Source: Oceanobacillus kimchii X50
GTDB lineage: Bacteria > Bacillota > Bacilli > Bacillales > Amphibacillaceae
NCBI RefSeq assembly: GCF_000340475.1
Contig: NZ_CM001792.1
Coordinates: 1,015,425 to 1,079,424, forward strand
DNA: 64,000 bases
Direction: 5' to 3'
Shown piece after piece: positions 1-64,000 of the stretch. The translations under genes were made by a program, and so were the position numbers. A model generated the notes under the pieces. It was not told the DNA's origin, ran no database searches, and worked only from the letters and a program-made list of their open reading frames with translations. Position 1 is the stretch's first letter. Each line of letters opens with the position of its first letter.

Positions 1-169
1 TCCTTATATTGCTGAAGCCATTGATACGTACATTGCTGATCTCGTACATGGAGAAATGGAAATAGATCAAGGATTAGAAGAAATGCAGAAGTTTGTTGAC
101 GACAAAGTGAAAGAAGGAACGTTAGATGTGGAGAATTATGAAGATACAGGAGAAGAGTCAGAAGAATAG
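1..169 (+). CDS. Sugar ABC transporter substrate-binding protein, C-terminal end (partial)
   Basis: An open frame entering from the left edge encodes the last 55 residues of a protein and ends at TAG 167-169. The visible part has the helical, acidic tail (EEMQKFVDDKV, then a Glu-rich end) typical of family 1 extracellular sugar-binding proteins. It sits 38 bases before two sugar permease genes in the same direction, so it is probably the binding lipoprotein of that importer. The family assignment rests mainly on context, because the ligand-binding domain is outside the window. Confidence 0.7.
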   Translation, partial: PYIAEAIDTYIADLVHGEMEIDQGLEEMQKFVDDKVKEGTLDVENYEDTGEESEE

Positions 170-207
170 AGGATAGGATGGAAAGCATGTGGTGAGGAGG
201 AAAAGAG

Positions 208-1086
208 ATGAAAAAGAAATTCAACCTATCACCAATATTCTTTGTCGGCCCTCATATCATTTTGTTCATTGTGTTCATACTTTTGCCGTCCATATATGGT
301 ATATATGCTTCGTTTACGAATTGGAATTTAATTGGAGATCCAGTGTGGGTGGGGTTGGATAATTATAAAACTATATTATTTGATTCGGATTCAACCTTTC
401 ATTCTCAATTTATGAATGGTATGAAGAACACGCTTATCTTTGTAGCAATCAGTGTTCCATTAATGATTGTTATCCCATTATTAATTGCTGTAGCTTTAGA
501 GAACAAAGGTGTAAAAATGAAGAATTTCTTTCAAACGATTATTTATGTACCAGGTCTTATCTCAATTTCCGCAGCAGCATTAATTTGGTCATTAATATTT
601 AATAAACAATTGGGTGTTGTTAATAATTTATTTGGCTCCGATGAGGTTTGGGCATCTTCTCAACCATACGCATGGATAATTATATTCGTAATTACGGTGT
701 GGGCAGGTGTCGGAGGTAATATGATTATTTATCGAGCATCGATTAATGGGGTGCCAAAGGATTTATATGAATCAGCAGATATTGACGGAGCTGGAGCCAT
801 TAGGAAATTTTTTAGCATTACCTTACCATCCATTCGTTTTCCATTGATTTATACGATGGTTATGACAACTGCAGGTGCGTTTAATGTTTTTGCACAACCA
901 TTAATGATGACGAACGGTGGTCCCAGGCAAGGAACAACAGTACTTATGATGTATATACGAGATTTAGCCTTTAGCCATGGGGAGTCCATAGCTGGTATCG
1001 CCTCAGCAATGGCTGTACTGCTTGGTTTAGTCATCCTTGTCATTTCAGCATTCCAATACTACTTGATGAATAGAAATACAGCTTAA
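208..1086 (+). CDS. Sugar ABC transporter permease (MalF/AraP type)
   Basis: This 292-residue membrane protein has six predicted membrane segments. The cytoplasmic EAA-type loop appears near residues 190-210 (LYESADIDGAGA, then LPSIRFP), the site where the ATPase docks. It fits the first permease of family 1 carbohydrate importers, such as the arabinooligosaccharide permease AraP. The start follows a strong GGTGAGGAGG site. It lies between the binding-protein gene and a second permease. No ATPase is encoded here, so the importer probably uses a shared MsmX-type ATPase encoded elsewhere (inference). The substrate is inferred as arabinosides from the two glycosidases downstream. Confidence 0.88.
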   Translation: MKKKFNLSPIFFVGPHIILFIVFILLPSIYGIYASFTNWNLIGDPVWVGLDNYKTILFDSDSTFHSQFMNGMKNTLIFVAISVPLMIVIPLLIAVALENKGVKMKNFFQTIIYVPGLISISAAALIWSLIFNKQLGVVNNLFGSDEVWASSQPYAWIIIFVITVWAGVGGNMIIYRASINGVPKDLYESADIDGAGAIRKFFSITLPSIRFPLIYTMVMTTAGAFNVFAQPLMMTNGGPRQGTTVLMMYIRDLAFSHGESIAGIASAMAVLLGLVILVISAFQYYLMNRNTA

Positions 1087-1114
1087 TAACTAAAAAATGA
1101 AGGGAGTAGATGGT

Positions 1115-1954
1115 ATGAAAAACAATATATCAAAGTATTTAGCCTATCTATTTCTGATAGTAGTTAGTGTGATTTGGCTTATTCCACTCATATTTGGTTT
1201 TGCAACTTCTTTTCGTTCACAAACTGAAGTGGTTACCGCAGGGTTTCGTATGCTTCCGGTTAATTGGGTAGTGGAAAATTATGCTGCTATCTTTTCGGAT
1301 ACATCATCAGCACCAATTTTACAATGGATAGGAAACTCTGTATTTATAGCAGTTACTCATACTTTATTAGTTGTAATAGTTATTTCAATTACAGGTTATG
1401 GTTACTCTAGAATGAATTTTAAAGGCAGAGATGTTTTATTTTTTACCTTATTAGCAATATCTTTCTTCCCGAATGTAGTTAATTTAATTCCTTCTTATAA
1501 AATTATTGACACATTAGGATGGGTGAATACACCTTGGGCGATGATAGTTCCAGGATTGGCAGGAATGGGGAATATATTTTTAGTTAGGCAATTTATGAAA
1601 AATGTACCGAAAGAGCTGGATGAATCAGCTCGTGTAGATGGTGCTAGTGATTTTCAAATTTACGCTAGAATTATTTTGCCAGCAATAAAGCCAATTTTAA
1701 TTGTATGTGGACTGTTCTCCTTTGTTGGCTCATGGAATGACTTTTTATGGCCGGTAATTGTGTATACCGATGTTGAAAAAATGCCAGTCACAGCTGGATT
1801 ACTATTACTGCAAGATATATATGGTAACTATCGAATGATAGGTCAATTGATGGGATCTGCGATATTAGCAATTATACCAACTGTCTTGTTATTCTTTTTC
1901 GCTCAAAAGTACTTTGTTCAATCACTTGATTTAAATTCAGGTATAAAAGGATAG
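1115..1954 (+). CDS. Sugar ABC transporter permease (MalG/AraQ type)
   Basis: A 279-residue partner permease with six membrane segments and an EAA loop near residues 185-205 (ELDESARVDGAS, then ILPAIKP). It would pair with the preceding permease to form the membrane channel of a carbohydrate ABC importer. An upstream in-frame ATG at 1097 exists, but the ribosome binding site AAGGGAG (1100-1106) lies inside that extension, so the ATG at 1115 is chosen. The gap to the previous gene is only 28 bases, consistent with one transcript. Confidence 0.88.
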   Translation: MKNNISKYLAYLFLIVVSVIWLIPLIFGFATSFRSQTEVVTAGFRMLPVNWVVENYAAIFSDTSSAPILQWIGNSVFIAVTHTLLVVIVISITGYGYSRMNFKGRDVLFFTLLAISFFPNVVNLIPSYKIIDTLGWVNTPWAMIVPGLAGMGNIFLVRQFMKNVPKELDESARVDGASDFQIYARIILPAIKPILIVCGLFSFVGSWNDFLWPVIVYTDVEKMPVTAGLLLLQDIYGNYRMIGQLMGSAILAIIPTVLLFFFAQKYFVQSLDLNSGIKG

Positions 1955-1982
1955 GTTCTAGACTGTTAGGAGTTGGCGTCTC

Positions 1983-2393
1983 ATGCGTAGAAAAGCCGAA
2001 AGAAGATTATTGTTTGTTGGTGCAACATGGAATTTAATTACATCATTATTAACGATATTTAGCTATAATACTTGGTTCCAAGCACAAGGGAAAGTGGCTT
2101 TAGAAGGTGCTGAAGCAGAGTCATTAGTTATGGGGGCGAGTATGTTAGATAACATATCTAAAGTAATTATGACATTTGGACTGTTCGTTTTTGTAGGAGC
2201 TATTATTAACTTTTTAATAGCAGTAAAGTTAAAAGATAATACAATCCAAAAAACATTCCTTATCTGGATTGGTGTATGGACAGCTATTCAATTAGCAAGT
2301 ATGGACATTTTAGGTTTTGTTATATATCTATTAGTCTTTATTATTTATATAGCAAAAAATAAAGCTATAAGACTATCGGCAAATGCAGCTTAA
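1983..2393 (+). CDS. Small integral membrane protein of the arabinoside operon, function unknown
   Basis: A 136-residue hydrophobic protein with about four membrane segments (near 10-30, 60-82, 93-110 and 113-128) and a short polar loop containing GAEAES. I do not recognise a named family. It is placed between the permeases and the GH51 gene, with an AGGAG site ahead of the ATG, so it is co-transcribed with the sugar utilisation genes. A role in transport or in sensing the sugar is possible but is only a guess from position. Confidence 0.75.
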   Translation: MRRKAERRLLFVGATWNLITSLLTIFSYNTWFQAQGKVALEGAEAESLVMGASMLDNISKVIMTFGLFVFVGAIINFLIAVKLKDNTIQKTFLIWIGVWTAIQLASMDILGFVIYLLVFIIYIAKNKAIRLSANAA

Positions 2394-2437
2394 GCTAAAA
2401 AATAATAGCAAATAATATTCGACAAAGAGGTGTATTC

Positions 2438-3916
2438 ATGAGTAATAAACTAATCGTAAATACGGATATTACAGAAGGAAAAATAAATAAAAATATATAT
2501 GGACATTTTGCTGAGCATTTAGGCAGAGGAATTTATGAAGGGCTATGGGTTGGAGAAGATTCTAGCATTCCGAATATAAAAGGGATAAGGAAAGATGTGC
2601 TAGATGCTTTGAAAAAATTAAATATTCCGGTTCTTAGGTGGCCTGGTGGATGTTTTGCGGATGAATATCACTGGAAAGACGGAGTCGGACCACGTGAACA
2701 AAGGAAAAGAATGGTTAATACGCACTGGGGTGGAGTTGTAGAAAATAATCACTTTGGAACGCATGAGTTTATGTTGTTATGTGACCTATTAGAAACAGAA
2801 CCTTATATATGTGGAAATGTTGGAAGCGGAAGTGTTCAGGAAATGTCCGAGTGGGTTGAATATATGACGTTTGACGGGGAATCACCAATGGCGAATTGGA
2901 GAAAAGAAAATGGGAAGGAAGACCCGTGGAAACTGACATATTTTGGTGTTGGTAATGAAAATTGGGGCTGTGGCGGTAATATGCGTCCAGAATATTATGC
3001 TGACTTGTATCGCCGGTATCAAACTTATGTGAGAAATTATGGAGACAATCAAATCTATCGAATTGCTGGTGGAGCAAACGTAGATGATTTTCATTGGACG
3101 GAAGTTTTAATGCGTGAAGCTCATCATCTAATGGATGGATTAAGCCTACATTACTATGTGCATCCGGGTGGTTTTGAGAATAAAGGGCAGGCAGTAGATT
3201 TTTCTGAAGAAGAATGGGATATTACCATGCAAAAGACGATGTATATGGAAGAATTAATTAGAAAACATGGAACTATTATGGATAAATATGACCCTGAAAA
3301 ACGTATTGGAATGATTATTGATGAATGGGGTGCCTGGTATGATGTAGAGCCAGGAACAAATCCAGGATTTCTCTATCAACAAAATACCATTCGAGATGCG
3401 GTAGTGGCAGGTGTACATTTCAATATTTTTCATGATCATTGTGATCGGGTTCAAATGGCAAATATTGCTCAAATGGTAAATGTTATTCAAGCAATGATCT
3501 TAACAGAGGGAGATAAAATGATTTTAACTCCTACTTACCATGTATTTGAACTGTATAAGGTCCATCAAAATGCTGAAAAACTTTCATTAAATGTGAGAAC
3601 GGATACTATTATTGAAAATGACCAAACCTATCCTACAGTTAGCGCAACAGCATCGAAAGCACAAGATGGAACGATCAATATAAGTTTATGTAATTTAGAT
3701 AAAGATGCAAGAACTCCGGTTGATATAGATCTACGTGGGATAGAAGTTAAAGAAATAAGTGGTCGCATATTAACTGCAAATGAAATGAATGCGAAAAACA
3801 CATTTGAACAACCTGAAAATGTTGTTCCAGAAAAATTTACATCTTATAGTCAAGAAGGAAATACTCTACAGGTAGAGCTTCCATCGAAGTCAGTTTTAGT
3901 ATTAACGATTAAATAA
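2438..3916 (+). CDS. abfA: Intracellular alpha-L-arabinofuranosidase, GH51
   Basis: A 492-residue enzyme, close to the usual 500 residues of bacterial GH51, without a signal peptide. It removes alpha-L-arabinofuranosyl residues from imported oligosaccharides in the cytoplasm. Visible signatures are [12 protein letters not shown] (22-33), [11 protein letters not shown] (67-77), the acid/base glutamate E174 in [11 protein letters not shown], and the nucleophile E296 in [11 protein letters not shown] beta-sandwich domain ends the protein. A GAGGTG site precedes the ATG. It lies next to a GH127 enzyme, so both alpha- and beta-linked arabinofuranosides can be handled. Confidence 0.95.
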
Positions 3917-3999
3917 GTATGTTTGGCCGAGCGGATTTATACAATCTTCTTGGCCTTCATGTATTTAATTCTATTATTAAATCGTTAGGAGTGTAAACA

Positions 4000-5916
4000 T
4001 TGGATAAAATTACAATGAAGGATTCGTTTTGGAATAATTATTTACAATTAGTAAAGGAAGAAGTTATTCCGTATCAGTGGGAAGCATTAAATGATCGAAT
4101 ACCTAATACAGAACCTAGTAGAGCAATTAAAAATTTCAAAATTGCAGCAGGAGAAGCAGAAGGTAAATTCTATGGGATGGTGTTTCAAGATAGTGATGTT
4201 GCAAAGTGGCTAGAAGCTGTAGCCTACAGTTTAGAACATTTTCCCGATCAAAAATTAGAAGAAACTGCTGATGAATTAATTAATCTATTGGAAAAAGCAC
4301 AACTTGATGATGGATACTTGAACACCTATTATACCGTAGCAGAACCCAATAATCGCTGGACGAATGTTCGAGATAATCATGAACTTTATTGTGCCGGACA
4401 TTTGATAGAAGCAGCTGTAACTTATTATCGGGTGACAGGAAAAGATAAATTCTTAAATGTAATGTGTAAATATGCGGATTATATTGTAGATACATTTGGG
4501 GAAGAAGATAGTAAAATCCATGGTTATCCGGGTCATCAAGAAATAGAACTAGCATTAGTTAAGCTATATGACGTAACAGGAATCGAGAAGTATCTGAATT
4601 TGAGTAAATATTTTATTGACGAACGTGGCAGACAACCTCATTACTTTGATATCGAAAAAGAGGCAAGAAATGATAAAAATGCCTTTTTTTATCCAAAAGA
4701 ATATGAATATCATCAAGCTCATCAACCAGTACGTGGACAGGAAAAGGCAGTAGGCCATTCAGTTAGAGCAATTTATATGTATTCTGCCATGGCAGATCTC
4801 GCATTGAAAACAAATGATGAATCATTAATAGAAGCTAGTAAGAGATTATGGAATAATGTTACCAGTCAACAAATGTACATAACAGGTGGAGTTGGTTCAG
4901 AGGAGTTTGGTGAATCATTTTCATTTGATTATGACTTACCAAATGACATTTCCTATACGGAAACGTGTGCATCGATTGCATTAGTATTCTGGGCAAAACG
5001 GATGTTAGATTTACATGTTAATAGAAAGTACGCTGATGTGATGGAGAAAGCACTGTATAATGGTACAATTAGTGGAATGTCATTGGATGGCAAGAGCTTT
5101 TTCTATGTAAATCCTTTGGAAGTTTTTCCGAAAGCAACAGAACGACACAGTCATCATCATGTTAAGCCAGTTAGACAAAAATGGTTTAATTGTGCTTGTT
5201 GTCCACCGAATCTAGCAAGATTAATTTCTTCCATTCATCATTATATTTATTCAAAAAGGGAAGATCAGTTATTTATACATTTATACTGTGGGAATGAATC
5301 TTCTATAGAAGTAAATAACCAAATCGTTGATATCGAACAAAAAACGGATTATCCGTGGGACGGAAAAGTTTCGGTTTTCATAAATCCTACTTATCAAAGT
5401 GAGTTTACTATTGCATTGCGTTTACCAGGATGGTGTGATAACCCCTTTTTAAATGTGAACGGAGAAGAAATGGACATACAATCTATTGAACAGGGTGGCT
5501 ACGTCTATATCAATCGAACATGGAAAAAAGGAGATAGTATTGAATTACTTTTGCCTATGTCTGTTAAACAAATGAAAGCCCATCCTCTAGTTAGACAAAA
5601 TATTGGAAAGGTTGCCTTACAACGAGGACCAATTATATATTGTTTAGAAGAGATAGATAATGGGGAAAATCTTCAGCAAATATTTGTAGATACTAATAAA
5701 AATTATCTTGATGCTGAATTTGATTCGGAGTTATTAGGCGGGGTAGTAAAATTATTTGGTACGGCGTATCGCTTAGATTCTTCTTTATGGCAAGAGGATT
5801 GTTTATATGCGGAATCGAAAATGAACCTCACTCCGATCGAAGTAAAAGCTATTCCATACTATTCATGGTGTAATAGAAAACCAGGAGAAATGTTGGTTTG
5901 GATAAATGAGAAGTAA
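4000..5916 (+). CDS. Beta-L-arabinofuranosidase, GH127 (DUF1680 family)
   Basis: A 638-residue cytoplasmic protein of the DUF1680 family, whose founding enzyme is HypBA1 of Bifidobacterium longum. By alignment from memory at a constant offset of 17 residues, all HypBA1 active-site positions are present: E305 (acid/base), E321 and C323 in YTETCAS, and C400-C401 in NCACCPPNLARL. C400 would be the nucleophile and the Glu/Cys set the zinc site. Translation starts at TTG 4000 behind TTAGGAG. It would release L-arabinose from beta-1,2-linked arabinofuranosides. It is the last gene of the operon. Confidence 0.9.
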   Translation: MDKITMKDSFWNNYLQLVKEEVIPYQWEALNDRIPNTEPSRAIKNFKIAAGEAEGKFYGMVFQDSDVAKWLEAVAYSLEHFPDQKLEETADELINLLEKAQLDDGYLNTYYTVAEPNNRWTNVRDNHELYCAGHLIEAAVTYYRVTGKDKFLNVMCKYADYIVDTFGEEDSKIHGYPGHQEIELALVKLYDVTGIEKYLNLSKYFIDERGRQPHYFDIEKEARNDKNAFFYPKEYEYHQAHQPVRGQEKAVGHSVRAIYMYSAMADLALKTNDESLIEASKRLWNNVTSQQMYITGGVGSEEFGESFSFDYDLPNDISYTETCASIALVFWAKRMLDLHVNRKYADVMEKALYNGTISGMSLDGKSFFYVNPLEVFPKATERHSHHHVKPVRQKWFNCACCPPNLARLISSIHHYIYSKREDQLFIHLYCGNESSIEVNNQIVDIEQKTDYPWDGKVSVFINPTYQSEFTIALRLPGWCDNPFLNVNGEEMDIQSIEQGGYVYINRTWKKGDSIELLLPMSVKQMKAHPLVRQNIGKVALQRGPIIYCLEEIDNGENLQQIFVDTNKNYLDAEFDSELLGGVVKLFGTAYRLDSSLWQEDCLYAESKMNLTPIEVKAIPYYSWCNRKPGEMLVWINEK

Positions 5917-6004
5917 TCGGATTTAGTATTAATTAGAGGTCATTGTGGTTCACTCATTACCGGAAAAAGCTTTGTTTTTTTGAAGCGACTCCAAACAGTT
6001 ATAA

Positions 6005-6078
6005 AGAAGTGAAATAAACCGTTTTGTGATATGGATGATTTTTTTATATTCCAATTATCAATCGGTTTTTTCATTTCT
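6005..6078. terminator. Long-looped inverted repeat after the arabinoside operon, possible terminator
   Basis: Arms at 6005-6021 (AGAAGTGAAATAAACCG) and 6063-6078 (CGGTTTTTTCATTTCT) pair almost completely around a 41-base loop. It lies about 90 bases after the GH127 stop, in a 277-base gap with no gene. The large loop makes it an atypical terminator. Confidence 0.3.
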
Positions 6079-6193
6079 TTGTTAGAGTATTGATTATGTA
6101 ATTATTTGTTTTATTATCATTAGAGCAGGATATCTATTAATAATCTAGAAGTATTTAAGTTATTAGTACTTTTGTATAGGAGGAAGGGTTTAA

Positions 6194-6607
6194 ATGGAAT
6201 ATTCAGCCCCAAAACATTTTATATCAGCAGCAACGATTGTCATTAATGAGAATGATGAAATCTTATTAATTAAAGGTCCAATTAGAGGTTGGGAGATGCC
6301 TGGTGGTCAAGTTGAAGAAGGGGAATCATTGAAAGCAGCCGCTGTTCGAGAAACGAAAGAAGAATCTGGCGTAGATGTTGAAATAATAAAGTTCTGTGGT
6401 GTATTTCAAAATGTTCAACATTCGATTACCAACACTTTATTTCTAGCCAAACCAATAGGAGGGAATCCATCCACTACACTAGAGAGTTTAGAAACAGGCT
6501 ACTTCTCTATTAAAGAAGCATTAGATATGGTTACTTTACCTAATTTTAAAGAAAGAATTAAATATTGCTTAGATGAAAGAACACATCCTTTTTGCATAGA
6601 GTTTTGA
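6194..6607 (+). CDS. Nudix hydrolase
   Basis: A 137-residue single-domain Nudix protein. The Nudix box runs from G38 to about residue 60 and contains the metal-binding REtKEESG core (52-59) after the MPGGQVEEGES turn. Such enzymes hydrolyse nucleoside diphosphates linked to another moiety, but the substrate cannot be read from the sequence. The start follows AGGAGG with good spacing. It is a single transcription unit, convergent with the lipoprotein gene that ends 8 bases downstream. Confidence 0.88.
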   Translation: MEYSAPKHFISAATIVINENDEILLIKGPIRGWEMPGGQVEEGESLKAAAVRETKEESGVDVEIIKFCGVFQNVQHSITNTLFLAKPIGGNPSTTLESLETGYFSIKEALDMVTLPNFKERIKYCLDERTHPFCIEF

Positions 6608-6614
6608 ATATAAA

Positions 6615-6959
6615 TTATTTTGAAGTCAACCTCTTTTCTTGTGAGGTGTATACAGATATTTCATCAGTGACTTTATTTTTTACAATGATATGGTTGGAGC
6701 TTTCTACTGTAGAATAAATTTCAGATCCTTTGGCTTCAGTATTGGAACGTAAATGTCTAACGGGTACAACATCAGGGGGTGTCTGCTCCTTGATTTCACC
6801 AATTTTTACAGATTGGGTGTAGTTCTCTGCATCATCAAAATAATAATTAGTATCATGAATTCTGATAATTCCTTGATAGGAGTTACTTTCTGTTGATGTA
6901 TTGCATGCTCCGAGCAATAATAAAATGAAAAGAAACATTGATCGCTTTTTCATCATCAT
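6615..6959 (-). CDS. Small putative lipoprotein, function unknown
   Basis: A 114-residue protein with a lysine-rich start, a hydrophobic stretch and a lipobox LLGAC (Cys 19), so the mature protein of about 95 residues would be lipid-anchored outside the membrane. The rest is polar with no family that I recognise. Three consecutive ATG codons (6959, 6956, 6953) follow a weak GGGG site, so the exact start is uncertain. It is divergent from the disrupted membrane protein gene that begins at 7003. Confidence 0.65.
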   Translation of the reverse strand: MMMKKRSMFLFILLLLGACNTSTESNSYQGIIRIHDTNYYFDDAENYTQSVKIGEIKEQTPPDVVPVRHLRSNTEAKGSEIYSTVESSNHIIVKNKVTDEISVYTSQEKRLTSK

Positions 6960-7002
6960 AACCCCGTTTTTTGTTTAATTATAATTATAGGGAGAACTAA
7001 AA

Positions 7003-7308
7003 ATGAATCAAACATTGGTTAAAAAGAAGAATGGAGCAGTAGCTGCGTTTCACTTGTAATAGGTATCATCTGTTTTTTAATCGTATTTGTGAAACCTACT
7101 AGAATTGCAAACATAGGCAGTTTAACAGGAGATTATATTACTTTGGCATTAACTGCAGCAGGTATTTATCCTTTCTATGTTTGGTAGATTGAAAAAGTCA
7201 GAGAAGAATGTAATTCCAACTATTGCGTTGATACTTTCTGGATCCTTTATTATTTATTGGATGATTTTTATTTTCTTGATTACTGGAATCATTGATTTTG
7301 CACCATAA
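7003..7308 (+). pseudogene. Small membrane protein gene with two compensating frame changes
   Basis: A good AGGGAG site precedes ATG 7003 (MNQTLVKKK), but that frame stops after 18 codons. The coding sense continues in the next frame from about 7032 to 7180, with the hydrophobic stretch CVSLVIGIICFLIVFVK. It returns to the first frame from about 7177, with a lysine-rich loop, a second hydrophobic stretch and a TAA at 7306-7308. Joined, the parts give a plausible protein of about 100 residues with three membrane segments. A shift of -1 followed by a compensating shift indicates a decayed gene or sequence errors. The lost frame lies next to the run AAAAAGAAGAA. Confidence 0.55.
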
Positions 7309-7328
7309 AATGAAAGGTATGAGAATAG

Positions 7329-7622
7329 TTGAAAATAGCATTGATCGTTATTAATTTAATCATTTGCGGTTTTCTTGTTATTGCTATAACGTTATTTTTT
7401 GCTAGCGGAACAATTGCTGAGAATTATACAGATCAAACATTTGTGGCACCTGAATATTTCTTCATTTTGCTTATTTGGTTCCTTAGCGTTGTATTGTTAG
7501 GGGTTTATATTTATAAACGTAAGATAGAACATATTTCATATCCAGAAATTATTTTTATTCATCTTATTCCATGGATTTCTTTGTTTGTTGGTTTTTTTAT
7601 TATCCATTTTGCATCCTTTTAA
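7329..7622 (+). CDS. Small membrane protein with three predicted membrane segments
   Basis: A 97-residue hydrophobic protein starting at TTG 7329, with membrane segments near 3-25, 42-62 and 74-95 and a basic loop YKRKIEH between the last two. No family was recognised. It follows the disrupted membrane protein gene by 20 bases and resembles it in size and hydropathy, so both may be parts of one small membrane-protein cluster. The ribosome binding site (GAAAGG) is weak. Confidence 0.6.
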   Translation: MKIALIVINLIICGFLVIAITLFFASGTIAENYTDQTFVAPEYFFILLIWFLSVVLLGVYIYKRKIEHISYPEIIFIHLIPWISLFVGFFIIHFASF

Positions 7623-7659
7623 AAAGAAAACGCAATTATGATATGAGAGGAGTTAGTAC

Positions 7660-8058
7660 TTGATGAATAAACTTGTATCTTATCGAAGGATAATAGTTTG
7701 CTTGTTATTAATCGTGTTAATATCCTATGTATTTATTATAAATCTTGATTCAAAACACCAAGTTGAACAGGTAGATGATGCGTATAGTTTTACAGCTCAG
7801 GGTTACGTCGTCTCGAAAAGATTAACAAACAAAATATGGATTGCAGATGAACCTACTTCTTTTATCAATAGAGTTACAGGGCATCTTTTTTCCAAACATA
7901 ATGGGCTTATAATTGTTTCGGAGCATCAAGATGTCAAAGGTAACAACTTGTTTCACAATGTAAAAGTAAATCAAAAAGTGCGTATCTATAGCGATAAGTT
8001 AATGGAATCCTTACCTGCGAGAACGAATGCCTATTATGTTGAAGTAATTGAAGAGTAA
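7660..8058 (+). CDS. DUF3221-type exported or anchored protein
   Basis: A 132-residue protein with an N-terminal membrane anchor or signal (about residues 9-27) followed by a small beta-rich domain. The sequence GYVVSKRL, then GLIIVSEH, then VNQKVRIYSDKLMESLPA matches my memory of the DUF3221 family of Bacillaceae, which has no known function. The start may be TTG 7660 or ATG 7663, both behind GAGAGGAG. It follows the preceding membrane-protein gene by 37 bases. Confidence 0.72.
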   Translation: MMNKLVSYRRIIVCLLLIVLISYVFIINLDSKHQVEQVDDAYSFTAQGYVVSKRLTNKIWIADEPTSFINRVTGHLFSKHNGLIIVSEHQDVKGNNLFHNVKVNQKVRIYSDKLMESLPARTNAYYVEVIEE

Positions 8059-8083
8059 TTTTTACTATTATTACGAAATGTAT

Positions 8084-8893
8084 TCATTCTAAGAAATTCT
8101 TCACCAGCGCATTAAATTTCTCGGGATATTCCCAAAACATCATATGTCCACCAAATACTTCTATTTTTGCTGTTGGAGCTAATTGTTTCATATAAGGCTC
8201 TGCAACATCGGACCAATGTTCTGCAAGCACAAATAAAGTAGGAATTTCTAAACTAAGCTGTCGTGCTTCTGTACGATAATCAGAAAATAATCCAGAGGCA
8301 AACAAGCTAGCAGCTACATATGGAGGAGTTAGTAATGATTGATCAATAATCCAATCTAATTCACTCTCGGTTAGTTTACGCTGAATCATTACATTTTCAC
8401 TGTAACTTTTAATAAATTCCTTTTGGCCTTTTTCATCTCGTAAACTGGCATGATAAACATGAGCCATATCATCCAATCTTCCTTCGATCCAATCATTTTC
8501 ATTTACGGATAATGATTTAGGCGGCATATCTATGAGTATGGTAGATTTAATATTATCACTTCCAAACTGTTTGACGTATTCCCATACAGTTAGACAACCA
8601 AAAGACCACCCAACTAAATGGATATTCGTTAAACGTAAGCTTTGTAAAACCTTGTGTAAATCCATTCCATGAGTAAGGTAATCATTGCCATGAGCAGTCT
8701 TAGTAGATTTTCCATGACTTCTTGGATCGATAACAATCACACGATAATTATTCGAAAAAAAACTAACTTGATGATGAAACACTTCGGATGTAAAAGTGAA
8801 CCCAGGGATAAAAACAAGCACATTCTCTTTACCACCACTATCACTGACATAGAGTTTTACATTTTCTTCTACCTCTACAAAAAAATCTTCCAT
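8084..8893 (-). CDS. Alpha/beta-fold hydrolase
   Basis: A 269-residue cytoplasmic hydrolase. The nucleophile elbow is GWSFGC (S97), the oxyanion region is FIPGFTF near residue 30, and the likely catalytic histidine is H250 in GGHMMFWE. It resembles esterase or haloperoxidase-like members, and the substrate is unknown. An ATG at 8938 would add 15 residues, but the ribosome binding site GGAGGAGATAAAG lies inside that extension, directly ahead of ATG 8893. Transcribed alone, convergent with the DUF3221 gene. Confidence 0.85.
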   Translation of the reverse strand: MEDFFVEVEENVKLYVSDSGGKENVLVFIPGFTFTSEVFHHQVSFFSNNYRVIVIDPRSHGKSTKTAHGNDYLTHGMDLHKVLQSLRLTNIHLVGWSFGCLTVWEYVKQFGSDNIKSTILIDMPPKSLSVNENDWIEGRLDDMAHVYHASLRDEKGQKEFIKSYSENVMIQRKLTESELDWIIDQSLLTPPYVAASLFASGLFSDYRTEARQLSLEIPTLFVLAEHWSDVAEPYMKQLAPTAKIEVFGGHMMFWEYPEKFNALVKNFLE

Positions 8894-9047
8894 CTTTATC
8901 TCCTCCAACATTTTTAATTTTCTATTAGTATATTTCAATAAAAACTGAAAAAGACCTTCTGAAAATTAGTTGAATTAGAGATAAATAAGGTTAGTAATGT
9001 AAACTATAGTATATATAATTCGATACAGCGAGAAAAGAGGCATATTT

Positions 9048-9794
9048 ATGTTTGATTTTTCATTATTAGATTGGTTTATCGTTCTTATCTGTGCATTATT
9101 TGTTGGATTTTCAAAGTCTGGATTACCCAATTTAGTTATTTTAGTTGTAACTTTAATTATGTTTGTATTTCCTGCACGGGAATCAGTAGGTATATTACTT
9201 CCTATGTTATTAATTGGAGATTTATTTGCGGTTACATATTATCGTAGAAATGTAGTTTGGAAGTATCTAACGAATTTGATACCTTGGGTGTTAATTGGAA
9301 TCTTGACAGGCTTCTTTGTACTGCAGTATGTCAATGATGAACAGTTAAAACCAATCATCGGTATTATTGTTTTAATCATGATAGCATTAAATGTGGTTAG
9401 AGAGAGGCTGGGTAGTAAATTTAATGAGATGCTACCGACTTCATTGACATTTACAATTTTAATGGGAGTGCTTGGTGGCTTTACTACAATGGTTGGTAAT
9501 GCAGCTGGTGCTATTATGACGATATACTTGCTTGTAAAAGGGCTTCCAAAGAAAGAATTTGTGGGGACAGGTGCTTGGTTTTTCCTTTCAGTTAATGTGA
9601 TTAAATTTCCTTTTTATATGTACTTAGGATTAATTACTACCGAATCATTAATATTTAATTTAACAATGGCACCGATTATCGTACTTGGAGCTATAATCGG
9701 AGTGAAAGTGTTACCGCTTATACCGCAAAATGTATTTACTATACTTATATTAGTCTTAGCAACGATAGGTGGAATCAATTTACTTATTAATTAG
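9048..9794 (+). CDS. TauE/SafE family anion exporter
   Basis: A 248-residue polytopic protein with about eight membrane segments. It has the family pattern of two homologous halves, with an N-terminal ALFVGFSKSGLPN motif and the second-half GVLGGFTTMVGNAAG motif. Members export sulfite, sulfoacetate or related anions, and the substrate here cannot be assigned. It is monocistronic, with a strong hairpin directly downstream. Confidence 0.88.
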   Translation: MFDFSLLDWFIVLICALFVGFSKSGLPNLVILVVTLIMFVFPARESVGILLPMLLIGDLFAVTYYRRNVVWKYLTNLIPWVLIGILTGFFVLQYVNDEQLKPIIGIIVLIMIALNVVRERLGSKFNEMLPTSLTFTILMGVLGGFTTMVGNAAGAIMTIYLLVKGLPKKEFVGTGAWFFLSVNVIKFPFYMYLGLITTESLIFNLTMAPIIVLGAIIGVKVLPLIPQNVFTILILVLATIGGINLLIN

Positions 9795-9801
9795 TGCAGA
9801 T

Positions 9802-9870
9802 AAAAACAACCGAACTTGCATCCAGTTAATTTAACATTAAACGGAGAAAAGTTCGGTTTTGTTTTTGTTT
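9802..9870. terminator. Bidirectional intrinsic terminator
   Basis: Arms AAAAACAACCGAAC (9802-9815) and GTTCGGTTTTGTTTTT (9851-9866) pair to form a stem flanked by A and T runs on both sides. It separates the TauE gene from the convergent SDR gene and can stop transcription from both. Confidence 0.75.
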
Positions 9871-9885
9871 TAAGTTGGTACTATA

Positions 9886-10647
9886 TTAAAATGCAGCTGT
9901 CCAACCGCCATCTGCTGTTACAACTGTTCCGTTAACGAAGCTTGCATCATCAGATGCTAAGAAAAGTGCCACTTGTGCAATCTCTTCTGGTTGTCCAACA
10001 CGTGGCATAACACCTTGAACTGCTTTTGTACGTCCCATACCGAATTCATTGAATCCTTTTAACGAGGAAGTAATATTAGTAGCAACCCCCCCTGGAGCGA
10101 TGGCATTACAACGAATGCCGCTGTTTGCATACATATATCCTGTATTTTTGGTTAATCCAATTACAGCATGCTTAGAAGCGCCATATGCAGCACCAGCATG
10201 CGCACCATTTAATCCCCCAGTAGAAGCGGTATTTACAATAACACCGCTTTCTTTCTCAAGGAAAATTGGTATAGCTTTACGCATTGCGCGCATAACTCCT
10301 TTTGTATTTATATCAAAAATGAGGTCCCAACGGTCATCCTCAATATCACCAACTGCTTCAAAACCATCCATAATTCCGGCATTATTTACTAAAATATCTA
10401 ATGTACCGTAAGTTTCAACAGCAGTATCAATCATCTTATCAATATCTTCTTTTTGAGCAATATTAACTTTGATTGCAGTTGCAACTCCGTTATTGTTTGT
10501 AATTTCTTCAACAACACTTTGAGCGCCTTCTTCATTTAAGTCAGCGACAATTACTTTTGCACCTTCACTAGCATAAAGAGTAGCAATGGCTTTACCCATA
10601 CCAGACGCTGCACCTGTAACGATAGCTACTTTGTTTTGTAGTTTCAT
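9886..10647 (-). CDS. Short-chain dehydrogenase/reductase (SDR)
   Basis: A 253-residue classical SDR. It has the cofactor motif TGAASGMG (11-18), NNAG (88-91) and the catalytic residues S142, Y155 and K159 (YGASK). Acidic D36 after the second strand suggests NAD(H) preference. The reaction is probably oxidation of a secondary alcohol, with unknown substrate. A strong GGGGGAG site precedes the ATG. It is divergent from a TetR gene with overlapping promoters and an operator-like palindrome, so it is probably that regulator's target. Confidence 0.88.
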   Translation of the reverse strand: MKLQNKVAIVTGAASGMGKAIATLYASEGAKVIVADLNEEGAQSVVEEITNNNGVATAIKVNIAQKEDIDKMIDTAVETYGTLDILVNNAGIMDGFEAVGDIEDDRWDLIFDINTKGVMRAMRKAIPIFLEKESGVIVNTASTGGLNGAHAGAAYGASKHAVIGLTKNTGYMYANSGIRCNAIAPGGVATNITSSLKGFNEFGMGRTKAVQGVMPRVGQPEEIAQVALFLASDDASFVNGTVVTADGGWTAAF

Positions 10648-10669
10648 TTCAATCTCCCCCTAAAATTTA

Positions 10670-10685
10670 TTGTACATCTGTTCAA
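10670..10685. promoter_or_regulatory. Candidate TetR operator between the SDR and TetR genes
   Basis: The near-palindrome TTGTACA-TC-TGTTCAA lies in the intergenic region. A related sequence (ACATGTTCAATAAAA) recurs at about 10764-10778, just before the TetR start. Overlapping promoter-like elements flank it: TGTAAA-17-TATAAT rightward, and TAGAAA-17-TATAAT leftward. This arrangement suits joint control of both genes by the TetR protein. Confidence 0.45.
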
Positions 10686-10792
10686 TAAAAATTATACTGT
10701 AAAATAGAGGTGCTTTCTATTATAATAGAGTATCGTTTTTGGTTAATCGACAGTTCGTCATAAACATGTTCAATAAAAAGGTTGTGAAGAAA

Positions 10793-11353
10793 TTGAAAAA
10801 AGATCTTCGTATCATAAAGACAGAAAAAAACATCCGGACGGCATTATTTTCTTTATTAAAATCAAAGTCATTAGAAGATATTACTGTATCTGAACTGTGT
10901 CGTAAGGCTAATGTAAATAGAGGAACATTCTATTTGCATTACGGAAATATTCAAGAAGTATTTAAACAAACTTTTGAAGAAATAGTAGAAGATTTAAAAA
11001 TTTCTTATGATGAACCATATAAACAGACGAACGACAATATTAATCAACTAGATGCAAATATGATAAGAATATTTGATCATGTGAAAAGACATCAAAATTT
11101 TTATGAAATAGTATTTAATGAACGTATTCCAATGACGTATTATTATTCCGTTTTTGACCGGATTCGTTTGTTGATGTCTTATTCCATCGAAAAACCGCTG
11201 AAAACAATTACTAATATAAATAAGGATTATTTATTAAGCTATCAAACCAACGCAATTCTTGGTTTGTTAATTCAATGGCACCGAAAAAATTATGAAACAC
11301 CAGTTGATGAATTGAATCAACAACTATTAAAAATTATAAATTTTCCAAGCTAG
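10793..11353 (+). CDS. TetR/AcrR family transcriptional regulator
   Basis: A 186-residue regulator with a TetR helix-turn-helix near residues 22-45 (ITVSELCRKANVNRGTFYLHYGN) and a divergent ligand-binding C-terminal half. The frame is open from TTG 10739, but no ribosome binding site supports that start, and the extension contains a repeat of the upstream operator-like sequence. TTG 10793 behind AAAGG gives the usual N-terminus MKKDLRIIKTEKNI. It probably represses itself and the divergent SDR gene. Confidence 0.8.
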   Translation: MKKDLRIIKTEKNIRTALFSLLKSKSLEDITVSELCRKANVNRGTFYLHYGNIQEVFKQTFEEIVEDLKISYDEPYKQTNDNINQLDANMIRIFDHVKRHQNFYEIVFNERIPMTYYYSVFDRIRLLMSYSIEKPLKTITNINKDYLLSYQTNAILGLLIQWHRKNYETPVDELNQQLLKIINFPS

Positions 11354-11514
11354 TTGAGCAGGTTGACAAGTTGAATGTATAAAGAGGGAGAGAATGTTAG
11401 ATATTTCAATAGTCATTTAATCCTTTTCCTCTTTAAATTGTTAAAATAGTATAGACTTTATTATCAGATTATTGTTATTATAATGAGAATACAAATAGAT
11501 TGGAGGATGTTGTT

Positions 11515-12489
11515 TTGAAATCTTTAGAGAAAGTGAGTTCTTTCGCAGGTAACACCTTTGCAATATGGGTGCTATTATTTGGGGTAATCAGTTTCATCTT
11601 TCCGAGTGGTTTTTCTTGGATTGCTCCACATATTTCGCTCCTTCTTGGAATCATTATGTTTGGAATGGGGTTGACACTTACGCCAAAAGATTTCAAGGGA
11701 GTAATAAAGGCTCCGAAGAGTGTATTGATTGCTGTGATTTTGCAATATACAATTATGCCATTTACAGCATATGGGTTAGCCGTACTTTTTCAACTTCCTC
11801 CAGCAATTGCGGTGGGAGTCATTCTAGTAGGATGTTGCCCTGGTGGTACTGCATCGAATGTTATGACATATTTAGCTAAAGGGAATACCGCGTTATCCGT
11901 ATCCGTGACAACAATATCTACGTTAATTGCACCAATTATGACGCCTGCATTAACGTTGTTATTAGCTAGTGAATGGATGGCAGTTTCATTTACGAGTATG
12001 TTTATATCCATTATACAGGTAGTATTACTGCCGATTGTATTGGGTGTCGGGGTACGTATGTTATTCCGTAATCAAGTGGAAAAAAGCGTATCTGTTCTAC
12101 CACTTGTATCTGTAATTGGAATTGTTGCTGTAGCAAGTGCGGTTGTTGCAATAAATACCGAAGCAATAGCAACATCTGGTCTATTCATTTTTGGAGTTGT
12201 TGTCCTACATAATTTGATTGGTTTATGTCTAGGTTTTCTTATTGCTAAACTGTTTAAACTCAATTTTTCCGAACAAAAAGCAATATCGATCGAAGTAGGT
12301 ATGCAAAATTCTGGTCTCGCGTCAACGCTAGCATTAACAGCATTTGCGGCAACACCAGTAGCGGCGGTACCGAGCGCGATTTTTAGTGTGTGGCATAATA
12401 TTTCAGGACCTTTATTAGCAACATATTGGTCAAAACGAGGCAGTAAAGATATTTCCATTGGCAATGAAAAAGTGCAAAACCTGGGATGA
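11515..12489 (+). CDS. BASS family (bile acid:sodium symporter-like) transporter
   Basis: A 324-residue protein with about ten membrane segments and the family signatures MFGMGLTL, VGCCPGGTASNVMTYLAKGN and GMQNSGLA. BASS proteins are sodium-coupled importers of organic anions such as bile acids, pantoate or 2-keto acids, and the substrate here is unknown. The frame starts at TTG 11500, but GGAGG (11502-11506) lies inside it, so TTG 11515 is taken. It lies between two TetR genes, and no shared transcript with the carnitine operon can be shown. Confidence 0.85.
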   Translation: MKSLEKVSSFAGNTFAIWVLLFGVISFIFPSGFSWIAPHISLLLGIIMFGMGLTLTPKDFKGVIKAPKSVLIAVILQYTIMPFTAYGLAVLFQLPPAIAVGVILVGCCPGGTASNVMTYLAKGNTALSVSVTTISTLIAPIMTPALTLLLASEWMAVSFTSMFISIIQVVLLPIVLGVGVRMLFRNQVEKSVSVLPLVSVIGIVAVASAVVAINTEAIATSGLFIFGVVVLHNLIGLCLGFLIAKLFKLNFSEQKAISIEVGMQNSGLASTLALTAFAATPVAAVPSAIFSVWHNISGPLLATYWSKRGSKDISIGNEKVQNLG

Positions 12490-12638
12490 ATAAGTTACGA
12501 CTGAAAAATATATTCCTAAGGTTTTATGAAACTAATTTTTTATTATATCCTTAATTTTCTATCTCAACACAATGATATTTACAAAAAAATACTGTGTAAT
12601 AATTTATTCAGTATTAGAAAATCCTAGATAATAATATA

Positions 12639-12667
12639 TTGAAAATAAACCGTCTGAGTAGTATAGT
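12639..12667 (+). promoter_or_regulatory. SigA promoter with embedded operator, copy 1 (TetR autoregulation)
   Basis: TTGAAA (12639-12644), a 17-base spacer and TATAGT (12662-12667) form a near-consensus SigA promoter. The spacer holds AAACCGTCTGAGTAG, almost the same as the spacers of two promoters ahead of the carnitine operon. It lies 43 bases before the TetR start and probably mediates autoregulation. Confidence 0.7.
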
Positions 12668-12709
12668 GAAATTAATTGTAAAATATTTATTGTGCTGAGG
12701 ATGATGAAA

Positions 12710-13285
12710 TTGTCAAAACAATCACGTAAAATTACAATCCTGAATGCAGCATCAGGAATCGTAAGTGACAAAGGGATTTTTAATTTAACATTAGAGGCTG
12801 TAGCGAAAGAAGCGGGCATTAGTAAAGGCGGGTTGTTATATCACTTTCCTTCTAAAGAAGCTCTTGTAAAAGGAATGGTGGAACACTTAGCACAAAATTA
12901 TCAACATAAAATAAGTGATAATGTTGAAAGAGATCCATTGGAAAGAGGAAAATGGACGAGATCTTTCTTAAATGTAACTTTTAATCAAGGATATCCAAAT
13001 AAAGATATGCATGCAGGTCTATTAGCAGCAAAAGCGGTTAATCCTAAATTGATGGCTCCACTTCATGATGCTTATGAAAAATGGCAAAATAATATTGAAA
13101 ATGATGGGTTAGATCCAATCGATGCAACGATCATACGACTAGCAGCAGACGGTATTTGGTTAGCTGAACTTTTGGAGCATTATAATATAGATGATGAAAA
13201 GAAGAAAGAAGTATATAAAAGGCTCCATGAGTGGATTCAAGACTTATATATAAAAGCTGAAAAGAAAGAAAAAGATAGTAATTAA
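12710..13285 (+). CDS. TetR/AcrR family regulator of the carnitine operon
   Basis: A 191-residue repressor-type protein. The helix-turn-helix is near residues 25-48 (LEAVAKEAGISKGGLLYHF), and the C-terminal region would bind a small ligand. Upstream in-frame starts (GTG 12692, ATG 12701 and 12704) overlap or crowd the GAGG site, so TTG 12710 is preferred. It has its own promoter and terminator but shares an operator-like sequence with the two promoters before the next gene. This strongly suggests it controls carnitine catabolism, with carnitine or a metabolite as inducer (inference). Confidence 0.85.
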   Translation: MSKQSRKITILNAASGIVSDKGIFNLTLEAVAKEAGISKGGLLYHFPSKEALVKGMVEHLAQNYQHKISDNVERDPLERGKWTRSFLNVTFNQGYPNKDMHAGLLAAKAVNPKLMAPLHDAYEKWQNNIENDGLDPIDATIIRLAADGIWLAELLEHYNIDDEKKKEVYKRLHEWIQDLYIKAEKKEKDSN

Positions 13286-13313
13286 ACTACCTATATTTTT
13301 AGGTAGTTTTTTT
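13284..13313 (+). terminator. Intrinsic terminator after the TetR gene
   Basis: Stem AAACTACCT (13284-13292) with AGGTAGTTT (13301-13309), followed by a T run. It overlaps the stop codon of the regulator gene and separates it from the catabolic operon. Confidence 0.85.
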
Positions 13314-13365
13314 AATGAAGTATTTTATAAAAATGACAAACTATGTAAAAAAATGAAAAAGGCTG

Positions 13366-13394
13366 TTGATATAAAACCGTCTGGATGGTATAGT
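13366..13394 (+). promoter_or_regulatory. SigA promoter with embedded operator, copy 2 (carnitine operon)
   Basis: TTGATA (13366-13371), a 17-base spacer and TATAGT (13389-13394). The spacer includes ACCGTCTGGATGGT, an imperfect dyad (ACCGT / ATGGT). Its layout is identical to copy 1. Confidence 0.7.
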
Positions 13395-13402
13395 ATCACT
13401 TG

Positions 13403-13431
13403 TGATAAATAAACCGTCTGAACGGTATAGT
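13403..13431 (+). promoter_or_regulatory. Promoter-like element with perfect operator dyad, copy 3 (carnitine operon)
   Basis: TATAGT (13426-13431) is preceded by ACCGTCTGAACGGT, whose half sites ACCGT and ACGGT are exact inverted repeats, and by a weak TGATAA element 17 bases upstream. It starts 37 bases after copy 2. It may be a second start site or only a high-affinity operator. Confidence 0.6.
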
Positions 13432-13470
13432 ATAAAAGATAAATTATTATAAATTTATAGGAGGTATAAG

Positions 13471-14349
13471 ATGACTAGCAAAGTGATGTTAACCGCTGCT
13501 GTTACAGGAGCAGGAGATACTATTCAAAAAAATCATAATGTTCCGGTTACACCCAAGGATATTGCTGAATCTGCGATTGCTTCTGCTAAAGCAGGTGCTA
13601 CTGTGGCGCATGTTCATGCAAGAGACCCAAAAACAGGTGGAATCAGTCATGATATAGAACATTATCGTGAAATCGTAGATCGAATTCGTGATTCTGAAAC
13701 AGATGTAGTAATTAATATTACTTCTGGCGGTGGAGGAGATTTCATTCCAAGTTTAGATACACCAGCAGCAGGAGGAAATGGGACAGATATCCAGATTCCA
13801 TCAGAACGACACGAACCTATTGGAGAATTATTGCCAGAGTTGTGTACGTTGGATTGTGGGTCTACAAACTTTGGTGACATGATCTACATGAGCCCAACTG
13901 AATGGCTGCGTGAACAGGCGGTACTTGTGCAAAAGAGTGGAGTAAAACCAGAACTTGAATGTTTCGATACTGGACATGTTCATTTTGCAAATCAATTAAT
14001 TAAAGAAGGATTAATTGATAATGATCCGATGTTCCAATTTTGTCTCGGAATTCCATGGGGAGCAGATGCTGAATTAGATACGTTGTTGTATATGAAAGGA
14101 CGTATTCCTGAAAATGCACATTGGTCTGCATTTAGTATTGGACGAAATCAATTACCAATGGTAACTCAGGCTGCCCAACTTGGAGGAAACGTAAGAGTTG
14201 GCTTAGAAGATAACATTTATTTAAAAAAAGGTGTATTAGCAACAAATGAAGCTTTAGTAGATCAAGCGGTAAATCAATTACATGCAAATAATATAGAGAT
14301 AATGACCCCTCAAGAAGCAAGAGAGGCTTATAACTTGAGAGGTAAATAA
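13471..14349 (+). CDS. BKACE-family beta-keto acid cleavage enzyme (3-dehydrocarnitine cleavage)
   Basis: A 292-residue DUF849/BKACE protein. The zinc ligands H47 and H49 appear in VAHVHARDPKTGG, with the family's TSGGGGDF and IPWGAD segments following. BKACE enzymes condense a beta-keto acid with acetyl-CoA to give a CoA thioester and acetoacetate. Next to carnitine dehydrogenase, the expected reaction is 3-dehydrocarnitine plus acetyl-CoA giving betainyl-CoA plus acetoacetate. An AGGAGG site precedes the ATG. It is the first gene of a six-gene operon. Confidence 0.88.
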   Translation: MTSKVMLTAAVTGAGDTIQKNHNVPVTPKDIAESAIASAKAGATVAHVHARDPKTGGISHDIEHYREIVDRIRDSETDVVINITSGGGGDFIPSLDTPAAGGNGTDIQIPSERHEPIGELLPELCTLDCGSTNFGDMIYMSPTEWLREQAVLVQKSGVKPELECFDTGHVHFANQLIKEGLIDNDPMFQFCLGIPWGADAELDTLLYMKGRIPENAHWSAFSIGRNQLPMVTQAAQLGGNVRVGLEDNIYLKKGVLATNEALVDQAVNQLHANNIEIMTPQEAREAYNLRGK

Positions 14350-14363
14350 AGGGGAGATCCAAA

Positions 14364-15287
14364 ATGAAAAAAGTAGCTGTTATTGGTACAGGAGTGATTG
14401 GTAATGGATGGATTACTCGTTTTCTTGCAAACGGGTGCGAAGTTGTAGCTTATGATCCTGCCCATGGTGCAAAAGAGAGAACAATGCAAACAATCGAAAA
14501 TGCTTGGGAATCAGTAGAACAACTAGGGCTAAAAGAAGGTGCATCTAGAGATTCTCTTACATTTGTAGATAGTATAGAAGAAGCTGTCAAAGATGCACAT
14601 TTAATTCAAGAAAGTGTACCAGAGCGTTATGAATTAAAACACGGTGTACTCAAAGAAATTGATCGTTTTGCACATTCGAATACTATTATTGGATCCAGTA
14701 CTTCTGGCATTAAGCCAACGGATTTACAAATAGACTTAAATCATCCGGAACGTTTAATAGTAGCTCATCCTTTCAATCCAGTCTACCTACTTCCACTCGT
14801 AGAAATTGTTGGCGGTGAAGCTACGACAAAAGAAATTAAGGATAAAGCATTGGCTTATTATGAATCTTTACAAATGAAACCAATGGTCATTGAAAAAGAA
14901 ATTGAAGGGTTTGTAGCAGATCGTTTAATGGAGGCCCTTTGGCGTGAGGCATTGCACCTGGTGAATGATGGTATTGCGACAACAGAAGAAGTAGATAAAG
15001 CAGTTACTTATGGAGCTGGTTTACGTTGGGCGCAAATGGGACCATTTATGACGTTCCATTTAGCTGGTGGAAATGAAGGCATGAGACATATGTTAGAACA
15101 ATTCGGGCCAGCATTAAAGTTACCTTGGACCAAACTAGAAGCACCAGAATTAACAGATGAATTAAAAGAACGTGTGATTCAAGGTTGTGAAACACATGCT
15201 AATGATCGCTCTGTAAAAGAGTTAGAGAGAAGAAGAAATGAATTTTTAGTAAAACTTATTGATCTTGTCGAAGATTATTGGCCATAA
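14364..15287 (+). CDS. lcdH: L-carnitine 3-dehydrogenase
   Basis: A 307-residue member of the 3-hydroxyacyl-CoA dehydrogenase superfamily. It has the NAD-binding GTGVIGNGW motif (8-16), the acceptor acid in VVAYDPAHGA, SSTSGIKPTDLQ, and the catalytic histidine in VAHPFNPVYLLP. The length and this last segment fit L-carnitine dehydrogenase, which oxidises carnitine to 3-dehydrocarnitine with NAD. It lies 14 bases after the BKACE gene, whose product cleaves that compound. The downstream thioesterase and betaine importer strengthen the assignment. Confidence 0.88.
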   Translation: MKKVAVIGTGVIGNGWITRFLANGCEVVAYDPAHGAKERTMQTIENAWESVEQLGLKEGASRDSLTFVDSIEEAVKDAHLIQESVPERYELKHGVLKEIDRFAHSNTIIGSSTSGIKPTDLQIDLNHPERLIVAHPFNPVYLLPLVEIVGGEATTKEIKDKALAYYESLQMKPMVIEKEIEGFVADRLMEALWREALHLVNDGIATTEEVDKAVTYGAGLRWAQMGPFMTFHLAGGNEGMRHMLEQFGPALKLPWTKLEAPELTDELKERVIQGCETHANDRSVKELERRRNEFLVKLIDLVEDYWP

Positions 15288-15295
15288 GAGGTGAA

Positions 15296-15775
15296 ATGAA
15301 TAAGATGAATACAACTTTTAGTTTCAAATCAGAAGTAATACAAGAATGGGTAGATTATAACGGTCATATGAATGATGCCGCATATGCTTCTGTTTTCAGT
15401 TGTGCCGTGGATTCTTTGATGGAGTTTTTTGGCCTGACTAAAGAAGTCATCGAGAATGAAAAATATACGCTCTTTACATTGGAAACGCATCTTTGCTATT
15501 TAAATGAAGCTCATTTAGGTGAAGAACTTCACGTGAATTTGCAATTGTTGGATGTAGATTCCAAACGATTACATGTATTTTTTACGATGAAAAATACAAA
15601 CGAAGTTGTTATTGCAACAAGTGAGCAAATGCTAATGGGCATGGATCAGGAAATAGGGAAACCAGCACCATTTCTACCTCATGTAAATGACAATATTAAT
15701 CATGTTTGGAAGAATCATCAATTGAAAGAGAAACCAAAACAAGCTGGAAGAGTAATAGGAATAAAGAAAAAATAA
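15296..15775 (+). CDS. Hotdog-fold thioesterase (probable betainyl-CoA thioesterase)
   Basis: A 159-residue hotdog-fold protein of the 4-hydroxybenzoyl-CoA thioesterase type, with the active-site segment EWVDYNGHMNDAAYASVF. In carnitine operons this enzyme hydrolyses betainyl-CoA to glycine betaine and CoA. The frame is open from TTG 15278 inside the preceding gene. The AGAGGTG site supports ATG 15296, and ATG 15305 is also possible. It almost abuts the dehydrogenase gene, implying translational coupling. Confidence 0.82.
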   Translation: MNKMNTTFSFKSEVIQEWVDYNGHMNDAAYASVFSCAVDSLMEFFGLTKEVIENEKYTLFTLETHLCYLNEAHLGEELHVNLQLLDVDSKRLHVFFTMKNTNEVVIATSEQMLMGMDQEIGKPAPFLPHVNDNINHVWKNHQLKEKPKQAGRVIGIKKK

Positions 15776-15808
15776 TGATTTATTGTAAAAATTTGAAGGA
15801 GAGTATAC

Positions 15809-17005
15809 ATGAATAAGATTGAAGTAAATCAATTAACGAAGATTTTTGGCTCTCATTCAAAAAAAGGATTACAACTACTTGAAGAGGGCTACACAAAAGA
15901 TGAAATTCTAAAGAAATCCGGTAATACAGTCGGTGTAAATAATGTATCTTTTGATGTGAAAAGTGGTGAATTCTTCGTGATAATGGGACTTTCCGGTAGT
16001 GGTAAATCTACCTTAATTCGGTTAATTAATCGATTAATTGAACCGACTAATGGCTCCGTTAATATTGATGGAGATGACATCACGAAGATGAACAAAGAAC
16101 AGCTAATCGAGACAAGAAGAAATAAGCTTGGAATGGTATTTCAAAACTTTGGCTTATTTCCCCATCGAACAGTTATCAATAATGTATCTTATGGTCTTGA
16201 AATTCAAGGTGTGTCTAAAGAAGATAGAAAGAAGAAAGCGTACAAATCAATTGAAGATGTCGGTTTAAAAGGCTATGAAAATAGCTATCCGAACGAACTG
16301 AGTGGTGGGATGCAGCAACGAGTTGGCCTCGCAAGAGCATTAGCTAATGATACTGATATATTACTAATGGATGAGGCTTTTAGCGCACTAGATCCCCTTA
16401 TTAGAAAAGAAATGCAAGACGAGTTATTAAAACTTCAAAATACATTAAATAAAACTATTCTTTTTATTACACATGATTTAGACGAAGCATTGAAATTAGG
16501 TGACCGAATTGCAATTATGAAAGATGGCGAAATTGTCCAAGTCGGCACTTCTGAAGAAATTCTTGAGAATCCTGCAAATGAATACGTGAGTAATTTTGTG
16601 AAAGATGTTGATCGTTCAAAAGTCTTGGATGCAGGAACGGTTATGCGAAAACCAGAAGTATTGACTACGTATAAAGACGGTCCACGAATGGCTGTTAGAA
16701 AAATGGAAGAAGTAGGTGCCTCCAGTATTTTCGTTGTCGATCGTCAAGATCATTATAAAGGCTTATTAACCATTGACGATGCAATTCGTTCCTATAAAGA
16801 AGACATTTCGATGGAAAATGTTTTACAAACAGAAATTTTTCAAACAACTCCAAGTACTCCTTTAAATGATTTAATTGGAATAGCTGCGGATACAAAATAC
16901 CCAATTGCCGTTGTTGAAGAAGACAAATTAGTAGGAATTGTTTCACGAGTATCCATTCTATCAGGTTTAGTTCTAGGGAAGGAAAACTCGGAGGTGAATG
17001 AATAA
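15809..17005 (+). CDS. Quaternary amine ABC transporter ATPase with CBS domains (OpuAA/ProV type)
   Basis: A 398-residue ATPase. It has Walker A GLSGSGKST (60-68), signature LSGGMQQRVGLARAL, Walker B ILLMDEAFSALDP, and a C-terminal region of about 120 residues with two CBS repeats. It drives uptake of glycine betaine, carnitine or related compounds, and CBS domains in OpuA proteins sense ionic strength. It follows the carnitine genes by 33 bases, so carnitine itself is the likely substrate. Its stop codon overlaps the permease start by one base. Confidence 0.92.
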   Translation: MNKIEVNQLTKIFGSHSKKGLQLLEEGYTKDEILKKSGNTVGVNNVSFDVKSGEFFVIMGLSGSGKSTLIRLINRLIEPTNGSVNIDGDDITKMNKEQLIETRRNKLGMVFQNFGLFPHRTVINNVSYGLEIQGVSKEDRKKKAYKSIEDVGLKGYENSYPNELSGGMQQRVGLARALANDTDILLMDEAFSALDPLIRKEMQDELLKLQNTLNKTILFITHDLDEALKLGDRIAIMKDGEIVQVGTSEEILENPANEYVSNFVKDVDRSKVLDAGTVMRKPEVLTTYKDGPRMAVRKMEEVGASSIFVVDRQDHYKGLLTIDDAIRSYKEDISMENVLQTEIFQTTPSTPLNDLIGIAADTKYPIAVVEEDKLVGIVSRVSILSGLVLGKENSEVNE

Positions 17006-17835
17006 TGGATTATTTCTTTTTACCATTAGAGCAATGGATGAATGAATTCGTTAATGGATGGTTTCTTCCAACGTTTAGTGGTATATTCAACGTCATTAGT
17101 GAAGTATTTAACATATTTATTAGTGGAGTTACAGATTTATTATTAATGATACCAGCAGAACTATTTACTATCATTCTAGCATTAATAGCTTGGAAGGTAT
17201 CTGGTATCGGGTTATCCGTTTTTACCATAATAGGATTTTTATTTATTGGTTCTGTGGATATGTGGGAAGGAGCTATGCAGACACTTGCGATCATTATTGT
17301 AGCTACTCTTGTTTCCCTCGTTATAGGTATACCTGTAGGAATATTAAGTGCCATGAATGATGGAGTACAACGAATCGTTCGGCCAATACTAGATTTCATG
17401 CAAACTTTACCTAGTTTTGTTTACTTAATTCCTGCAGTTCTATTATTTGGGTTAGGTGGAGTCCCGGCAGTGATGGCAACATTTATTTTTGCCGCACCCC
17501 CAGCCGTTCGTATGACTAATTTAGGTATCCGAAGTGTACCAAAAGAGATTATTGAAGCTTCCCGAGCATTTGGCTCAACAAATAAGCAACTTTTATATAA
17601 AGTCCAAATTCCATTAGCAATACCAAGTATTATGGCAGGAGTAAATCAAACAATTATGCTTTCCCTGTCAATGGCTGTAGTTGCTTCTATGATTGGGGCA
17701 CCAGGGTTAGGTGCATCTGTATTAACAGCTATTTCTCAAGTGAATATTGGATTAGGTCTGGTAGCCGGTCTTGGAATCGTTGTCTTAGCAATTGTTCTCG
17801 ATCGAATTACACAAGGAATTGGTAAAGGAAAATAG
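17005..17835 (+). CDS. Quaternary amine ABC transporter permease (OpuAB/ProW type)
   Basis: A 276-residue permease with about seven membrane segments and an EAA-type loop near residues 185-205 (VPKEIIEASRAFGST, then KVQIPLAIPS). The segment QTLPSFVYLIPAVLLFGLGG is typical of ProW-type proteins. It is encoded between the ATPase and the binding lipoprotein, overlapping the ATPase stop by one base. It forms the membrane pore of the betaine/carnitine importer. Confidence 0.92.
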   Translation: MDYFFLPLEQWMNEFVNGWFLPTFSGIFNVISEVFNIFISGVTDLLLMIPAELFTIILALIAWKVSGIGLSVFTIIGFLFIGSVDMWEGAMQTLAIIIVATLVSLVIGIPVGILSAMNDGVQRIVRPILDFMQTLPSFVYLIPAVLLFGLGGVPAVMATFIFAAPPAVRMTNLGIRSVPKEIIEASRAFGSTNKQLLYKVQIPLAIPSIMAGVNQTIMLSLSMAVVASMIGAPGLGASVLTAISQVNIGLGLVAGLGIVVLAIVLDRITQGIGKGK

Positions 17836-17860
17836 TCAAAGAAAGGATTGTTATAACATC

Positions 17861-18727
17861 ATGAAGAAGTTTACTATTGTTTTATCACTATTAACATTAA
17901 TATTTCTAGCAGCTTGTGGGTCTGGGGATGAAGAATCAACAAATACGAGTGAAAGTAAAGGGACAATTAATTTAGCTGTCACACCATGGACAAGTACAGT
18001 TCCACCGACAAAAATTGCACGTATTATTATTGAAGACATGGGTTATGAAGTTAAAGAAACACAGGCAGATGTGAGCTCGACCTTTGTAGGTCTTTCAAGA
18101 GGTGATTTAGATGCTTATATGGATTCATGGATGCCTGCACATGAAAATCAAATGGAAAAATATTCAGATTCTATTGAAAAAGTAACTACAAGTTATGATA
18201 ATGCAAATACTGGTTTAACAATCCCTGCTAGTTTACAGGGAATAAATAAAGTAAGTGACCTAAAAGGAAAAGAAGATCAATTTGGTAATAAGATTTATGG
18301 TATCGAAGAGGGCGCAGGAGCAACAGAAATGATGCGCGACTTAATTGAAGAAGCAGATTTAGACGTAGAGTTAGTTCCATCTTCAGAAGGTGGAATGCTA
18401 GCTCAAGCACAACGAAAAATATCGAGTGATGAGCCAGTAATATTCTATGGCTGGAGACCACACTCTATGTTCAATAAGTTTGATATCAAAGTACTAGAAG
18501 ATGACTATGAGGTATTTACACCATCAACTGTAAATGTACTTGCTAATAATGGTTTGAAAGATAAAGCACCAGATGTCTATGCATTTTTAAAGAATTGGAG
18601 TATTTCTATTGACGATGTGGAAGAGATGATTACAAAAATTGAAGACGGTGCAGATGAGCGTGAAGTTGCACAAGAATGGATTGATAATAATCAAGATAAA
18701 GTAAATAAAATGCTAGAAAATAAATAA
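17861..18727 (+). CDS. Glycine betaine/carnitine-binding lipoprotein (OpuAC type)
   Basis: A 288-residue lipoprotein with a signal peptide and lipobox LAAC (about Cys 19). The OpuAC-type domain contains aromatic ligand-cage candidates in TPWTSTVPPT, DSWMPAHE and FYGWRPHSMF; in this family tryptophans hold the trimethylammonium group. The frame opens at 17792 inside the permease gene, but ATG 17861 with the signal peptide is clearly the start. It is the last gene of the operon, with 25 bases to the permease stop. Confidence 0.9.
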   Translation: MKKFTIVLSLLTLIFLAACGSGDEESTNTSESKGTINLAVTPWTSTVPPTKIARIIIEDMGYEVKETQADVSSTFVGLSRGDLDAYMDSWMPAHENQMEKYSDSIEKVTTSYDNANTGLTIPASLQGINKVSDLKGKEDQFGNKIYGIEEGAGATEMMRDLIEEADLDVELVPSSEGGMLAQAQRKISSDEPVIFYGWRPHSMFNKFDIKVLEDDYEVFTPSTVNVLANNGLKDKAPDVYAFLKNWSISIDDVEEMITKIEDGADEREVAQEWIDNNQDKVNKMLENK

Positions 18728-19069
18728 AAGATAAATAATCAGACGCTGGGACAATAGGGTTTAATCAAAAGAAAAACCTAAATCAATTTCATAATAAGAT
18801 ATTTTATGTGAAATCCGAATGTTGGCTGTTTTGATTTTCATTACAGACGGACGCTTTCCGCAGGCACGGGTTTTTAGCTAACTTGAAAAGAAAAGCCCTT
18901 TTCAAGTGGATCGTGCTGTTCCTGCAGGAGCGCCGTCTTCATTACAATCAAAGTCAAGTTATAGCAATAACAATCCGAACGTTAAATTTAATTATTAATA
19001 AAATGCTTTTTTTTTAATTAAACTTAGCAATTATTAAATTAATTCACCTATAATTATGTCCTAGCATCT
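18728..19069. repeat. Gene-free interval with a palindromic repeat element (core 18811-18982)
   Basis: The core is bounded by AATCCGAATG (18812-18821) and AATCCGAACG (18972-18981). Nested inverted repeats lie inside: GACGGACGCTTTCCGCAGG (from 18846) against CCTGCAGGAGCGCCGTC (to 18937), and an inner stem ACTTGAAAAG (18881-18890) with CTTTTCAAGT (18898-18907). A GACGCTGGGACAA motif (18743-18755) lies to its left and resembles the end of the repeat at 50408-50646. It looks like a non-coding repeat of the kind dispersed in Bacillaceae genomes. A decayed relative is at 44256. Confidence 0.65.
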
Positions 19070-19405
19070 TTATTTATTTTCTAATAATTGAATATCCTTT
19101 TTTGAAAGTGGTTCTTGATTAATTTGGATATATCCTGATTTTATATGAGCCAAATTAATTTTACCATCTATGAAGAGGTTGTCTGGCAATATGGAAGGGA
19201 TAGGGTAGTTTACATGTTTTCCAGCCATATCGTAAAACAAATATCCTTCATTGTCATCATGTATAACAGAATTTATTTTCATATTTGGCACAAGAAGCAA
19301 CGTCATTTTTTCTCGCTCATTCCAGAGCATTTTGATAATTAACTTCTTGTTTATTTTTTGTTCTACAAAAGATTTCCATTGCTGCAAGGTTATTTCTTTA
19401 TTCAT
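19070..19405 (-). CDS. Hypothetical protein
   Basis: A 111-residue soluble protein of mixed charge, with no recognised domain. It starts with MNKEITLQQWKSFVEQ, and a beta-rich middle contains GYLFYDMAGKHVNYPIP. A very good AGGAGGAACAAT site precedes the ATG, supporting a real gene. It lies downstream of a second hypothetical gene (19601-19924) on the same strand, with structured DNA between them. The function is unknown. Confidence 0.65.
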   Translation of the reverse strand: MNKEITLQQWKSFVEQKINKKLIIKMLWNEREKMTLLLVPNMKINSVIHDDNEGYLFYDMAGKHVNYPIPSILPDNLFIDGKINLAHIKSGYIQINQEPLSKKDIQLLENK

Positions 19406-19447
19406 ATTGTTCCTCCTGATTTATTCGGCATATAACGAGCAATAATA

Positions 19448-19600
19448 CCTCCACTTCAAGACTCTGATGCTAAACCTTTAGTGGATAAGTGGGAGATAAA
19501 CTGCTTATAAATGTTCGATTCTTTCTGTCAAGGGCCTTTAGCTCATGCCCTTGTGGTATTAACCTGCAGTAAGGAAGCGAAAACCCTACTGCATGGAGTA
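19448..19600. mobile_element. Structured remnant, possibly IS200/IS605-type transposon end
   Basis: Three hairpins occur in about 150 bases: CCTCCACTT (19448-19456) with AAGTGGGAG (19487-19495), CAAGGGC (19529-19535) with GCCCTTG (19547-19553), and TGCAGTA (19565-19571) with TACTGCA (19587-19593). Subterminal hairpins with GTGGGAG or GGAAGCGAAAACCC-like sequence are reminiscent of the ends and guide-RNA regions of TnpB elements. No transposase or TnpB frame is present. This is pattern resemblance only. Confidence 0.3.
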
Positions 19601-19924
19601 TCATTTTATGCTATAGTAACTATCATTTAAATAGCTTATTATCTCTATTTTGTTCAAACCCAATTCAGATAATCCTTTATGGAGAATGTTTCGATAAGGA
19701 ATGGAAGCGGTATGTCTCTCCATTTCTGTTATTCCATTACTATTTGTAAATGTAAAGATAGGAGTGAGATCTTCTTCTCCTAAATAGATAATACGATCAT
19801 ACCAGCCTAAGTCTAAATCAGCAAAACCTTGTTTCCTCACTTTATTTAAATCGATATAAATATCTTTCAACTGATTTTCTTGTGCAACCACTTCTAAAAA
19901 TTGTTCTTCTGTGATTCGATACAT
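19601..19924 (-). CDS. Hypothetical protein
   Basis: A 107-residue soluble, acidic protein starting MYRITEEQFLEVV, with the central segment LGWYDRIIYLGEEDLTPIF. No family was recognised. The ribosome binding site is poor, so confidence in the start is limited. It is transcribed toward the other hypothetical gene at 19070-19405, and the possible mobile-element remnant lies between them. Confidence 0.55.
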   Translation of the reverse strand: MYRITEEQFLEVVAQENQLKDIYIDLNKVRKQGFADLDLGWYDRIIYLGEEDLTPIFTFTNSNGITEMERHTASIPYRNILHKGLSELGLNKIEIISYLNDSYYSIK

Positions 19925-20297
19925 ACGGCCGGTGGTTGATTGAGTTTACATAAATTTGACCCGTAACTTGAGTACCATATTTCCATCAACTCAACTTCAA
20001 ATACACAAGAAATATTACTGTTATTGTAACTAAACGATGTCTATTTTTCTATTGAGCATGTGAAGAAACATTAATAATTGGTAAATATTAGCATATTTTT
20101 GATGAAGAATTCCGAAAAATCGAGCATATACGATTATTTCGTACCTTATATAAGCATTTAGGTTATTTTTTAAATGATAGAAATATATTTAATATATTTT
20201 TCTGAAATATAAGGTAAAAGAGAAATTTCGTAATATGAAAATATTTGATACCATTAAATATGTCAGTTTTGTAGAATCTATTTAGGGGGCAGAAATA
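19925..20297. other. Gene-free interval upstream of the amino-acid importer
   Basis: This AT-rich stretch holds no supportable frame. It contains several short dyads, for example AAATATATTTAATATATTT near 20187, and must include the promoter for the importer genes. No riboswitch fold was recognised. The only clear signal is the ribosome binding site TAGGGGGCAG near 20283. Confidence 0.5.
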
Positions 20298-21116
20298 ATG
20301 AAAAAGAATAAGTGGAGTTTGCTGATTATGGTGTCGGCGTTTTTAATAATTCTTGTGGCTTGCGGAACTAGCGAAGAGGATTCAGCATCAGGTGAAGGAG
20401 AAGATAATGCTAACGATGAGGCTTCATATGATTTAGAAGATTCTTATACAGTAGTTAGTGATAATTCTTTTGTTCCTTTTGAGTTTGTAGAAGATGGGGA
20501 ATTAACAGGATTTGATATCGAACTAATTAAAGCTATTGCAGATGAAGCAGGTTTTGAAATTGAAGGTGGAGAAATACAAACAACGAATTTTGATGGAATT
20601 ATCCCTGGACTTCAAACACAACAATTTGATATTGCTATTGCTGGAATAAGTATTACTGAGGAGCGTAAACAAGTTATTGATTACAGTGAACCTTACTATG
20701 AATCTGGTCTGAAAATTGGGGTATCAGCAGATAATGAAGATATTAATAGTATAGAAGATTTAGAAGGTAAAACGGTTGCTACTCGTATGGGTTCTACAAG
20801 TGCAGATTTTCTTGAAGAAAATCTTGGAGATGCGACCATTAATCAATTCGAACAACTGGATCAGGTTTACTTAGCGGTCGAAAATGGAAGCGCCGATGCA
20901 GTGATGTACGATGCACCAAATGTAGACTATTACATTTCTACAACTGGAGATGGTTTAAAATCAGTTGGGGACTTATATCAAGCTGAAAATTATGGTATTG
21001 CCATTGCAAAAGGAAATGAAGACTTAGTTGCTGCCATTAACGATGCGCTAGCAACATTAAAAGAAAATGGTACGTATGATGAAATTTATAATAAGTGGTT
21101 TGGTTCAGCAGAATAA
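20298..21116 (+). CDS. Amino-acid ABC transporter substrate-binding lipoprotein
   Basis: A 272-residue protein with a signal peptide and lipobox LVAC (Cys 22), a short acidic linker and a family 3 solute-binding domain (DNSFVPFEF, GFDIELIKAIADEAG, ITEERKQVIDYSEPYY, TRMGSTSADFLE). Such proteins deliver polar amino acids such as glutamine, arginine or cystine, and the exact ligand is not assignable. A hairpin between this gene and the permease probably keeps the binding protein in excess. Confidence 0.9.
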   Translation: MKKNKWSLLIMVSAFLIILVACGTSEEDSASGEGEDNANDEASYDLEDSYTVVSDNSFVPFEFVEDGELTGFDIELIKAIADEAGFEIEGGEIQTTNFDGIIPGLQTQQFDIAIAGISITEERKQVIDYSEPYYESGLKIGVSADNEDINSIEDLEGKTVATRMGSTSADFLEENLGDATINQFEQLDQVYLAVENGSADAVMYDAPNVDYYISTTGDGLKSVGDLYQAENYGIAIAKGNEDLVAAINDALATLKENGTYDEIYNKWFGSAE

Positions 21117-21166
21117 TTTTAGTCAACATTAAGTTGAGGTATGCTATATAAAATTTAAAAGCTTAT

Positions 21167-21199
21167 AAGGCTTATCACAAGAAGATAAGCCTTATTTTA
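21167..21199 (+). terminator. Intercistronic hairpin between binding protein and permease
   Basis: AAGGCTTATC (21167-21176) pairs with GATAAGCCTT (21184-21193), followed by ATTTTATTTAA. It may act as a leaky terminator or mRNA stabiliser. Confidence 0.65.
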
Positions 21200-21216
21200 T
21201 TTAATGAGGTGAAAGA

Positions 21217-21891
21217 ATGGATGCTATTGGAAGATTGTTAGAATTTGATTGGTTTCGTGTCTTTGAATTTATGCCTGAGCTAGGGAAAGGATTGTATTAC
21301 ACACTTTTAATTTCTATTATTGGTTTACTCATTGGTTTTGTTCTTGGAGCAATATTTGGACTTGGGCGAATCTCTAAAAATAAATTTATATTTGTATTGG
21401 CGTCTATCTATGTAGAGGTAGTAAGAGGTACTCCTGTACTTGTACAAGCAATATGGATATTCTTTGCATTACCAATTATTATTCAATATAATTTTGATCC
21501 CATTGTAGCTGGGATTATTGTTATCGCAATTAATTCAGGTGCGTATATAGCGGAAGTTGTTCGTGGATCAGTAGAATCAATAGATAAAGGTCAAATCGAA
21601 GCGGGGCGTTCACTGGGGCTTACTAAGAATCAAACTATGAGGTATATTATTTGGCCACAGGCTTTTAAACGTATGATTCCTCCACTAGGAAATCAATTTA
21701 TCATCAGTATCAAAGATACATCACTTTTGTCTGTAATCCTAGTGCCAGAGATAATGTTCCAAGGTAGATTAATAGTTTCCAACCAATTTATTGCGGTAGA
21801 AATATATACTGCTGTAGCATTATTCTATCTTGCAATTACATTAACACTATCGTTGATCTTAAGATTAATTGAAAGAAGGTTGAATTACTAA
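21217..21891 (+). CDS. Amino-acid ABC transporter permease
   Basis: A 224-residue permease of the HisM/GlnP type, with about five membrane segments. It has the conserved [11 protein letters not shown] motif (about 67-77) and the EAA-loop segment [11 protein letters not shown] near residues 128-138. It forms the pore of the polar amino-acid importer. The last base of its stop codon is the first base of the ATPase start, so the two genes are translationally coupled. Confidence 0.92.
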
Positions 21892-22613
21892 TGATAACTG
21901 TAAATGATCTACACAAACGATTTGGAAAAAATGAAGTGTTAAAAGGCATAAATTGTGAAGTTAAAGAGACAGAAGTTGTATGTGTCATAGGCCCTAGTGG
22001 ATCAGGAAAAAGTACTTTTTTACGTTGCTTAAACCTCCTAGAAGATGTTTCGAGCGGTAAAGTGGTTATCGATGGTCATGATTTAACCGATAAAAAAACA
22101 GATATTAATACTGTGCGTACAGAAGTTGGAATGGTATTTCAGCAATTTAATTTATTCCCACATAAAACAGTAATACAAAATGTAATGTTAGCCCCACAAA
22201 AAGTAAGAAAAATTACAAGTGATGAAGCAAAAAAACGTGGGGAAACATTGTTGGCAAAAGTTGGTCTCTCAGATAAAGCAAATCAATATCCAGCCCAATT
22301 ATCTGGTGGCCAACAACAACGTGTTGCAATTGCAAGAGCATTAGCAATGGAACCAAAGCTTATGTTATTTGATGAGCCTACTTCAGCCCTTGATCCAGAA
22401 TTAGTGGGGGAAGTATTAGAAGTGATGAAGCAATTGGCAAAAGAGGGTATGACGATGGTAGTGGTAACTCACGAAATGGGCTTTGCCAAGGAAGTAGCGG
22501 ATCGAGTATTGTTTATGGACGAAGGGATTATCATGGAGGAAAATATCCCAGATAAGATATTTACCAACCCTAGTTCCGAAAGAACAAAAGAATTTCTAAA
22601 TAAAGTGTTATAG
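21891..22613 (+). CDS. Amino-acid ABC transporter ATPase (GlnQ type)
   Basis: A 240-residue ATPase, the normal length for GlnQ/ArtP-type proteins. Visible motifs are Walker [10 protein letters not shown] (about 34-42), Q-loop [10 protein letters not shown], signature [15 protein letters not shown], Walker [14 protein letters not shown] and the switch histidine in VVTHEMGFA. It energises the importer formed with the two preceding genes. A terminator follows directly. Confidence 0.94.
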
Positions 22614-22623
22614 ATAATTGTAA

Positions 22624-22657
22624 ATCTCCACCCTTTTGTAGGTGGGGATATTTTTTT
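22624..22657 (+). terminator. Intrinsic terminator of the amino-acid importer operon
   Basis: ATCTCCACC (22624-22632) pairs with GGTGGGGAT (22641-22649), followed by a run of T residues. Confidence 0.85.
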
Positions 22658-22681
22658 GTTTTATTAAATTTTCCTGCATGT

Positions 22682-22702
22682 AAAGTGAATAATATTCACT
22701 TT
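22682..22702. repeat. Perfect 21-base palindrome
   Basis: AAAGTGAAT and ATTCACTTT flank AAT. It lies between the importer terminator and a dispersed repeat, with no obvious gene to control. Its role is unknown. Confidence 0.5.
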
Positions 22703-22709
22703 GAAACAA

Positions 22710-22860
22710 TGAGGTTAGCCAAAGCATGCCGATAAAAGTTTGATCTAAAATCCAAAGGGGATGAAAATTCAATAAAGTAGTGAATAGACCAGTTCTAAAA
22801 CCCAAAAAAGCTTAAAAAATTGGAAAAAGTGGTGAATAAATCAGACCGATTTTAAAAAGA
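22710..22860. repeat. Dispersed non-coding repeat, copy A
   Basis: This gene-free sequence shares blocks with 34348-34485 in the same order: TTAGCCAAA, a GTTTGAT block, AAAGTAGTGAATAGACC (AAAGTAGTAAATAGACT in copy B), and TTGGAAAAA before GATTTTAAAA. Within the copy, the GTAGTGAATAGACCAG unit partly repeats as GTGGTGAATAAATCAG. It occupies most of the 448-base gap between the importer and the next gene. I see no coding potential. Confidence 0.55.
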
Positions 22861-23061
22861 CTTGAGAAACATTAAGTCAATATAAATGTATAAAGAAAAG
22901 AGTCATTTTAATATCTTTCGGTTACAATGTAAACAATCCCAAAAACTCAGAAAGAAGAAACTTAAAATAACCCAATTCAGGAAAAGTAATGAACATTATA
23001 CATCAGGACTGTAGCATCGGAAGAACAAGCAATTGAAATATGATTAAAAGGGGTTCGAGTA

Positions 23062-23529
23062 ATGCAGTTGTTTAGAGTAAGTGCTAATCATCAAATATCT
23101 GCTCAATTTCTTGATAATAGGAGGTTGTCTAAACAAGTATTGGAGATATATCAGATTATTCGAGTTTGTTTAGCTGAATTGCAAATTATTGAAGGTAATA
23201 CAAAATATCTTCAACATCCTATTGTAAAACATGTATTTAATAACGGTTCGCCTTACTTATCTGATACATGGAGGTATTTACAAGCATGTAATGATGAACA
23301 TATATTACGTGGAGGTATACGTAATATAGAATTCCGTTCTCAATTATTCAAATTAGGTCAAACTATTGAGGAATATAAAAATTTATACTCGGTTGAACCA
23401 TTACCTCCATATTTTGTTTATGGAGATAGAAAGGTTTATGGACAAAGGGCGTATGAATTATATCAAACTCTTTTATATGATAAATGGAGTAATGATAAGA
23501 TAGCTCCTCGATGTGGAATACATAGGTAG
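23062..23529 (+). CDS. Pyr_excise-like protein (T4 pyrimidine-dimer glycosylase family)
   Basis: A 155-residue protein whose N-terminus MQLFRVSAN, followed by FLDNRRLSKQVLEIYQI, matches the pattern of Pfam Pyr_excise, known from T4 endonuclease V. These proteins carry the conserved basic RL.KQ segment, and later LQHPIVKHVF and LSDTWRYLQAC. Repair of pyrimidine dimers is therefore possible, but cellular members of this family are little studied. It is isolated, between repeat DNA and the next membrane protein gene. Confidence 0.6.
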   Translation: MQLFRVSANHQISAQFLDNRRLSKQVLEIYQIIRVCLAELQIIEGNTKYLQHPIVKHVFNNGSPYLSDTWRYLQACNDEHILRGGIRNIEFRSQLFKLGQTIEEYKNLYSVEPLPPYFVYGDRKVYGQRAYELYQTLLYDKWSNDKIAPRCGIHR

Positions 23530-23702
23530 GAGGGGCCGAATATAGAAAAATGGATAAACAGATTAAAGTTATGCGAGTGCAGAACAAATTACTATTTCTA
23601 AAGAATAAATAAAATGCTCTTTCCCCAATGATTTAAAAAGCGTATACTATCTATATTCGTTTTTTTTGAAAAATTTTGATGTTTGAAAGAAGGTAGTTAG
23701 CG

Positions 23703-24350
23703 TTGAACTATGCATTTAGATGGCTGTTTTTTATTGTTGGTATCATGGTGTTTAGTTTGGGGATTGCATTAACAATTAATATGCAACATCTTGGAATTCA
23801 CCCTTGGGATGTGCTCAACGTAGCTTTTTTTGATAAATTCGGACTGACAATTGGGTCATGGAATATTATAATTTCCAGTATATTAATTATTATTTCTTTT
23901 TGTTTGGATCGAACATACATAAAAGTTGGTACGTTCTTTAACGCTGTCCTGGTAGGAGCTTTTGTAGATTTTTATCATTGGTCTGGTATTCTACCAACCG
24001 CAACTCACACTTGGATTGATATTGTATTTATATTGCTTGGAATTGTTATTATGGGCTTTGGTGGTGGAATGTACAATGCTGCAGGAGTTGGATCAGGTCC
24101 TAGAGATGGTTTTATGTTATCTTTGTCAGATAAATTAGGTGCTCCAATCGGCAGAGTAAGAATTATTACAGAATGTACTGTTTTAGTAATTGGCTTACTA
24201 TTTGGAGGGCCAGTATTTATTTTTACATTTATTTTTACGTTTATACAGAGCCCGATATTTCAGTGGACCTATTTAAAGTTAGGAGCACTCGTAGTGAAAA
24301 TGGATTATAAAAGAAGTAATCGTTTAAAGAGAAACAAACATATATCTTAA
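23703..24350 (+). CDS. YczE/YitT-type integral membrane protein
   Basis: A 215-residue membrane protein with about six membrane segments and a basic tail. The segment NMQHLGIHPWDVLNVAF (about 27-43) and GMYNAAGVGSGPRDGFM (about 120-136) match the YczE family. YczE is required for surfactin production in Bacillus subtilis by an unknown mechanism, and the role here is unknown. It starts at TTG 23703 behind AAGGTAG and is transcribed alone. Confidence 0.8.
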   Translation: MNYAFRWLFFIVGIMVFSLGIALTINMQHLGIHPWDVLNVAFFDKFGLTIGSWNIIISSILIIISFCLDRTYIKVGTFFNAVLVGAFVDFYHWSGILPTATHTWIDIVFILLGIVIMGFGGGMYNAAGVGSGPRDGFMLSLSDKLGAPIGRVRIITECTVLVIGLLFGGPVFIFTFIFTFIQSPIFQWTYLKLGALVVKMDYKRSNRLKRNKHIS

Positions 24351-24469
24351 GAATTATTACAAAGTAATTGACACATAACAAAACAGTTTACTAAAAAGTC
24401 GAACAATAATTGGTTAACGGAATAGAATTTATGTCTCAACCTCTTTAGAATTAATTATTGCTTAACCAT

Positions 24470-24520
24470 TTGCAAGAGTGAATAAAAATATGGCATAATA
24501 GTATTGTTGAAAAATGCAAC
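24470..24520 (+). promoter_or_regulatory. Promoter and palindrome upstream of the PrpR-like regulator
   Basis: TTGCAA (24470-24475), 18 bases and CATAAT (24494-24499) form a SigA-type promoter. Just downstream is the dyad GTTGAAAAATGCAAC (24506-24520). A TGTTGCA sequence recurs in the promoter of the operon that this regulator adjoins, suggesting a shared binding site. Confidence 0.5.
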
Positions 24521-24536
24521 ATAAGTAGGTGTGAGA

Positions 24537-26294
24537 ATGATTAAGACAATGTTAATCGCCCCATATTCTGGTATGGCGGAATCTGTAAAACAAATTAAAC
24601 TACCTGATGATTTCCATGTTGATATTGAAGTCGCTAACTTAGAAGACGCGCTTCAATTGGCTAATAGTGTTGAAGATCAAGGGTATGATTTGATTATTAG
24701 CCGTGGTGGTACCGCAGCTATGATTCAAGAAAAAGTTTCAATACCGGTTATTCACATAGATATTAGCGGGTATGATATGCTACGTGTGTTTACTTTGATT
24801 CAAGATACTCACCATCGTGTTGCGCTTGTAGGTTTTGAGAATATATGTCGAGGTGCGAAGACCTTGAGTAGTATCTTAGAATATGAGATTGAAATGTTTA
24901 CGATAAGCCACCGAAATCAAGTTCGTTCCCAATTAGAAGAACTAAAAAGACTTGGTTATAACATCGTTATTGGAGATGTTGTCACCGTAGAAGAAGCTCA
25001 AAAATTAGGGATTCGAGGTATTTTAATCACTTCTGGTAAAGAAGCTATTCTTGATGCTTTTGATGAAGGAAGAAGACAATATCAATTATTAAAACGAGCG
25101 CATGCTAGAGTATCTCGCTATCATCGGATTCTTCAATCAATTCCACCCAATATTTTCTTGGTAAATAAAGATTGTGAAATAGAATTCTCCAACCTCTCTA
25201 GTGAATACGATGAAATAACAAATGAAATTATTGAATACAAGCAGATAAATCAGTTAGTGTTAAAAGTTTTAAAAGAAAAGAAGCCTTATTGGGAATCAAT
25301 TGAAACTCAGAAATATAACATTGATATGCAAATCTTTCCTATTAAACAAGATGATTCATTAATCGGAATTTATGTACAAGCGCTCAAGAGGATTGAAAAT
25401 ATAAGTTCCGTTGTGATGATTAGTAGAGTAATTCATATTCCTATTATAGGGGATAGTCCTTATTCGGAAACGGTAAGAGAGACGGTTAATCAATTCGCCA
25501 AAGCGAATGAGAGTATTCTTATAAGTGGAGAACAAGCAACTGGTAAAATGACTATCGCAAAAGCTATACATTTTACCAAATTTGGACAAGATAATCCGAT
25601 GCTTGTTGTAGATTGCAGCTCAATCAACCAAGAATGCATACAAAATTTGGTTGAAAAAGTACAAATGATACAACAAGGTACCATTATCTTTAGAAAAATA
25701 GATCATCTCCCTCTTCAGGAACAAGAACAATTATGTAATCTTGTTCAAAACACACCAAATAGTTTTCAAATCATTTCATTATCAGAGCAGAATTTAGAAT
25801 CTATGCTTCAGGATCAGCTTTTTAATTCGGACTTATACCATTTAATTTCTGCACTATCATTCTATACTAAGCCATTAAGAGAACGAAAAGAAGATATAGC
25901 TGCATTTATCTCTTATTTCTTATCGGAATTTCATACGCACAGTGGAAATGAGACGCTAGGTATAAGAAAAACGTCAATCGATATGTTAAAAGAGTTTGAA
26001 TGGAACGGAAATCTAGGAGAATTGAAGAGTAGGGTAAAAGAATTAAGTATAAAAGCAACAGGGTATTATATCAATGAAGATCATATTCATGAGCTATCAG
26101 TAAGAAAAGATAAACAAAAAAAGAATGAGTTTATGAATCGAGATAATCTTATTTCAATAAAAGGTACTTTAGAAGAAATAGAACAACAAATTATTCGTAA
26201 AGTCTATGAAGAAGAAAATAGAAATCAAACCAAAACAGCAAAACGATTAGGGATTAATCGTACGACACTTTGGAGAAAACTAAATAATACTTAA
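24537..26294 (+). CDS. PrpR-type transcriptional regulator with degenerate AAA+ domain lacking GAFTGA
   Basis: A 585-residue regulator. Residues 1-190 form a PrpR_N sensor domain (LIISRGGTAAMIQEK, IPVIHIDISGYDMLR), 195-285 a PAS-like region, 300-520 an AAA+ domain and 550-583 a Fis-type helix-turn-helix (TKTAKRLGINRTTLWRKL). Walker A survives as GEQATGKM (331-338), but the expected GAFTGA loop between residues 360 and 381 is absent and Walker B reads IFRKID. It therefore should not activate Sig54 polymerase. It probably senses a small acid and controls the adjacent acid-sugar operon from SigA promoters. ATG 24537 is chosen over GTG 24531 because of AGGTG spacing. Confidence 0.85.
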   Translation: MIKTMLIAPYSGMAESVKQIKLPDDFHVDIEVANLEDALQLANSVEDQGYDLIISRGGTAAMIQEKVSIPVIHIDISGYDMLRVFTLIQDTHHRVALVGFENICRGAKTLSSILEYEIEMFTISHRNQVRSQLEELKRLGYNIVIGDVVTVEEAQKLGIRGILITSGKEAILDAFDEGRRQYQLLKRAHARVSRYHRILQSIPPNIFLVNKDCEIEFSNLSSEYDEITNEIIEYKQINQLVLKVLKEKKPYWESIETQKYNIDMQIFPIKQDDSLIGIYVQALKRIENISSVVMISRVIHIPIIGDSPYSETVRETVNQFAKANESILISGEQATGKMTIAKAIHFTKFGQDNPMLVVDCSSINQECIQNLVEKVQMIQQGTIIFRKIDHLPLQEQEQLCNLVQNTPNSFQIISLSEQNLESMLQDQLFNSDLYHLISALSFYTKPLRERKEDIAAFISYFLSEFHTHSGNETLGIRKTSIDMLKEFEWNGNLGELKSRVKELSIKATGYYINEDHIHELSVRKDKQKKNEFMNRDNLISIKGTLEEIEQQIIRKVYEEENRNQTKTAKRLGINRTTLWRKLNNT

Positions 26295-26390
26295 TAATAA
26301 AGAGAGGCTACATAGTGGGCTCTCTTTTTGTTGCATTATAAAACAATTTTTCTATATGGAAATGATATTTTAATATTATTTTAAAAAATA

Positions 26391-26440
26391 TGTTGCAAAA
26401 TAATTCTATTAGTTGTAATATATTTATTGAAAACGCTTTA
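26391..26440 (+). promoter_or_regulatory. Promoter of the acid-sugar operon with cre-like site
   Basis: TTGCAA (26393-26398), 17 bases and TAATAT (26416-26421) form a SigA promoter. Its -35 overlaps TGTTGCA, the sequence shared with the regulator promoter. TGAAAACGCTTTA (26428-26440) just downstream closely matches the CcpA cre consensus (TGNAANCGNWNNCW, last positions differing), suggesting carbon catabolite repression. Confidence 0.55.
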
Positions 26441-26498
26441 GATATCAAAAAGATTTGTTTAAAAAATAAACAATCTGTATAATTGAGGGGGAATTGAT

Positions 26499-27494
26499 AT
26501 GAAAATTAAAGCTACGATTGAACGAATTCCAGGAGGTATGATGGTAGTACCGTTGTTACTTGCTGCAACAATTAATACATTAGCTCCAGATTTACTTCGT
26601 ATTGGAAATTTCACACAAGCCTTGTTTGTAGATGGAGCAAGTACGTTAATAGCACTATTTCTTTTATTTACCGGTGCACAAATTAATTTACGTAATGTAG
26701 GTGTTAGTTTAGGAAAAGGGGCAACACTGCTTGTGACCAAATGGTTTGCAGGTGCAGTCATTGGATTAATTGCATTTATGATGATGGGTGATAATGGGTT
26801 ATTTCTTGGATTAGCACCTATTGCAATTATTGCGGCCATGACAAATAGTAATGGTGGATTGTATGTGGCACTTGTTGGACAATATGGGGATAAAACAGAC
26901 CGTGCTGCGTATTCACTTTTAGCATTAAATGATGGTCCTTTTCTAACAATGATTGCATTATCCATTTTTGGAGCAATGGGCTTTGTAGAAGGAATGTTTT
27001 CATTTACTTCCTTTATATCAGTATTATTACCTATTGTAGTTGGTATGGTACTTGGTAATTTAGATGAAGATTTAAGAAATTTCTTTAGTACAGGAAGTTC
27101 AGTATTAATTCCTTTCTTTGCATTTGCATTAGGTATGGGAATTGATTTCTCAAGTATTATTGAAGGTGGACTAGGTGGAATCATATTAGGATTACTAACC
27201 GTATTCTTTACTGGTACAGTTGGATACTTTGTATTTAAAGCAATGAAATGGAATCCAATTGTTGGTGCTGCTGAAGGTTCAACTGCTGGTAATGCAGTAG
27301 CGACTCCAGCTGCTATAGCTGCGGCAAGTCCGGCATTTGCAGCAAATGTGGAATTAGCAACGGTTCAAGTGGCGGCAGCAGTAGTAACAACAGCAATTTT
27401 ACTACCAATTTATATCGGTTTTCTTGTTAAACGTTTAGAGAAAAAAGGTGTAAACGTTCCAGATGACTACGTAGTTCAAGATAATAAGAATTAA
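26499..27494 (+). CDS. kdgT: KdgT-family 2-keto-3-deoxygluconate/acid-sugar permease
   Basis: A 331-residue membrane protein with about ten segments. Family-typical stretches include ERIPGGMMVVPLLLAA (8-23), AAMTNSNGGLYVAL and EGSTAGNAVATPAAIA. KdgT-type permeases import 2-keto-3-deoxygluconate with protons. Downstream DUF1537 and PdxA2 genes suggest that here the imported compound is a four-carbon acid sugar such as D-threonate or D-erythronate. A GAGGGGGAA site precedes the ATG. It is the first gene of a three-gene operon. Confidence 0.88.
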   Translation: MKIKATIERIPGGMMVVPLLLAATINTLAPDLLRIGNFTQALFVDGASTLIALFLLFTGAQINLRNVGVSLGKGATLLVTKWFAGAVIGLIAFMMMGDNGLFLGLAPIAIIAAMTNSNGGLYVALVGQYGDKTDRAAYSLLALNDGPFLTMIALSIFGAMGFVEGMFSFTSFISVLLPIVVGMVLGNLDEDLRNFFSTGSSVLIPFFAFALGMGIDFSSIIEGGLGGIILGLLTVFFTGTVGYFVFKAMKWNPIVGAAEGSTAGNAVATPAAIAAASPAFAANVELATVQVAAAVVTTAILLPIYIGFLVKRLEKKGVNVPDDYVVQDNKN

Positions 27495-27523
27495 AATGGT
27501 TAAAATAAAGTGGGTGGTACAAC

Positions 27524-28819
27524 ATGGCAAAACAGATTGCAATTATAGCGGATGATTTGACCGGAGCAAATGATAGTGGAGTACAATTGACTGAAAAAGG
27601 AATGGATACTTCAGTATTATTTGAAATTCCAGAAGAAATAGAGTTCTTGAGTGAAGGATTAGTAATTGATACCAATTCACGAGCACTTAATAAAGCAGAT
27701 GCGATCTCAATTACCTCACAAGCTACAAATTTTATAAATAAATTAGGTTATCAGCATGTCTATAAGAAAATGGATTCTACTTTACGTGGTCATATCGGAT
27801 ATGAGTTAAAAGTGATGGAGTTTGAATTAGATGCAGATTTAGTTTTAATTGCACCAGCTTTCCCAAGTATGGGACGTGTCACTAAAAATGGTTATCACTA
27901 TGTCTATGATGTGTTGATTTCTGAGACTGAAATATCGAAAGATCCAAAACATCCCGTAACAGAATCACATATTCCAACTTTGATAAAAAATCAGATAGGT
28001 GAAGAAGTTGGGGTGATCACGAAAAGAGAGTATGAAGACGAAGTTATACTATTAAACAAACTTGACTCCTATCAAAGAGAAAATATAAAAATGGTAGTTT
28101 TTGATGCAGAAACAGAAGAAGACTTAAGAACAATTGCTTCTCGAATTGCATCTACTAATCAAAAAGTTGTATGGGCTGGATCTGCTGGTCTAGCAGAAGT
28201 TGTTCCAGAAGTACTACACTTGGAAAAAGAAAAACAAGTAACTACCTATACGAATTCGAATATAACAATGACGGTTTGTGGAAGTTTATCACAAATGACA
28301 CAAAAACAAGTACAGTATGCAATGAAACAAAATGGAGTGATTGCTGTTGAATTAAACCCATTAAAAATGTTTCAGCATGACTGGAATGCATATAAAACAA
28401 CTTATATAAAGAGATGTTTAGCTGGATTTAAAGATGATAAAGATGTAGTCTTATATGTCCCTTCTAATGAAGGGGTTCGTAAAGATGTCCAAGAAATTGG
28501 AAGGGATCTAGGATTATCTAAAAATCAAATTGGAGAAACTATATCCGAGAAAATCGCTGATATAGTATCTACTATAAAAGAAGAATTTCCTAGGATAGAT
28601 CGGTTTGTTTTAACTGGTGGAGATACAGCAAAAGCAACTGCACAGTATTTAGGTGCAATCGGTATACATTTAATCAAACAACTAGAGCCAGGCATACCGT
28701 TAGGATCTTTAATAGGTACTAGTGAAAGTTTAGTTGTTACCAAAGCGGGAGCATTTGGGAAAGAAGATTCTATTTATAAAGCAATGCTCCACCTGAAAGG
28801 AGAAATTGTCAATGAGTAA
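27524..28819 (+). CDS. Four-carbon acid sugar kinase (DUF1537 family)
   Basis: A 431-residue DUF1537 kinase. The N-terminal substrate domain begins IIADDLTGANDSG, with KKMDSTLRGHIG following. The C-terminal nucleotide-binding domain contains TGGDTAKATAQYLG and the GSLIG segment. Characterised members phosphorylate D-threonate, D-erythronate or related acids at the 4-position with ATP. The following pdxA2-type gene fits a D-threonate or D-erythronate pathway. The stop overlaps the next start by eight bases. Confidence 0.9.
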   Translation: MAKQIAIIADDLTGANDSGVQLTEKGMDTSVLFEIPEEIEFLSEGLVIDTNSRALNKADAISITSQATNFINKLGYQHVYKKMDSTLRGHIGYELKVMEFELDADLVLIAPAFPSMGRVTKNGYHYVYDVLISETEISKDPKHPVTESHIPTLIKNQIGEEVGVITKREYEDEVILLNKLDSYQRENIKMVVFDAETEEDLRTIASRIASTNQKVVWAGSAGLAEVVPEVLHLEKEKQVTTYTNSNITMTVCGSLSQMTQKQVQYAMKQNGVIAVELNPLKMFQHDWNAYKTTYIKRCLAGFKDDKDVVLYVPSNEGVRKDVQEIGRDLGLSKNQIGETISEKIADIVSTIKEEFPRIDRFVLTGGDTAKATAQYLGAIGIHLIKQLEPGIPLGSLIGTSESLVVTKAGAFGKEDSIYKAMLHLKGEIVNE

Positions 28820-29810
28820 GAAACCAATTATTGGAATAACTATGGGAGATGCAGCAGGGGTAGGACCAGAAATTATCATCAAAAGTTTACGTAATCGCGA
28901 GATATATGAACAAGCTCATCCAATCGTAATAGGTGATACAAAGATGCTAGAGCGAGCTGCAAAAATACTGGGTGTAGAAGTATCTTTTGACAAAAAAACT
29001 AAAGAAGAAGAACTTACGGATACTACTTTTGGGAAAATTACTTGTATTGATTTAGATATACTTCCAGAAGACTTGGCATATGGAGAAGTTTCCCCTGTAT
29101 CGGGAAATGCGGCTTTTGAATATTTACGTATGGCAATAGATCTTGCGAATGAAGGAAAAATTCAAGCGATTTGTACAGCTCCTTTAAATAAAGAAGCATT
29201 ACAAAAAGGGGGCCATATGTACCCTGGGCATACAGAGATTCTTGCTGAATTAACAAATACAGAAGAATTTTCTATGATGCTATCCTCGCCTAAATTAAAG
29301 GTTATTCATGTTACGACACATGTTGGTCTTCTTCAAGCGATACAGATGATTAAGCCAGAACGTGTGCATAAAGTAATTCAATTAGCGCATGAAACACTAT
29401 CAAATTCAGGTATTAAAAACCCTAAAATTGGGGTTTGTGGTATCAATCCACATGCTGGAGAGAATGGATTGTTTGGTAACGGTGAAGAAGAAGAAAAAAT
29501 AATTCCGGCTATTAAACAGGCAGAAAAAGAAGGAATAAATGTAGAGGGTCCTTTACCTGCGGATACTTTATTTTTCCGAGCGCAACGTGGAGATTTTGAT
29601 ATTGTTGTAGCGATGTATCATGATCAAGGGCATGGCCCGATTAAAGTATTGGGATTGGAAGCTGGGGTAAATATAACCGTAGGATTGCCAATTATTCGTA
29701 CAAGTGTTGACCATGGAACAGCGTTTGATATTGCTGGAAAAGGGATTGTAGATGAAAGAAGTATGTTAGAAGCACTTCATCAAGCAATAGAGTTAGCGCC
29801 AACAAAATAA
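28812..29810 (+). CDS. pdxA2: PdxA2-type 4-phospho-D-threonate (erythronate) dehydrogenase
   Basis: A 332-residue PdxA-family dehydrogenase with GDAAGVGPEI near the N-terminus, HVTTHVGLL and MYHDQGHGPIKVLG metal-site regions and TSVDHGTAFDIAGKG near the end. Classical PdxA acts in vitamin B6 synthesis. Paralogues beside DUF1537 kinases oxidise and decarboxylate 4-phospho-threonate or -erythronate to dihydroxyacetone phosphate. Operon position supports the catabolic role. ATG 28812 behind AAGGAG is chosen over TTG 28806, which is too close to that site. Confidence 0.9.
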   Translation: MSKKPIIGITMGDAAGVGPEIIIKSLRNREIYEQAHPIVIGDTKMLERAAKILGVEVSFDKKTKEEELTDTTFGKITCIDLDILPEDLAYGEVSPVSGNAAFEYLRMAIDLANEGKIQAICTAPLNKEALQKGGHMYPGHTEILAELTNTEEFSMMLSSPKLKVIHVTTHVGLLQAIQMIKPERVHKVIQLAHETLSNSGIKNPKIGVCGINPHAGENGLFGNGEEEEKIIPAIKQAEKEGINVEGPLPADTLFFRAQRGDFDIVVAMYHDQGHGPIKVLGLEAGVNITVGLPIIRTSVDHGTAFDIAGKGIVDERSMLEALHQAIELAPTK

Positions 29811-29812
29811 AT

Positions 29813-29860
29813 AAAAAACCTTAAGGAGAACACATCTGTTTTCCTTAAGGTTTTTTATTT
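29813..29860. terminator. Bidirectional intrinsic terminator
   Basis: AAAAAACCTTAAGGA (from 29813) pairs with TCCTTAAGGTTTTTT (to 29856), with A and T runs at both sides. It ends the acid-sugar operon and the opposing oxidoreductase operon. Confidence 0.88.
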
Positions 29861-29867
29861 GCTCATA

Positions 29868-29999
29868 TTAATTGACTATGGAAAAGATATAAGAGATTGA
29901 CTCCTCATTTTGTGTAAAGTTTTGTAACCATAGCCAAGTAAATAACCCTGTTAATAATATAACGATAATGATAATAAAGACAATGTGTGAACCTTTCAT
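29868..29999 (-). CDS. 43-residue single-pass membrane protein
   Basis: A short frame from ATG 29999 to TAA 29868 with a good GAAGAGGTG site. It encodes MKGSHIVF, then a very hydrophobic helix to about residue 25 (ending TWLWLQ), then a polar tail NFTQNEES. It begins 19 bases after the stop of the FAD oxidoreductase and ends at the terminator, so it is the last gene of that operon. No family was recognised. It may tether or regulate the oxidoreductase, which is inference from position only. Confidence 0.6.
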   Translation of the reverse strand: MKGSHIVFIIIIVILLTGLFTWLWLQNFTQNEESISYIFSIVN

Positions 30000-30018
30000 C
30001 CTAGCACCTCTTCAATCA

Positions 30019-31146
30019 TTATTGTGAAGCTATCACTTTAGATACATCATAATTTTCGAGCTCGATATCCAGTGGTTCGCCCAGTACTAGTTTCGCAAGT
30101 TGCTGACCAACAAATGGACCCATTGTTAACCCTGTTCCACCTAACCCATTAGCTAAGTATACACCTTTAATTTGATGTAGTGGACCAACAATTGGGAGGG
30201 ATCCAGGAGTAAATGGCCTAAATCCAACTCTTGTTTCAATTACAGTGCTATTTTCTAATCCTGGAGCGACATTCAATGCTTTATCTAAGATTTCGTGTAC
30301 TTTTCCAGCTGTTATCCGATAATCAAAACCGACATTATCTTCATAAGTCGAACCTAAGACAATCCTGTTATCCGGTAAAGAAAGCATATACTGATTTCCG
30401 GGCGGCATAATGACTGGCCATTTTGCAGTTTCGATTCCAGGTAACTTTACATGTGTTATTTGAGCTCGTTGAGGAAATACCTGTAAATCAATACCAAAAG
30501 GTTTAACAAGTTCTGACATCCAAGCCCCGTTTGCAAGTATCACTTTGTCTGCATGGATTGTATATTGATTATCTACATGCACTCCTTTTATTTGATTACC
30601 TTCGATACTTAGACTTGCATCGCCTTGTAAAATATTTACCCCTTTTAATGTTGCTCCTCTTTTCAGTGCCTGAAGTAATTCTTGACCGTTTACTCGAGCA
30701 GCTCCGCTTATATAGACAGATTGATAACCTTCTTGAAGAACAGGAACTCGATTTACAGTTTCTATTTCATTTAAAGTAGTAATTTCACCAATTTCAGGAG
30801 CCGTTTCTTTTCTTTTTGTTGCTCTTTCTACCATACCTTCTAATTTATTTGCTTCAGTATGTAGACTAATTGCTCCGACCTTTTCATAGCCCGTATTGGT
30901 CTCTCCTAAGGATTCTAATTCAGCAATTAAATTCGTATATAGTGCAGCGCCACTTTTTGCTAAATGATACCAAGCTTTATTACGGCGTTGTGAAATCCAA
31001 GGGCAAATGATACCTGCAGCAGCAGTAGTAGCCTGTCCCTGATCATTTCGATCGACAAGTGTAACGGAAGCTCCATTTTTAGCGAGATAATAAGCAGTAC
31101 TTGCTCCTACAATTCCTCCACCAATAACAATTACTTTTTCACTCAT
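30019..31146 (-). CDS. FAD-dependent amine/glycine oxidase family oxidoreductase (DAO family)
   Basis: A 375-residue DAO-fold flavoprotein. The FAD-binding motif is VIGGGIVGASTAYYLA at residues 6-21, followed by TAAAGIICPW and a C-terminal GLGGTGLTMGPFVGQ segment. Family members include glycine oxidase ThiO and D-amino-acid dehydrogenases. No thiamine genes flank it, so the substrate is open. The ATG has no ribosome binding site of its own. It overlaps the stop of a 22-codon upstream ORF (ATGA), implying translational coupling. Confidence 0.88.
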   Translation of the reverse strand: MSEKVIVIGGGIVGASTAYYLAKNGASVTLVDRNDQGQATTAAAGIICPWISQRRNKAWYHLAKSGAALYTNLIAELESLGETNTGYEKVGAISLHTEANKLEGMVERATKRKETAPEIGEITTLNEIETVNRVPVLQEGYQSVYISGAARVNGQELLQALKRGATLKGVNILQGDASLSIEGNQIKGVHVDNQYTIHADKVILANGAWMSELVKPFGIDLQVFPQRAQITHVKLPGIETAKWPVIMPPGNQYMLSLPDNRIVLGSTYEDNVGFDYRITAGKVHEILDKALNVAPGLENSTVIETRVGFRPFTPGSLPIVGPLHQIKGVYLANGLGGTGLTMGPFVGQQLAKLVLGEPLDIELENYDVSKVIASQ

Positions 31147-31211
31147 TTGTTCGATGAGAAATCAGGTTGTTGATTAATTACATCTTTCAATTTAAATTGT
31201 TTATTTCTCAC
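31143..31211 (-). CDS. 22-residue upstream ORF coupled to the oxidoreductase
   Basis: GTG 31211 follows a strong TTGGAGGG site and opens a frame of 22 codons (MRNKQFKLKDVINQQP, then DFSSNK). Its TGA overlaps the oxidoreductase ATG as ATGA. The peptide is short, basic and polar, without membrane segments. The oxidoreductase lacks its own ribosome binding site, so ribosomes probably reach it by reinitiation after this ORF. The peptide itself may or may not matter. Confidence 0.6.
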   Translation of the reverse strand: MRNKQFKLKDVINQQPDFSSNK

Positions 31212-31330
31212 CCGTATCCCTCCAATAGTAATGATTATAATAGAAGTCTATAAACTTTTACAGTATTTAACCACGAAACAGGAAAATCTAAGTAAAATGT
31301 AGAATTTATAATATAAGGGAGGGGGAGAAA

Positions 31331-31912
31331 ATGTATCAAAAGATAAATTATTTAAGTTATGCGATTATTGCAGTAGGAATAATAATTATTTTATTTGGGT
31401 TATTTACTTCTATCGAAATAGCTACTTTTGAAGATTATTATGAACCAAGTAGCGGCCTGGAAGAGGCTGAAGAAATACCATTTGAATGGTCGCAATTTTA
31501 TTATTCCTTTATAGAGTCACTAGAAGCTGGTATAGTTACTATCGGTATCGGCTTTATCAGTTTAATACTTAATCAAGGAAATCGGTTACGACGTAAACAA
31601 ATTAAACAACTTTCTAGTTTTTCGTTATCCGTTAGCAAAAAAGAATTAGTACCATCAGTATATCAACGGGAAGAAACTTGGGATATAAAGGGAGAAGATG
31701 AACGAAAAATTGATGAATTATATAAGGATAAAGCGATTTTAGAAATACATCCTACAATGGAAGAGGGATTTGTTGTTGTTACTTTAAAAGATTTTCACGG
31801 AGAAGGTAATTCCTACCAAAGAGTAGTATACATAAGTTCGGAGAAAGCGGAAGAGATAAAGCAACCTGCTTTAGTTGAGAAGTATATTAAACAACTGAAT
31901 AATGCAGGTTAA
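31331..31912 (+). CDS. Two-segment membrane protein, function unknown
   Basis: A 193-residue protein with membrane segments near residues 9-29 and 65-83, an acidic loop between them (SSGLEEAEEIPFEW) and a soluble, charged C-terminal half with the segment VVVTLKDFHGEG. No family was recognised. A GGGAGGGGG site precedes the ATG. The next gene begins 19 bases later and is also a membrane protein, although frame-disrupted, so the pair forms a small operon. Confidence 0.7.
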   Translation: MYQKINYLSYAIIAVGIIIILFGLFTSIEIATFEDYYEPSSGLEEAEEIPFEWSQFYYSFIESLEAGIVTIGIGFISLILNQGNRLRRKQIKQLSSFSLSVSKKELVPSVYQREETWDIKGEDERKIDELYKDKAILEIHPTMEEGFVVVTLKDFHGEGNSYQRVVYISSEKAEEIKQPALVEKYIKQLNNAG

Positions 31913-31931
31913 CTTTAACGGGGGATTAAAG

Positions 31932-32473
31932 ATGGAAGATAATCAGAAAAGAAAGAAAGATAACAAGCGATTGTGGTGGATTCTTGTAAGTGTAATAATT
32001 ATCACAGGGGTAGGATCAAGTATATTTTTCTTTAACTTTTTTGGGATAGGATTAGATGCTCTGAATAATAGCGATACAGCGGGTTCTGTTGAACAAAAGG
32101 ATTTGTCTGTAGAAGAAGAGGAAAAAATTAATACAGTCCGTTCTACATTAGGAGAATCTCACCAAGAATTAGGAGATTTCGTGTCATCTACACACGAATT
32201 TTATAATGATACAACAGGTTACGGCGGTATAAATAACCTTGATTGGGAAGAACAAAGAATTAAATAAATGAGATAGAGAAGTTATTAGGTGATGTTACGG
32301 ATGAACCTCTAAGAAAAGACTTAAATTCTATAGTAACTTTAAGCAAACAGACAATAGAAGAAGATGTTGAACTTGTACGCTTACTTCATCGATATTTTCA
32401 TGATTTAGATATCGCATTGAACGACTATACGACTTATGATAGAATTTGGAATGTTACCGAGACGTTAAAATAG
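31932..32473 (+). pseudogene. Membrane-anchored protein gene with a -1 frame change
   Basis: ATG 31932 behind GGGGGATTAAAG starts a protein with a lysine-rich head (KRKKDNKR), one membrane segment (about 15-37) and an acidic extracytoplasmic region. The frame stops at 32267 (TAA). Coding sense continues at once in the -1 frame, from about 32262 (NEIEKLLGDVTDEPLRKDL) to TAG 32471-32473. Insertion of a single A in ATTAAATAAATG would restore one frame of about 180 residues. It is a recent frameshift, a sequencing error or, less likely, recoding. Confidence 0.6.
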
Positions 32474-32616
32474 CTTACTATTATAGTGAAAACTTTTAAC
32501 AGTAGGGATAAAGGGCTTGCTTATATTGATAAAGTGAATCTAACCATTCTTATTGTAAGGAGAGGGGTTAGAAATCGATTATTTTCGAAAATATTTGTCC
32601 GTTTCACTTCTTTTTT

Positions 32617-32625
32617 TGGTATGAT
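32617..32625 (+). promoter_or_regulatory. Extended -10 promoter of ppaC
   Basis: TGGTATGAT contains the TG-N extension and a TATGAT hexamer, after a long T run and about 70 bases before the ppaC start. There is no clear -35 element, which fits extended -10 promoters. Confidence 0.45.
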
Positions 32626-32697
32626 TTTAATAGAGATTGATAACAAAATTATGGTAATCTTATAAAAGGAATAGTTGATGGAAGGAGAAGTTTTTAG

Positions 32698-33624
32698 ATG
32701 GTAAAAACATTAATTTTTGGACATAAAAATCCAGATACAGATACAATCTGCTCAAGCATTGCTTATGCAGACTTAAAAACAAAACGAGGTTATGATGTGA
32801 CACATGTACGTTTAGGCGAGGTAAACAAAGAAACGCAATTTGCTTTAGATCAATTTAATATAAAAGCGCCTGAACTTATAGAACGAGTAGAAGATGGTGC
32901 AGAGGTTATATTAGTGGATCATAATGAATTTCAACAAAGTGTAGATAATATAGAGAATGCTACTATTCGTGAAGTCATAGATCATCATCGTATTTCTAAC
33001 TTTGAAACAAAGGAACCATTATATTTTCGTGCTGAACCAGTTGGCTGTACTGCAACAATCTTGAATAAAATGTACAAAGAAAATGACATTTCTGTAGATA
33101 AGAATATTGCTGGAATATTGCTTTCTGCCATTATATCAGACTCATTATTGTTGAAATCTCCAACTTGCACAGATGAAGACGTACAAGCAGCACATGAACT
33201 TGCAGAAATCGCAGGTGTAGATCTAGAAAGTTATGGTCTTGATATGCTAAAAGCCGGTGCTGATTTAAGTGATAAAACAGTAAAAGATCTAATCACAATG
33301 GATGCAAAAGAATTTGCAATGGGTAATGCTAAAGTTGAAATAGCGCAGGTAAATGCTGTAGATACAAGTGAAATTTATAAACTTCATGATGAATTAGTTG
33401 AAGTAATTACCAGTCGAACAAATGATAATGATTTAGATTTATTCTTGTTTGTTGTCACTGATATTCTCAACAATGATTCAGAAGTGTTAGCTATCGGAAA
33501 TGGAAAAGATAAAGTGAATTCAGCATTTAACGTGGCGCTGGATTCAAACAATCGTGCTTTATTAAAAGGTGTTGTATCTCGTAAAAAGCAAATTGTTACT
33601 GTATTAACGGAACAATTTAAATAA
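32698..33624 (+). CDS. ppaC: Manganese-dependent inorganic pyrophosphatase (family II)
   Basis: A 308-residue DHH-superfamily enzyme of normal length. Metal-binding motifs are [12 protein letters not shown] (8-19), VDHNEFQQS (about 73-81) and the DHH motif in [10 protein letters not shown]. The C-terminal DHHA2 domain carries the [10 protein letters not shown] segment near the end, which binds substrate. It hydrolyses pyrophosphate in the cytoplasm and drives biosynthetic reactions. Single gene with its own promoter and terminator. Confidence 0.95.
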
Positions 33625-33630
33625 TAACGT

Positions 33631-33665
33631 AAAAAATCTCCTTTATAACAAAGGAGATTTTTTAC
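33631..33665 (+). terminator. Intrinsic terminator of ppaC
   Basis: AAAAAATCTCCTTT (33631-33644) pairs with AAAGGAGATTTTTT (33650-33663). Confidence 0.9.
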
Positions 33666-33676
33666 TTTTTGACATG

Positions 33677-33711
33677 AAAAAAACCATCGATAAGAATCGA
33701 TGGTTTTTTAA
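33677..33711. terminator. Intrinsic terminator of the cold-shock gene (bidirectional form)
   Basis: AACCATCGAT (33682-33691) pairs with ATCGATGGTT (33696-33705), with A and T runs on either side. It lies 10 bases after the stop of the cold-shock gene on the minus strand. Confidence 0.85.
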
Positions 33712-33720
33712 GCAAACTAA

Positions 33721-33921
33721 TTAGTTTTTAACAACGTTAGCTGCTTGTGGTCCACGGTTACCTTCTTCGATATCGAAAGAAACTGATTGACCTTCTTCTA
33801 ATGTTTTGAAACCTTCGCCTTGGATTGCTGAGAAATGTACGAATACATCGTCTCCACCTTCAACTTCGATGAAACCGAAGCCTTTTTCTGCGTTAAACCA
33901 TTTTACTGAACCTGTGTTCAT
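33721..33921 (-). CDS. Cold-shock protein (CspA/CspB family)
   Basis: A 66-residue single cold-shock domain with RNP1 KGFGFIEV (about 13-20) and RNP2 VFVHFSAI (about 26-33), the full family length. It binds single-stranded RNA and DNA and acts as an RNA chaperone. The frame extends upstream to 33942, but GGAGG lies inside that extension, fixing ATG 33921. A long AT-rich leader upstream (to about 34020) resembles the 5' untranslated regions of cold-inducible csp genes. Confidence 0.95.
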
Positions 33922-34159
33922 ATTGAAAACCTCCATGTGCATAATGCACGATATATTACTATTTAGTTCAAGTTTACAATCAAGACAAAAGCTCTTTACA
34001 TTGAAACATTCTATCCTGTATTTCTACCGAACTTAAATAAGTAATCTTAGTATAACACACATAATAAAAAAATATCCACCCTTTTAGAAAATTGTCTTCG
34101 AATATTTGATTGTAAATGCTAAACACTATGTATATAAGAAAAGGAAGGAGGATGCATTT

Positions 34160-34312
34160 ATGTCAAAAAGACCAATGGGTCCAAAACAACAAAAAAGCCC
34201 AGATTTACCAAAAAGTCCGGAACAACCATATGATGAACCATTAAGCGGATCAAAAAAAGAGAAAAATGCAAATCATTCTGGTCAAAAACATAATCCACAT
34301 CATGGCTTATAA
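34160..34312 (+). CDS. sspP: Small acid-soluble spore protein P (SspP/CotL)
   Basis: A 50-residue polar protein. Its second half EPLSGSKKEKNANHSGQKH closely matches Bacillus subtilis SspP (CotL), remembered as EPLSGSKKVKNRNHTRQKH. The N-terminal half is proline-rich (MGPKQQKSPDLPKSPEQP). A consensus AAGGAAGGAGG site sets ATG 34160; the frame extends further upstream without support. It is expected in the dormant spore. The companion sspO gene is not adjacent here. Confidence 0.85.
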   Translation: MSKRPMGPKQQKSPDLPKSPEQPYDEPLSGSKKEKNANHSGQKHNPHHGL

Positions 34313-34347
34313 AGATGGGCTTGTATAGATCCCTTATTCTTCATGTG

Positions 34348-34485
34348 ACGAGGATGCTTAGCCAAAAAGTATCCGTAAGTGTTTGATGTTATCCATCCGG
34401 AAAAGTAGTAAATAGACTGATTCTAAAGTCAAAGTATGTTGAAGAATCTGGAAAAATAATGATAAGACTGGTTTTAAAACCCTAA
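34348..34485. repeat. Dispersed non-coding repeat, copy B, in a 523-base gene-free interval
   Basis: Blocks TTAGCCAAAA, GTTTGATG, AAAGTAGTAAATAGACTG, CTGGAAAAATAATGAT and GGTTTTAAAACC correspond in order to copy A at 22710-22860. The remainder of the gap (34486-34835) is AT-rich with no frame or clear structure, and must hold the mscL promoter. Confidence 0.55.
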
Positions 34486-34835
34486 AACAGTTATTAGAAA
34501 AATGTAAGGTATTTTAATCTTTGTAACGTCCGTTATCCCACAACTAGTCTTATTGTATTTTTTTCAAAGTCTAAAGTGGGATATTTCGGACAATTAGTCA
34601 ACGTTATAAGAATTACATTAATCTCTCTTAATTGAGTTAGTTTCATGAATCAATTTAATAATATAAGATTCGATTCATTCGTTTTCAATGGAAGATTGAA
34701 TTTAATTAATCCAATAACTCTCGTTATATTTCGTACTAATTTTTATATAACTTTTTATTTTGTGAGTACCTTGACGCGAAAAAACCTTAACTTTATTCTG
34801 TTAATATACTGAATTAGATAGAGAGGTGAATAAAG

Positions 34836-35225
34836 GTGTGGAAAGAATTTAAAGAGTTTGCTTTTAAAGGAAATATCATAGATTTAGCTGTAGCAGTTGT
34901 CATTGGTGGTGCATTTGGAGCGATTGTAACGTCATTTGTGGAAAATATAATTACACCATTAATGGGTATAGTTGTTGGTGGCATTGATTTCACAAGTTTG
35001 AAAGTGACAGTTGGAGAAGCAGAACTATTATATGGAAATTTTATTCAATCATTTGTTGATTTCATTATTATTGCTCTTTCTATCTTTTTAGCTATTAAAT
35101 TCCTCACAAAGTTTAAACGTCAGAAAGAAGAGGAAGTTGAAGAAGTTGTAGAAGAATTAAGTAAGCAAGAAGTGTTACTTGAAGAAATTAGAGACCTGCT
35201 TAAAGAACAATCAAATAATAAGTAA
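34836..35225 (+). CDS. mscL: Large-conductance mechanosensitive channel
   Basis: A 129-residue protein of normal MscL length. The N-terminal helix WKEFKEFAFKGNIIDLAVAV is followed by GGAFGAIVTSFVENIITPLMG, a periplasmic-type loop, a second membrane segment (about 70-92) and a charged C-terminal coiled coil (EEVEEVVEEL). It opens on hypo-osmotic shock to release solutes, fitting an organism that accumulates betaine. It starts at GTG 34836 behind GAGAGGTGA. Confidence 0.95.
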   Translation: MWKEFKEFAFKGNIIDLAVAVVIGGAFGAIVTSFVENIITPLMGIVVGGIDFTSLKVTVGEAELLYGNFIQSFVDFIIIALSIFLAIKFLTKFKRQKEEEVEEVVEELSKQEVLLEEIRDLLKEQSNNK

Positions 35226-35230
35226 TTTTA

Positions 35231-35266
35231 AAGGTTGTCCTATTAAAAAATAGGACAACCTTTTTA
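35231..35266 (+). terminator. Intrinsic terminator of mscL
   Basis: AAGGTTGTCCTA (35231-35242) pairs perfectly with TAGGACAACCTT (35251-35262), followed by T residues. Confidence 0.92.
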
Positions 35267-35361
35267 AATTCAGTCTATAGTTGGAGATAATATCCATCAT
35301 GAGAAACAGGAATGTAATTCTGAACTTTGTTAAGATTGTGTTATTGATGGGAGGAATCGAA

Positions 35362-36336
35362 ATGAAAAAAATTATTGAAGTGAATAATTTAACTAAGGTT
35401 TATAAAAAACGAAAAACAAAAGAAGTGATTGAAGCGTTAAAGGGAATTGATTTTGATGTCTTCAAAGGTGAAATCCTTGGATTATTGGGTCCAAATGGTG
35501 CAGGGAAGACAACGACGATTAAATTAATCTGCGGATTATTACAACCAGATAATGGATTAGTAAAGATAAATGGAATATCAAATAAGCAACATCGACTAGA
35601 ATCTTTACAACATATTAGTGCTGTTTTAGAAGGGAATCGTAACTTATATTGGCGATTAAGTGTAAGAGAAAATATGGATTATTTCGCCGGTAATCGTGGG
35701 AAATCACCTAAAAAGGTAGCGAAAGAAATTGATGATCTGTTAAATATGTTTAGGTTAAAAGATAAAGAAAATGAACTCGTAAATCGTCTATCTCGAGGTA
35801 TGCAACAAAAACTAGCAATTGCTGTTGCGATGTTAGCTGATACAGAAGTGTTGTTACTTGATGAGCCAACATTAGGTTTAGATGTAGAGACCAGCCTTGA
35901 AGTAAGAGGAATTTTAAAGAAGATAATACATGATTACGGAAGAACAATTATCATTAGTTCCCATGATATGGATGTCATTCAAGATATATGTGATCGAACC
36001 GTTATTATTAATAAAGGGAAAGTGATTATCAATGACCGAATAGATCACTTAATGGACTTATTTGAGGTAAGATCATATAAAATATCCATTGGTCAACGAT
36101 TAACTTTAAAACAAATAGAGTTGCTGAATGAGCAATTTCCACTGTGTGAATATAACGAAGATGGCAACCATGCATCTATTACGATTGACTTAGAAAAAAG
36201 TGAACACATGTATCAATTATTTGCGATTCTACAATTAGATCAAACTCAAATTGATTCAATTGATAGAAAAGCAATCCGATTTGATGAGGTATTTATGGAA
36301 ATCATTAAGGGGGAACATGAATATGAAATGGCTTAA
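35362..36336 (+). CDS. ABC exporter ATPase (ABC-2 system)
   Basis: A 324-residue ATPase with Walker A GPNGAGKTTT (about 51-60), signature LSRGMQQKLAIAVA, Walker B VLLLDEPTLGLDV and switch region IIISSHDMDVI. A C-terminal extension of about 90 residues is typical of ABC-2 drug or natural-product exporters. The frame is open from 35281, but GGGAGG (35349-35354) points to ATG 35362. It overlaps the permease gene by 14 bases. The substrate is unknown. Confidence 0.92.
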   Translation: MKKIIEVNNLTKVYKKRKTKEVIEALKGIDFDVFKGEILGLLGPNGAGKTTTIKLICGLLQPDNGLVKINGISNKQHRLESLQHISAVLEGNRNLYWRLSVRENMDYFAGNRGKSPKKVAKEIDDLLNMFRLKDKENELVNRLSRGMQQKLAIAVAMLADTEVLLLDEPTLGLDVETSLEVRGILKKIIHDYGRTIIISSHDMDVIQDICDRTVIINKGKVIINDRIDHLMDLFEVRSYKISIGQRLTLKQIELLNEQFPLCEYNEDGNHASITIDLEKSEHMYQLFAILQLDQTQIDSIDRKAIRFDEVFMEIIKGEHEYEMA

Positions 36337-37096
36337 TTTATTTCGAGTAAATTTGAAAAAAGAATATATTGAATTAAAGCGATATTTACCAAATACAATT
36401 GCAATGATTCTAACGTTTTATTTTATTTTTCTAGGATTATTTGGGGTTATTCATTTCTTTGGAAATCCCTCTACACAAGATGCAAATATTCAATTTGTAA
36501 TTGTCAATTATGTCTTTTGGTATTTATCACTTATGGTCATTCAACAAATTGGATATGATATCGTCAATGAAGGAATGCGGGGAACATTAGAACAATTATC
36601 GATGTCACCGATGGGAATATTAAAAATTCTAATCACACGGTTAATTGCTAATAATATTATATATGGATTTATTATTCTCATCTTATTATATGTGTCTATG
36701 TTAACAGCTGGTCAGTGGTTAAATGTAGATATTATATCTATTCTACCATTATTTATTTTTACGGTTATTGGAATGATGGGGCTTGGATTAATTATTGGTG
36801 GAATTTCCATTATCTTAAAGCAAGTTCAGGCGATTCTACAGGTTCTGCAATTTCTGTTAGCAGCATTAGCATTTATCCCGCTCGTTGCATCACCGATTAT
36901 GTATTTTTTACCTTTTGTAATTGGTATTGATCTTGTTCGAGAAATTATGATAAATGGAGCAACTTTAATGGAAATTGGATGGATTAATATTACTTTACTT
37001 ATCATCAATGCATTGGTTTATTTTGGAATAGGAGTATTTGTTTTTCATAGTTGTGAGCGTTTTGCTACGAGAAGAGGGCTGCTTGGTCAATATTAG
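36323..37096 (+). CDS. ABC-2 type exporter permease
   Basis: A 257-residue membrane protein with six segments and the ABC-2 permease pattern (GMRGTLEQLSMSPMGILKIL after the second segment). The frame starts at 36251 inside the ATPase gene. The AAGGGGG site (36307-36313) fits ATG 36323 better than ATG 36317. With the upstream ATPase it should form a homodimeric exporter for a lipid, peptide or drug. No processing or synthesis genes are adjacent. Confidence 0.88.
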   Translation: MKWLNLFRVNLKKEYIELKRYLPNTIAMILTFYFIFLGLFGVIHFFGNPSTQDANIQFVIVNYVFWYLSLMVIQQIGYDIVNEGMRGTLEQLSMSPMGILKILITRLIANNIIYGFIILILLYVSMLTAGQWLNVDIISILPLFIFTVIGMMGLGLIIGGISIILKQVQAILQVLQFLLAALAFIPLVASPIMYFLPFVIGIDLVREIMINGATLMEIGWINITLLIINALVYFGIGVFVFHSCERFATRRGLLGQY

Positions 37097-37145
37097 TTAT
37101 GGAGATATTCCCAGGAAATCTGCACAAAATAGGTAACTGTCTCTT

Positions 37146-37173
37146 ACCATTGTAAGCAAAATAACATAGGTTA
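37146..37173 (+). promoter_or_regulatory. SigK-type promoter of the CotD gene
   Basis: AC (37146-37147), 17 bases, then CATAGGTTA (37165-37173) match the SigK consensus AC-N16/17-CATANNNTA. The site lies 34 bases before a spore-coat gene, the expected target of mother-cell SigK. Confidence 0.7.
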
Positions 37174-37206
37174 TTAGTGAACCTAAAAAAGAAAGGGGCT
37201 TATTTT

Positions 37207-37587
37207 ATGCGCAGACATCATGGGAGACATTGTGGTTGTGAGAAAACAGTTGTACATCCTACAAAACACAACTGTGTAAACACATGTTCAGAAAGTGTTG
37301 TAAATCACATTCATCCAAGTCATACTACAGTGATGAATCATCACACAGTAAAGAACAAGCATTTTTATCCGAATTCTACTTCATATCAAAATCAAACGAA
37401 CAATGTTAATGAATATGGTGGTTCTTTTAATGTACCAAACAATGGCCAAGTAGCAGGAGCCATGTCACCAGGATATGGTAATGGTCAAGTAGCTGGGGCA
37501 ATGAACGGACATTGTAATGGAAATCAAGTTGGCGGAGCAATGCATCCAGGACATCATCACTGGAATAAACCAAATAAATGGTGTTAA
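37207..37587 (+). CDS. cotD: CotD-type spore coat protein
   Basis: A 126-residue histidine-, cysteine- and asparagine-rich protein. The N-terminal RHHGRHCGCEKTVVHPTKHN, then IHPSHTTVMNHHTVKNKHFYP, matches the CotD family of inner spore coat proteins. Its C-terminal part contains three tandem units of the type NGQVAGAM (about residues 84-115). AAAGGGG precedes ATG 37207, and a SigK-type promoter lies upstream. Cysteines and histidines may serve cross-linking or metal binding in the coat. Confidence 0.88.
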   Translation: MRRHHGRHCGCEKTVVHPTKHNCVNTCSESVVNHIHPSHTTVMNHHTVKNKHFYPNSTSYQNQTNNVNEYGGSFNVPNNGQVAGAMSPGYGNGQVAGAMNGHCNGNQVGGAMHPGHHHWNKPNKWC

Positions 37588-37590
37588 TCT

Positions 37591-37625
37591 AAAAGAGGTG
37601 GCGTATGCTACCTCTTTTCTTTATA
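37591..37625 (+). terminator. Intrinsic terminator of the CotD gene
   Basis: AAAAGAGGTGGC pairs with GCTACCTCTTTT (to 37618), one G-U pair, followed by T-rich sequence. Confidence 0.88.
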
Positions 37626-37740
37626 AAAAACATGTTTTACTTAGAATATTAATATTATAAGTACTTATCGATCAGAGAATTTGAATGGTGAAAATCGTCT
37701 GAAATGGTTATAAGTAAATACATAGGGAAGTTGGTTAAGT

Positions 37741-38295
37741 ATGAAAATTTTAATGGTAACAGGCTATAAACCAATGGAATTAAATATTTTTAAAGAAGAT
37801 GACTCTCGAATTCAATTTATAAAAGCTTCTCTGGAAAAGCGAATACGTGAATTTTTAGAAGAGGGTTTAGAATGGGTTATTATTTCTGGGCAAATGGGAG
37901 TGGAGTTATGGGCTGCGGATGTTGTTATGGACTTAAAAGAAGAGTATCCTGTTCAACTTGGCGTGTTCCCTCCTTTTGAAAATCAAGATAGTCGCTGGCC
38001 AGAAATGTTAAAAGAAAAATTTGAAGAATTGTCGATGACAGCTGATTTTTTTAAACCGATTTATAAAGGCGATTATCAAGGTCCTTATCAATTTCGAACA
38101 AAAGATATGTGGTTAATTGATAAAAGTGATGCTTGTCTGTTATTAATGGATGAAGAGTTTCCTGGAAGTACTAAATATTTTTATGAAACATTACAAAAAA
38201 CAGCTAAAGATTACCCTGTTTTTACAATAACTCCCCAAGATATTGATGATATTGTAGAAGATTTACGTATGCAGGATCCGAATTATTGGGATTAA
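37741..38295 (+). CDS. ypsA: YpsA/DUF1273 family SLOG-domain protein
   Basis: A 184-residue protein of the DUF1273 family, a Rossmann-like SLOG superfamily member. The N-terminus MKILMVTGYKPMELNIF and the segment EWVIISGQMGVELWAADV match Bacillus subtilis YpsA closely. YpsA affects cell division and oxidative-stress resilience, by an unknown biochemical role probably involving a nucleotide ligand. It is transcribed alone here. Confidence 0.88.
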   Translation: MKILMVTGYKPMELNIFKEDDSRIQFIKASLEKRIREFLEEGLEWVIISGQMGVELWAADVVMDLKEEYPVQLGVFPPFENQDSRWPEMLKEKFEELSMTADFFKPIYKGDYQGPYQFRTKDMWLIDKSDACLLLMDEEFPGSTKYFYETLQKTAKDYPVFTITPQDIDDIVEDLRMQDPNYWD

Positions 38296-38347
38296 TAATG
38301 TACCTGTTATATATACCTAGCATAGGATGATATGAAGGAGGGGTGTT

Positions 38348-39004
38348 ATGTATTATCACTATGTACCATCACAGATGCGTCAGTCATTGCCTATGAGACA
38401 AACAAATTCTACAATAACAATTACTGGTACAGGATCGGTGTTGGTTGTACCGAGTATCGCACATGTTCGGTTAGCGGTAGTAACAAGAAATGCTTCATTA
38501 GAAGAAGCGCAGCAGCAAAATAATGAATCCATGACCAATGTTATCCGTGCAATAGTTAATGAGGGCATACCTAGAGAATCTATTCAAACAACAAGTTTTT
38601 CAGCTCGTCCAATTTATGACTACGTAGATGGAAAGCAAATTTTTGAAACTTTTGAAGTTAGAAATGAAATCACCATAACTTTAGAAGATTTAGATCGATT
38701 AGGCGAAATTATTGATTTAGCAATTAATCAAGGAGCAAATGAAGTAGTTTCCGTGACGTTTTCTGTTGACGATCCAGAAAATTTTTATGAAGAAGCATTA
38801 ACATTAGCTTTACAAAATGCAGAGAGCAAAGCTGAAGTTATGGCACAGGAATTAGGAGTTTCACTTAATCCAATACCCACAAAAATTACTGAAGTTGACT
38901 CAGGTGGTAATGGAGTGAAATTATTTGCAGCTTCTACACCAGTGGAACCAGGTACACAACGAATAGAAGCTTCAGTTAAAGTTGACTATCAATTGCAAGG
39001 ATAG
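38348..39004 (+). CDS. SIMPL-domain (DUF541) protein
   Basis: A 218-residue protein with a SIMPL/DUF541 domain (ITGTGSVLVVPSIAHVRLAV near residue 24, then SFSARPIYDYVDGKQ, and a C-terminal ASVKVDYQL strand). Known homologues are often secreted, but no signal peptide is seen here. That fits cytoplasmic Bacillus members or coat-associated ones. AAGGAGGGG precedes the ATG. The function is unknown. Confidence 0.8.
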   Translation: MYYHYVPSQMRQSLPMRQTNSTITITGTGSVLVVPSIAHVRLAVVTRNASLEEAQQQNNESMTNVIRAIVNEGIPRESIQTTSFSARPIYDYVDGKQIFETFEVRNEITITLEDLDRLGEIIDLAINQGANEVVSVTFSVDDPENFYEEALTLALQNAESKAEVMAQELGVSLNPIPTKITEVDSGGNGVKLFAASTPVEPGTQRIEASVKVDYQLQG

Positions 39005-39094
39005 AAACCGAATCTAGTAGCAGTGCCTTCTTTATGGCGAAGTAATTATATACTGTATATAATTGAAGTATGTAGTAATAAGGGGGCAAAATTT

Positions 39095-39250
39095 GTGGAG
39101 TCATTTTTAATTATAATATCCTACATTATTCCATTCGCTATTTTATATTTTGTTATTGTAACAGCAGTAAAACGTGGAATTGACCAATCAGAGGCTGGAC
39201 GGATAATAATTGAAAACAAGGTACGAAATAAAGAGCAAGAAAAGAAGTGA
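39095..39250 (+). CDS. 51-residue single-pass membrane protein
   Basis: GTG 39095 behind AGGGGG opens a 51-residue protein with one N-terminal membrane helix (FLIIISYIIPFAILYFVIV) and a highly charged tail (KNKVRN-type, ending EQEKK). No family was recognised. It lies 90 bases after the SIMPL gene and ends at a strong terminator, so it may be its last cistron. Confidence 0.65.
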   Translation: MESFLIIISYIIPFAILYFVIVTAVKRGIDQSEAGRIIIENKVRNKEQEKK

Positions 39251-39277
39251 GAACACATCTATATAACTTTTCATGGT

Positions 39278-39310
39278 AAAGCATCCCTAACTTTAAGGAT
39301 GCTTTTTTTA
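39278..39310 (+). terminator. Intrinsic terminator
   Basis: AAAGCATCC (39278-39286) pairs with GGATGCTTT (39297-39305), followed by T residues. Confidence 0.88.
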
Positions 39311-39408
39311 TATGTTCACAAATATAGAAAAGTAATAGTGATATAATAAAAATATTGAAAATTCACTGCATATTAGATGATGTAACTATATAGGGAGGAG
39401 TGAAAAAA

Positions 39409-39894
39409 GTGGGATTTGTGATTCGACCTATGAAAAGAAAAGATATTACTAGAGTACGAGATATTGCTAAAAAAAGTTGGCATGATACATATAATGGAAT
39501 AATTCCAATAGAAATACAAAATAGATTTTTAGAAGGTGCTTACAGTGAAAAAAATATGAAATATAGAATGAAGAGGTCTTATATATATATTGCAGAAAAA
39601 GAAGGGGAAGCAGTAGGATTTGCTAATTTCTCACCGATATCACAGGAAGGATATGTGGAATTAGGAGCAATATATTTATACCCATCACAGCAAGGAATAG
39701 GAATTGGTTCAGCACTTTTACATTATGGAGTTAATCAATTACATCCTCGAGAAATACAGTTGAATGTTGAGCAAAATAATCTAAAAGCATTGAATTTTTA
39801 TAAGTCAAAGGGATTTGAAATAATTAAAGATTTTCATGAAAACTTTGATGGTCATCTCTTAAATACTTATCGCATGTCATGGAAACTAGATTAA
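39409..39894 (+). CDS. GNAT family N-acetyltransferase
   Basis: A 161-residue GNAT protein. It starts with a typical beta strand (GFVIRPMKRKDI). The acetyl-CoA binding loop is YPSQQGIGIGSALL (about residues 103-116), followed by LNVEQNNLKALNFYKSKGFE. The substrate is unknown. The frame opens at GTG 39400, but GGGAGG (39393-39398) fits GTG 39409. It is a single gene. Confidence 0.88.
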   Translation: MGFVIRPMKRKDITRVRDIAKKSWHDTYNGIIPIEIQNRFLEGAYSEKNMKYRMKRSYIYIAEKEGEAVGFANFSPISQEGYVELGAIYLYPSQQGIGIGSALLHYGVNQLHPREIQLNVEQNNLKALNFYKSKGFEIIKDFHENFDGHLLNTYRMSWKLD

Positions 39895-40026
39895 TTAATA
39901 GTAGAATAAATTAGAATTGGTAGACATACTGATTCTTTTTTTGTTCTACAACCTAGAAGAAATAGCGGTACTTTTTAATTGGTTAAAATGGCATAGTCAA
40001 TAGGGGTGATTTTTCTTCATTCGTTT

Positions 40027-40054
40027 TTAACATTATATTTATATTGAGTTAAAC
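40027..40054 (+). promoter_or_regulatory. PhoP-box-like tandem hexamers ahead of alkaline phosphatase
   Basis: TTAACA (40027-40032), TTTATA (40038-40043) and TTAAAC (40049-40054) are spaced at exactly 11 bases, the layout of Bacillus PhoP boxes (TTAACA-like repeats, N5). They lie 46-73 bases before the start of a phosphatase gene. Confidence 0.6.
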
Positions 40055-40099
40055 TTCCTTCGTTATGGTTGAAATAGTTAAAAAAGAAGGAGGAATTCT

Positions 40100-41431
40100 G
40101 TGTTTAAAAAAATAAGTTGGATTTCAGTAATAAGTCTATTAATCTTTGCAGGAATTATGGGAGCATCTTTTGGTAATGAAAAAGATGCAACCTCAGCAAA
40201 GGGTAAAAATAAAAAAGTAGAGAATGTAATTTACATGATACCAGATGGATTTAGTTCTGATTATGCTTCTAATTACCGTGCGTATAAAGGAGAAGAGGTT
40301 GTATGGGATTCTCATTTAAAAGGTCTTTTTACAACACATTCTGCAGATTCGGATGTGACTGATTCAGCAGCTGCTGGAACAGCAATGGCTACTGGTGAGA
40401 AAACGAACAATGGTGTCATTGGTAAGGATCCGGATGGGAATAACTTAGAAACTATCTTAGAAAAAACGAAGCAACATCATAAAGCAACTGGATTAGTAGC
40501 TACATCTACGATTACACACGCCACTCCAGCTGCATTTGCAACACATGTAGAAGATAGAAATAATGAGACTGAGATTGCACGACAATTAATTGAATCTGAA
40601 GTAGATGTTTTACTTGGTGGAGGAATGAGCAATTTTATTGGAGAGGGAGAAGGAGGTAAACAAGAGAACGGTGAGCTTATGCAAAAAGCTCAAGATAAGG
40701 GCTATCTTTTAGCTGAAAATAGAGAGGAAATGCTAGAACAAAATATTGATATCAAGAATGATGAAAAATTACTAGGTTTGTTTGCAGAGGAAGCCCTATC
40801 TCCAGAACTACATAGAAAAGATACGGAAGAACCAAGCTTAGAGGACATGACTATGCATGCGATTGATCAACTGAATCAAAATAAAAAAGGATTCTTCTTA
40901 ATGGTAGAAGGTAGTCAAATTGATTGGGCTGGTCATGATAATGATCCTGCCTATGCTATGAGTGAGACAGAAGCGTTTGAAAAAGCGGTTCAAGCTGCAA
41001 TTGATTTTGCTGAAGAGGATGGAGAGACATTAGTTGTGGTTGCGGCGGATCATGATACAGGAGGAATGACAACTGGCGGATATGACCAGATGGATTTAAA
41101 TGCAAACATTCTTAATGATGTAACAGCAACCGGAGAATACATGGCTAATCAACTAGATGAAGAGCGTTCTAATGTCCATGAAGTTGTAAATACTTTTACG
41201 GGGTTTAAATTAAAGGAAGAAGAAATAGAATTTATTAAAACAGCAGAAGACCCGAAACTTGCTATTAATCATGTCGTTAGTGAACGATCTACTATTGGTT
41301 GGACAAGTACTAGTCACACTGCTGCAGATATTCCAATTTATGCGTTTGGTCCAAAATCAGAATCATTCTCTGGAATATTGGATAATACAGATATTCCAAA
41401 ATTAATAGAAGAGGCTATGAAATTAAAATAA
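40100..41431 (+). CDS. Secreted alkaline phosphatase (PhoA family)
   Basis: A 443-residue enzyme with an N-terminal signal peptide (ISWISVISLLIFAGIMGASF). Metal and catalytic residues are visible: D49 in YMIPDG, nucleophile S89 in DVTDSAAAGTAMATG, THATPAAFATH, EGSQIDWAGHDND, AADHDTGG and the C-terminal TSTSHTAADIP. It releases phosphate from organic monoesters outside the cell. It starts at GTG 40100 behind AAGGAGGAA. Upstream PhoP-box-like repeats suggest induction on phosphate starvation. Confidence 0.93.
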   Translation: MFKKISWISVISLLIFAGIMGASFGNEKDATSAKGKNKKVENVIYMIPDGFSSDYASNYRAYKGEEVVWDSHLKGLFTTHSADSDVTDSAAAGTAMATGEKTNNGVIGKDPDGNNLETILEKTKQHHKATGLVATSTITHATPAAFATHVEDRNNETEIARQLIESEVDVLLGGGMSNFIGEGEGGKQENGELMQKAQDKGYLLAENREEMLEQNIDIKNDEKLLGLFAEEALSPELHRKDTEEPSLEDMTMHAIDQLNQNKKGFFLMVEGSQIDWAGHDNDPAYAMSETEAFEKAVQAAIDFAEEDGETLVVVAADHDTGGMTTGGYDQMDLNANILNDVTATGEYMANQLDEERSNVHEVVNTFTGFKLKEEEIEFIKTAEDPKLAINHVVSERSTIGWTSTSHTAADIPIYAFGPKSESFSGILDNTDIPKLIEEAMKLK

Positions 41432-41614
41432 TAGTCACTTTCATAACAATGCTGTAAGCAAATCCAATACTGTTCTATTTCATGTTTATTTAAGAGGATC
41501 CCTTTCTAGTAGATTTTTGCCTTTTCTTAACTAGTACTAGAAAATCACGCAATGTCACTGTATATTACTATTATTGAATATTTATTCGATTATTTAATTA
41601 ATCTATTTAGTGAT

Positions 41615-41670
41615 ATCCTGATCTATAGTCCGAAATGAGCTCGTTTCGGAAAGCATAGATCAGGATTTTT
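41615..41670 (+). terminator. Two-tier hairpin before the adenine deaminase gene
   Basis: Outer arms ATCCTGATCTAT (41615-41626) and ATAGATCAGGAT (41655-41666) enclose an inner stem TCCGAAA (41629-41635) with TTTCGGA (41644-41650), and T residues follow. It is 184 bases after the phosphatase stop and 93 before the deaminase start. It may be a terminator or a leader structure. The rest of this 331-base gap has no gene. Confidence 0.65.
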
Positions 41671-41762
41671 ATTGTTTAATATTGTGATAAAAAACATCTA
41701 GACTTGTGGGGGTGCTTTATTCATGCGTATAATATACAACAAGTTATAAGAAGGTGAGTGGT

Positions 41763-43514
41763 TTGAAGGTGAAGAGTACAATAGAGCAGTTGAAAAATAG
41801 AATTGCTGTAGCGAGTAAACGTAAACCAGCTGAACTTGTAATAAAAAATGCAGAAGTTTTAAATGTATTTACTGGAGATTGGAAGAAGACGGATATAGCT
41901 ATTACAGAAGGCTACATTGCTGGTATTGGTGAATATGAAGGTGAGCAAATCGTTGATGCTACAGGTAAAAAAATCGTACCTGGTCTTATAAATGGTCATG
42001 TACATATTGAAAGTACAATGTTGACACCTAGAGAATTTTCAAAAGTGATGTTAAAACATGGTATAACGACGGCAATTACAGATCCTCATGAAATTGCTAA
42101 TGTCGCAGGGAAAGCTGGTTTGGAATATATGTTGAATGCTTCAGATGCTTTGCCAATGAACATTTTTGTTAATATGCCTTCAAGTGTTCCTGCGACGCAA
42201 TTTGAACACAATGGTGCGCAACTCGATGCGAAAGATATAACTCCTTATTTTCAAAACTCAAATGTTCTTGGGCTGGCGGAAGTAATGGATTTTCCCTCAG
42301 TAGCGAATGCAGAAGAAAAAATGTTAGAAAAGATAGCTAGTACAATTCAACAGGGTGGTATTGTTGATGGTCATGCTGCTGGATTATCTAAAGAAGATTT
42401 AAATATTTACATGGCTGCTGGAATTCGAAATGACCATGAATCAGTTTCTGCACAGGAAGGGAAAGATAGACTAGAAGCAGGAATGTATTTGATGATACGG
42501 GAAGGAACAGTAGCTAAAGATTTGGAATCTTTATTACCAATTATTAATGAAAAAAACGCAAGACGTTGCGTATTTGTGACCGATGATATGTTACTAGATG
42601 ATTTAGTAGAGAATGGAGATATCGATCATATTATACGTAAAGCAATTCAATTTGGTTTAGATCCAGTAATGGCTTATCAAATGGCTACATTAAATACATC
42701 TGAATGTTTCGGATTAAGAGAACTTGGAGCAGTTGCACCAGGATATATAGCAGACTTTTTAATTTTGAATGATGAAAATCAAGTAGACATTCATCAAGTT
42801 TATAAAAACGGTAAGTGTGTAGTAGATGAGGGAGAAATTAATCAGTCTTATTTTTCTGCTTCCCTTACTGATGCAAATACATTACCAAAACCTTGTATTC
42901 AGCAATTAAAAACAAGTGATTTTTCCATTCAAATTACACAAGATTATTGTAATACCATAGAAATTGTGCCTAATAAAATTATTACAAATCATATTTGTGA
43001 GAAAGTAGATATCAAAGAAGGGAAGTTTGTACCGTCTATAGACAAAGACCAATTGCTGATTGCGGTCGTAGAGAGACATAAGGGACTGAGTTATATTGGG
43101 AAAGGAATAGTGAAGGGTTTCCAAATGAAAGAAGGTTCCATAGCGACATCTGTGGCGCATGATTCACATAACTTTGTTGTAGTAGGTACCTCTGAAGATG
43201 AAATGCTTACAGCAATAAAAAAAGTGGAACAACTTGATGGTGGTTTAGTAGTAACGAAGCAGAATCAGGTAAAAGCTCACTTAGCACTACCAATTGGGGG
43301 ATTAATGTCAGATAAAGGTTATTTGGATGTTTACGAAGATGTTTTAAAGTTAAATCATGCAGCAGAGGATATTGGTATACCAGCAACATTTAATCCATTT
43401 TTAACGTTATCCTTCTTGACTTTACCAGTAATACCAGCTCTTAAAGTAACAGATCAAGGCTTATTTGACTTTAAGACGTTCTCTCATATTGATATAGAGG
43501 TAGAAAAAAAATAG
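41763..43514 (+). CDS. ade: Adenine deaminase
   Basis: A 583-residue amidohydrolase matching bacterial Ade (AdeC). The metal-binding HVHIEST motif is near residue 85, followed by DPHEIANVAG, GHAAGLS and TDDMLLDDL, and a C-terminal domain with SVAHDSHNFVVVG. It converts adenine to hypoxanthine and ammonia in purine salvage. GTG 41754 overlaps the AAGGTGAG site, so TTG 41763 is preferred. It is monocistronic. No purine riboswitch was seen upstream. Confidence 0.92.
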   Translation: MKVKSTIEQLKNRIAVASKRKPAELVIKNAEVLNVFTGDWKKTDIAITEGYIAGIGEYEGEQIVDATGKKIVPGLINGHVHIESTMLTPREFSKVMLKHGITTAITDPHEIANVAGKAGLEYMLNASDALPMNIFVNMPSSVPATQFEHNGAQLDAKDITPYFQNSNVLGLAEVMDFPSVANAEEKMLEKIASTIQQGGIVDGHAAGLSKEDLNIYMAAGIRNDHESVSAQEGKDRLEAGMYLMIREGTVAKDLESLLPIINEKNARRCVFVTDDMLLDDLVENGDIDHIIRKAIQFGLDPVMAYQMATLNTSECFGLRELGAVAPGYIADFLILNDENQVDIHQVYKNGKCVVDEGEINQSYFSASLTDANTLPKPCIQQLKTSDFSIQITQDYCNTIEIVPNKIITNHICEKVDIKEGKFVPSIDKDQLLIAVVERHKGLSYIGKGIVKGFQMKEGSIATSVAHDSHNFVVVGTSEDEMLTAIKKVEQLDGGLVVTKQNQVKAHLALPIGGLMSDKGYLDVYEDVLKLNHAAEDIGIPATFNPFLTLSFLTLPVIPALKVTDQGLFDFKTFSHIDIEVEKK

Positions 43515-43558
43515 AATTCTAGGTTATAGTGTTCAGCATGTAACTTTATATGGAGGAG

Positions 43559-43589
43559 GATCCTTTTAGATAGCATTACTAAAAGGATC
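43559..43589. terminator. Hairpin after adenine deaminase
   Basis: GATCCTTTTAG (43559-43569) pairs perfectly with CTAAAAGGATC (43579-43589). No strong T run follows, so termination is uncertain. Confidence 0.5.
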
Positions 43590-43753
43590 TCATTTAGAAT
43601 TTCGTTCTCTTAGGAGTATGTTCTCTCATTGTATAAATATTACTATGTTCAAGTCTTTTCTAATTTTTGAGAATTCCATCGTAAGAATTTATATGTGATA
43701 ATAGAAATTGAAAAGTGTGATTATTATAAAGTTTTAAGAATGGGGAAGGGAAA

Positions 43754-44230
43754 ATGGATATTCAAATAATACGTATGAACCAAAAATATGCAGTTGAAGC
43801 ACTTTGTTGGAAATATGAAAAGCCGTATGATTTTTATAATCATGTTCTTACCACAGGTGCAATTGCGGAACTTCTGGGAAATCGATATTATGCGATGATT
43901 AATGAAGAAAGGGAGCTAATTGGTTTTTTCTGTTTAGGACGTTCTGCACAGGTTCCGGCTGGAGATCGGTTTGGTGTTTATAATGATGATTGTATTGATC
44001 TTGGACTTGGAATGAAACCAGAATATACAGGAAAAGGATATGGAACGATATTTCTAAGCCATATCTTGAATCATGTCTATGATACTTGTCCATTGAAAGA
44101 TATTCGTCTAACTGTGGCAACGTTTAATCACCGTGCTATTCGTTTGTATGAAAATCATGGTTTTATTAAACAACAAAAATTTTTACATAAAGATACAGAT
44201 TTTATAACGATGATAAAGTACGTTTCATAA
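43754..44230 (+). CDS. GNAT family N-acetyltransferase
   Basis: A 158-residue GNAT enzyme resembling ribosomal-protein acetyltransferases. The acetyl-CoA loop is MKPEYTGKGYGTIFL (about residues 92-106), followed by LTVATFNHRAIRLYENHGF. The N-terminal part LCWKYEKPYDFYN is characteristic of this subgroup. The target is unknown. A GGGAAGGG site precedes the ATG. It is transcribed alone. Confidence 0.88.
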   Translation: MDIQIIRMNQKYAVEALCWKYEKPYDFYNHVLTTGAIAELLGNRYYAMINEERELIGFFCLGRSAQVPAGDRFGVYNDDCIDLGLGMKPEYTGKGYGTIFLSHILNHVYDTCPLKDIRLTVATFNHRAIRLYENHGFIKQQKFLHKDTDFITMIKYVS

Positions 44231-44542
44231 TAAGGTATGTTGATGTTGTAAAACAAATCCGAATGGTGCTGTTTTGATTTTCATACTGAAAACTACTTTT
44301 TAACAGGAATCTTATTTAAAACTAACTCGAAAAGAAGGAGGCAATTTCTAAAGCGTTTTTCAAAATCAACTTATTTTAATCTACCTTTTGAGAAAATATT
44401 CTAATTAAGAAACGAGACTTAATTATATTTTATATGAGATAGTTTGACGATTTGTACGTATAAACATTACAATATAATAATGTTGAATTTAGATAGTAAT
44501 ATCTATCCATGTAAAAATAGAAATAAAAAGGTGAATATAATT
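44231..44542. repeat. Gene-free interval with a decayed copy of the 18811 repeat (44256-44375)
   Basis: AATCCGAATG (44256-44265) followed by GCTGTTTTGATTTTCAT repeats the left end of the element at 18811. Further on, AACTAACTCGAAAAGAA resembles GCTAACTTGAAAAGAA of that element. The central palindrome is lost. No gene is visible before 44543. Confidence 0.5.
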
Positions 44543-45664
44543 ATGATAGAAAGTGTAAAAATGCCAACCTATGTAAAAGAACTAGAACAGTATCCAAAAG
44601 TAAAACTAGATAAATTGCGACGTATTCATGCAATTCCTAATGCTAGTCAGCTTAATAAAGCAAAATTAGCGGAACGATTAGCAACAGAGATTCCAGATAG
44701 ATTTGAAGTCACCATTATGTATTTTAATAAGTCTATAATCGATTTATTCAATGAATTCCAACGAAATAATGGTGTAATTTCTGTACATATAAAAACGAAA
44801 GAAATGCTATTTTTACAAGTGCTTGGATTAATATTTATTAAAGAAGTAAATGAAGAAGAAATAGCGATTATGCCGAAAGAGTTACTTCAAGTGTATGATA
44901 ATATGCAATCGAATGAGTTGCAGAAGATAGCTGTCCGTAATACGAAATGGCATAAGTTAACGGAAGGTATGTTATATTATTACGGCGTAATGCAGCAGGA
45001 AACCTTGATTGCTCAAATCGAAAAAATAACAAATGAAAAAATTGATCCATTTGAATTTCTTCATGTAATGAAGATTGCTGAAACTATGTATCAATCCTTT
45101 GAAATACAAATAGATAAGAAAATATATGTAGATTTCCGTGTGGATGATCCTGATTTTATTTTAGTTGAGCAATCGAAAAGAAAAGAAATACCTTACTATC
45201 CATTTACAGAACAAGAACTTTTACAAAGTAGTGAAGATGATTTTATCCCATCGACTCAAGGGTTGAAAAAACTTCGTAAATATATACTACGTAATTTCGA
45301 TATCAAAGAAATTGATGTTTTAAGTATTCTTGAAAAATTAATTATTATATGTAATATTGATCAAAAACCGACAGCGCCACTTCAATATTTAAATGAAGTA
45401 TTTCAGTTTAATTCAGAACAACAATTTCATGAATTTATACAACTCGTCATGAATGCAACTAACGAAGTTCGTTTATGGATTTTAAAAGGGCATACATCTA
45501 CTGAAATCTCACAAATGAATAATTCGAATTTTAAAGAGCTGTCAAAAGGTGATTTTGTACTGCAAAATGAAGATACGAGTCATCCTATAAAAAAAGCAAA
45601 AATTGGAAGAAATGATCCTTGTCCTTGTGGAAGTGGTAAGAAATACAAAAAATGTTGTATCTAA
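44543..45664 (+). CDS. SEC-C metal-binding motif protein
   Basis: A 373-residue cytoplasmic protein. The N-terminus carries a SAP/Rho-N-like helical motif ([20 protein letters not shown]), a long middle has no recognised domain, and the C-terminus is a SEC-C zinc motif ([18 protein letters not shown]). SEC-C tails, as in SecA, often bind SecB or ribosomes. The function of this protein is unknown. The frame opens at 44444, but AAAGGTGA fits ATG 44543. It is transcribed alone. Confidence 0.82.
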
Positions 45665-45881
45665 CATTAATTTAACTAGAATAATGATTATTTTCCTTAC
45701 TTTATTCTACGAAAATGTCCAGTTGCCTACAAATCTCAACTAATTATGATTTTAATTCAATAATTTATATAACCTGTTAAATTATGAAAAATATCATTTT
45801 TAATAAGCCGTAATAAGAAAATCTAGTTACTATCCTTAGTATAAAGGTACATTTTATATACTGTATGGTCACTAGTTTAAG

Positions 45882-45907
45882 ACATCCTCATTTATTTTCA
45901 TATAGTG
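45882..45907 (+). promoter_or_regulatory. SigK-like promoter of the second CotD-type gene
   Basis: AC (45882-45883), 15 bases, then CATATAGTG (45899-45907) resemble a SigK promoter with a slightly short spacer. The gene downstream is a coat-protein relative. The rest of the interval after 45664 has no gene. Confidence 0.4.
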
Positions 45908-45936
45908 AAGTATGAAATCAGAAAGGGGGATGTACA

Positions 45937-46362
45937 ATGGGAAAATATAAGGGACATCATGGTTGTGGGTGTAATAAATGCAAAAACAACAATAATAACG
46001 ACAACGTAGAAACTATTACAAGTCCAACTCGACAAGTAGTACGTACCACAACAGATCATAGAACAGTTAGAAATATTCATCCAACTAAAATCAAAAATGT
46101 TCATCGTACTATTGTTCGTAATGAAAACTATTATCCAGTAAGCGAATCAGATTTTGAAGAGACAGTAGTAGAAAACTATGACTGTGGAAGCGATGTAAAT
46201 GATTCAAGTAATTGTCGTAGAGTAGGTAGCGAGAGTAATGGCAATGGAAACAGCAATGGTCATGGCCATGGGTGTCACAAGAAAAGAGACGACGATGATA
46301 ACGACCGTGGTGGTAGAAGACATGATAAATGTTGTGGACGCCGTAAAAACTGGTTTATCTAA
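45937..46362 (+). CDS. CotD-like spore coat protein, second paralogue
   Basis: A 141-residue protein beginning MGKYKGHHGCGCNKCKNN. It has the CotD-like central block (VVRTTTDHRTVRNIHPTKIK, then NENYYPVSESDFEETVVEN) and a C-terminal region rich in Asn, Gly, Asp and His with CCGRR near the end. The IHP and YYP elements correspond to those of the gene at 37207. An AAAGGGGGATG site precedes the ATG. A coat role is likely, with the low-complexity tail suggesting a matrix or metal-binding function. Confidence 0.75.
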   Translation: MGKYKGHHGCGCNKCKNNNNNDNVETITSPTRQVVRTTTDHRTVRNIHPTKIKNVHRTIVRNENYYPVSESDFEETVVENYDCGSDVNDSSNCRRVGSESNGNGNSNGHGHGCHKKRDDDDNDRGGRRHDKCCGRRKNWFI

Positions 46363-46368
46363 TGGATG

Positions 46369-46423
46369 AAAAAGATGGTTAATTGTTTGAGGTGTATGAC
46401 CCTCAAACAATAATCATCTTTTT
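46369..46423. terminator. Bidirectional intrinsic terminator with a long stem
   Basis: AAAAAGATGGTTAATTG and TTTGAGG pair with CCTCAAA and CAATAATCATCTTTTT, giving a stem of about 22 pairs with few mismatches. It lies between the convergent coat and SDR genes. Confidence 0.88.
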
Positions 46424-46428
46424 ACTTT

Positions 46429-47211
46429 TTAATATTTATATGATTGTCCACCGTCAATAGGGATGACAGCAGCATTGATAAATCCTGCGTGATCAGATAA
46501 TAAGAAAGCAACCAAATACCCAACTTCTTCAGGTTTTCCAAATCGTTTCATAGGATTTACACTTACAAATTCTTTTCCTGCTTCTTCCCAATTTTCTCCA
46601 CCTATTTGTTTTAGAGAACCTTCTACCATAGGCGTCAATATCGCACCAGGAGCAATTGCTTTAATACTCACACCATATTCTCCGTACTCAATACCAGAAT
46701 TTCTGGTTAAACCTACGACACCATGTTTACTAGCTGCATAACCTGATTGGTTTCCTACTCCACGGATACCTCCTACAGAAGCTGTATTTACAATAGAACC
46801 ACTACCTTGCTCTTTCATGACTTTTAGGACATGCTTCATACCGTAAAAAACACCATTTAAATTAATGTTGACAACTTTTTCAAATTCTTCAGTATCAAAG
46901 TCCTCGGTAAGATTTTGTTTTCCTTCTATACCAGCATTATTAAAGAAACCATCTATTTTTCCAAATTGATTAATAGTTTCTTGTACATAGTTTTTTACTT
47001 CTTCTTCGTTTGCAACATTAGCTTTTATTAAAGTAATTTTTGCATTAGGTACAATCTTAAGAATTTCTTTCTTTGTTTCTTCTAAGCCTTGTTCATTTAA
47101 ATCAACTAGGGAAAGAATTGCTCCTTCCTTTGCTACTTGTAGAGCAGTTGCTTTTCCTAGACCTGAGCCACCACCAGTTATAAGTATAACTTTATCTTGA
47201 AAACGTTCCAT
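46429..47211 (-). CDS. Short-chain dehydrogenase/reductase (SDR)
   Basis: A 260-residue classical SDR with TGGGSGLG (12-19), D37 as NAD-type acceptor, NNAG (91-94) and catalytic S145, Y158 and K162 (YAASK). It probably acts on a secondary alcohol or ketone. The substrate is unknown. The frame opens at GTG 47220, but the AAGGAG site fits ATG 47211. It is monocistronic and convergent with the second coat gene. Confidence 0.88.
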   Translation of the reverse strand: MERFQDKVILITGGGSGLGKATALQVAKEGAILSLVDLNEQGLEETKKEILKIVPNAKITLIKANVANEEEVKNYVQETINQFGKIDGFFNNAGIEGKQNLTEDFDTEEFEKVVNINLNGVFYGMKHVLKVMKEQGSGSIVNTASVGGIRGVGNQSGYAASKHGVVGLTRNSGIEYGEYGVSIKAIAPGAILTPMVEGSLKQIGGENWEEAGKEFVSVNPMKRFGKPEEVGYLVAFLLSDHAGFINAAVIPIDGGQSYKY

Positions 47212-47734
47212 TTTATTCACTCCTTCAATATATTCATTCTTACTATGTTACTAATTATGGAAACTATACTTATTGCAAATCCATTAATTTAGAGGCTACA
47301 TCAACAGTTTTAGTGATAGTTTTGTATTGGAAAGGAATAATAATAATATATGTCATTATCTAACCAATAAAAAAGCTTTTAAAAGATTATTAGTTAGAGA
47401 AAAAGGTATTAATCAGTACATCGTCTATCATGCAAAAGATGGAACTGTTGGTTTAATTAATGATTGAATTTAAATAAATTTACAATTTACTCTGAATAAA
47501 ATGACAAATAAACCAATTCGAATTTTGAATCGACTTGTAAAATTATTTGTAGTTCATACATAAATTTATTTACATAGTTGGCATATTAGAGCAATTGTTT
47601 CGCTTTAATATGTCTTTTTGAATAGAATTTTATGTATCATTATAGCCTTGTCAAACTTGACTTTAAAAATAAAACAACGTATATTATAATTAATTAAATA
47701 TATTTTAATTAATTATAAATGAAGGGGATAAATT
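47212..47734. other. Gene-free interval with a possible gene fragment (47354-47467)
   Basis: The only coding-like stretch is an open frame, without a start codon, that ends at TGA 47465-47467. It reads HYLTNKKAFKRLLVREKG, then INQYIVYHAKDG. It looks like the C-terminal remnant of a small gene. The remainder is AT-rich and ends with the promoter and palindrome at 47657-47717. Confidence 0.4.
47657..47717 (+). promoter_or_regulatory. SigA promoter with a 33-base palindromic operator
   Basis: TTGACT (47657-47662), 17 bases and TATATT (47680-47685) form the promoter. Overlapping its -10 is a perfect 14-base inverted repeat: TATAATTAATTAAA (47685-47698) and TTTAATTAATTATA (47704-47717). The size and place suit a dimeric repressor such as a MarR-type (MhqR-like) protein, which is inference. 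Confidence 0.7.
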
Positions 47735-48673
47735 ATGAAGAAAACTGCTGGAATCCATCATATTTCTGCCATTGTCGGTCACCCTCAAGAAAATGTAGAT
47801 TTCTATGCAAGTGTATTAGGATTAAGATTGGTTAAGAAAACGATTAATTTTGATGATCCTGGCACCTATCATCTTTATTTTGGAAATAATATGGGAGAAC
47901 CAGGAACAATTATTACCTTCTTCCCATGGACAAATGCCTACCAAGGTAGAATAGGTTCTGGTCAAGTAGGTGTTACTAGTTATGCAATTCCTACAGGAAC
48001 GATGAACTTCTGGGAAGAGCGTCTTGCTAAATTTAACATAACAACAGAGAAAATAACGCGTTTTGGTGATACGTATCTTGCATTTAAAGATATTCATGGC
48101 TTGTATTTAGAATTAGTCGAAACAGAGAATGGAAAATCAAATGATTATTCATTTGGTGATATTACACCTGAAATTTCGATAAAAGGATTTGCTGGGGCAA
48201 TATTACTTTCCTCTCAACCAGGAAAAACAGGAGAGACATTAGTCAATACGTTAGGTTTTGAAAAAGTTGCAGAGGAAGAAGAGTATATTCGATATCGATC
48301 TTACGGAAAGATTGGAAATACGATTGATATTAAACAAACTGCTTCTCATAAAGGTCAAATGGGGGTAGGAACAGTTCATCATATAGCTTTTAGGGCAAAA
48401 AATAATCAAGACCATTTAGACTGGCAACAGCATGTAGCTAATCACGGATTACCTGTAACAGAAGTTAAAGATCGTAATTATTTTAATGCCATTTATTTTA
48501 AAGAGCATGGAGAGATTTTATTTGAGATAGCTACAGATCCGCCTGGATTTGCTTACGATGAATCAGAAAAAACGATGGGTGATACATTAAAATTACCTAG
48601 CCAATATGAAGTCTATAGAGGAAGATTAGAGAAAAAACTAATTCCTATTGAGATAAGAGATTTAGATAAATAA
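47735..48673 (+). CDS. Ring-cleaving dioxygenase of the VOC family (MhqO-like)
   Basis: A 312-residue protein made of two VOC (glyoxalase-fold) domains. Metal ligands are visible in GIHHISAIVG (N-terminus), GTVHHIAF (about residue 205-212) and the glutamate in GEILFEIATDPPGF (about 262-275). It strongly resembles MhqO of Bacillus subtilis, a hydroquinone-linked dioxygenase induced by quinones and azo compounds. An operator-like palindrome overlaps its promoter. It is transcribed alone, with a terminator downstream. Confidence 0.88.
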   Translation: MKKTAGIHHISAIVGHPQENVDFYASVLGLRLVKKTINFDDPGTYHLYFGNNMGEPGTIITFFPWTNAYQGRIGSGQVGVTSYAIPTGTMNFWEERLAKFNITTEKITRFGDTYLAFKDIHGLYLELVETENGKSNDYSFGDITPEISIKGFAGAILLSSQPGKTGETLVNTLGFEKVAEEEEYIRYRSYGKIGNTIDIKQTASHKGQMGVGTVHHIAFRAKNNQDHLDWQQHVANHGLPVTEVKDRNYFNAIYFKEHGEILFEIATDPPGFAYDESEKTMGDTLKLPSQYEVYRGRLEKKLIPIEIRDLDK

Positions 48674-48725
48674 ATAGAGGTTAAAGTTGAAATAAACTAA
48701 GAATAGATAGATAAAATAGCAAGAG

Positions 48726-48769
48726 ACAGAACTAGAAAGTGATAAATTCTAGTTCTGTTTTGCTTTTGT
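48726..48769 (+). terminator. Intrinsic terminator of the dioxygenase gene
   Basis: ACAGAACTAGAA (48726-48737) pairs with TTCTAGTTCTGT (48747-48758), followed by a T-rich tract. Confidence 0.85.
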
Positions 48770-48879
48770 TATAAAACAATACAAAAGCACTTCTAATTGG
48801 AAGCTACATTAAAGGTCTTTCCATTACAAGAGGCATTTATTTTATGAAATAGTTATCAATATAGTTGCATGCGATATAT

Positions 48880-49662
48880 TTAATTAGTTGTCTTATAAGC
48901 TACCCATATAGTCCAACGATCTTTTTCAGTGATTTCCATATCATTAGGAAGGCGATTTTCTAGCTTTTGAATCCATAATTTTATTTCATCGTCAGTAAGT
49001 TCATGTAAAATGGATCTACCTTTTCTTGATTGAATGTCTTTTCGTAATTCTTGAAAGGAAGCATACTGTTTTCGAACTTCCCATAAGTTCATGTATTTTA
49101 TTTCAGTAAAACCTGCAGTTTTTAATTGGCCTATAGTTTCTGAAATTGTTGGTCTTCTCTGCTTTTCAATTTCTATAAGTTCTGGAAAATCATAATATAA
49201 ATAACCTCGGAGATGACTCGTAGATCCAGGAATCAGACAATCTTCAATGGTGCGGTCTTGAATAAATATTATTCCTCCATTTCGCAGTATTCGAGCAGCC
49301 TCCATAAATGCTGCTTCTGGTTCTGATAAATGATGTAATACCGCACGTTGTAAGTAAAAATCAATTGAACTTGATTTTAGCCCACTGGTATAAGCAGTTC
49401 CTTTAAGAAAATGAGTCTGTTTAAGATGATGATAATTATTGGAGGCAGAAGTTAACATTGCATCAGAGAAATCAATTCCGTATATTTCTTTAAATCCTAG
49501 GTCAGCTAATACTTTTGTATATAGTCCTCCACCACAACCCATATCTACTGCCACCTTATTTTGTGGGCTTTCGATAAAGGATTGTAATTTCTCTATCCAA
49601 GTTAAATCAACGGCTCTATTGCTATAAGAATTGGTATTTTCAAACGAGTGAAAATCAATCAT
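48880..49662 (-). CDS. Class I SAM-dependent methyltransferase
   Basis: A 260-residue methyltransferase of the type-11 group. Motif I is VDMGCGGGLYTKVL (about 39-52), the acid after strand 2 is in GIDFSDAML, and motif post-III is LQRAVLHHLSEPEAAF. The substrate is unknown. A strong AAAGGAGG site precedes the ATG. It is divergent from the FMN reductase gene and has no obvious operon partners. Confidence 0.87.
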   Translation of the reverse strand: MIDFHSFENTNSYSNRAVDLTWIEKLQSFIESPQNKVAVDMGCGGGLYTKVLADLGFKEIYGIDFSDAMLTSASNNYHHLKQTHFLKGTAYTSGLKSSSIDFYLQRAVLHHLSEPEAAFMEAARILRNGGIIFIQDRTIEDCLIPGSTSHLRGYLYYDFPELIEIEKQRRPTISETIGQLKTAGFTEIKYMNLWEVRKQYASFQELRKDIQSRKGRSILHELTDDEIKLWIQKLENRLPNDMEITEKDRWTIWVAYKTTN

Positions 49663-49852
49663 TTTATTACCTCCTTTCCTATATTATATCGATTCATGGT
49701 AACAATATATAATATCGTTTCATTATAAAAAGTGATTGGAAATAATTATCTAATCATGTTATAAACAGATTTCTTGAGAAGAATTTATCGATGTGTTTAT
49801 ATTATACTGTTGTATTTTTAAGAATAGAATATTATGGAGGGATTTTTTACAG

Positions 49853-50398
49853 ATGAAAATAGCAGCATTGGTAGGAAGTAACAGGAAAGATTCATACAAT
49901 AAAAAACTTGTAGAATATATGAAAGAAAAATATGCAGGAAAATTAGATATCGATATTTTACCAATCGATGAACTTCCGTTTTATAACCAGGACAAGGAAA
50001 TGGATCCACCTGCAATTGTTGAAGACTTAAGAAGAAGAATCAAAAGTAGCGATGGAATTCTTTTTGCGACGCCGGAATACAATGCTTCTATTTCTGGAAT
50101 GTTAAAAAATGCAATCGACTGGTTCTCTCGTGTTGATCTAGTAATGGTAAATAAACCGGCTATGATCGTTGGTGCATCAATGGGAGCAATGGGTACGGTA
50201 AAAGCTCAAATGCAATTGCGTCAGATTTTAAATGCACCAGGAGTTGGTACATTAACATTACCAGGGAATGAAGTATTCGTTGGTTCTGTTCAAAATAAAA
50301 TGGACGAGCAAGGTAATTTAACGGATGAGCAAACAGTGCAATTTATAGATAATGTTGTTGATAATTATGTTCAATGGATTAATCGTGTAGAAGCTTAA
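49853..50398 (+). CDS. NADPH-dependent FMN reductase / quinone or azo reductase
   Basis: A 181-residue flavodoxin-fold reductase. The FMN phosphate loop is LVGSNRKDSYNKKL (6-19), FATPEYNASISGMLKNAIDW (about 75-94) is the family signature, and GASMGAMGTVKAQMQLRQIL follows. Relatives reduce quinones, azo dyes or chromate. Being near an MhqO-like dioxygenase suggests a quinone-stress role (inference). The frame opens at 49793, but the protein clearly begins at ATG 49853. Confidence 0.87.
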   Translation: MKIAALVGSNRKDSYNKKLVEYMKEKYAGKLDIDILPIDELPFYNQDKEMDPPAIVEDLRRRIKSSDGILFATPEYNASISGMLKNAIDWFSRVDLVMVNKPAMIVGASMGAMGTVKAQMQLRQILNAPGVGTLTLPGNEVFVGSVQNKMDEQGNLTDEQTVQFIDNVVDNYVQWINRVEA

Positions 50399-50407
50399 GT
50401 ATTTGAT

Positions 50408-50646
50408 ATAAAGAGGTTGGGACATAACAGAAAGTTTTTGGTCAATAGATGAATGATAGCTCGTATAAGCGTAAGAAATATACAAAGATTTCTATGGGGT
50501 GTAAGGTGAAGATTAGGCCCGATGCAAAAGCATCCGGGGCTCACCTGCCGCCGTTGGATAAACGGAGTAAATTTCTGAAGCGGGTTGTCAAAAGCCATTA
50601 ATTTGGATTTATCTTTTGCTAAATACTTTTGTCCCAGTCTCTTTAT
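50408..50646. repeat. MITE-like non-coding element with terminal inverted repeats
   Basis: ATAAAGAGGTTGGGACATAA (50408-50427) and TTTTGTCCCAGTCTCTTTAT (50627-50646) are inverted repeats with about 17 of 20 matches. The 239-base interior has short stems and no credible gene. It fills most of the 484-base gap after the FMN reductase. The CTGGGACAA end sequence is also found at 18746. It resembles TGGGAC-type repeats between genes of Gram-positive bacteria. Confidence 0.65.
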
Positions 50647-50882
50647 ATTTATCCCGTATGATTTCACTTCAAAACGATAAGACTTTGGTAAAGAAGATTG
50701 AGGATATAACGTCCGAAAATGTCTGATCTGGTTTAAGGTCATGGTATTTCATTCGGTGAAAGTTATTTTATATCTACATAACTCTAATAAATAACCATAG
50801 AATATATCTTGAATGATATATATTTACATGATATAATTATTTGTTTGCTAAAATTTTATAGGTACAAGAAAGAAGGATTAAT

Positions 50883-52295
50883 ATGAGTGAGAGCCATGTA
50901 GGTGGGTCTACAGAGAAAATGAGTCGTATACCAATACTAGTGGTGTTATTATCAGGTGCGTTTGTTGCAATCTTGAATCAGACACTACTTGGAACAGCGC
51001 TGCCTCATATAATGAGTGATTTAGAGCTAGACGCTAATACTGCACAATGGTTACAGTCTGCGTTTATGCTTGTAAATGGTATTATGATTCCAATTACTGC
51101 GTTCCTTATTGGAACATTCACTACTCGTAGTTTATTTCTAGCTGCTATGTCATTTTTCGCAATAGGTACATTAATATGTGGCGTGGCACCTAATTTTGAT
51201 TTGCTATTAACGGGAAGGATCTTACAAGCTGCAGGAGCAGGTATTATCATGCCGCTAATGCAAACTATTATGATGTTAATCTATCCTAAAGAGCAAAGAG
51301 GTAGTGCAATGGGGATGTTTGGACTCGTCATTTCATTTGCACCTGCCATTGGTCCGTCACTATCTGGTTATATCGTAGAACATTTCCCTTGGAGAACATT
51401 ATTTTTTATGGTTCTACCTATTGCAATCATTAATATTGCTATTGCATATTTTCTACTAAAAAATGTAACCAAACGTACATTTCCAAGATTGGATAAGTTA
51501 TCCATCGTTTTATCTACGTTAGGATTTGGTGGGTTATTATATGCATTTAGTATTGCTGGTAGTGCTGGATGGTTAAGCAATCAAGTGATTATATCGATGA
51601 TTGTAGGAATCATTGCCTTGGCTTGGTTCATTTTGAGACAGTTAAATTTAAAAACACCAATTTTAGAGTTTCGTGTATTTCAATACAAAATATTTACGAT
51701 TACAACTGTACTAGGAATGGTCACTTTCATGACGATGATAGGTGCTGCTGTAATTCTTCCGTTATATATGCAGGATATGTTAGGGTTTTCTGCATTTGAA
51801 TCAGGGCTTGCTTTACTAGCTGGTGCTATTTTGCAAGGAATAATGAACCCAATTACTGGAAGATTATTTGATAGATATGGTTCACGTTACTTAGCTATTA
51901 TTGGATTAGGTTTAATCGTAGTAACGACCTTTATGTTTGGTATGTTAACAGCCGAAACAAGCTTCACATATATTGCAACGATACATGCAATACGTATGCT
52001 AGGTGTTGCCATGGCTATGATGCCAGTAACTACTGCCGGCCTTAATTCTTTACCGGATGAGTATATAGCTCATGGTACAGCGGTAAATAACACATTAAGA
52101 CAAGTATCCGGGGCTATAGGAACGGCACTGCCAATTACGATCATGTCGACAGCAGCAATTCCTGGAAAGGGATTAGAAGGGTTAATACATGGAGTGAATG
52201 TTTCCTTTATTGTTACGGCAATCATTTCTATTGTAGGACTGATTCTTGCATTTTTCATTCATGACGAAAAAGAAAAGAAAATATCATCACGATAA
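50883..52295 (+). CDS. DHA2-family MFS multidrug exporter (EmrB/LmrB type)
   Basis: A 470-residue transporter with about fourteen membrane segments, as expected for the DHA2 family. It has the early LNQTLLGTALPHIMSDLELD segment (about 24-44) and motif C-like GFGLVISFAPAIGPSLSGYI. It would export toxic compounds with proton antiport. The substrate is unknown. A hairpin terminator lies directly after the stop. Confidence 0.92.
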   Translation: MSESHVGGSTEKMSRIPILVVLLSGAFVAILNQTLLGTALPHIMSDLELDANTAQWLQSAFMLVNGIMIPITAFLIGTFTTRSLFLAAMSFFAIGTLICGVAPNFDLLLTGRILQAAGAGIIMPLMQTIMMLIYPKEQRGSAMGMFGLVISFAPAIGPSLSGYIVEHFPWRTLFFMVLPIAIINIAIAYFLLKNVTKRTFPRLDKLSIVLSTLGFGGLLYAFSIAGSAGWLSNQVIISMIVGIIALAWFILRQLNLKTPILEFRVFQYKIFTITTVLGMVTFMTMIGAAVILPLYMQDMLGFSAFESGLALLAGAILQGIMNPITGRLFDRYGSRYLAIIGLGLIVVTTFMFGMLTAETSFTYIATIHAIRMLGVAMAMMPVTTAGLNSLPDEYIAHGTAVNNTLRQVSGAIGTALPITIMSTAAIPGKGLEGLIHGVNVSFIVTAIISIVGLILAFFIHDEKEKKISSR

Positions 52296-52300
52296 ATATA

Positions 52301-52332
52301 AAAAGCTTGGACTTCGTGTCCAAGCTTTTCTA
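52301..52332. terminator. Bidirectional intrinsic terminator
   Basis: AAAAGCTTGGAC (52301-52312) pairs perfectly with GTCCAAGCTTTT (52318-52329). It separates the exporter from the convergent thiD gene. Confidence 0.92.
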
Positions 52333-52334
52333 AA

Positions 52335-53165
52335 CTAAATAGAAGACATTTCTACTTTTGTACTATCGATACGGTTATAGGCACCATGCATAACTGGCCC
52401 TACGTACTCATTTAATTTCCAGCCATTTGCAATTGCAGATGTTACAAATGATTTTGCAGTTTTAACTGCTTCTAATACATTCATACCATGGGCTAAGTTC
52501 GCTGTAATTGCAGCTGCAAATGTACAACCTGCTCCATGATTATAGGTAGTGTCAATTTTCTCACTTTCCAATAACTCAAAACGATTTCCATCATAGAAAA
52601 GGTCAACTGCCTTATCATGCTCTAAGTCTTTTCCGCCTTTAATCACTACATTTTTTGCCCCTAAATCATGAATTTTTATTGCAGCATCTTTCATTTGCTC
52701 CAAAGTTTTAATTGGTGACGTCTTGGCCAATTGTGCTGCTTCAAAAAGATTTGGTGTAGTAACTAGGGAACGTGGTAATAATTCCTCACGCATTGCATCC
52801 GTATTTTCTGGTTGTAGAACTTCATCGTCACCTTTACAAACCATTACAGGATCCAGAACATATTGTTTTATATCAAATTCATCAATTTTTCTTGCACCTA
52901 AATTAATGATATCTACAGATCCAAGCATTCCGGATTTCATTGCATCTACACCTACAGATAATATTGTATCTAGTTGTTTCTCAACTACTTCAACGTCGAT
53001 TGGTGTAACATGATGATTCCATCCTTTTGGATTCATGGAAACAATAGAAGTCAATGCAGTCATCCCGTATACGTTTAATTCTTGAAATGTTTTTAAATCA
53101 GCTGCTATACCTGCACCACCACTAGAATCTGATCCAGCGAGTGTTAATGTTTTTTTCATAGTCAT
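52335..53165 (-). CDS. thiD: Hydroxymethylpyrimidine/phosphomethylpyrimidine (pyridoxal) kinase
   Basis: A 276-residue ribokinase-fold kinase. It shows the substrate motif TLAGSDSSGGAGIAADLKTF (7-26), VLDPVMVCKGD, and the C-terminal anion-hole motif THNHGAGCTFAAAI-like GAGC. It fits the Bacillus ThiD/PdxK group that phosphorylates HMP, HMP-P or pyridoxal. The frame opens at 53192, but AAAGGAGG points to ATG 53165. It stands alone, not in a thiamine operon, so a B6 salvage role is equally possible. Confidence 0.88.
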   Translation of the reverse strand: MTMKKTLTLAGSDSSGGAGIAADLKTFQELNVYGMTALTSIVSMNPKGWNHHVTPIDVEVVEKQLDTILSVGVDAMKSGMLGSVDIINLGARKIDEFDIKQYVLDPVMVCKGDDEVLQPENTDAMREELLPRSLVTTPNLFEAAQLAKTSPIKTLEQMKDAAIKIHDLGAKNVVIKGGKDLEHDKAVDLFYDGNRFELLESEKIDTTYNHGAGCTFAAAITANLAHGMNVLEAVKTAKSFVTSAIANGWKLNEYVGPVMHGAYNRIDSTKVEMSSI

Positions 53166-53492
53166 ATTCTGTTTCCTCCTTTGTTGCTCCAAATTCGTAC
53201 TTTAAAGGGTTGTTCAAATAGTCCGGTGAAAATGACACATATCAGGGGGATCTTCTGCTAAGATCGCTCACGTTCTGTGGACAACGCAGAAATCATCACA
53301 TCCTGTGGAAGCTCATTGGCTTGCTTTTCCGTTCCTCACGTATTAACTGCATACGTTCCGGTAATCAAAGCTACGCCGCCTCGAACTTCTTGGTCCTTTC
53401 CATCCTCCTTTTTGAACACGTACTTTAATAATTAATTGATAATTAAAGAATAATCTTTTCTACACTAGTTGTAAAGTCATAGCGGTTATATG
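53166..53492. repeat. Gene-free interval with a structured intergenic repeat (53196-53430)
   Basis: CGTACTTTAA occurs directly repeated at 53196 and 53421 and brackets the element. Inside are GTTCAAATAGTCCGG near the left end and CCTCCTTTTTGAACACG near the right, which form imperfect inverted ends. The interior is GC-richer than its surroundings and includes ACGTATTAACTGCATACG and GCTACGCCGCCTCGAAC. I recognise it as a type of long repeat common between genes in Bacillaceae. No function is known to me and no gene is visible. Confidence 0.6.
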
Positions 53493-54530
53493 TTAGACAT
53501 TGACAAATTGTTCATCTGTATCCAAAACCCCTTTAATTTTTGTAGCATGGAATGGCTGTCCGTCTAACCATTTTTGGAAATCAAAAATGAGAGGAGGACG
53601 ATTCGCGCCTAATGCGATCCAAGCTTTCAGGTCTTTTGGTAAATACGCTGCTGTGTGTAGAGTTCCAGCCCAGGCACCGTATTTTTTTGAAAAGATTCCT
53701 TTTTCCAGATTATTTAATAATTGATATGCCTCATAAGGATTTTGTACTGATGTCTGTTGGGAAGATATTTTATCTAGACGTTCCATCGATTCGTCAGTCC
53801 GGTATCGATTTTCTTCCGTTAGTTCTTCAAAATGATTGGTACACATATTTGCTTCACGAAATCTTACATTTCGAGGTGATACTTCAGCTACTACAGAATA
53901 TCCATTTTTGTCGAGTAATACATAACTAAATGTATGCCTGTGCGGTAGTTCCTTTATTAAATGCTTTGCTTCCTCTACAGAAGCGCAATTTTCTAATAGT
54001 AATCTACCAATCATGTTGCATACAAAACCATCATCTGATTTTACTCTATTTACAAAGTTATAACCCATAGCAAATCCTTTTTCATTTATACCATCAGTTC
54101 GACCTGTGATTTGCATTGTTGGTCCGACAGTAGCATAACCTCCGTCAGTAGGGTTATATATCACATATCTTCCTTCGTAGGAACGAGGTGCATTATCATA
54201 GTTTCGAACCAATATATCTGCCTCTGTATATATAGAGCAGCCACTACGCCCATACTCATAATAGTAACCACCGAATTCGCGAATAGCATCTTTTATAGGC
54301 ATTTTCAATGCATCAGCTAGTCCTTCTATTTCCTCCCATAGTGCTGGTGAAAAAGTTTGAAATGCATCTCTAACCTCGTCAATATCAACAAGAAAATTTC
54401 GCCAGCGACTTCCTTTTTGTAGGTTGCGATGTATTAGAATAGGTGAATTTCGAAGTAGTTCACCTTGCCTGTATCCAAATTGATAGTGATTTCCTTTAAA
54501 TTGTATAATATCACTATATACATTAATCAT
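53493..54530 (-). CDS. C45 family peptidase / acyl-CoA:6-APA acyltransferase-like protein
   Basis: A 345-residue Ntn-hydrolase-type protein. It has GNHYQFGYRQGELL near the N-terminus, the nucleophile region EYGRSGCSIY with the candidate active cysteine, and MGYNFVNR plus CTNHF segments typical of the C45/AAT family. Relatives hydrolyse or transfer acyl amide groups, and the substrate is unknown. The frame extends to 54659, overlapping the divergent gene, but GGAGAAATGAAT fits ATG 54530. It is monocistronic. Confidence 0.85.
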   Translation of the reverse strand: MINVYSDIIQFKGNHYQFGYRQGELLRNSPILIHRNLQKGSRWRNFLVDIDEVRDAFQTFSPALWEEIEGLADALKMPIKDAIREFGGYYYEYGRSGCSIYTEADILVRNYDNAPRSYEGRYVIYNPTDGGYATVGPTMQITGRTDGINEKGFAMGYNFVNRVKSDDGFVCNMIGRLLLENCASVEEAKHLIKELPHRHTFSYVLLDKNGYSVVAEVSPRNVRFREANMCTNHFEELTEENRYRTDESMERLDKISSQQTSVQNPYEAYQLLNNLEKGIFSKKYGAWAGTLHTAAYLPKDLKAWIALGANRPPLIFDFQKWLDGQPFHATKIKGVLDTDEQFVNV

Positions 54531-54626
54531 ATTCATTTCTCCATTCAATGCAGAGTAATTTGAGTGTAGTTGATTTTTGTTTAGAATGAAAAGAAATTGC
54601 TTGGAACTAATTAAGGGGAGATAAAA

Positions 54627-55295
54627 ATGGAGAATCCAAATTATCTTGAAATTTATCATAAACTTTATAAATACTACGGTCCGCAGGCATGGTGGCCAGC
54701 AAGTTCGACATTAGAAATGCTTTTAGGATCTATTCTTGTCCAACGAACGAACTGGAGAAATGTAGAAAAAGCTCTAGAGCGACTAGAAGAAAATGTACAT
54801 GATGCTAATTATTTGTATCAAATAGAAGAGAGAGAGCTTGCTGAAAAAATACGTCCTAGTGGTTTTTATCGTATTAAAGCAGCAAGAATAAAGGCTTTTA
54901 TTGCTTGGTTTCGCAATTATAACTATGATGTATCATTGGTACAAGAAATCCCGTATAACAAACTGCGAGCAGAATTACTCTCAATAAAAGGCATTGGCGA
55001 AGAGACAGCTGATGTAATGCTGTTATACGCCTTTGAAAAACAGGCGTTTATCGCTGATCAGTATGCTTTTAGAATATTTAATCGAATTGGCTTAGAAATA
55101 CCATCCACCTATCGTAGTCTACAAAAAATAGTGGAAAAAGATATACCAAATGATAACCAGCTTTACCAAGAGTACCACGCATTATTAGTGGAACACGCAA
55201 AAGTCCATTGTAAGGTAAAGCCGATATGTAATACTTGTCCAGTGCAATCGATTTGTGAATTTGGATGGAAAAAAGAAGAAAGTTTCAGGGGCTGA
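54627..55295 (+). CDS. Endonuclease III-like HhH-GPD protein without the catalytic lysine
   Basis: A 222-residue HhH-GPD protein with a C-terminal iron-sulfur motif (C195, C201, C204, C210; spacing C-x5-C-x2-C-x5-C). The helix-hairpin-helix reads IKGIGEETADVM (120-131), with E126 where endonuclease III has its catalytic lysine, while the aspartate D144 (IADQYAFRI) is kept. It is therefore probably a monofunctional glycosylase, as in MIG-type proteins. The substrate is unknown. A GGGGAG site precedes the ATG. Confidence 0.85.
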   Translation: MENPNYLEIYHKLYKYYGPQAWWPASSTLEMLLGSILVQRTNWRNVEKALERLEENVHDANYLYQIEERELAEKIRPSGFYRIKAARIKAFIAWFRNYNYDVSLVQEIPYNKLRAELLSIKGIGEETADVMLLYAFEKQAFIADQYAFRIFNRIGLEIPSTYRSLQKIVEKDIPNDNQLYQEYHALLVEHAKVHCKVKPICNTCPVQSICEFGWKKEESFRG

Positions 55296-55306
55296 GCTAA
55301 ATAGGG

Positions 55307-55597
55307 TTATCGCCCCTGATCCTGTTCTAACTGTTCAATTTTTCTTTGCATAAGTTGAATTTGCTGTTGCATTTCTTGAAGCTGATGTTGATTTGTTGAA
55401 GATTGTTGAGAAATTCGTTCCGATTTTTTTAGATCTTCTTCATACACTATTGAAGATCCTATAAAGGCGATAATTGCTCCTACAGTTGATACCATACCAC
55501 CGTAGTAGATTAGTTTATCTCCAAATTTAATGTTCTCATTGGATGTGAAAGGAGAATTAGAGAAGGTATTTGGATTGTTAAGAAAAAATTGACTCAC
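55307..55597 (-). CDS. Small membrane protein with C-terminal coiled coil
   Basis: A 96-residue protein with one or two hydrophobic segments in residues 28-51 (IYYGGMVSTVGAIIAFIGSS) and a glutamine-rich coiled coil at the C-terminus (HQLQEMQQQIQLMQRKIEQL). The frame opens at 55642, but GGGTGGAGGACC sets GTG 55597. No family was recognised. It is convergent with the endonuclease III-like gene, 11 bases away. Confidence 0.7.
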   Translation of the reverse strand: MSQFFLNNPNTFSNSPFTSNENIKFGDKLIYYGGMVSTVGAIIAFIGSSIVYEEDLKKSERISQQSSTNQHQLQEMQQQIQLMQRKIEQLEQDQGR

Positions 55598-55688
55598 GGT
55601 CCTCCACCCCTGAAAAAACGTTATAAAATAGCATATGTTCATTTATAAAAAAATTGCCCCTTACGAACATAAAGGTACAAGTTAACGC

Positions 55689-56159
55689 TTAATTTTCATC
55701 TTGTTGAGGATATGAATTTTTCTTCAAACGCTTTTTGTCCGTATGCTGTTCTTCCGCAAATTCAGTTTGTACAGTCTGCATATTAGATCTTCTTATATTT
55801 TTATTAACCTCCCCCTCTAGTATTTTTTCTTTCATATAAATATGAAAGACGGATTCAGTAAGGCTAATTATTATTGCAATATAAATAGAGGCTGTTGTGA
55901 TTGGAAAAGCTGTTCCTAAAAAGACGTATAGAAGCAACCAAACAGAAGCATAAGAAAAAAATAAGTCACCGATTGTAGCCGCAACATAACCCATCTTAGG
56001 CAGAATCCATAAATCTCCAATTACATAAGCAGCTAGTGTTAGTATGGCACTCATCACGATAATCTCGGCCACACTGACGGATTCAAATACACTTACAATA
56101 GATAAGAGAATCGTAGCCATAATGATAAATTTAATCCCAATTGCTTTAAGATGTTTCAT
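55689..56159 (-). CDS. DUF2512 (YndM-like) membrane protein
   Basis: A 156-residue membrane protein with about four segments (near 8-28, 33-50, 62-82 and 88-108) and a charged, soluble C-terminal tail of about 45 residues. The pattern GDLWILPKMGYVAATIGD matches the DUF2512 family that includes Bacillus YndM. The function is unknown. It lies upstream of, and on the same strand as, the small coiled-coil gene and may share its transcript. Confidence 0.75.
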   Translation of the reverse strand: MKHLKAIGIKFIIMATILLSIVSVFESVSVAEIIVMSAILTLAAYVIGDLWILPKMGYVAATIGDLFFSYASVWLLLYVFLGTAFPITTASIYIAIIISLTESVFHIYMKEKILEGEVNKNIRRSNMQTVQTEFAEEQHTDKKRLKKNSYPQQDEN

Positions 56160-56373
56160 TTTTACCCATCCTTTTAAATACTTATTTATAATTTAGTTTG
56201 TTTCATTTTATAGTTCCTATGTATTTAAAAAGGACAATCATTGAATTGACAGTAAAATCAATCAATTCTATACTTAGTTTAATTTGTAGAATATAGGAGG
56301 AATCCCGTTTTTCGAACAAGCAGTAACTTTGGAGATTTTTGTTATGCAAACAATAAAGAAAGGAAGAGTAATA

Positions 56374-57453
56374 TTGATTGACATACGCAATATATCACTT
56401 GATTCTTCAAGGAGAGTAATAGTGATATCTGATATACATGCAAGTTTATCTTTGTTCAAGAAATTGTTGAAAAATCTCAATTATTCCGAAGAAGATTATC
56501 TGTTTATTAATGGAGACCTCTGCGAAAAAGGTTTAAACAGCCTCGAATTAGTTCATTATGTACAATGGATGGATAAGAACTTACAACGAGTATTTATAAC
56601 GAAAGGCAATTGCGATGTGGTTTTTCGTCATGTGTTTCGGGGAAATGACATAGGAAGACAATACTTAAACGCAAGACAAAAATCAATAATGCATGAAATG
56701 ATTGCTTCAACAGGTCAATCTTTCTCAGAGGAAATGCCGTTAAACAAAGCTTCTAGTATTTTTCAAGATAATTTTGAACAAGAAATTGAGTGGTTAGAAT
56801 CATTGCCAATCGCTTATGAAACGGATGACTTCATTATTGTCCATGCTGCCATTGATGAGTTATGGCCAAATACCGACGAAGTGACTGCTTTATATACCCC
56901 TGCGTTCTATGAAAAAGGTCATTCAGTAGACAAGACTGTCATCGTAGGACATTGGCCGGTAATTAACTACCGAACCAAAGAAATATCCACGCATAATCCG
57001 ATTATAGATCTCGATAACAATATCATCGCAATCGATGGTGGTAATCAGATAAAAGCTAGTGGTCAACTAAATGGACTTATCATCAATCATGGTCAATATT
57101 CCTTTACATATGTAGATGAATTGAAAGATCCTATTATAGTAAAACAGACTTATAATGATAGCTTAGGTTGGATTGGTTCTGTTAATTATCCATATTATCA
57201 AATTGAACCAATTAAAAAAGAGCAATATTTTACACTTTGTAAAAATATAAATGCAAATATTCAACAATGGGTGAAAAATGAATTTATCGCAAAGAAGAAC
57301 GATGGGTATTATTGCAAAGAAGGGGTAAGTACAACAACAGTAAGTGTTGACAAGGGCGAGGAAGTCTACATATTAGATGATAATTGTGAGGGGTATATCC
57401 TTATAAAAAAACGTGATGGCATCATTGGTTGGGTTCCAAAGTATTGTTTTTGA
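56374..57453 (+). CDS. Calcineurin-like metallophosphoesterase with C-terminal SH3-like domain
   Basis: A 359-residue protein. Metallophosphoesterase motifs occur in order: SDIHASLS (about 19-26), INGDLCEKG, GNCDVVF, VHAAIDELW and VGHWP. The last 60 residues look like a bacterial SH3 module (TTVSVDKGEEVYILDD, GYILIKKRDGIIGWVPKY). The phosphoesterase resembles protein phosphatase-type (PrpA/YjfP-like) enzymes. The frame starts at 56329, but AAAGGAAG fits TTG 56374. It lies 38 bases before cydD and may share its transcript. Confidence 0.82.
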   Translation: MIDIRNISLDSSRRVIVISDIHASLSLFKKLLKNLNYSEEDYLFINGDLCEKGLNSLELVHYVQWMDKNLQRVFITKGNCDVVFRHVFRGNDIGRQYLNARQKSIMHEMIASTGQSFSEEMPLNKASSIFQDNFEQEIEWLESLPIAYETDDFIIVHAAIDELWPNTDEVTALYTPAFYEKGHSVDKTVIVGHWPVINYRTKEISTHNPIIDLDNNIIAIDGGNQIKASGQLNGLIINHGQYSFTYVDELKDPIIVKQTYNDSLGWIGSVNYPYYQIEPIKKEQYFTLCKNINANIQQWVKNEFIAKKNDGYYCKEGVSTTTVSVDKGEEVYILDDNCEGYILIKKRDGIIGWVPKYCF

Positions 57454-57491
57454 TTAATATCTTGAAAAAATAACCACAAGGAGAATGAATT

Positions 57492-59213
57492 ATGCTACAA
57501 CAACTACAGCGACAACATCAGGTACAGATCCTTTGGATGGTTATTTGTTCGACTGGGCTAGGAATAGCTATTATTTGGCAAAGTTATCTAATCGTATCCA
57601 TTATAGAACAGATATTTTTACAAGGGAAAACAGTAAGTGCAATTGTAAATTTCGTCTTCTTATTATTAGCAATACTATTATTACGAATGCTATTTTCCTT
57701 TATAAATAAGCGTAACGGTACAAAAATGTCTACAAGTGTTAAGCAAAAATTAAGAGAAGATGTATTAAATCATTTCACTAATCAATCCGTGTCCAATGCT
57801 GCTAAAGGACAATCAGGAAATAAAACAAGCGTTTTTATGGATACTGTAGATGAGATTGATGCATATTACAGTCAATATTTACCACAAATGATACAGTCAT
57901 TTGTGGTTCCATTGCTAATTCTTTTAGTTATTTTTTGGACCCATTGGACAACAGGTGTAATTATACTTGTTACTGCTCCATTTATCCCAATATTTATGAT
58001 GATTATCGGGTTTAAGACAAAAGATAAATCTGAAGAACAACTTTCACAAATGGCAGCTTTTTCAGGAACTTTTTTAGATATATTACAAGGACTACCAACG
58101 ATTCGGTTGTTTGGTAAATCTAAACAGCAGCGTGAAAAGATCTCAAATAGCAGTGTTCGATTTCGGGATGCCACAATGGAAGTATTAAGAGTAGCTTTTA
58201 CAAATTCTTTAGCTCTTGAATTTATTTCCATGCTAAGTATTGGTCTCATTGCTTTAGAAGTAGCGATTCGAATGATTATTTTTCAAGATATTTCGTTTTT
58301 TACTGGATTTTTAATGCTATTGTTAGCCCCAGAATTTTTCAATCAATTAAAAGCGTTAGGTACTGCATTTCATTCTGGAAGATCCAGTATGGGAGCAGGT
58401 AACAAACTAGAAGCAATTTTTGATGAAACAAATAATGAAGTAAAATGGGGAGCAGATGTGCTATCTTCTATTAAACCACCAAGATTAGAATTAAGAGATA
58501 TGAACTTTACGTATGCTGACAGTAGTTTTCAATTACAGTCAATTAATTTGATCATTAACCCAAAAGAGCAAGTAGCAATCATAGGTTCTACTGGGGCTGG
58601 AAAATCAACCATACTTCATATTATTGCTGGTTTATTGCCAATAACAGAAGGAAATTATTACATTGATAAATATAAGCAAGCAGACGTAGAGGAGCATTCG
58701 TGGTTTAAACAATTAATCTATATATCACAGAATCCTTATTTATTTTCAGGGACAATTGCTGAGAACATTGCTTTAGGTAGTACGAAAGTACATGACCATA
58801 ATGAAATAAAACAAGCAGCGATGGAAGCAGGAATTTGGGAATGGATTGAGCAGCTTCCGTCTGGATTAGATACCAATATTGGTGAGGCTGGTAGAGGATT
58901 ATCAGGGGGTGAAAAACAACGTGTAGTTTTAGCACGTACTTTTCTAAAAAGACCGAATATAATTCTATTTGATGAACCGACGACGGGGTTAGATGTGCAC
59001 ACAGAAGAAGTTTTACAACAATCAATGAATAAGTTACGAGAATATGCAACTGTAATAACTGTCGCACACCGTATTCAAACTATACGTTCAGCAGATAAAA
59101 TAGTATTGATGGAACAGGGTTCTATTCGCGCGATTGGAACAGATCGAGAGTTACTTCAAGAGGACGAATTATACCAGTCTATGATGAAATTGCAACAAGG
59201 AGGAGAGGTTTAA
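57492..59213 (+). CDS. cydD: Cytochrome bd assembly ABC transporter, CydD subunit
   Basis: A 573-residue half-transporter with an N-terminal membrane domain (six segments to about residue 310). Its ATPase domain has GSTGAGKST (about 364-372), LSGGEKQRVVLAR, IILFDEPTTGLD and the switch AHRIQT. Its partner is encoded immediately downstream with a one-base overlap. CydDC is needed for assembly of cytochrome bd; it has been linked to thiol export and, more recently, heme transport. An AAGGAG site precedes the ATG. Confidence 0.92.
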   Translation: MLQQLQRQHQVQILWMVICSTGLGIAIIWQSYLIVSIIEQIFLQGKTVSAIVNFVFLLLAILLLRMLFSFINKRNGTKMSTSVKQKLREDVLNHFTNQSVSNAAKGQSGNKTSVFMDTVDEIDAYYSQYLPQMIQSFVVPLLILLVIFWTHWTTGVIILVTAPFIPIFMMIIGFKTKDKSEEQLSQMAAFSGTFLDILQGLPTIRLFGKSKQQREKISNSSVRFRDATMEVLRVAFTNSLALEFISMLSIGLIALEVAIRMIIFQDISFFTGFLMLLLAPEFFNQLKALGTAFHSGRSSMGAGNKLEAIFDETNNEVKWGADVLSSIKPPRLELRDMNFTYADSSFQLQSINLIINPKEQVAIIGSTGAGKSTILHIIAGLLPITEGNYYIDKYKQADVEEHSWFKQLIYISQNPYLFSGTIAENIALGSTKVHDHNEIKQAAMEAGIWEWIEQLPSGLDTNIGEAGRGLSGGEKQRVVLARTFLKRPNIILFDEPTTGLDVHTEEVLQQSMNKLREYATVITVAHRIQTIRSADKIVLMEQGSIRAIGTDRELLQEDELYQSMMKLQQGGEV

Positions 59214-60934
59214 TGCAAGAATTAAAACTCATCATGAAAATGACAATGAAAGAAAAGAAAGACGTCCTCCTATCTATCTTGTTCGGTTTTTTAGCTGGAG
59301 TTACGGCTGTTTCATTATTTGCATCAAGTGGCTATTTAATATCTAAAGCTGCGCTTACCCCACCTATATATACATTGATGATAATCGTTGCGATGGTAAA
59401 AATGTTAGGGATATCTTCGGCACTCAGTCGTTATGGAGAAAGGTATTTTTCTCATCGTGGAACATTTTCGATGCTTCGCAATTTGCGAGTATACGTATAT
59501 GAAAAAATTGAACCAATTTCGACTACGATATTACAAAAATATAGAAGTGGTGATATTTTAGCGCGCATTGTAGGCGATGTAGAATCTCTGCAGCATTTTT
59601 TCTTAAGAGTTTTTTATCCACCAATTGTCTTAATGACCGTTTTTATTGCGACGATTACATTTACTATGGTATTTTCCATACCTATTGCGATGGTAATTTT
59701 GATTGGGATGATATTCGTTGTTATTGTTGTCCCTAGCTTATTTTATCTCTATCAAAGAAAGATAGCTAATAACATTCGTTCGTATCGCGGGCAGCTTTCT
59801 TCGGAGGTCACAGAGTATTTATATGGTTTTACAGATTTGAAAATATACGGACAAGCAGAGTTAAAAAAAAATAACATTCTAAAAAAAGTTACTTTATATG
59901 AACAAGCAACTAAACAAGCGAATAATCAACAAGCTTTTCGTGAGTCTTTATTAACTTTTGTTTCATTTATCGTATCGGTGACTGTATTAGGGTTAGCTGG
60001 TTATTTTGTAGCAAATGGTAATTTAGAAGGAATATTATTAGCAATGTTATTTATGATTTCATTGACAGTCTTTGAAGATACATCAAATATGGCATTGTTT
60101 CCTGCCTATTTAGAGGAAACGAAACAATCTGCTCGTCGATTAGAGGAAGTGTGGAATGTTAATGAAGATAAAAATGAAGTGAAAAAGCCATTTGTATTGG
60201 AAGCCAACTTAGCGCCAACTATTACATTGGAGAACGTGACAAAGAAATATTCAAGTACTCCTCGTCCGATTGCGCAAAATATTTCTCTTCATATCGAATC
60301 AGGATCTAAAATAGCTATCGTAGGTGCGAGTGGATCTGGTAAGTCGACTCTCTTACAGCTTATCCTGGGGATGGTTCCCTCAACAGATGGTCTAATAAAG
60401 TGGAACGAGAAATCAATTGATTATTTAGAAAAGGAAACTTTATGGAATCATGCGAACGTTTCATTACAATCCAATCATTTTTTCTATGGGACAATTCGCG
60501 ACAATTTACATTTAGCCAATTCTGAAGCAACAGATGACGAACTTTGTGAGGCTTTGGATAATGTAAAGTTACATCATATTCGTTTGGATGACTTATTACT
60601 GGAACAAGGTTCCAATCTTTCAGGAGGAGAAAAACAACGTCTAGCGATAGCCCGACTATTTATTCGAAAGGCCGCCGTATGGGCGTTAGATGAACCAACT
60701 TCGTCCTTAGATGTAGTAACTGAAAAACATATTTGGGATAAGATTGACCAACATTCAGAGCGAAGTACAGTAATTGTAGTAACACATCGTTTAACGAGAT
60801 TACAAAAAATGGATGAAATAATTGTTATGGACCATGGGAAAGTTGTTGAACAAGGAACTTACCAAAACTTAATGCAGTATAACGGATATTTCAAACGTAT
60901 GAAAGATTTGGAAAATGCAAAACTAAATCTATAG
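59213..60934 (+). CDS. cydC: Cytochrome bd assembly ABC transporter, CydC subunit
   Basis: A 573-residue half-transporter of the same layout as CydD, sharing 1 base with it. Membrane segments lie in residues 15-300, with Walker A GASGSGKST, LSGGEKQRLAIARL, VWALDEPTSSLD and VVTHRLTRLQ following. It forms a heterodimer with CydD. Unlike the cydABCD operon of Bacillus subtilis, these two genes are convergent with cydAB here. Confidence 0.92.
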   Translation: MQELKLIMKMTMKEKKDVLLSILFGFLAGVTAVSLFASSGYLISKAALTPPIYTLMIIVAMVKMLGISSALSRYGERYFSHRGTFSMLRNLRVYVYEKIEPISTTILQKYRSGDILARIVGDVESLQHFFLRVFYPPIVLMTVFIATITFTMVFSIPIAMVILIGMIFVVIVVPSLFYLYQRKIANNIRSYRGQLSSEVTEYLYGFTDLKIYGQAELKKNNILKKVTLYEQATKQANNQQAFRESLLTFVSFIVSVTVLGLAGYFVANGNLEGILLAMLFMISLTVFEDTSNMALFPAYLEETKQSARRLEEVWNVNEDKNEVKKPFVLEANLAPTITLENVTKKYSSTPRPIAQNISLHIESGSKIAIVGASGSGKSTLLQLILGMVPSTDGLIKWNEKSIDYLEKETLWNHANVSLQSNHFFYGTIRDNLHLANSEATDDELCEALDNVKLHHIRLDDLLLEQGSNLSGGEKQRLAIARLFIRKAAVWALDEPTSSLDVVTEKHIWDKIDQHSERSTVIVVTHRLTRLQKMDEIIVMDHGKVVEQGTYQNLMQYNGYFKRMKDLENAKLNL

Positions 60935-60975
60935 GGGTGTCGTTCCTTGAAATAAATTTAATAGACAATAAAGAA

Positions 60976-61013
60976 CCGAACCGCATCGGATTTTAATATT
61001 CGATGCGGTTCGG
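60976..61013. terminator. Strong hairpin after cydC
   Basis: CCGAACCGCATCG (60976-60988) pairs perfectly with CGATGCGGTTCGG (61001-61013). There is no T run, so it may be a terminator helped by the following sequence or the left edge of the tandem repeat. Confidence 0.65.
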
Positions 61014-61366
61014 TCAGTCCAGTCTCTACGTTTCTGTACGGCGCCCATCACTTTTCTTTATGATCCAGTTCTGTGCGCCAAAAACTAGGCGACTTCCCAC
61101 CATGCTCTACGATAAGTCATCATCGGTTCATACCTCACCGTGATTCCTATATCTCAGTCATGTCAGTCCAGTCTCTACGTTTCTGTACGGCGCCCATCAC
61201 TTTTCTCTATGATCCAGTTCTGTGCGCCAAAAACTAGGCGACTTCCCACCATGCTCTACGATAAGTCATCATCGGTTTATACCTCACCGTGATTCCTATA
61301 TCTCAGTCATGTCAGTCCAGTCTCTACGTTTCTGTACGGCGCCCATCACTTTTCTCTTTATGATCC
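61013..61366. repeat. 149-bp tandem repeat, about 2.4 copies, between cydC and cydS
   Basis: GTCAGTCCAGTCTCTACG recurs at 61013, 61162 and 61311, giving an exact 149-base period. The copies are nearly identical, with only a few substitutions (for example CTTTATGATCC against CTCTATGATCC). The third copy is truncated and ends near 61366, where its TTATGATCCA forms the stop codon and last codons of cydS on the minus strand. Units contain the short stem CGCC/GGCG and a GGCGCC palindrome, with no credible gene. Most of the 423-base gap is filled by it. Confidence 0.9.
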
Positions 61367-61453
61367 ATCTTTTAGTGCTACATAAAATGAAATTCCCATT
61401 GCAGCAAACAAAATAAGGAAGGGTGCGATAAAAATTAGAAAATCATTAATCAT
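61358..61453 (-). CDS. cydS: CydS small subunit of cytochrome bd oxidase
   Basis: A 31-residue frame from ATG 61453 to TAA 61358, starting 6 bases after the cydB stop. It encodes MINDFLIFIAPFLILF, then AAMGISFYVALKDGS. The pattern FLI-x2-AP, a membrane helix and a final V-x-LKD closely match CydS of Geobacillus cytochrome bd (remembered as FLIMYAP...FWVGLKD). The ribosome binding site is GGAAAGAAG within the cydB end. It should sit beside CydA and stabilise the heme region. Annotation pipelines will usually miss it. Confidence 0.8.
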   Translation of the reverse strand: MINDFLIFIAPFLILFAAMGISFYVALKDGS

Positions 61454-61459
61454 ATTTAA

Positions 61460-62473
61460 TCACTTCTTTCCTTTTTTATAGTTTTCATCAAACAAGAATA
61501 GCTTTAACAGCAAATACAGCGATGGTATTAATAATGCCATACCTAGTATGAAGGCAATAATTAAAGATATCGCCATTGCTTGATTGGTAAAACCTTCGGA
61601 TATAGTAATATAAGGGTATAAAAGATATGGGTAATGAGAAATACCATATCCGAAAAAGGCAAAAGCAAATTGACCAACTAATAACCAGAATGCTTTAATG
61701 TAGTTCTTACGTTTCCATATTAACCATACGGTACCAATCCATAATAGAAAAGATATTCCGAACATCCACCATAGATCAATAATATTGTTAAAGTGTTCTT
61801 CATTATGGAAACGCAGTTCTATAATAATCCCCGAAGCTGCAAGGATAAGTGGAACGGACCAAACTAGTGCATATTTCCGCATTAAGTTTGTTGCTCCTTC
61901 ATCTCCGGTCTCATTTGCATACCAGGTTAAGAATACAGAAGAAATATAGAGCACTGCGATAATGCTCAATACTACAATTGACCATGTTAGTGGGCTTGTA
62001 AATAAATCAAGATATTCAAGTTGTGGCTCCCCATTACTAATGGTGATAAATCCGCCTTCCGATATTGTCAATACAATAGACAGAGAAGCTGGAAGTAATA
62101 CTCCAGATGCTCCATACATAAATGCATAACCTTTGTGTCCTTTTTTTCCATATGATTCAAAAGCATAATAAGACCCACGGATTGCCAGTAAGATTAAGGC
62201 CAAACTTCCAGGAACAAGGAGAATGGTGCCAAAGTAAAATGCTGTTTCTGGAAAGAATCCAACGATTCCTACGAAGAAAAATACAAAAAATACATTTGTG
62301 ACTTCCCATACTGGCGAAAGATAACGCTGAATTACCTTAGACACGATATGTTGTTTTCCAGTTAGAATGCTGTATGCATTAAAGAAACCTGCACCGTAAT
62401 CAATTGAACCAACGATGACATATCCAAATAGGAATAACCAAAGCACAGAAATACCGATAATTTCTAATATCAT
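61460..62473 (-). CDS. cydB: Cytochrome bd oxidase subunit II
   Basis: A 337-residue membrane protein with about nine segments. The N-terminal VIVGSIDYGAGFFNAY segment is typical for CydB, and the second-half repeat continues in the same topology. It pairs with CydA in the quinol oxidase. Its start overlaps the cydA stop by 4 bases (ATGA), so the two are translationally coupled. The small cydS gene follows. Confidence 0.93.
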   Translation of the reverse strand: MILEIIGISVLWLFLFGYVIVGSIDYGAGFFNAYSILTGKQHIVSKVIQRYLSPVWEVTNVFFVFFFVGIVGFFPETAFYFGTILLVPGSLALILLAIRGSYYAFESYGKKGHKGYAFMYGASGVLLPASLSIVLTISEGGFITISNGEPQLEYLDLFTSPLTWSIVVLSIIAVLYISSVFLTWYANETGDEGATNLMRKYALVWSVPLILAASGIIIELRFHNEEHFNNIIDLWWMFGISFLLWIGTVWLIWKRKNYIKAFWLLVGQFAFAFFGYGISHYPYLLYPYITISEGFTNQAMAISLIIAFILGMALLIPSLYLLLKLFLFDENYKKGKK

Positions 62474-63810
62474 GATTGGTCACCACCTTGAAAATTCTCG
62501 ATGTCTTTATCTATCGGATTTCTTTGGAACATTTTTCTTAAAACAACTACAGTTCCTACTCCTAAGATAAGATAAAGTAGTACAAATAAGAAGAACATAA
62601 TTCCAACATAATCACTGGTTGTTGCTGCTTCGTCAATGGTCATAATTCCTCGTAAAATCCAGGGCTGTCTACCAACTTCAGCCATCCACCAGCCAGCTTC
62701 AATAGCTAAGAACGATAATGGACCTCCGAGAACAATGAGCCTACGATACCATTTTGATTCGACAAAGTTCCAGCTTCTTCGAATACCAAGCCAATAAATA
62801 AATGATAAACCAAGCATAAATACTCCGATGGTCACCATCGTGTCAAAAAAATAATGAATGACAAGTGGAGGTTGCTCATCTTCAGGGAATTCATTTAGAC
62901 CAATAACTTCTGCTGTTGGCCAGCTGTGTGCTAATATACTTAGTGCATAAGGGATTTCCAATGCGTATTGCGGTTCATTGTTGTCATCGAGAATCCCCCA
63001 CATAACTAAAGGCGCTTCAGAAGAAGTCTCAAAATGCCATTCCGCAGCAGCTAGTTTTTCCGGCTGGTATTCTGCTAAGTATTTACCAGAGAGGTCTCCA
63101 ATTAACGCTGTTGCTAGGGCAAAGACAAAACCTATTTTCATTAGCATGTTAAGTGATTTCTTATGATATTCACGATTTGAACCTTGTAATAGACGAAAGG
63201 CTGCAATCGCAGCAAGAACAAAAGCAATCGTCATATAACCAGTAGATAAAACATGCGCAACTTTTGTAGGCATGGAAACTGTGAACATGGCAGCAAGTGG
63301 ATTAGCATTAACAAGCTCGCCATTAGCAATATCAAATCCGCCTGGAGAATTCATAAACGAGTTAACTACCGTAATAAAGTAAGCAGACATACCGCCACCT
63401 ACGGCAACAGGTATTAGTAATAAGAGATGTTTTTTTTGATTATCAAAGCGATCCCAAGTATATAGGTAAATACCAAGAAAAATAGCTTCAAAAAAGAATG
63501 CAAATACTTCCATAAATAGAGGAAGTGCGATAATATTACCAGCTAGCTCCATGAAACTTGGCCAGAGCAGTGACAGCTGTAACCCAATAGCCGTACCTGT
63601 AACTACTCCGACAGCTACTGTTACAATGAATCCTTTGGCCCAACGTCTTGCCATTAGTAAGTAATGCATGTCATTTTTCTTAATTCCTATCCATTGGGCA
63701 ATCATAATCATTAATGGAACGCCGACGCCAATTGTTGCATAAATAATATGAAAAGAGAGGGTGAGTAAAGTCAGCATTCGGCTGGCATATACCGGATCAT
63801 CGAATATCAT
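62470..63810 (-). CDS. cydA: Cytochrome bd oxidase subunit I
   Basis: A 446-residue membrane protein with about nine segments and a short Q-loop, as usual in Firmicutes. Visible features are H21 in LTLSFH (the position of a heme b ligand), the GRQPWILRG segment near residue 360 that marks quinol oxidases, and EVFAFFFEAIFLGIYLYTW. It reduces oxygen to water with quinol electrons without pumping protons. AAGGAGGTCC precedes the ATG. Confidence 0.95.
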   Translation of the reverse strand: MIFDDPVYASRMLTLLTLSFHIIYATIGVGVPLMIMIAQWIGIKKNDMHYLLMARRWAKGFIVTVAVGVVTGTAIGLQLSLLWPSFMELAGNIIALPLFMEVFAFFFEAIFLGIYLYTWDRFDNQKKHLLLLIPVAVGGGMSAYFITVVNSFMNSPGGFDIANGELVNANPLAAMFTVSMPTKVAHVLSTGYMTIAFVLAAIAAFRLLQGSNREYHKKSLNMLMKIGFVFALATALIGDLSGKYLAEYQPEKLAAAEWHFETSSEAPLVMWGILDDNNEPQYALEIPYALSILAHSWPTAEVIGLNEFPEDEQPPLVIHYFFDTMVTIGVFMLGLSFIYWLGIRRSWNFVESKWYRRLIVLGGPLSFLAIEAGWWMAEVGRQPWILRGIMTIDEAATTSDYVGIMFFLFVLLYLILGVGTVVVLRKMFQRNPIDKDIENFQGGDQS

Positions 63811-63868
63811 TTGTGGACCTCCTTATAGAACAATCATATTGTATTAATTTACCCGTTGATTAACAAAA

Positions 63869-64000
63869 TTAATCGGATACAATCGAAAAATGGTAATTTA
63901 TATCTCCTATTGCTTTGCCTTGGTGATACGTACGTTCTATAAAGGTAACATTGCTTTTTTTATCGACTAAAATAATCGTAGATGTTCTTGTTCCATAATT
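63869..64000 (-). CDS. NRDE-family protein, C-terminal end (partial)
   Basis: The last 43 residues of a minus-strand gene that continues beyond the window. The visible NYGTRTSTIILVDKKSNVTF, then IERTY and a stop at 63869-63871, match the C-terminus of NRDE (TANGO2) family proteins, where YGTRS-T-I-L-D is conserved. The function in bacteria is poorly known. The stop is 58 bases before the cydA start on the same strand, so transcription could run on into cydABS. Confidence 0.7.
   Translation of the reverse strand, partial: NYGTRTSTIILVDKKSNVTFIERTYHQGKAIGDINYHFSIVSD

Follow-up and report, generated by a model that had tools for sequence, protein, structure and literature searches.

Converging on a short intergenic region of the Oceanobacillus kimchii X50 genome are the two halves of the cyd locus. 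On the plus strand of the window (the whole 64,000-nucleotide stretch of DNA analysed here) are cydD and cydC (57492–60934), of which cydC, the convergent neighbour (59213–60934), matches NCBIfam TIGR02868 with 403.7 bits, above the cut-off. On the minus strand are cydA and cydB (61460–63810), their identity confirmed, as is that of cydD and cydC, and downstream of them is cydS (61358–61453, minus strand), composed of 31 codons and a stop (61358–61360) and matching Pfam CydS (E = 3.1e-13). At the end of cydABS is a terminator hairpin (60974–61015, minus strand; fold of −26.8 kcal/mol, z-score of −6.9), followed on the minus strand by TTCTTTATT. On the cydDC side the same hairpin is followed by CAGTCCAG, with no T-run, so that cydDC transcripts could run into the tandem array described next, making antisense read-through possible.

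Between cydS and the terminator is a tandem array (61013–61367; 2.4 copies of a 149-bp period, 98% matches), with the cydS stop at its edge; TRF detects three such arrays in the 64-kb window. The units at 61013–61161 and 61162–61310 differ at 2 of 149 positions (1.3%), and over its first 45 bp the partial third copy is identical to unit 1; the description given in the earlier note, of two full copies and a partial third, near-identical and placed between convergent cydC and cydABS, is borne out by these comparisons and by the gene orientations. A 24-mer taken from the unit occurs three times in the window (up to 3 mismatches; chance expectation 0.00), every time inside the array.

The element proper is oriented along the minus strand, and the partial third copy is the one farthest from cydS. 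Adjoining cydS is copy 1, a full hairpin (61212–61353, minus strand; profile positions 4–147, 123.0 bits; model R1 match at G000:C1:1076630-1076781, G000 being the O. kimchii genome itself). Next is copy 2, also a full hairpin (61063–61204, minus strand; profile positions 4–147, 125.4 bits; model R1 match at G000:C1:1076481-1076632), and touching the terminator is copy 3, a 5′ fragment only (61010–61055, minus strand; profile positions 4–49, 22.9 bits). The cydS end together with the next bases (TGGATCATAAAGAG; 61354–61367, minus strand) is repeated at every unit junction, and the linkers between copies 1 and 2 (catagag, 61205–61211) and copies 2 and 3 (cataaag, 61056–61062), both on the minus strand, resemble this cydS tail. 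The array end does overlap the last codons and stop of cydS, as had been claimed, but the stop is cydS’s own and not the array’s, since cydS of the nearest relative (G008), which lacks a full unit, also ends in KDGS-stop. Tandem repeats can be misassembled, and the array could in principle be an artefact of that kind; with two base differences between the units, linkers that differ too, a genome assembled as one contig and similar tandems in other genomes, this is very unlikely.

The array unit is a ~145-nt non-coding hairpin element that is dispersed and has nothing special to cyd. BLAST of the unit yields ten matches in its own genome (one contig of 3,830,681 bases), of which seven lie outside the array and two of these seven belong to one copy; across the genus, 25 of 28 genomes match. 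Model R1 matches 27 of the 28 genus genomes, with 0–70 matches each among the matches listed, at least 14 of those listed being in the O. kimchii genome and at least 49 in G008. A second set of 28 genomes, reached through named loci and overlapping the genus set by at least four genomes, contains 24 that match, some weakly. Match counts are 94 in Lederbergia citrisecunda, 78 in Bacillus sp. FJAT-49711 and 8 in Virgibacillus sp. LDC-1, and R1 has no match in Alkalihalobacillus pseudalcaliphilus, Bacillaceae bacterium JMAK1, Aeribacillus composti or Lysinibacillus odysseyi. Under stricter filters, 35 of 398 Bacilli genomes match, 12 of them with more than 90 bits and across six families; weaker matches of ~125 nt among the Bacilli genomes may be remote copies or different repeats. 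A profile search of the loci gave 59 hits, many of them one place counted through overlapping loci. Four variants in the O. kimchii genome (L004, L005, L007 and L009) appear by eye to hold extra hairpin modules within the hairpin. A plasmid or phage origin was considered and rejected, since one typical element matched none of the 72,556 plasmid or 50,697 phage records.

This dispersal bears on the proposal in the earlier note that the unit had captured, or been seeded by, the 3′ end of cydS, with the repeat growing out of the gene. The unit junctions do carry a cydS tail (TGGATCATARAG, like the cydS end), which makes up a linker of ~8–10 nt per unit, and to that extent the proposal stands. The remaining unit, however, is common to copies at many other loci, beside unrelated genes, and a generic repeat at many unrelated loci, the finding named beforehand as refuting the note’s reading, is what the hairpin element presents in 27 of 28 genus genomes. 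An origin of the array from cydS is therefore extremely improbable, and it was rejected.

Folding and covariation of the unit across related genomes, proposed earlier as a check, give one long imperfect hairpin with compensatory changes. The alignment comprises 24 full-length copies, two of them from the window, with partial, redundant and insert-bearing copies excluded; on the cydABS-sense strand it forms 38 pairs, 17 of which show changes on both sides. Paired cells amount to 95.4%; shuffles give 85.9%, and the slid control, in which the structure is favoured by having been derived from the same alignment, no more than 44.1%. Double-change cells number 96, against 34.4 in shuffles that leave the relatedness of the copies in place, and neither the pairs with a double change (17 versus 14.4; 65 of 500 shuffles as high) nor the further pair types (41 versus 38.6; 107 of 500 as high) go beyond these shuffles. 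With RNA folding parameters, the 24-copy alignment folds with 38 pairs and −31.2 kcal/mol, and its reverse complement with 28 pairs and −19.6 kcal/mol. G–T cells exceed A–C cells by 107 to 17 (51 to 11 in the 11 less similar copies), a count biased towards the strand that was folded. As far as the aligned copies indicate, the hairpin carries compensatory changes, and its better fold is that of the cydABS-sense strand.

Insertion was assessed by comparing 17 G008 stretches that hold copies with 17 O. kimchii stretches in rough synteny. Both flanks are in place at eight of the 17, seven of which were read closely, and the other nine have no usable flank pair. Clean empty sites with a 3-bp target duplication number two only, five more of the sites read being not clean. 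At L240 the G008 copy lies within an apparent coding stretch that is uninterrupted at the empty O. kimchii site, with ATG duplicated; at L246 it lies directly behind a terminator T-run, is missing from O. kimchii, and TAG is duplicated. The element thus resembles a MITE in being short, non-coding and present in many dispersed copies, and in duplicating its target (3 bp) at sites empty in a relative, the latter from a small sample of two. At L244, L245 and L253 the copy lies behind a terminator-like hairpin and T-run, in surroundings that differ between the genomes, and at L252 the comparison is not clean. L243 is the mirror image of the cyd locus, with a full copy in G008 and seemingly only the element 5′ end kept in O. 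kimchii. One intergenic place holds the element in both genomes in opposite orientations (L248 in G008; L264, 17268–17590, in O. kimchii), which suggests a repeatedly used site. Longer direct repeats, of ~20, 14 and 9 bp by eye, flank the copies at L165, L099 and L217, whereas the duplication at each of the two clean empty sites is 3 bp long.

Behind the hairpin of many copies is a ~55-nt tail, often abutting an intrinsic terminator, which makes the two ends of the element unequal. A strict terminator-like hairpin is found within 140 nt on the 3′ side of 26 of 103 copies and on the 5′ side of 2 of 103 (0.6% in mononucleotide shuffles of the 3′ flank), and 22 of the 26 sit 52–65 nt beyond the profile match. 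Located 14–21 nt behind the hairpin in tails such as those of L104, L116, L162, L211, L244 and L273 is the DnaA-box-like TTATCCACA. It is exact in 19 of 105 tails and present with at most one mismatch in 29 of 105, counts that are inflated by related copies. The 5′ flanks contain it in 0 of 105 cases; the two counts for positions further downstream are 2 and 4 of 105, and shuffled tails give 0.04% and 1%. The cyd copies have no such tail and are for that reason not complete elements.

Gene neighbourhoods were read from ORFs of at least 80 codons, a crude rule under which 11 ORFs span a copy and cydS is too short to be seen. Where an upstream gene reads into the element, the element starts −1 to 9 nt past the stop in 17 of 44 cases (4.5 expected); for genes on the 3′ side that read towards it, the stop lies within 9 nt in 0 of 69 cases and at 90–125 nt in 22 of 69 (11.4 expected). 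For 101 copies a neighbour could be assigned on each side: convergent genes enclose 25 of them, divergent genes 13, and co-directional genes the rest, with 44 copies in antisense orientation and 19 in sense. Owing to this excess of antisense over sense copies, a 3′-UTR role is not general, and sense 3′-UTR placement was rejected as a general rule.

Tandem arrangements recur in the family. The 138 distinct copies include 20 adjacent same-strand pairs, grouped into 14 places with the cyd array among them; eight of these places, cyd among them, end in a 5′ fragment, and four of the eight have a tail between copies. L165 has a 5′ fragment ahead of a full copy, and L111 has an inner duplication. 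The R1 matches include further tandem runs, such as one in Virgibacillus sp. LDC-1 with four copies spaced at 147 bp. In the arrays of L186, L191, L107 and L235, linker and upstream flank have no more than ATC in common.

The history of the cyd array is constrained by G008, in which the cydS end (TGGATCGTGA) is followed by a ~34-nt element 5′ fragment (profile positions 4–37, E = 0.00098) and then the terminator; in O. kimchii two full units and a 5′ fragment precede the terminator. Divergence between the two genomes is 9.4% over cydA–cydB–cydS and 12.6% on the cydC side. With units 1.3% apart and genomes 9–13% apart in the cyd genes, the array appears to have expanded or been homogenised recently in the O. 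kimchii lineage. Of 110 regions downstream of cydB (30 drawn from the 28 genus genomes, 80 from named loci, with some genomes in both groups), none except those of O. kimchii and G008 contains a convincing element piece; five weak reverse-strand matches occur in L065, L079 and L083 (E = 0.1–0.16), and the 595-nt stretch of L142 has no element match.

Each unit junction reads ..CTGGATCATARAG..AAAAGTG; the usual element 3′ end is CTGGACGTGG, and TGGATCATAAAGAG is the O. kimchii cydS tail. The simplest reading of this junction would be a tandem duplication over a shared TGGA after the split from G008, and the array as a whole very probably arose when one copy of a MITE-like, non-coding hairpin element, dispersed elsewhere, was amplified locally in tandem. 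Before O. kimchii and G008 separated, a sense-oriented copy would have inserted downstream of the cydS stop and ahead of the cyd terminator. Duplication in the O. kimchii lineage would have fused the 3′ terminus of the element (..CTGGA) with the end of cydS (..TGGATCATAA) at the TGGA common to both, each unit thereby taking the cydS tail along, and the terminator-proximal copy would have been trimmed to a 5′ remnant. Provided that the O. kimchii copies were homogenised, the difference in copy number is equally compatible with contraction in G008 and with expansion in O. kimchii.

The earlier note was right to place the array units in the 3′ UTR of the would-be cydABS transcript. By prediction, this message would carry ~340 nt of strongly folding RNA before the terminator hairpin, instead of ~35–40 nt. 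Taken from the cydS end to the far side of the terminator, the 407-nt stretch has a much stronger fold than its shuffles (z-score of −7.0), and inside the units are two weak terminator-like hairpins of 5 pairs, one per unit (0.4 in shuffles). Unlikely, given the same hairpin at unrelated genes and the lack of a convincing element piece downstream of cydB at the remaining genus and named loci examined (G008 having its fragment), is a selected cydABS 3′-UTR device in which unit number sets message stability or damps cydDC transcription. The strong fold of the 407-nt stretch and its location on the cydABS-sense strand are consistent with such a device, as is, for collision, the absent T-run on the cydDC side; bcr3-bearing Bacillus cereus transcripts are described as longer-lived in PMC3446304, with a caution from its authors on small numbers. 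If the array is a local amplification of a dispersed element, it most likely either has a neutral effect on cydABS or mildly protects the 3′ end of the mRNA; little about the array is out of the ordinary, and the locus is explainable without dedicated cyd regulation. A bolder picture, which we consider improbable, is of an undescribed Bacilli element family, its tail bearing a DnaA-box-like site, that homes to intrinsic terminators and is amplified head to tail within 3′ UTRs, making the number of units at cyd and similar places a rapidly changing dial of mRNA 3′-end stability.

The cyd array shows a dispersed hairpin element amplified beside a gene, with the gene’s last codon and stop taken into the repeat unit, and the wider family has a covarying hairpin, a terminator-side tail with a DnaA-box-like site, and recurrent tandem copies. 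Naming the family would stop annotators from mistaking single copies for gene-specific regulatory RNAs. No description of it was found in the literature searched, including the available portions of PMC3446304, PMC6542083, PMC2864571, PMC2267715 and PMC3049150, and five short element sequences sought in paper texts led only to one unrelated zebrafish paper.

As described in PMC3446304 and PMC6542083, the bcr1–bcr18 repeats of the Bacillus cereus group are short (100–400 bp) and intergenic, bcr1–3 are described as MITE-like, and 84 of 165 and 62 of 155 copies in two strains lie within mRNAs. The cyd element is likewise short, intergenic and MITE-like. Mobility of bcr repeats is tied to a TTTAT motif (PMC6542083); unlike bcr1, with its TTTAT association, the element duplicates ATG and TAG, at two sites only. 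One typical element has no match in the 72,556 plasmid records, among which bcr1-bearing B. cereus plasmids are presumably included. The BOX repeats of Streptococcus pneumoniae, as described in PMC3049150, are dispersed, RNA-structured and thought to be mobile, with boxB as the tandem part; there the tandem part is an inner module, whereas at cyd the whole hairpin element is repeated, and the likeness drawn here is one of description.

Rfam gives no significant match in 60900–61500, the sole match up to E = 1 being U4 (E = 0.14) outside the array, and nothing in the Rfam scans made matches the core of the family. Bacillaceae-1 RNA (RF01690) is also a dispersed hairpin module, found in 26 of 28 genus genomes with up to 59 matches per genome, but is 67 nt long, compared with ~145 nt for the element. 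It was rejected as the identity of the element, being absent from the cyd array (no match in 60900–61500 up to E = 1, and none in L001), and only 3 of 30 fetched copies overlap the element or lie within 120 nt of it. Bacillaceae-1 does occur inside some long element variants (L101, 1599–1665; L109, 1435–1501), and some of the fetched copies lie within other repeats or beside rRNA-like sequence.
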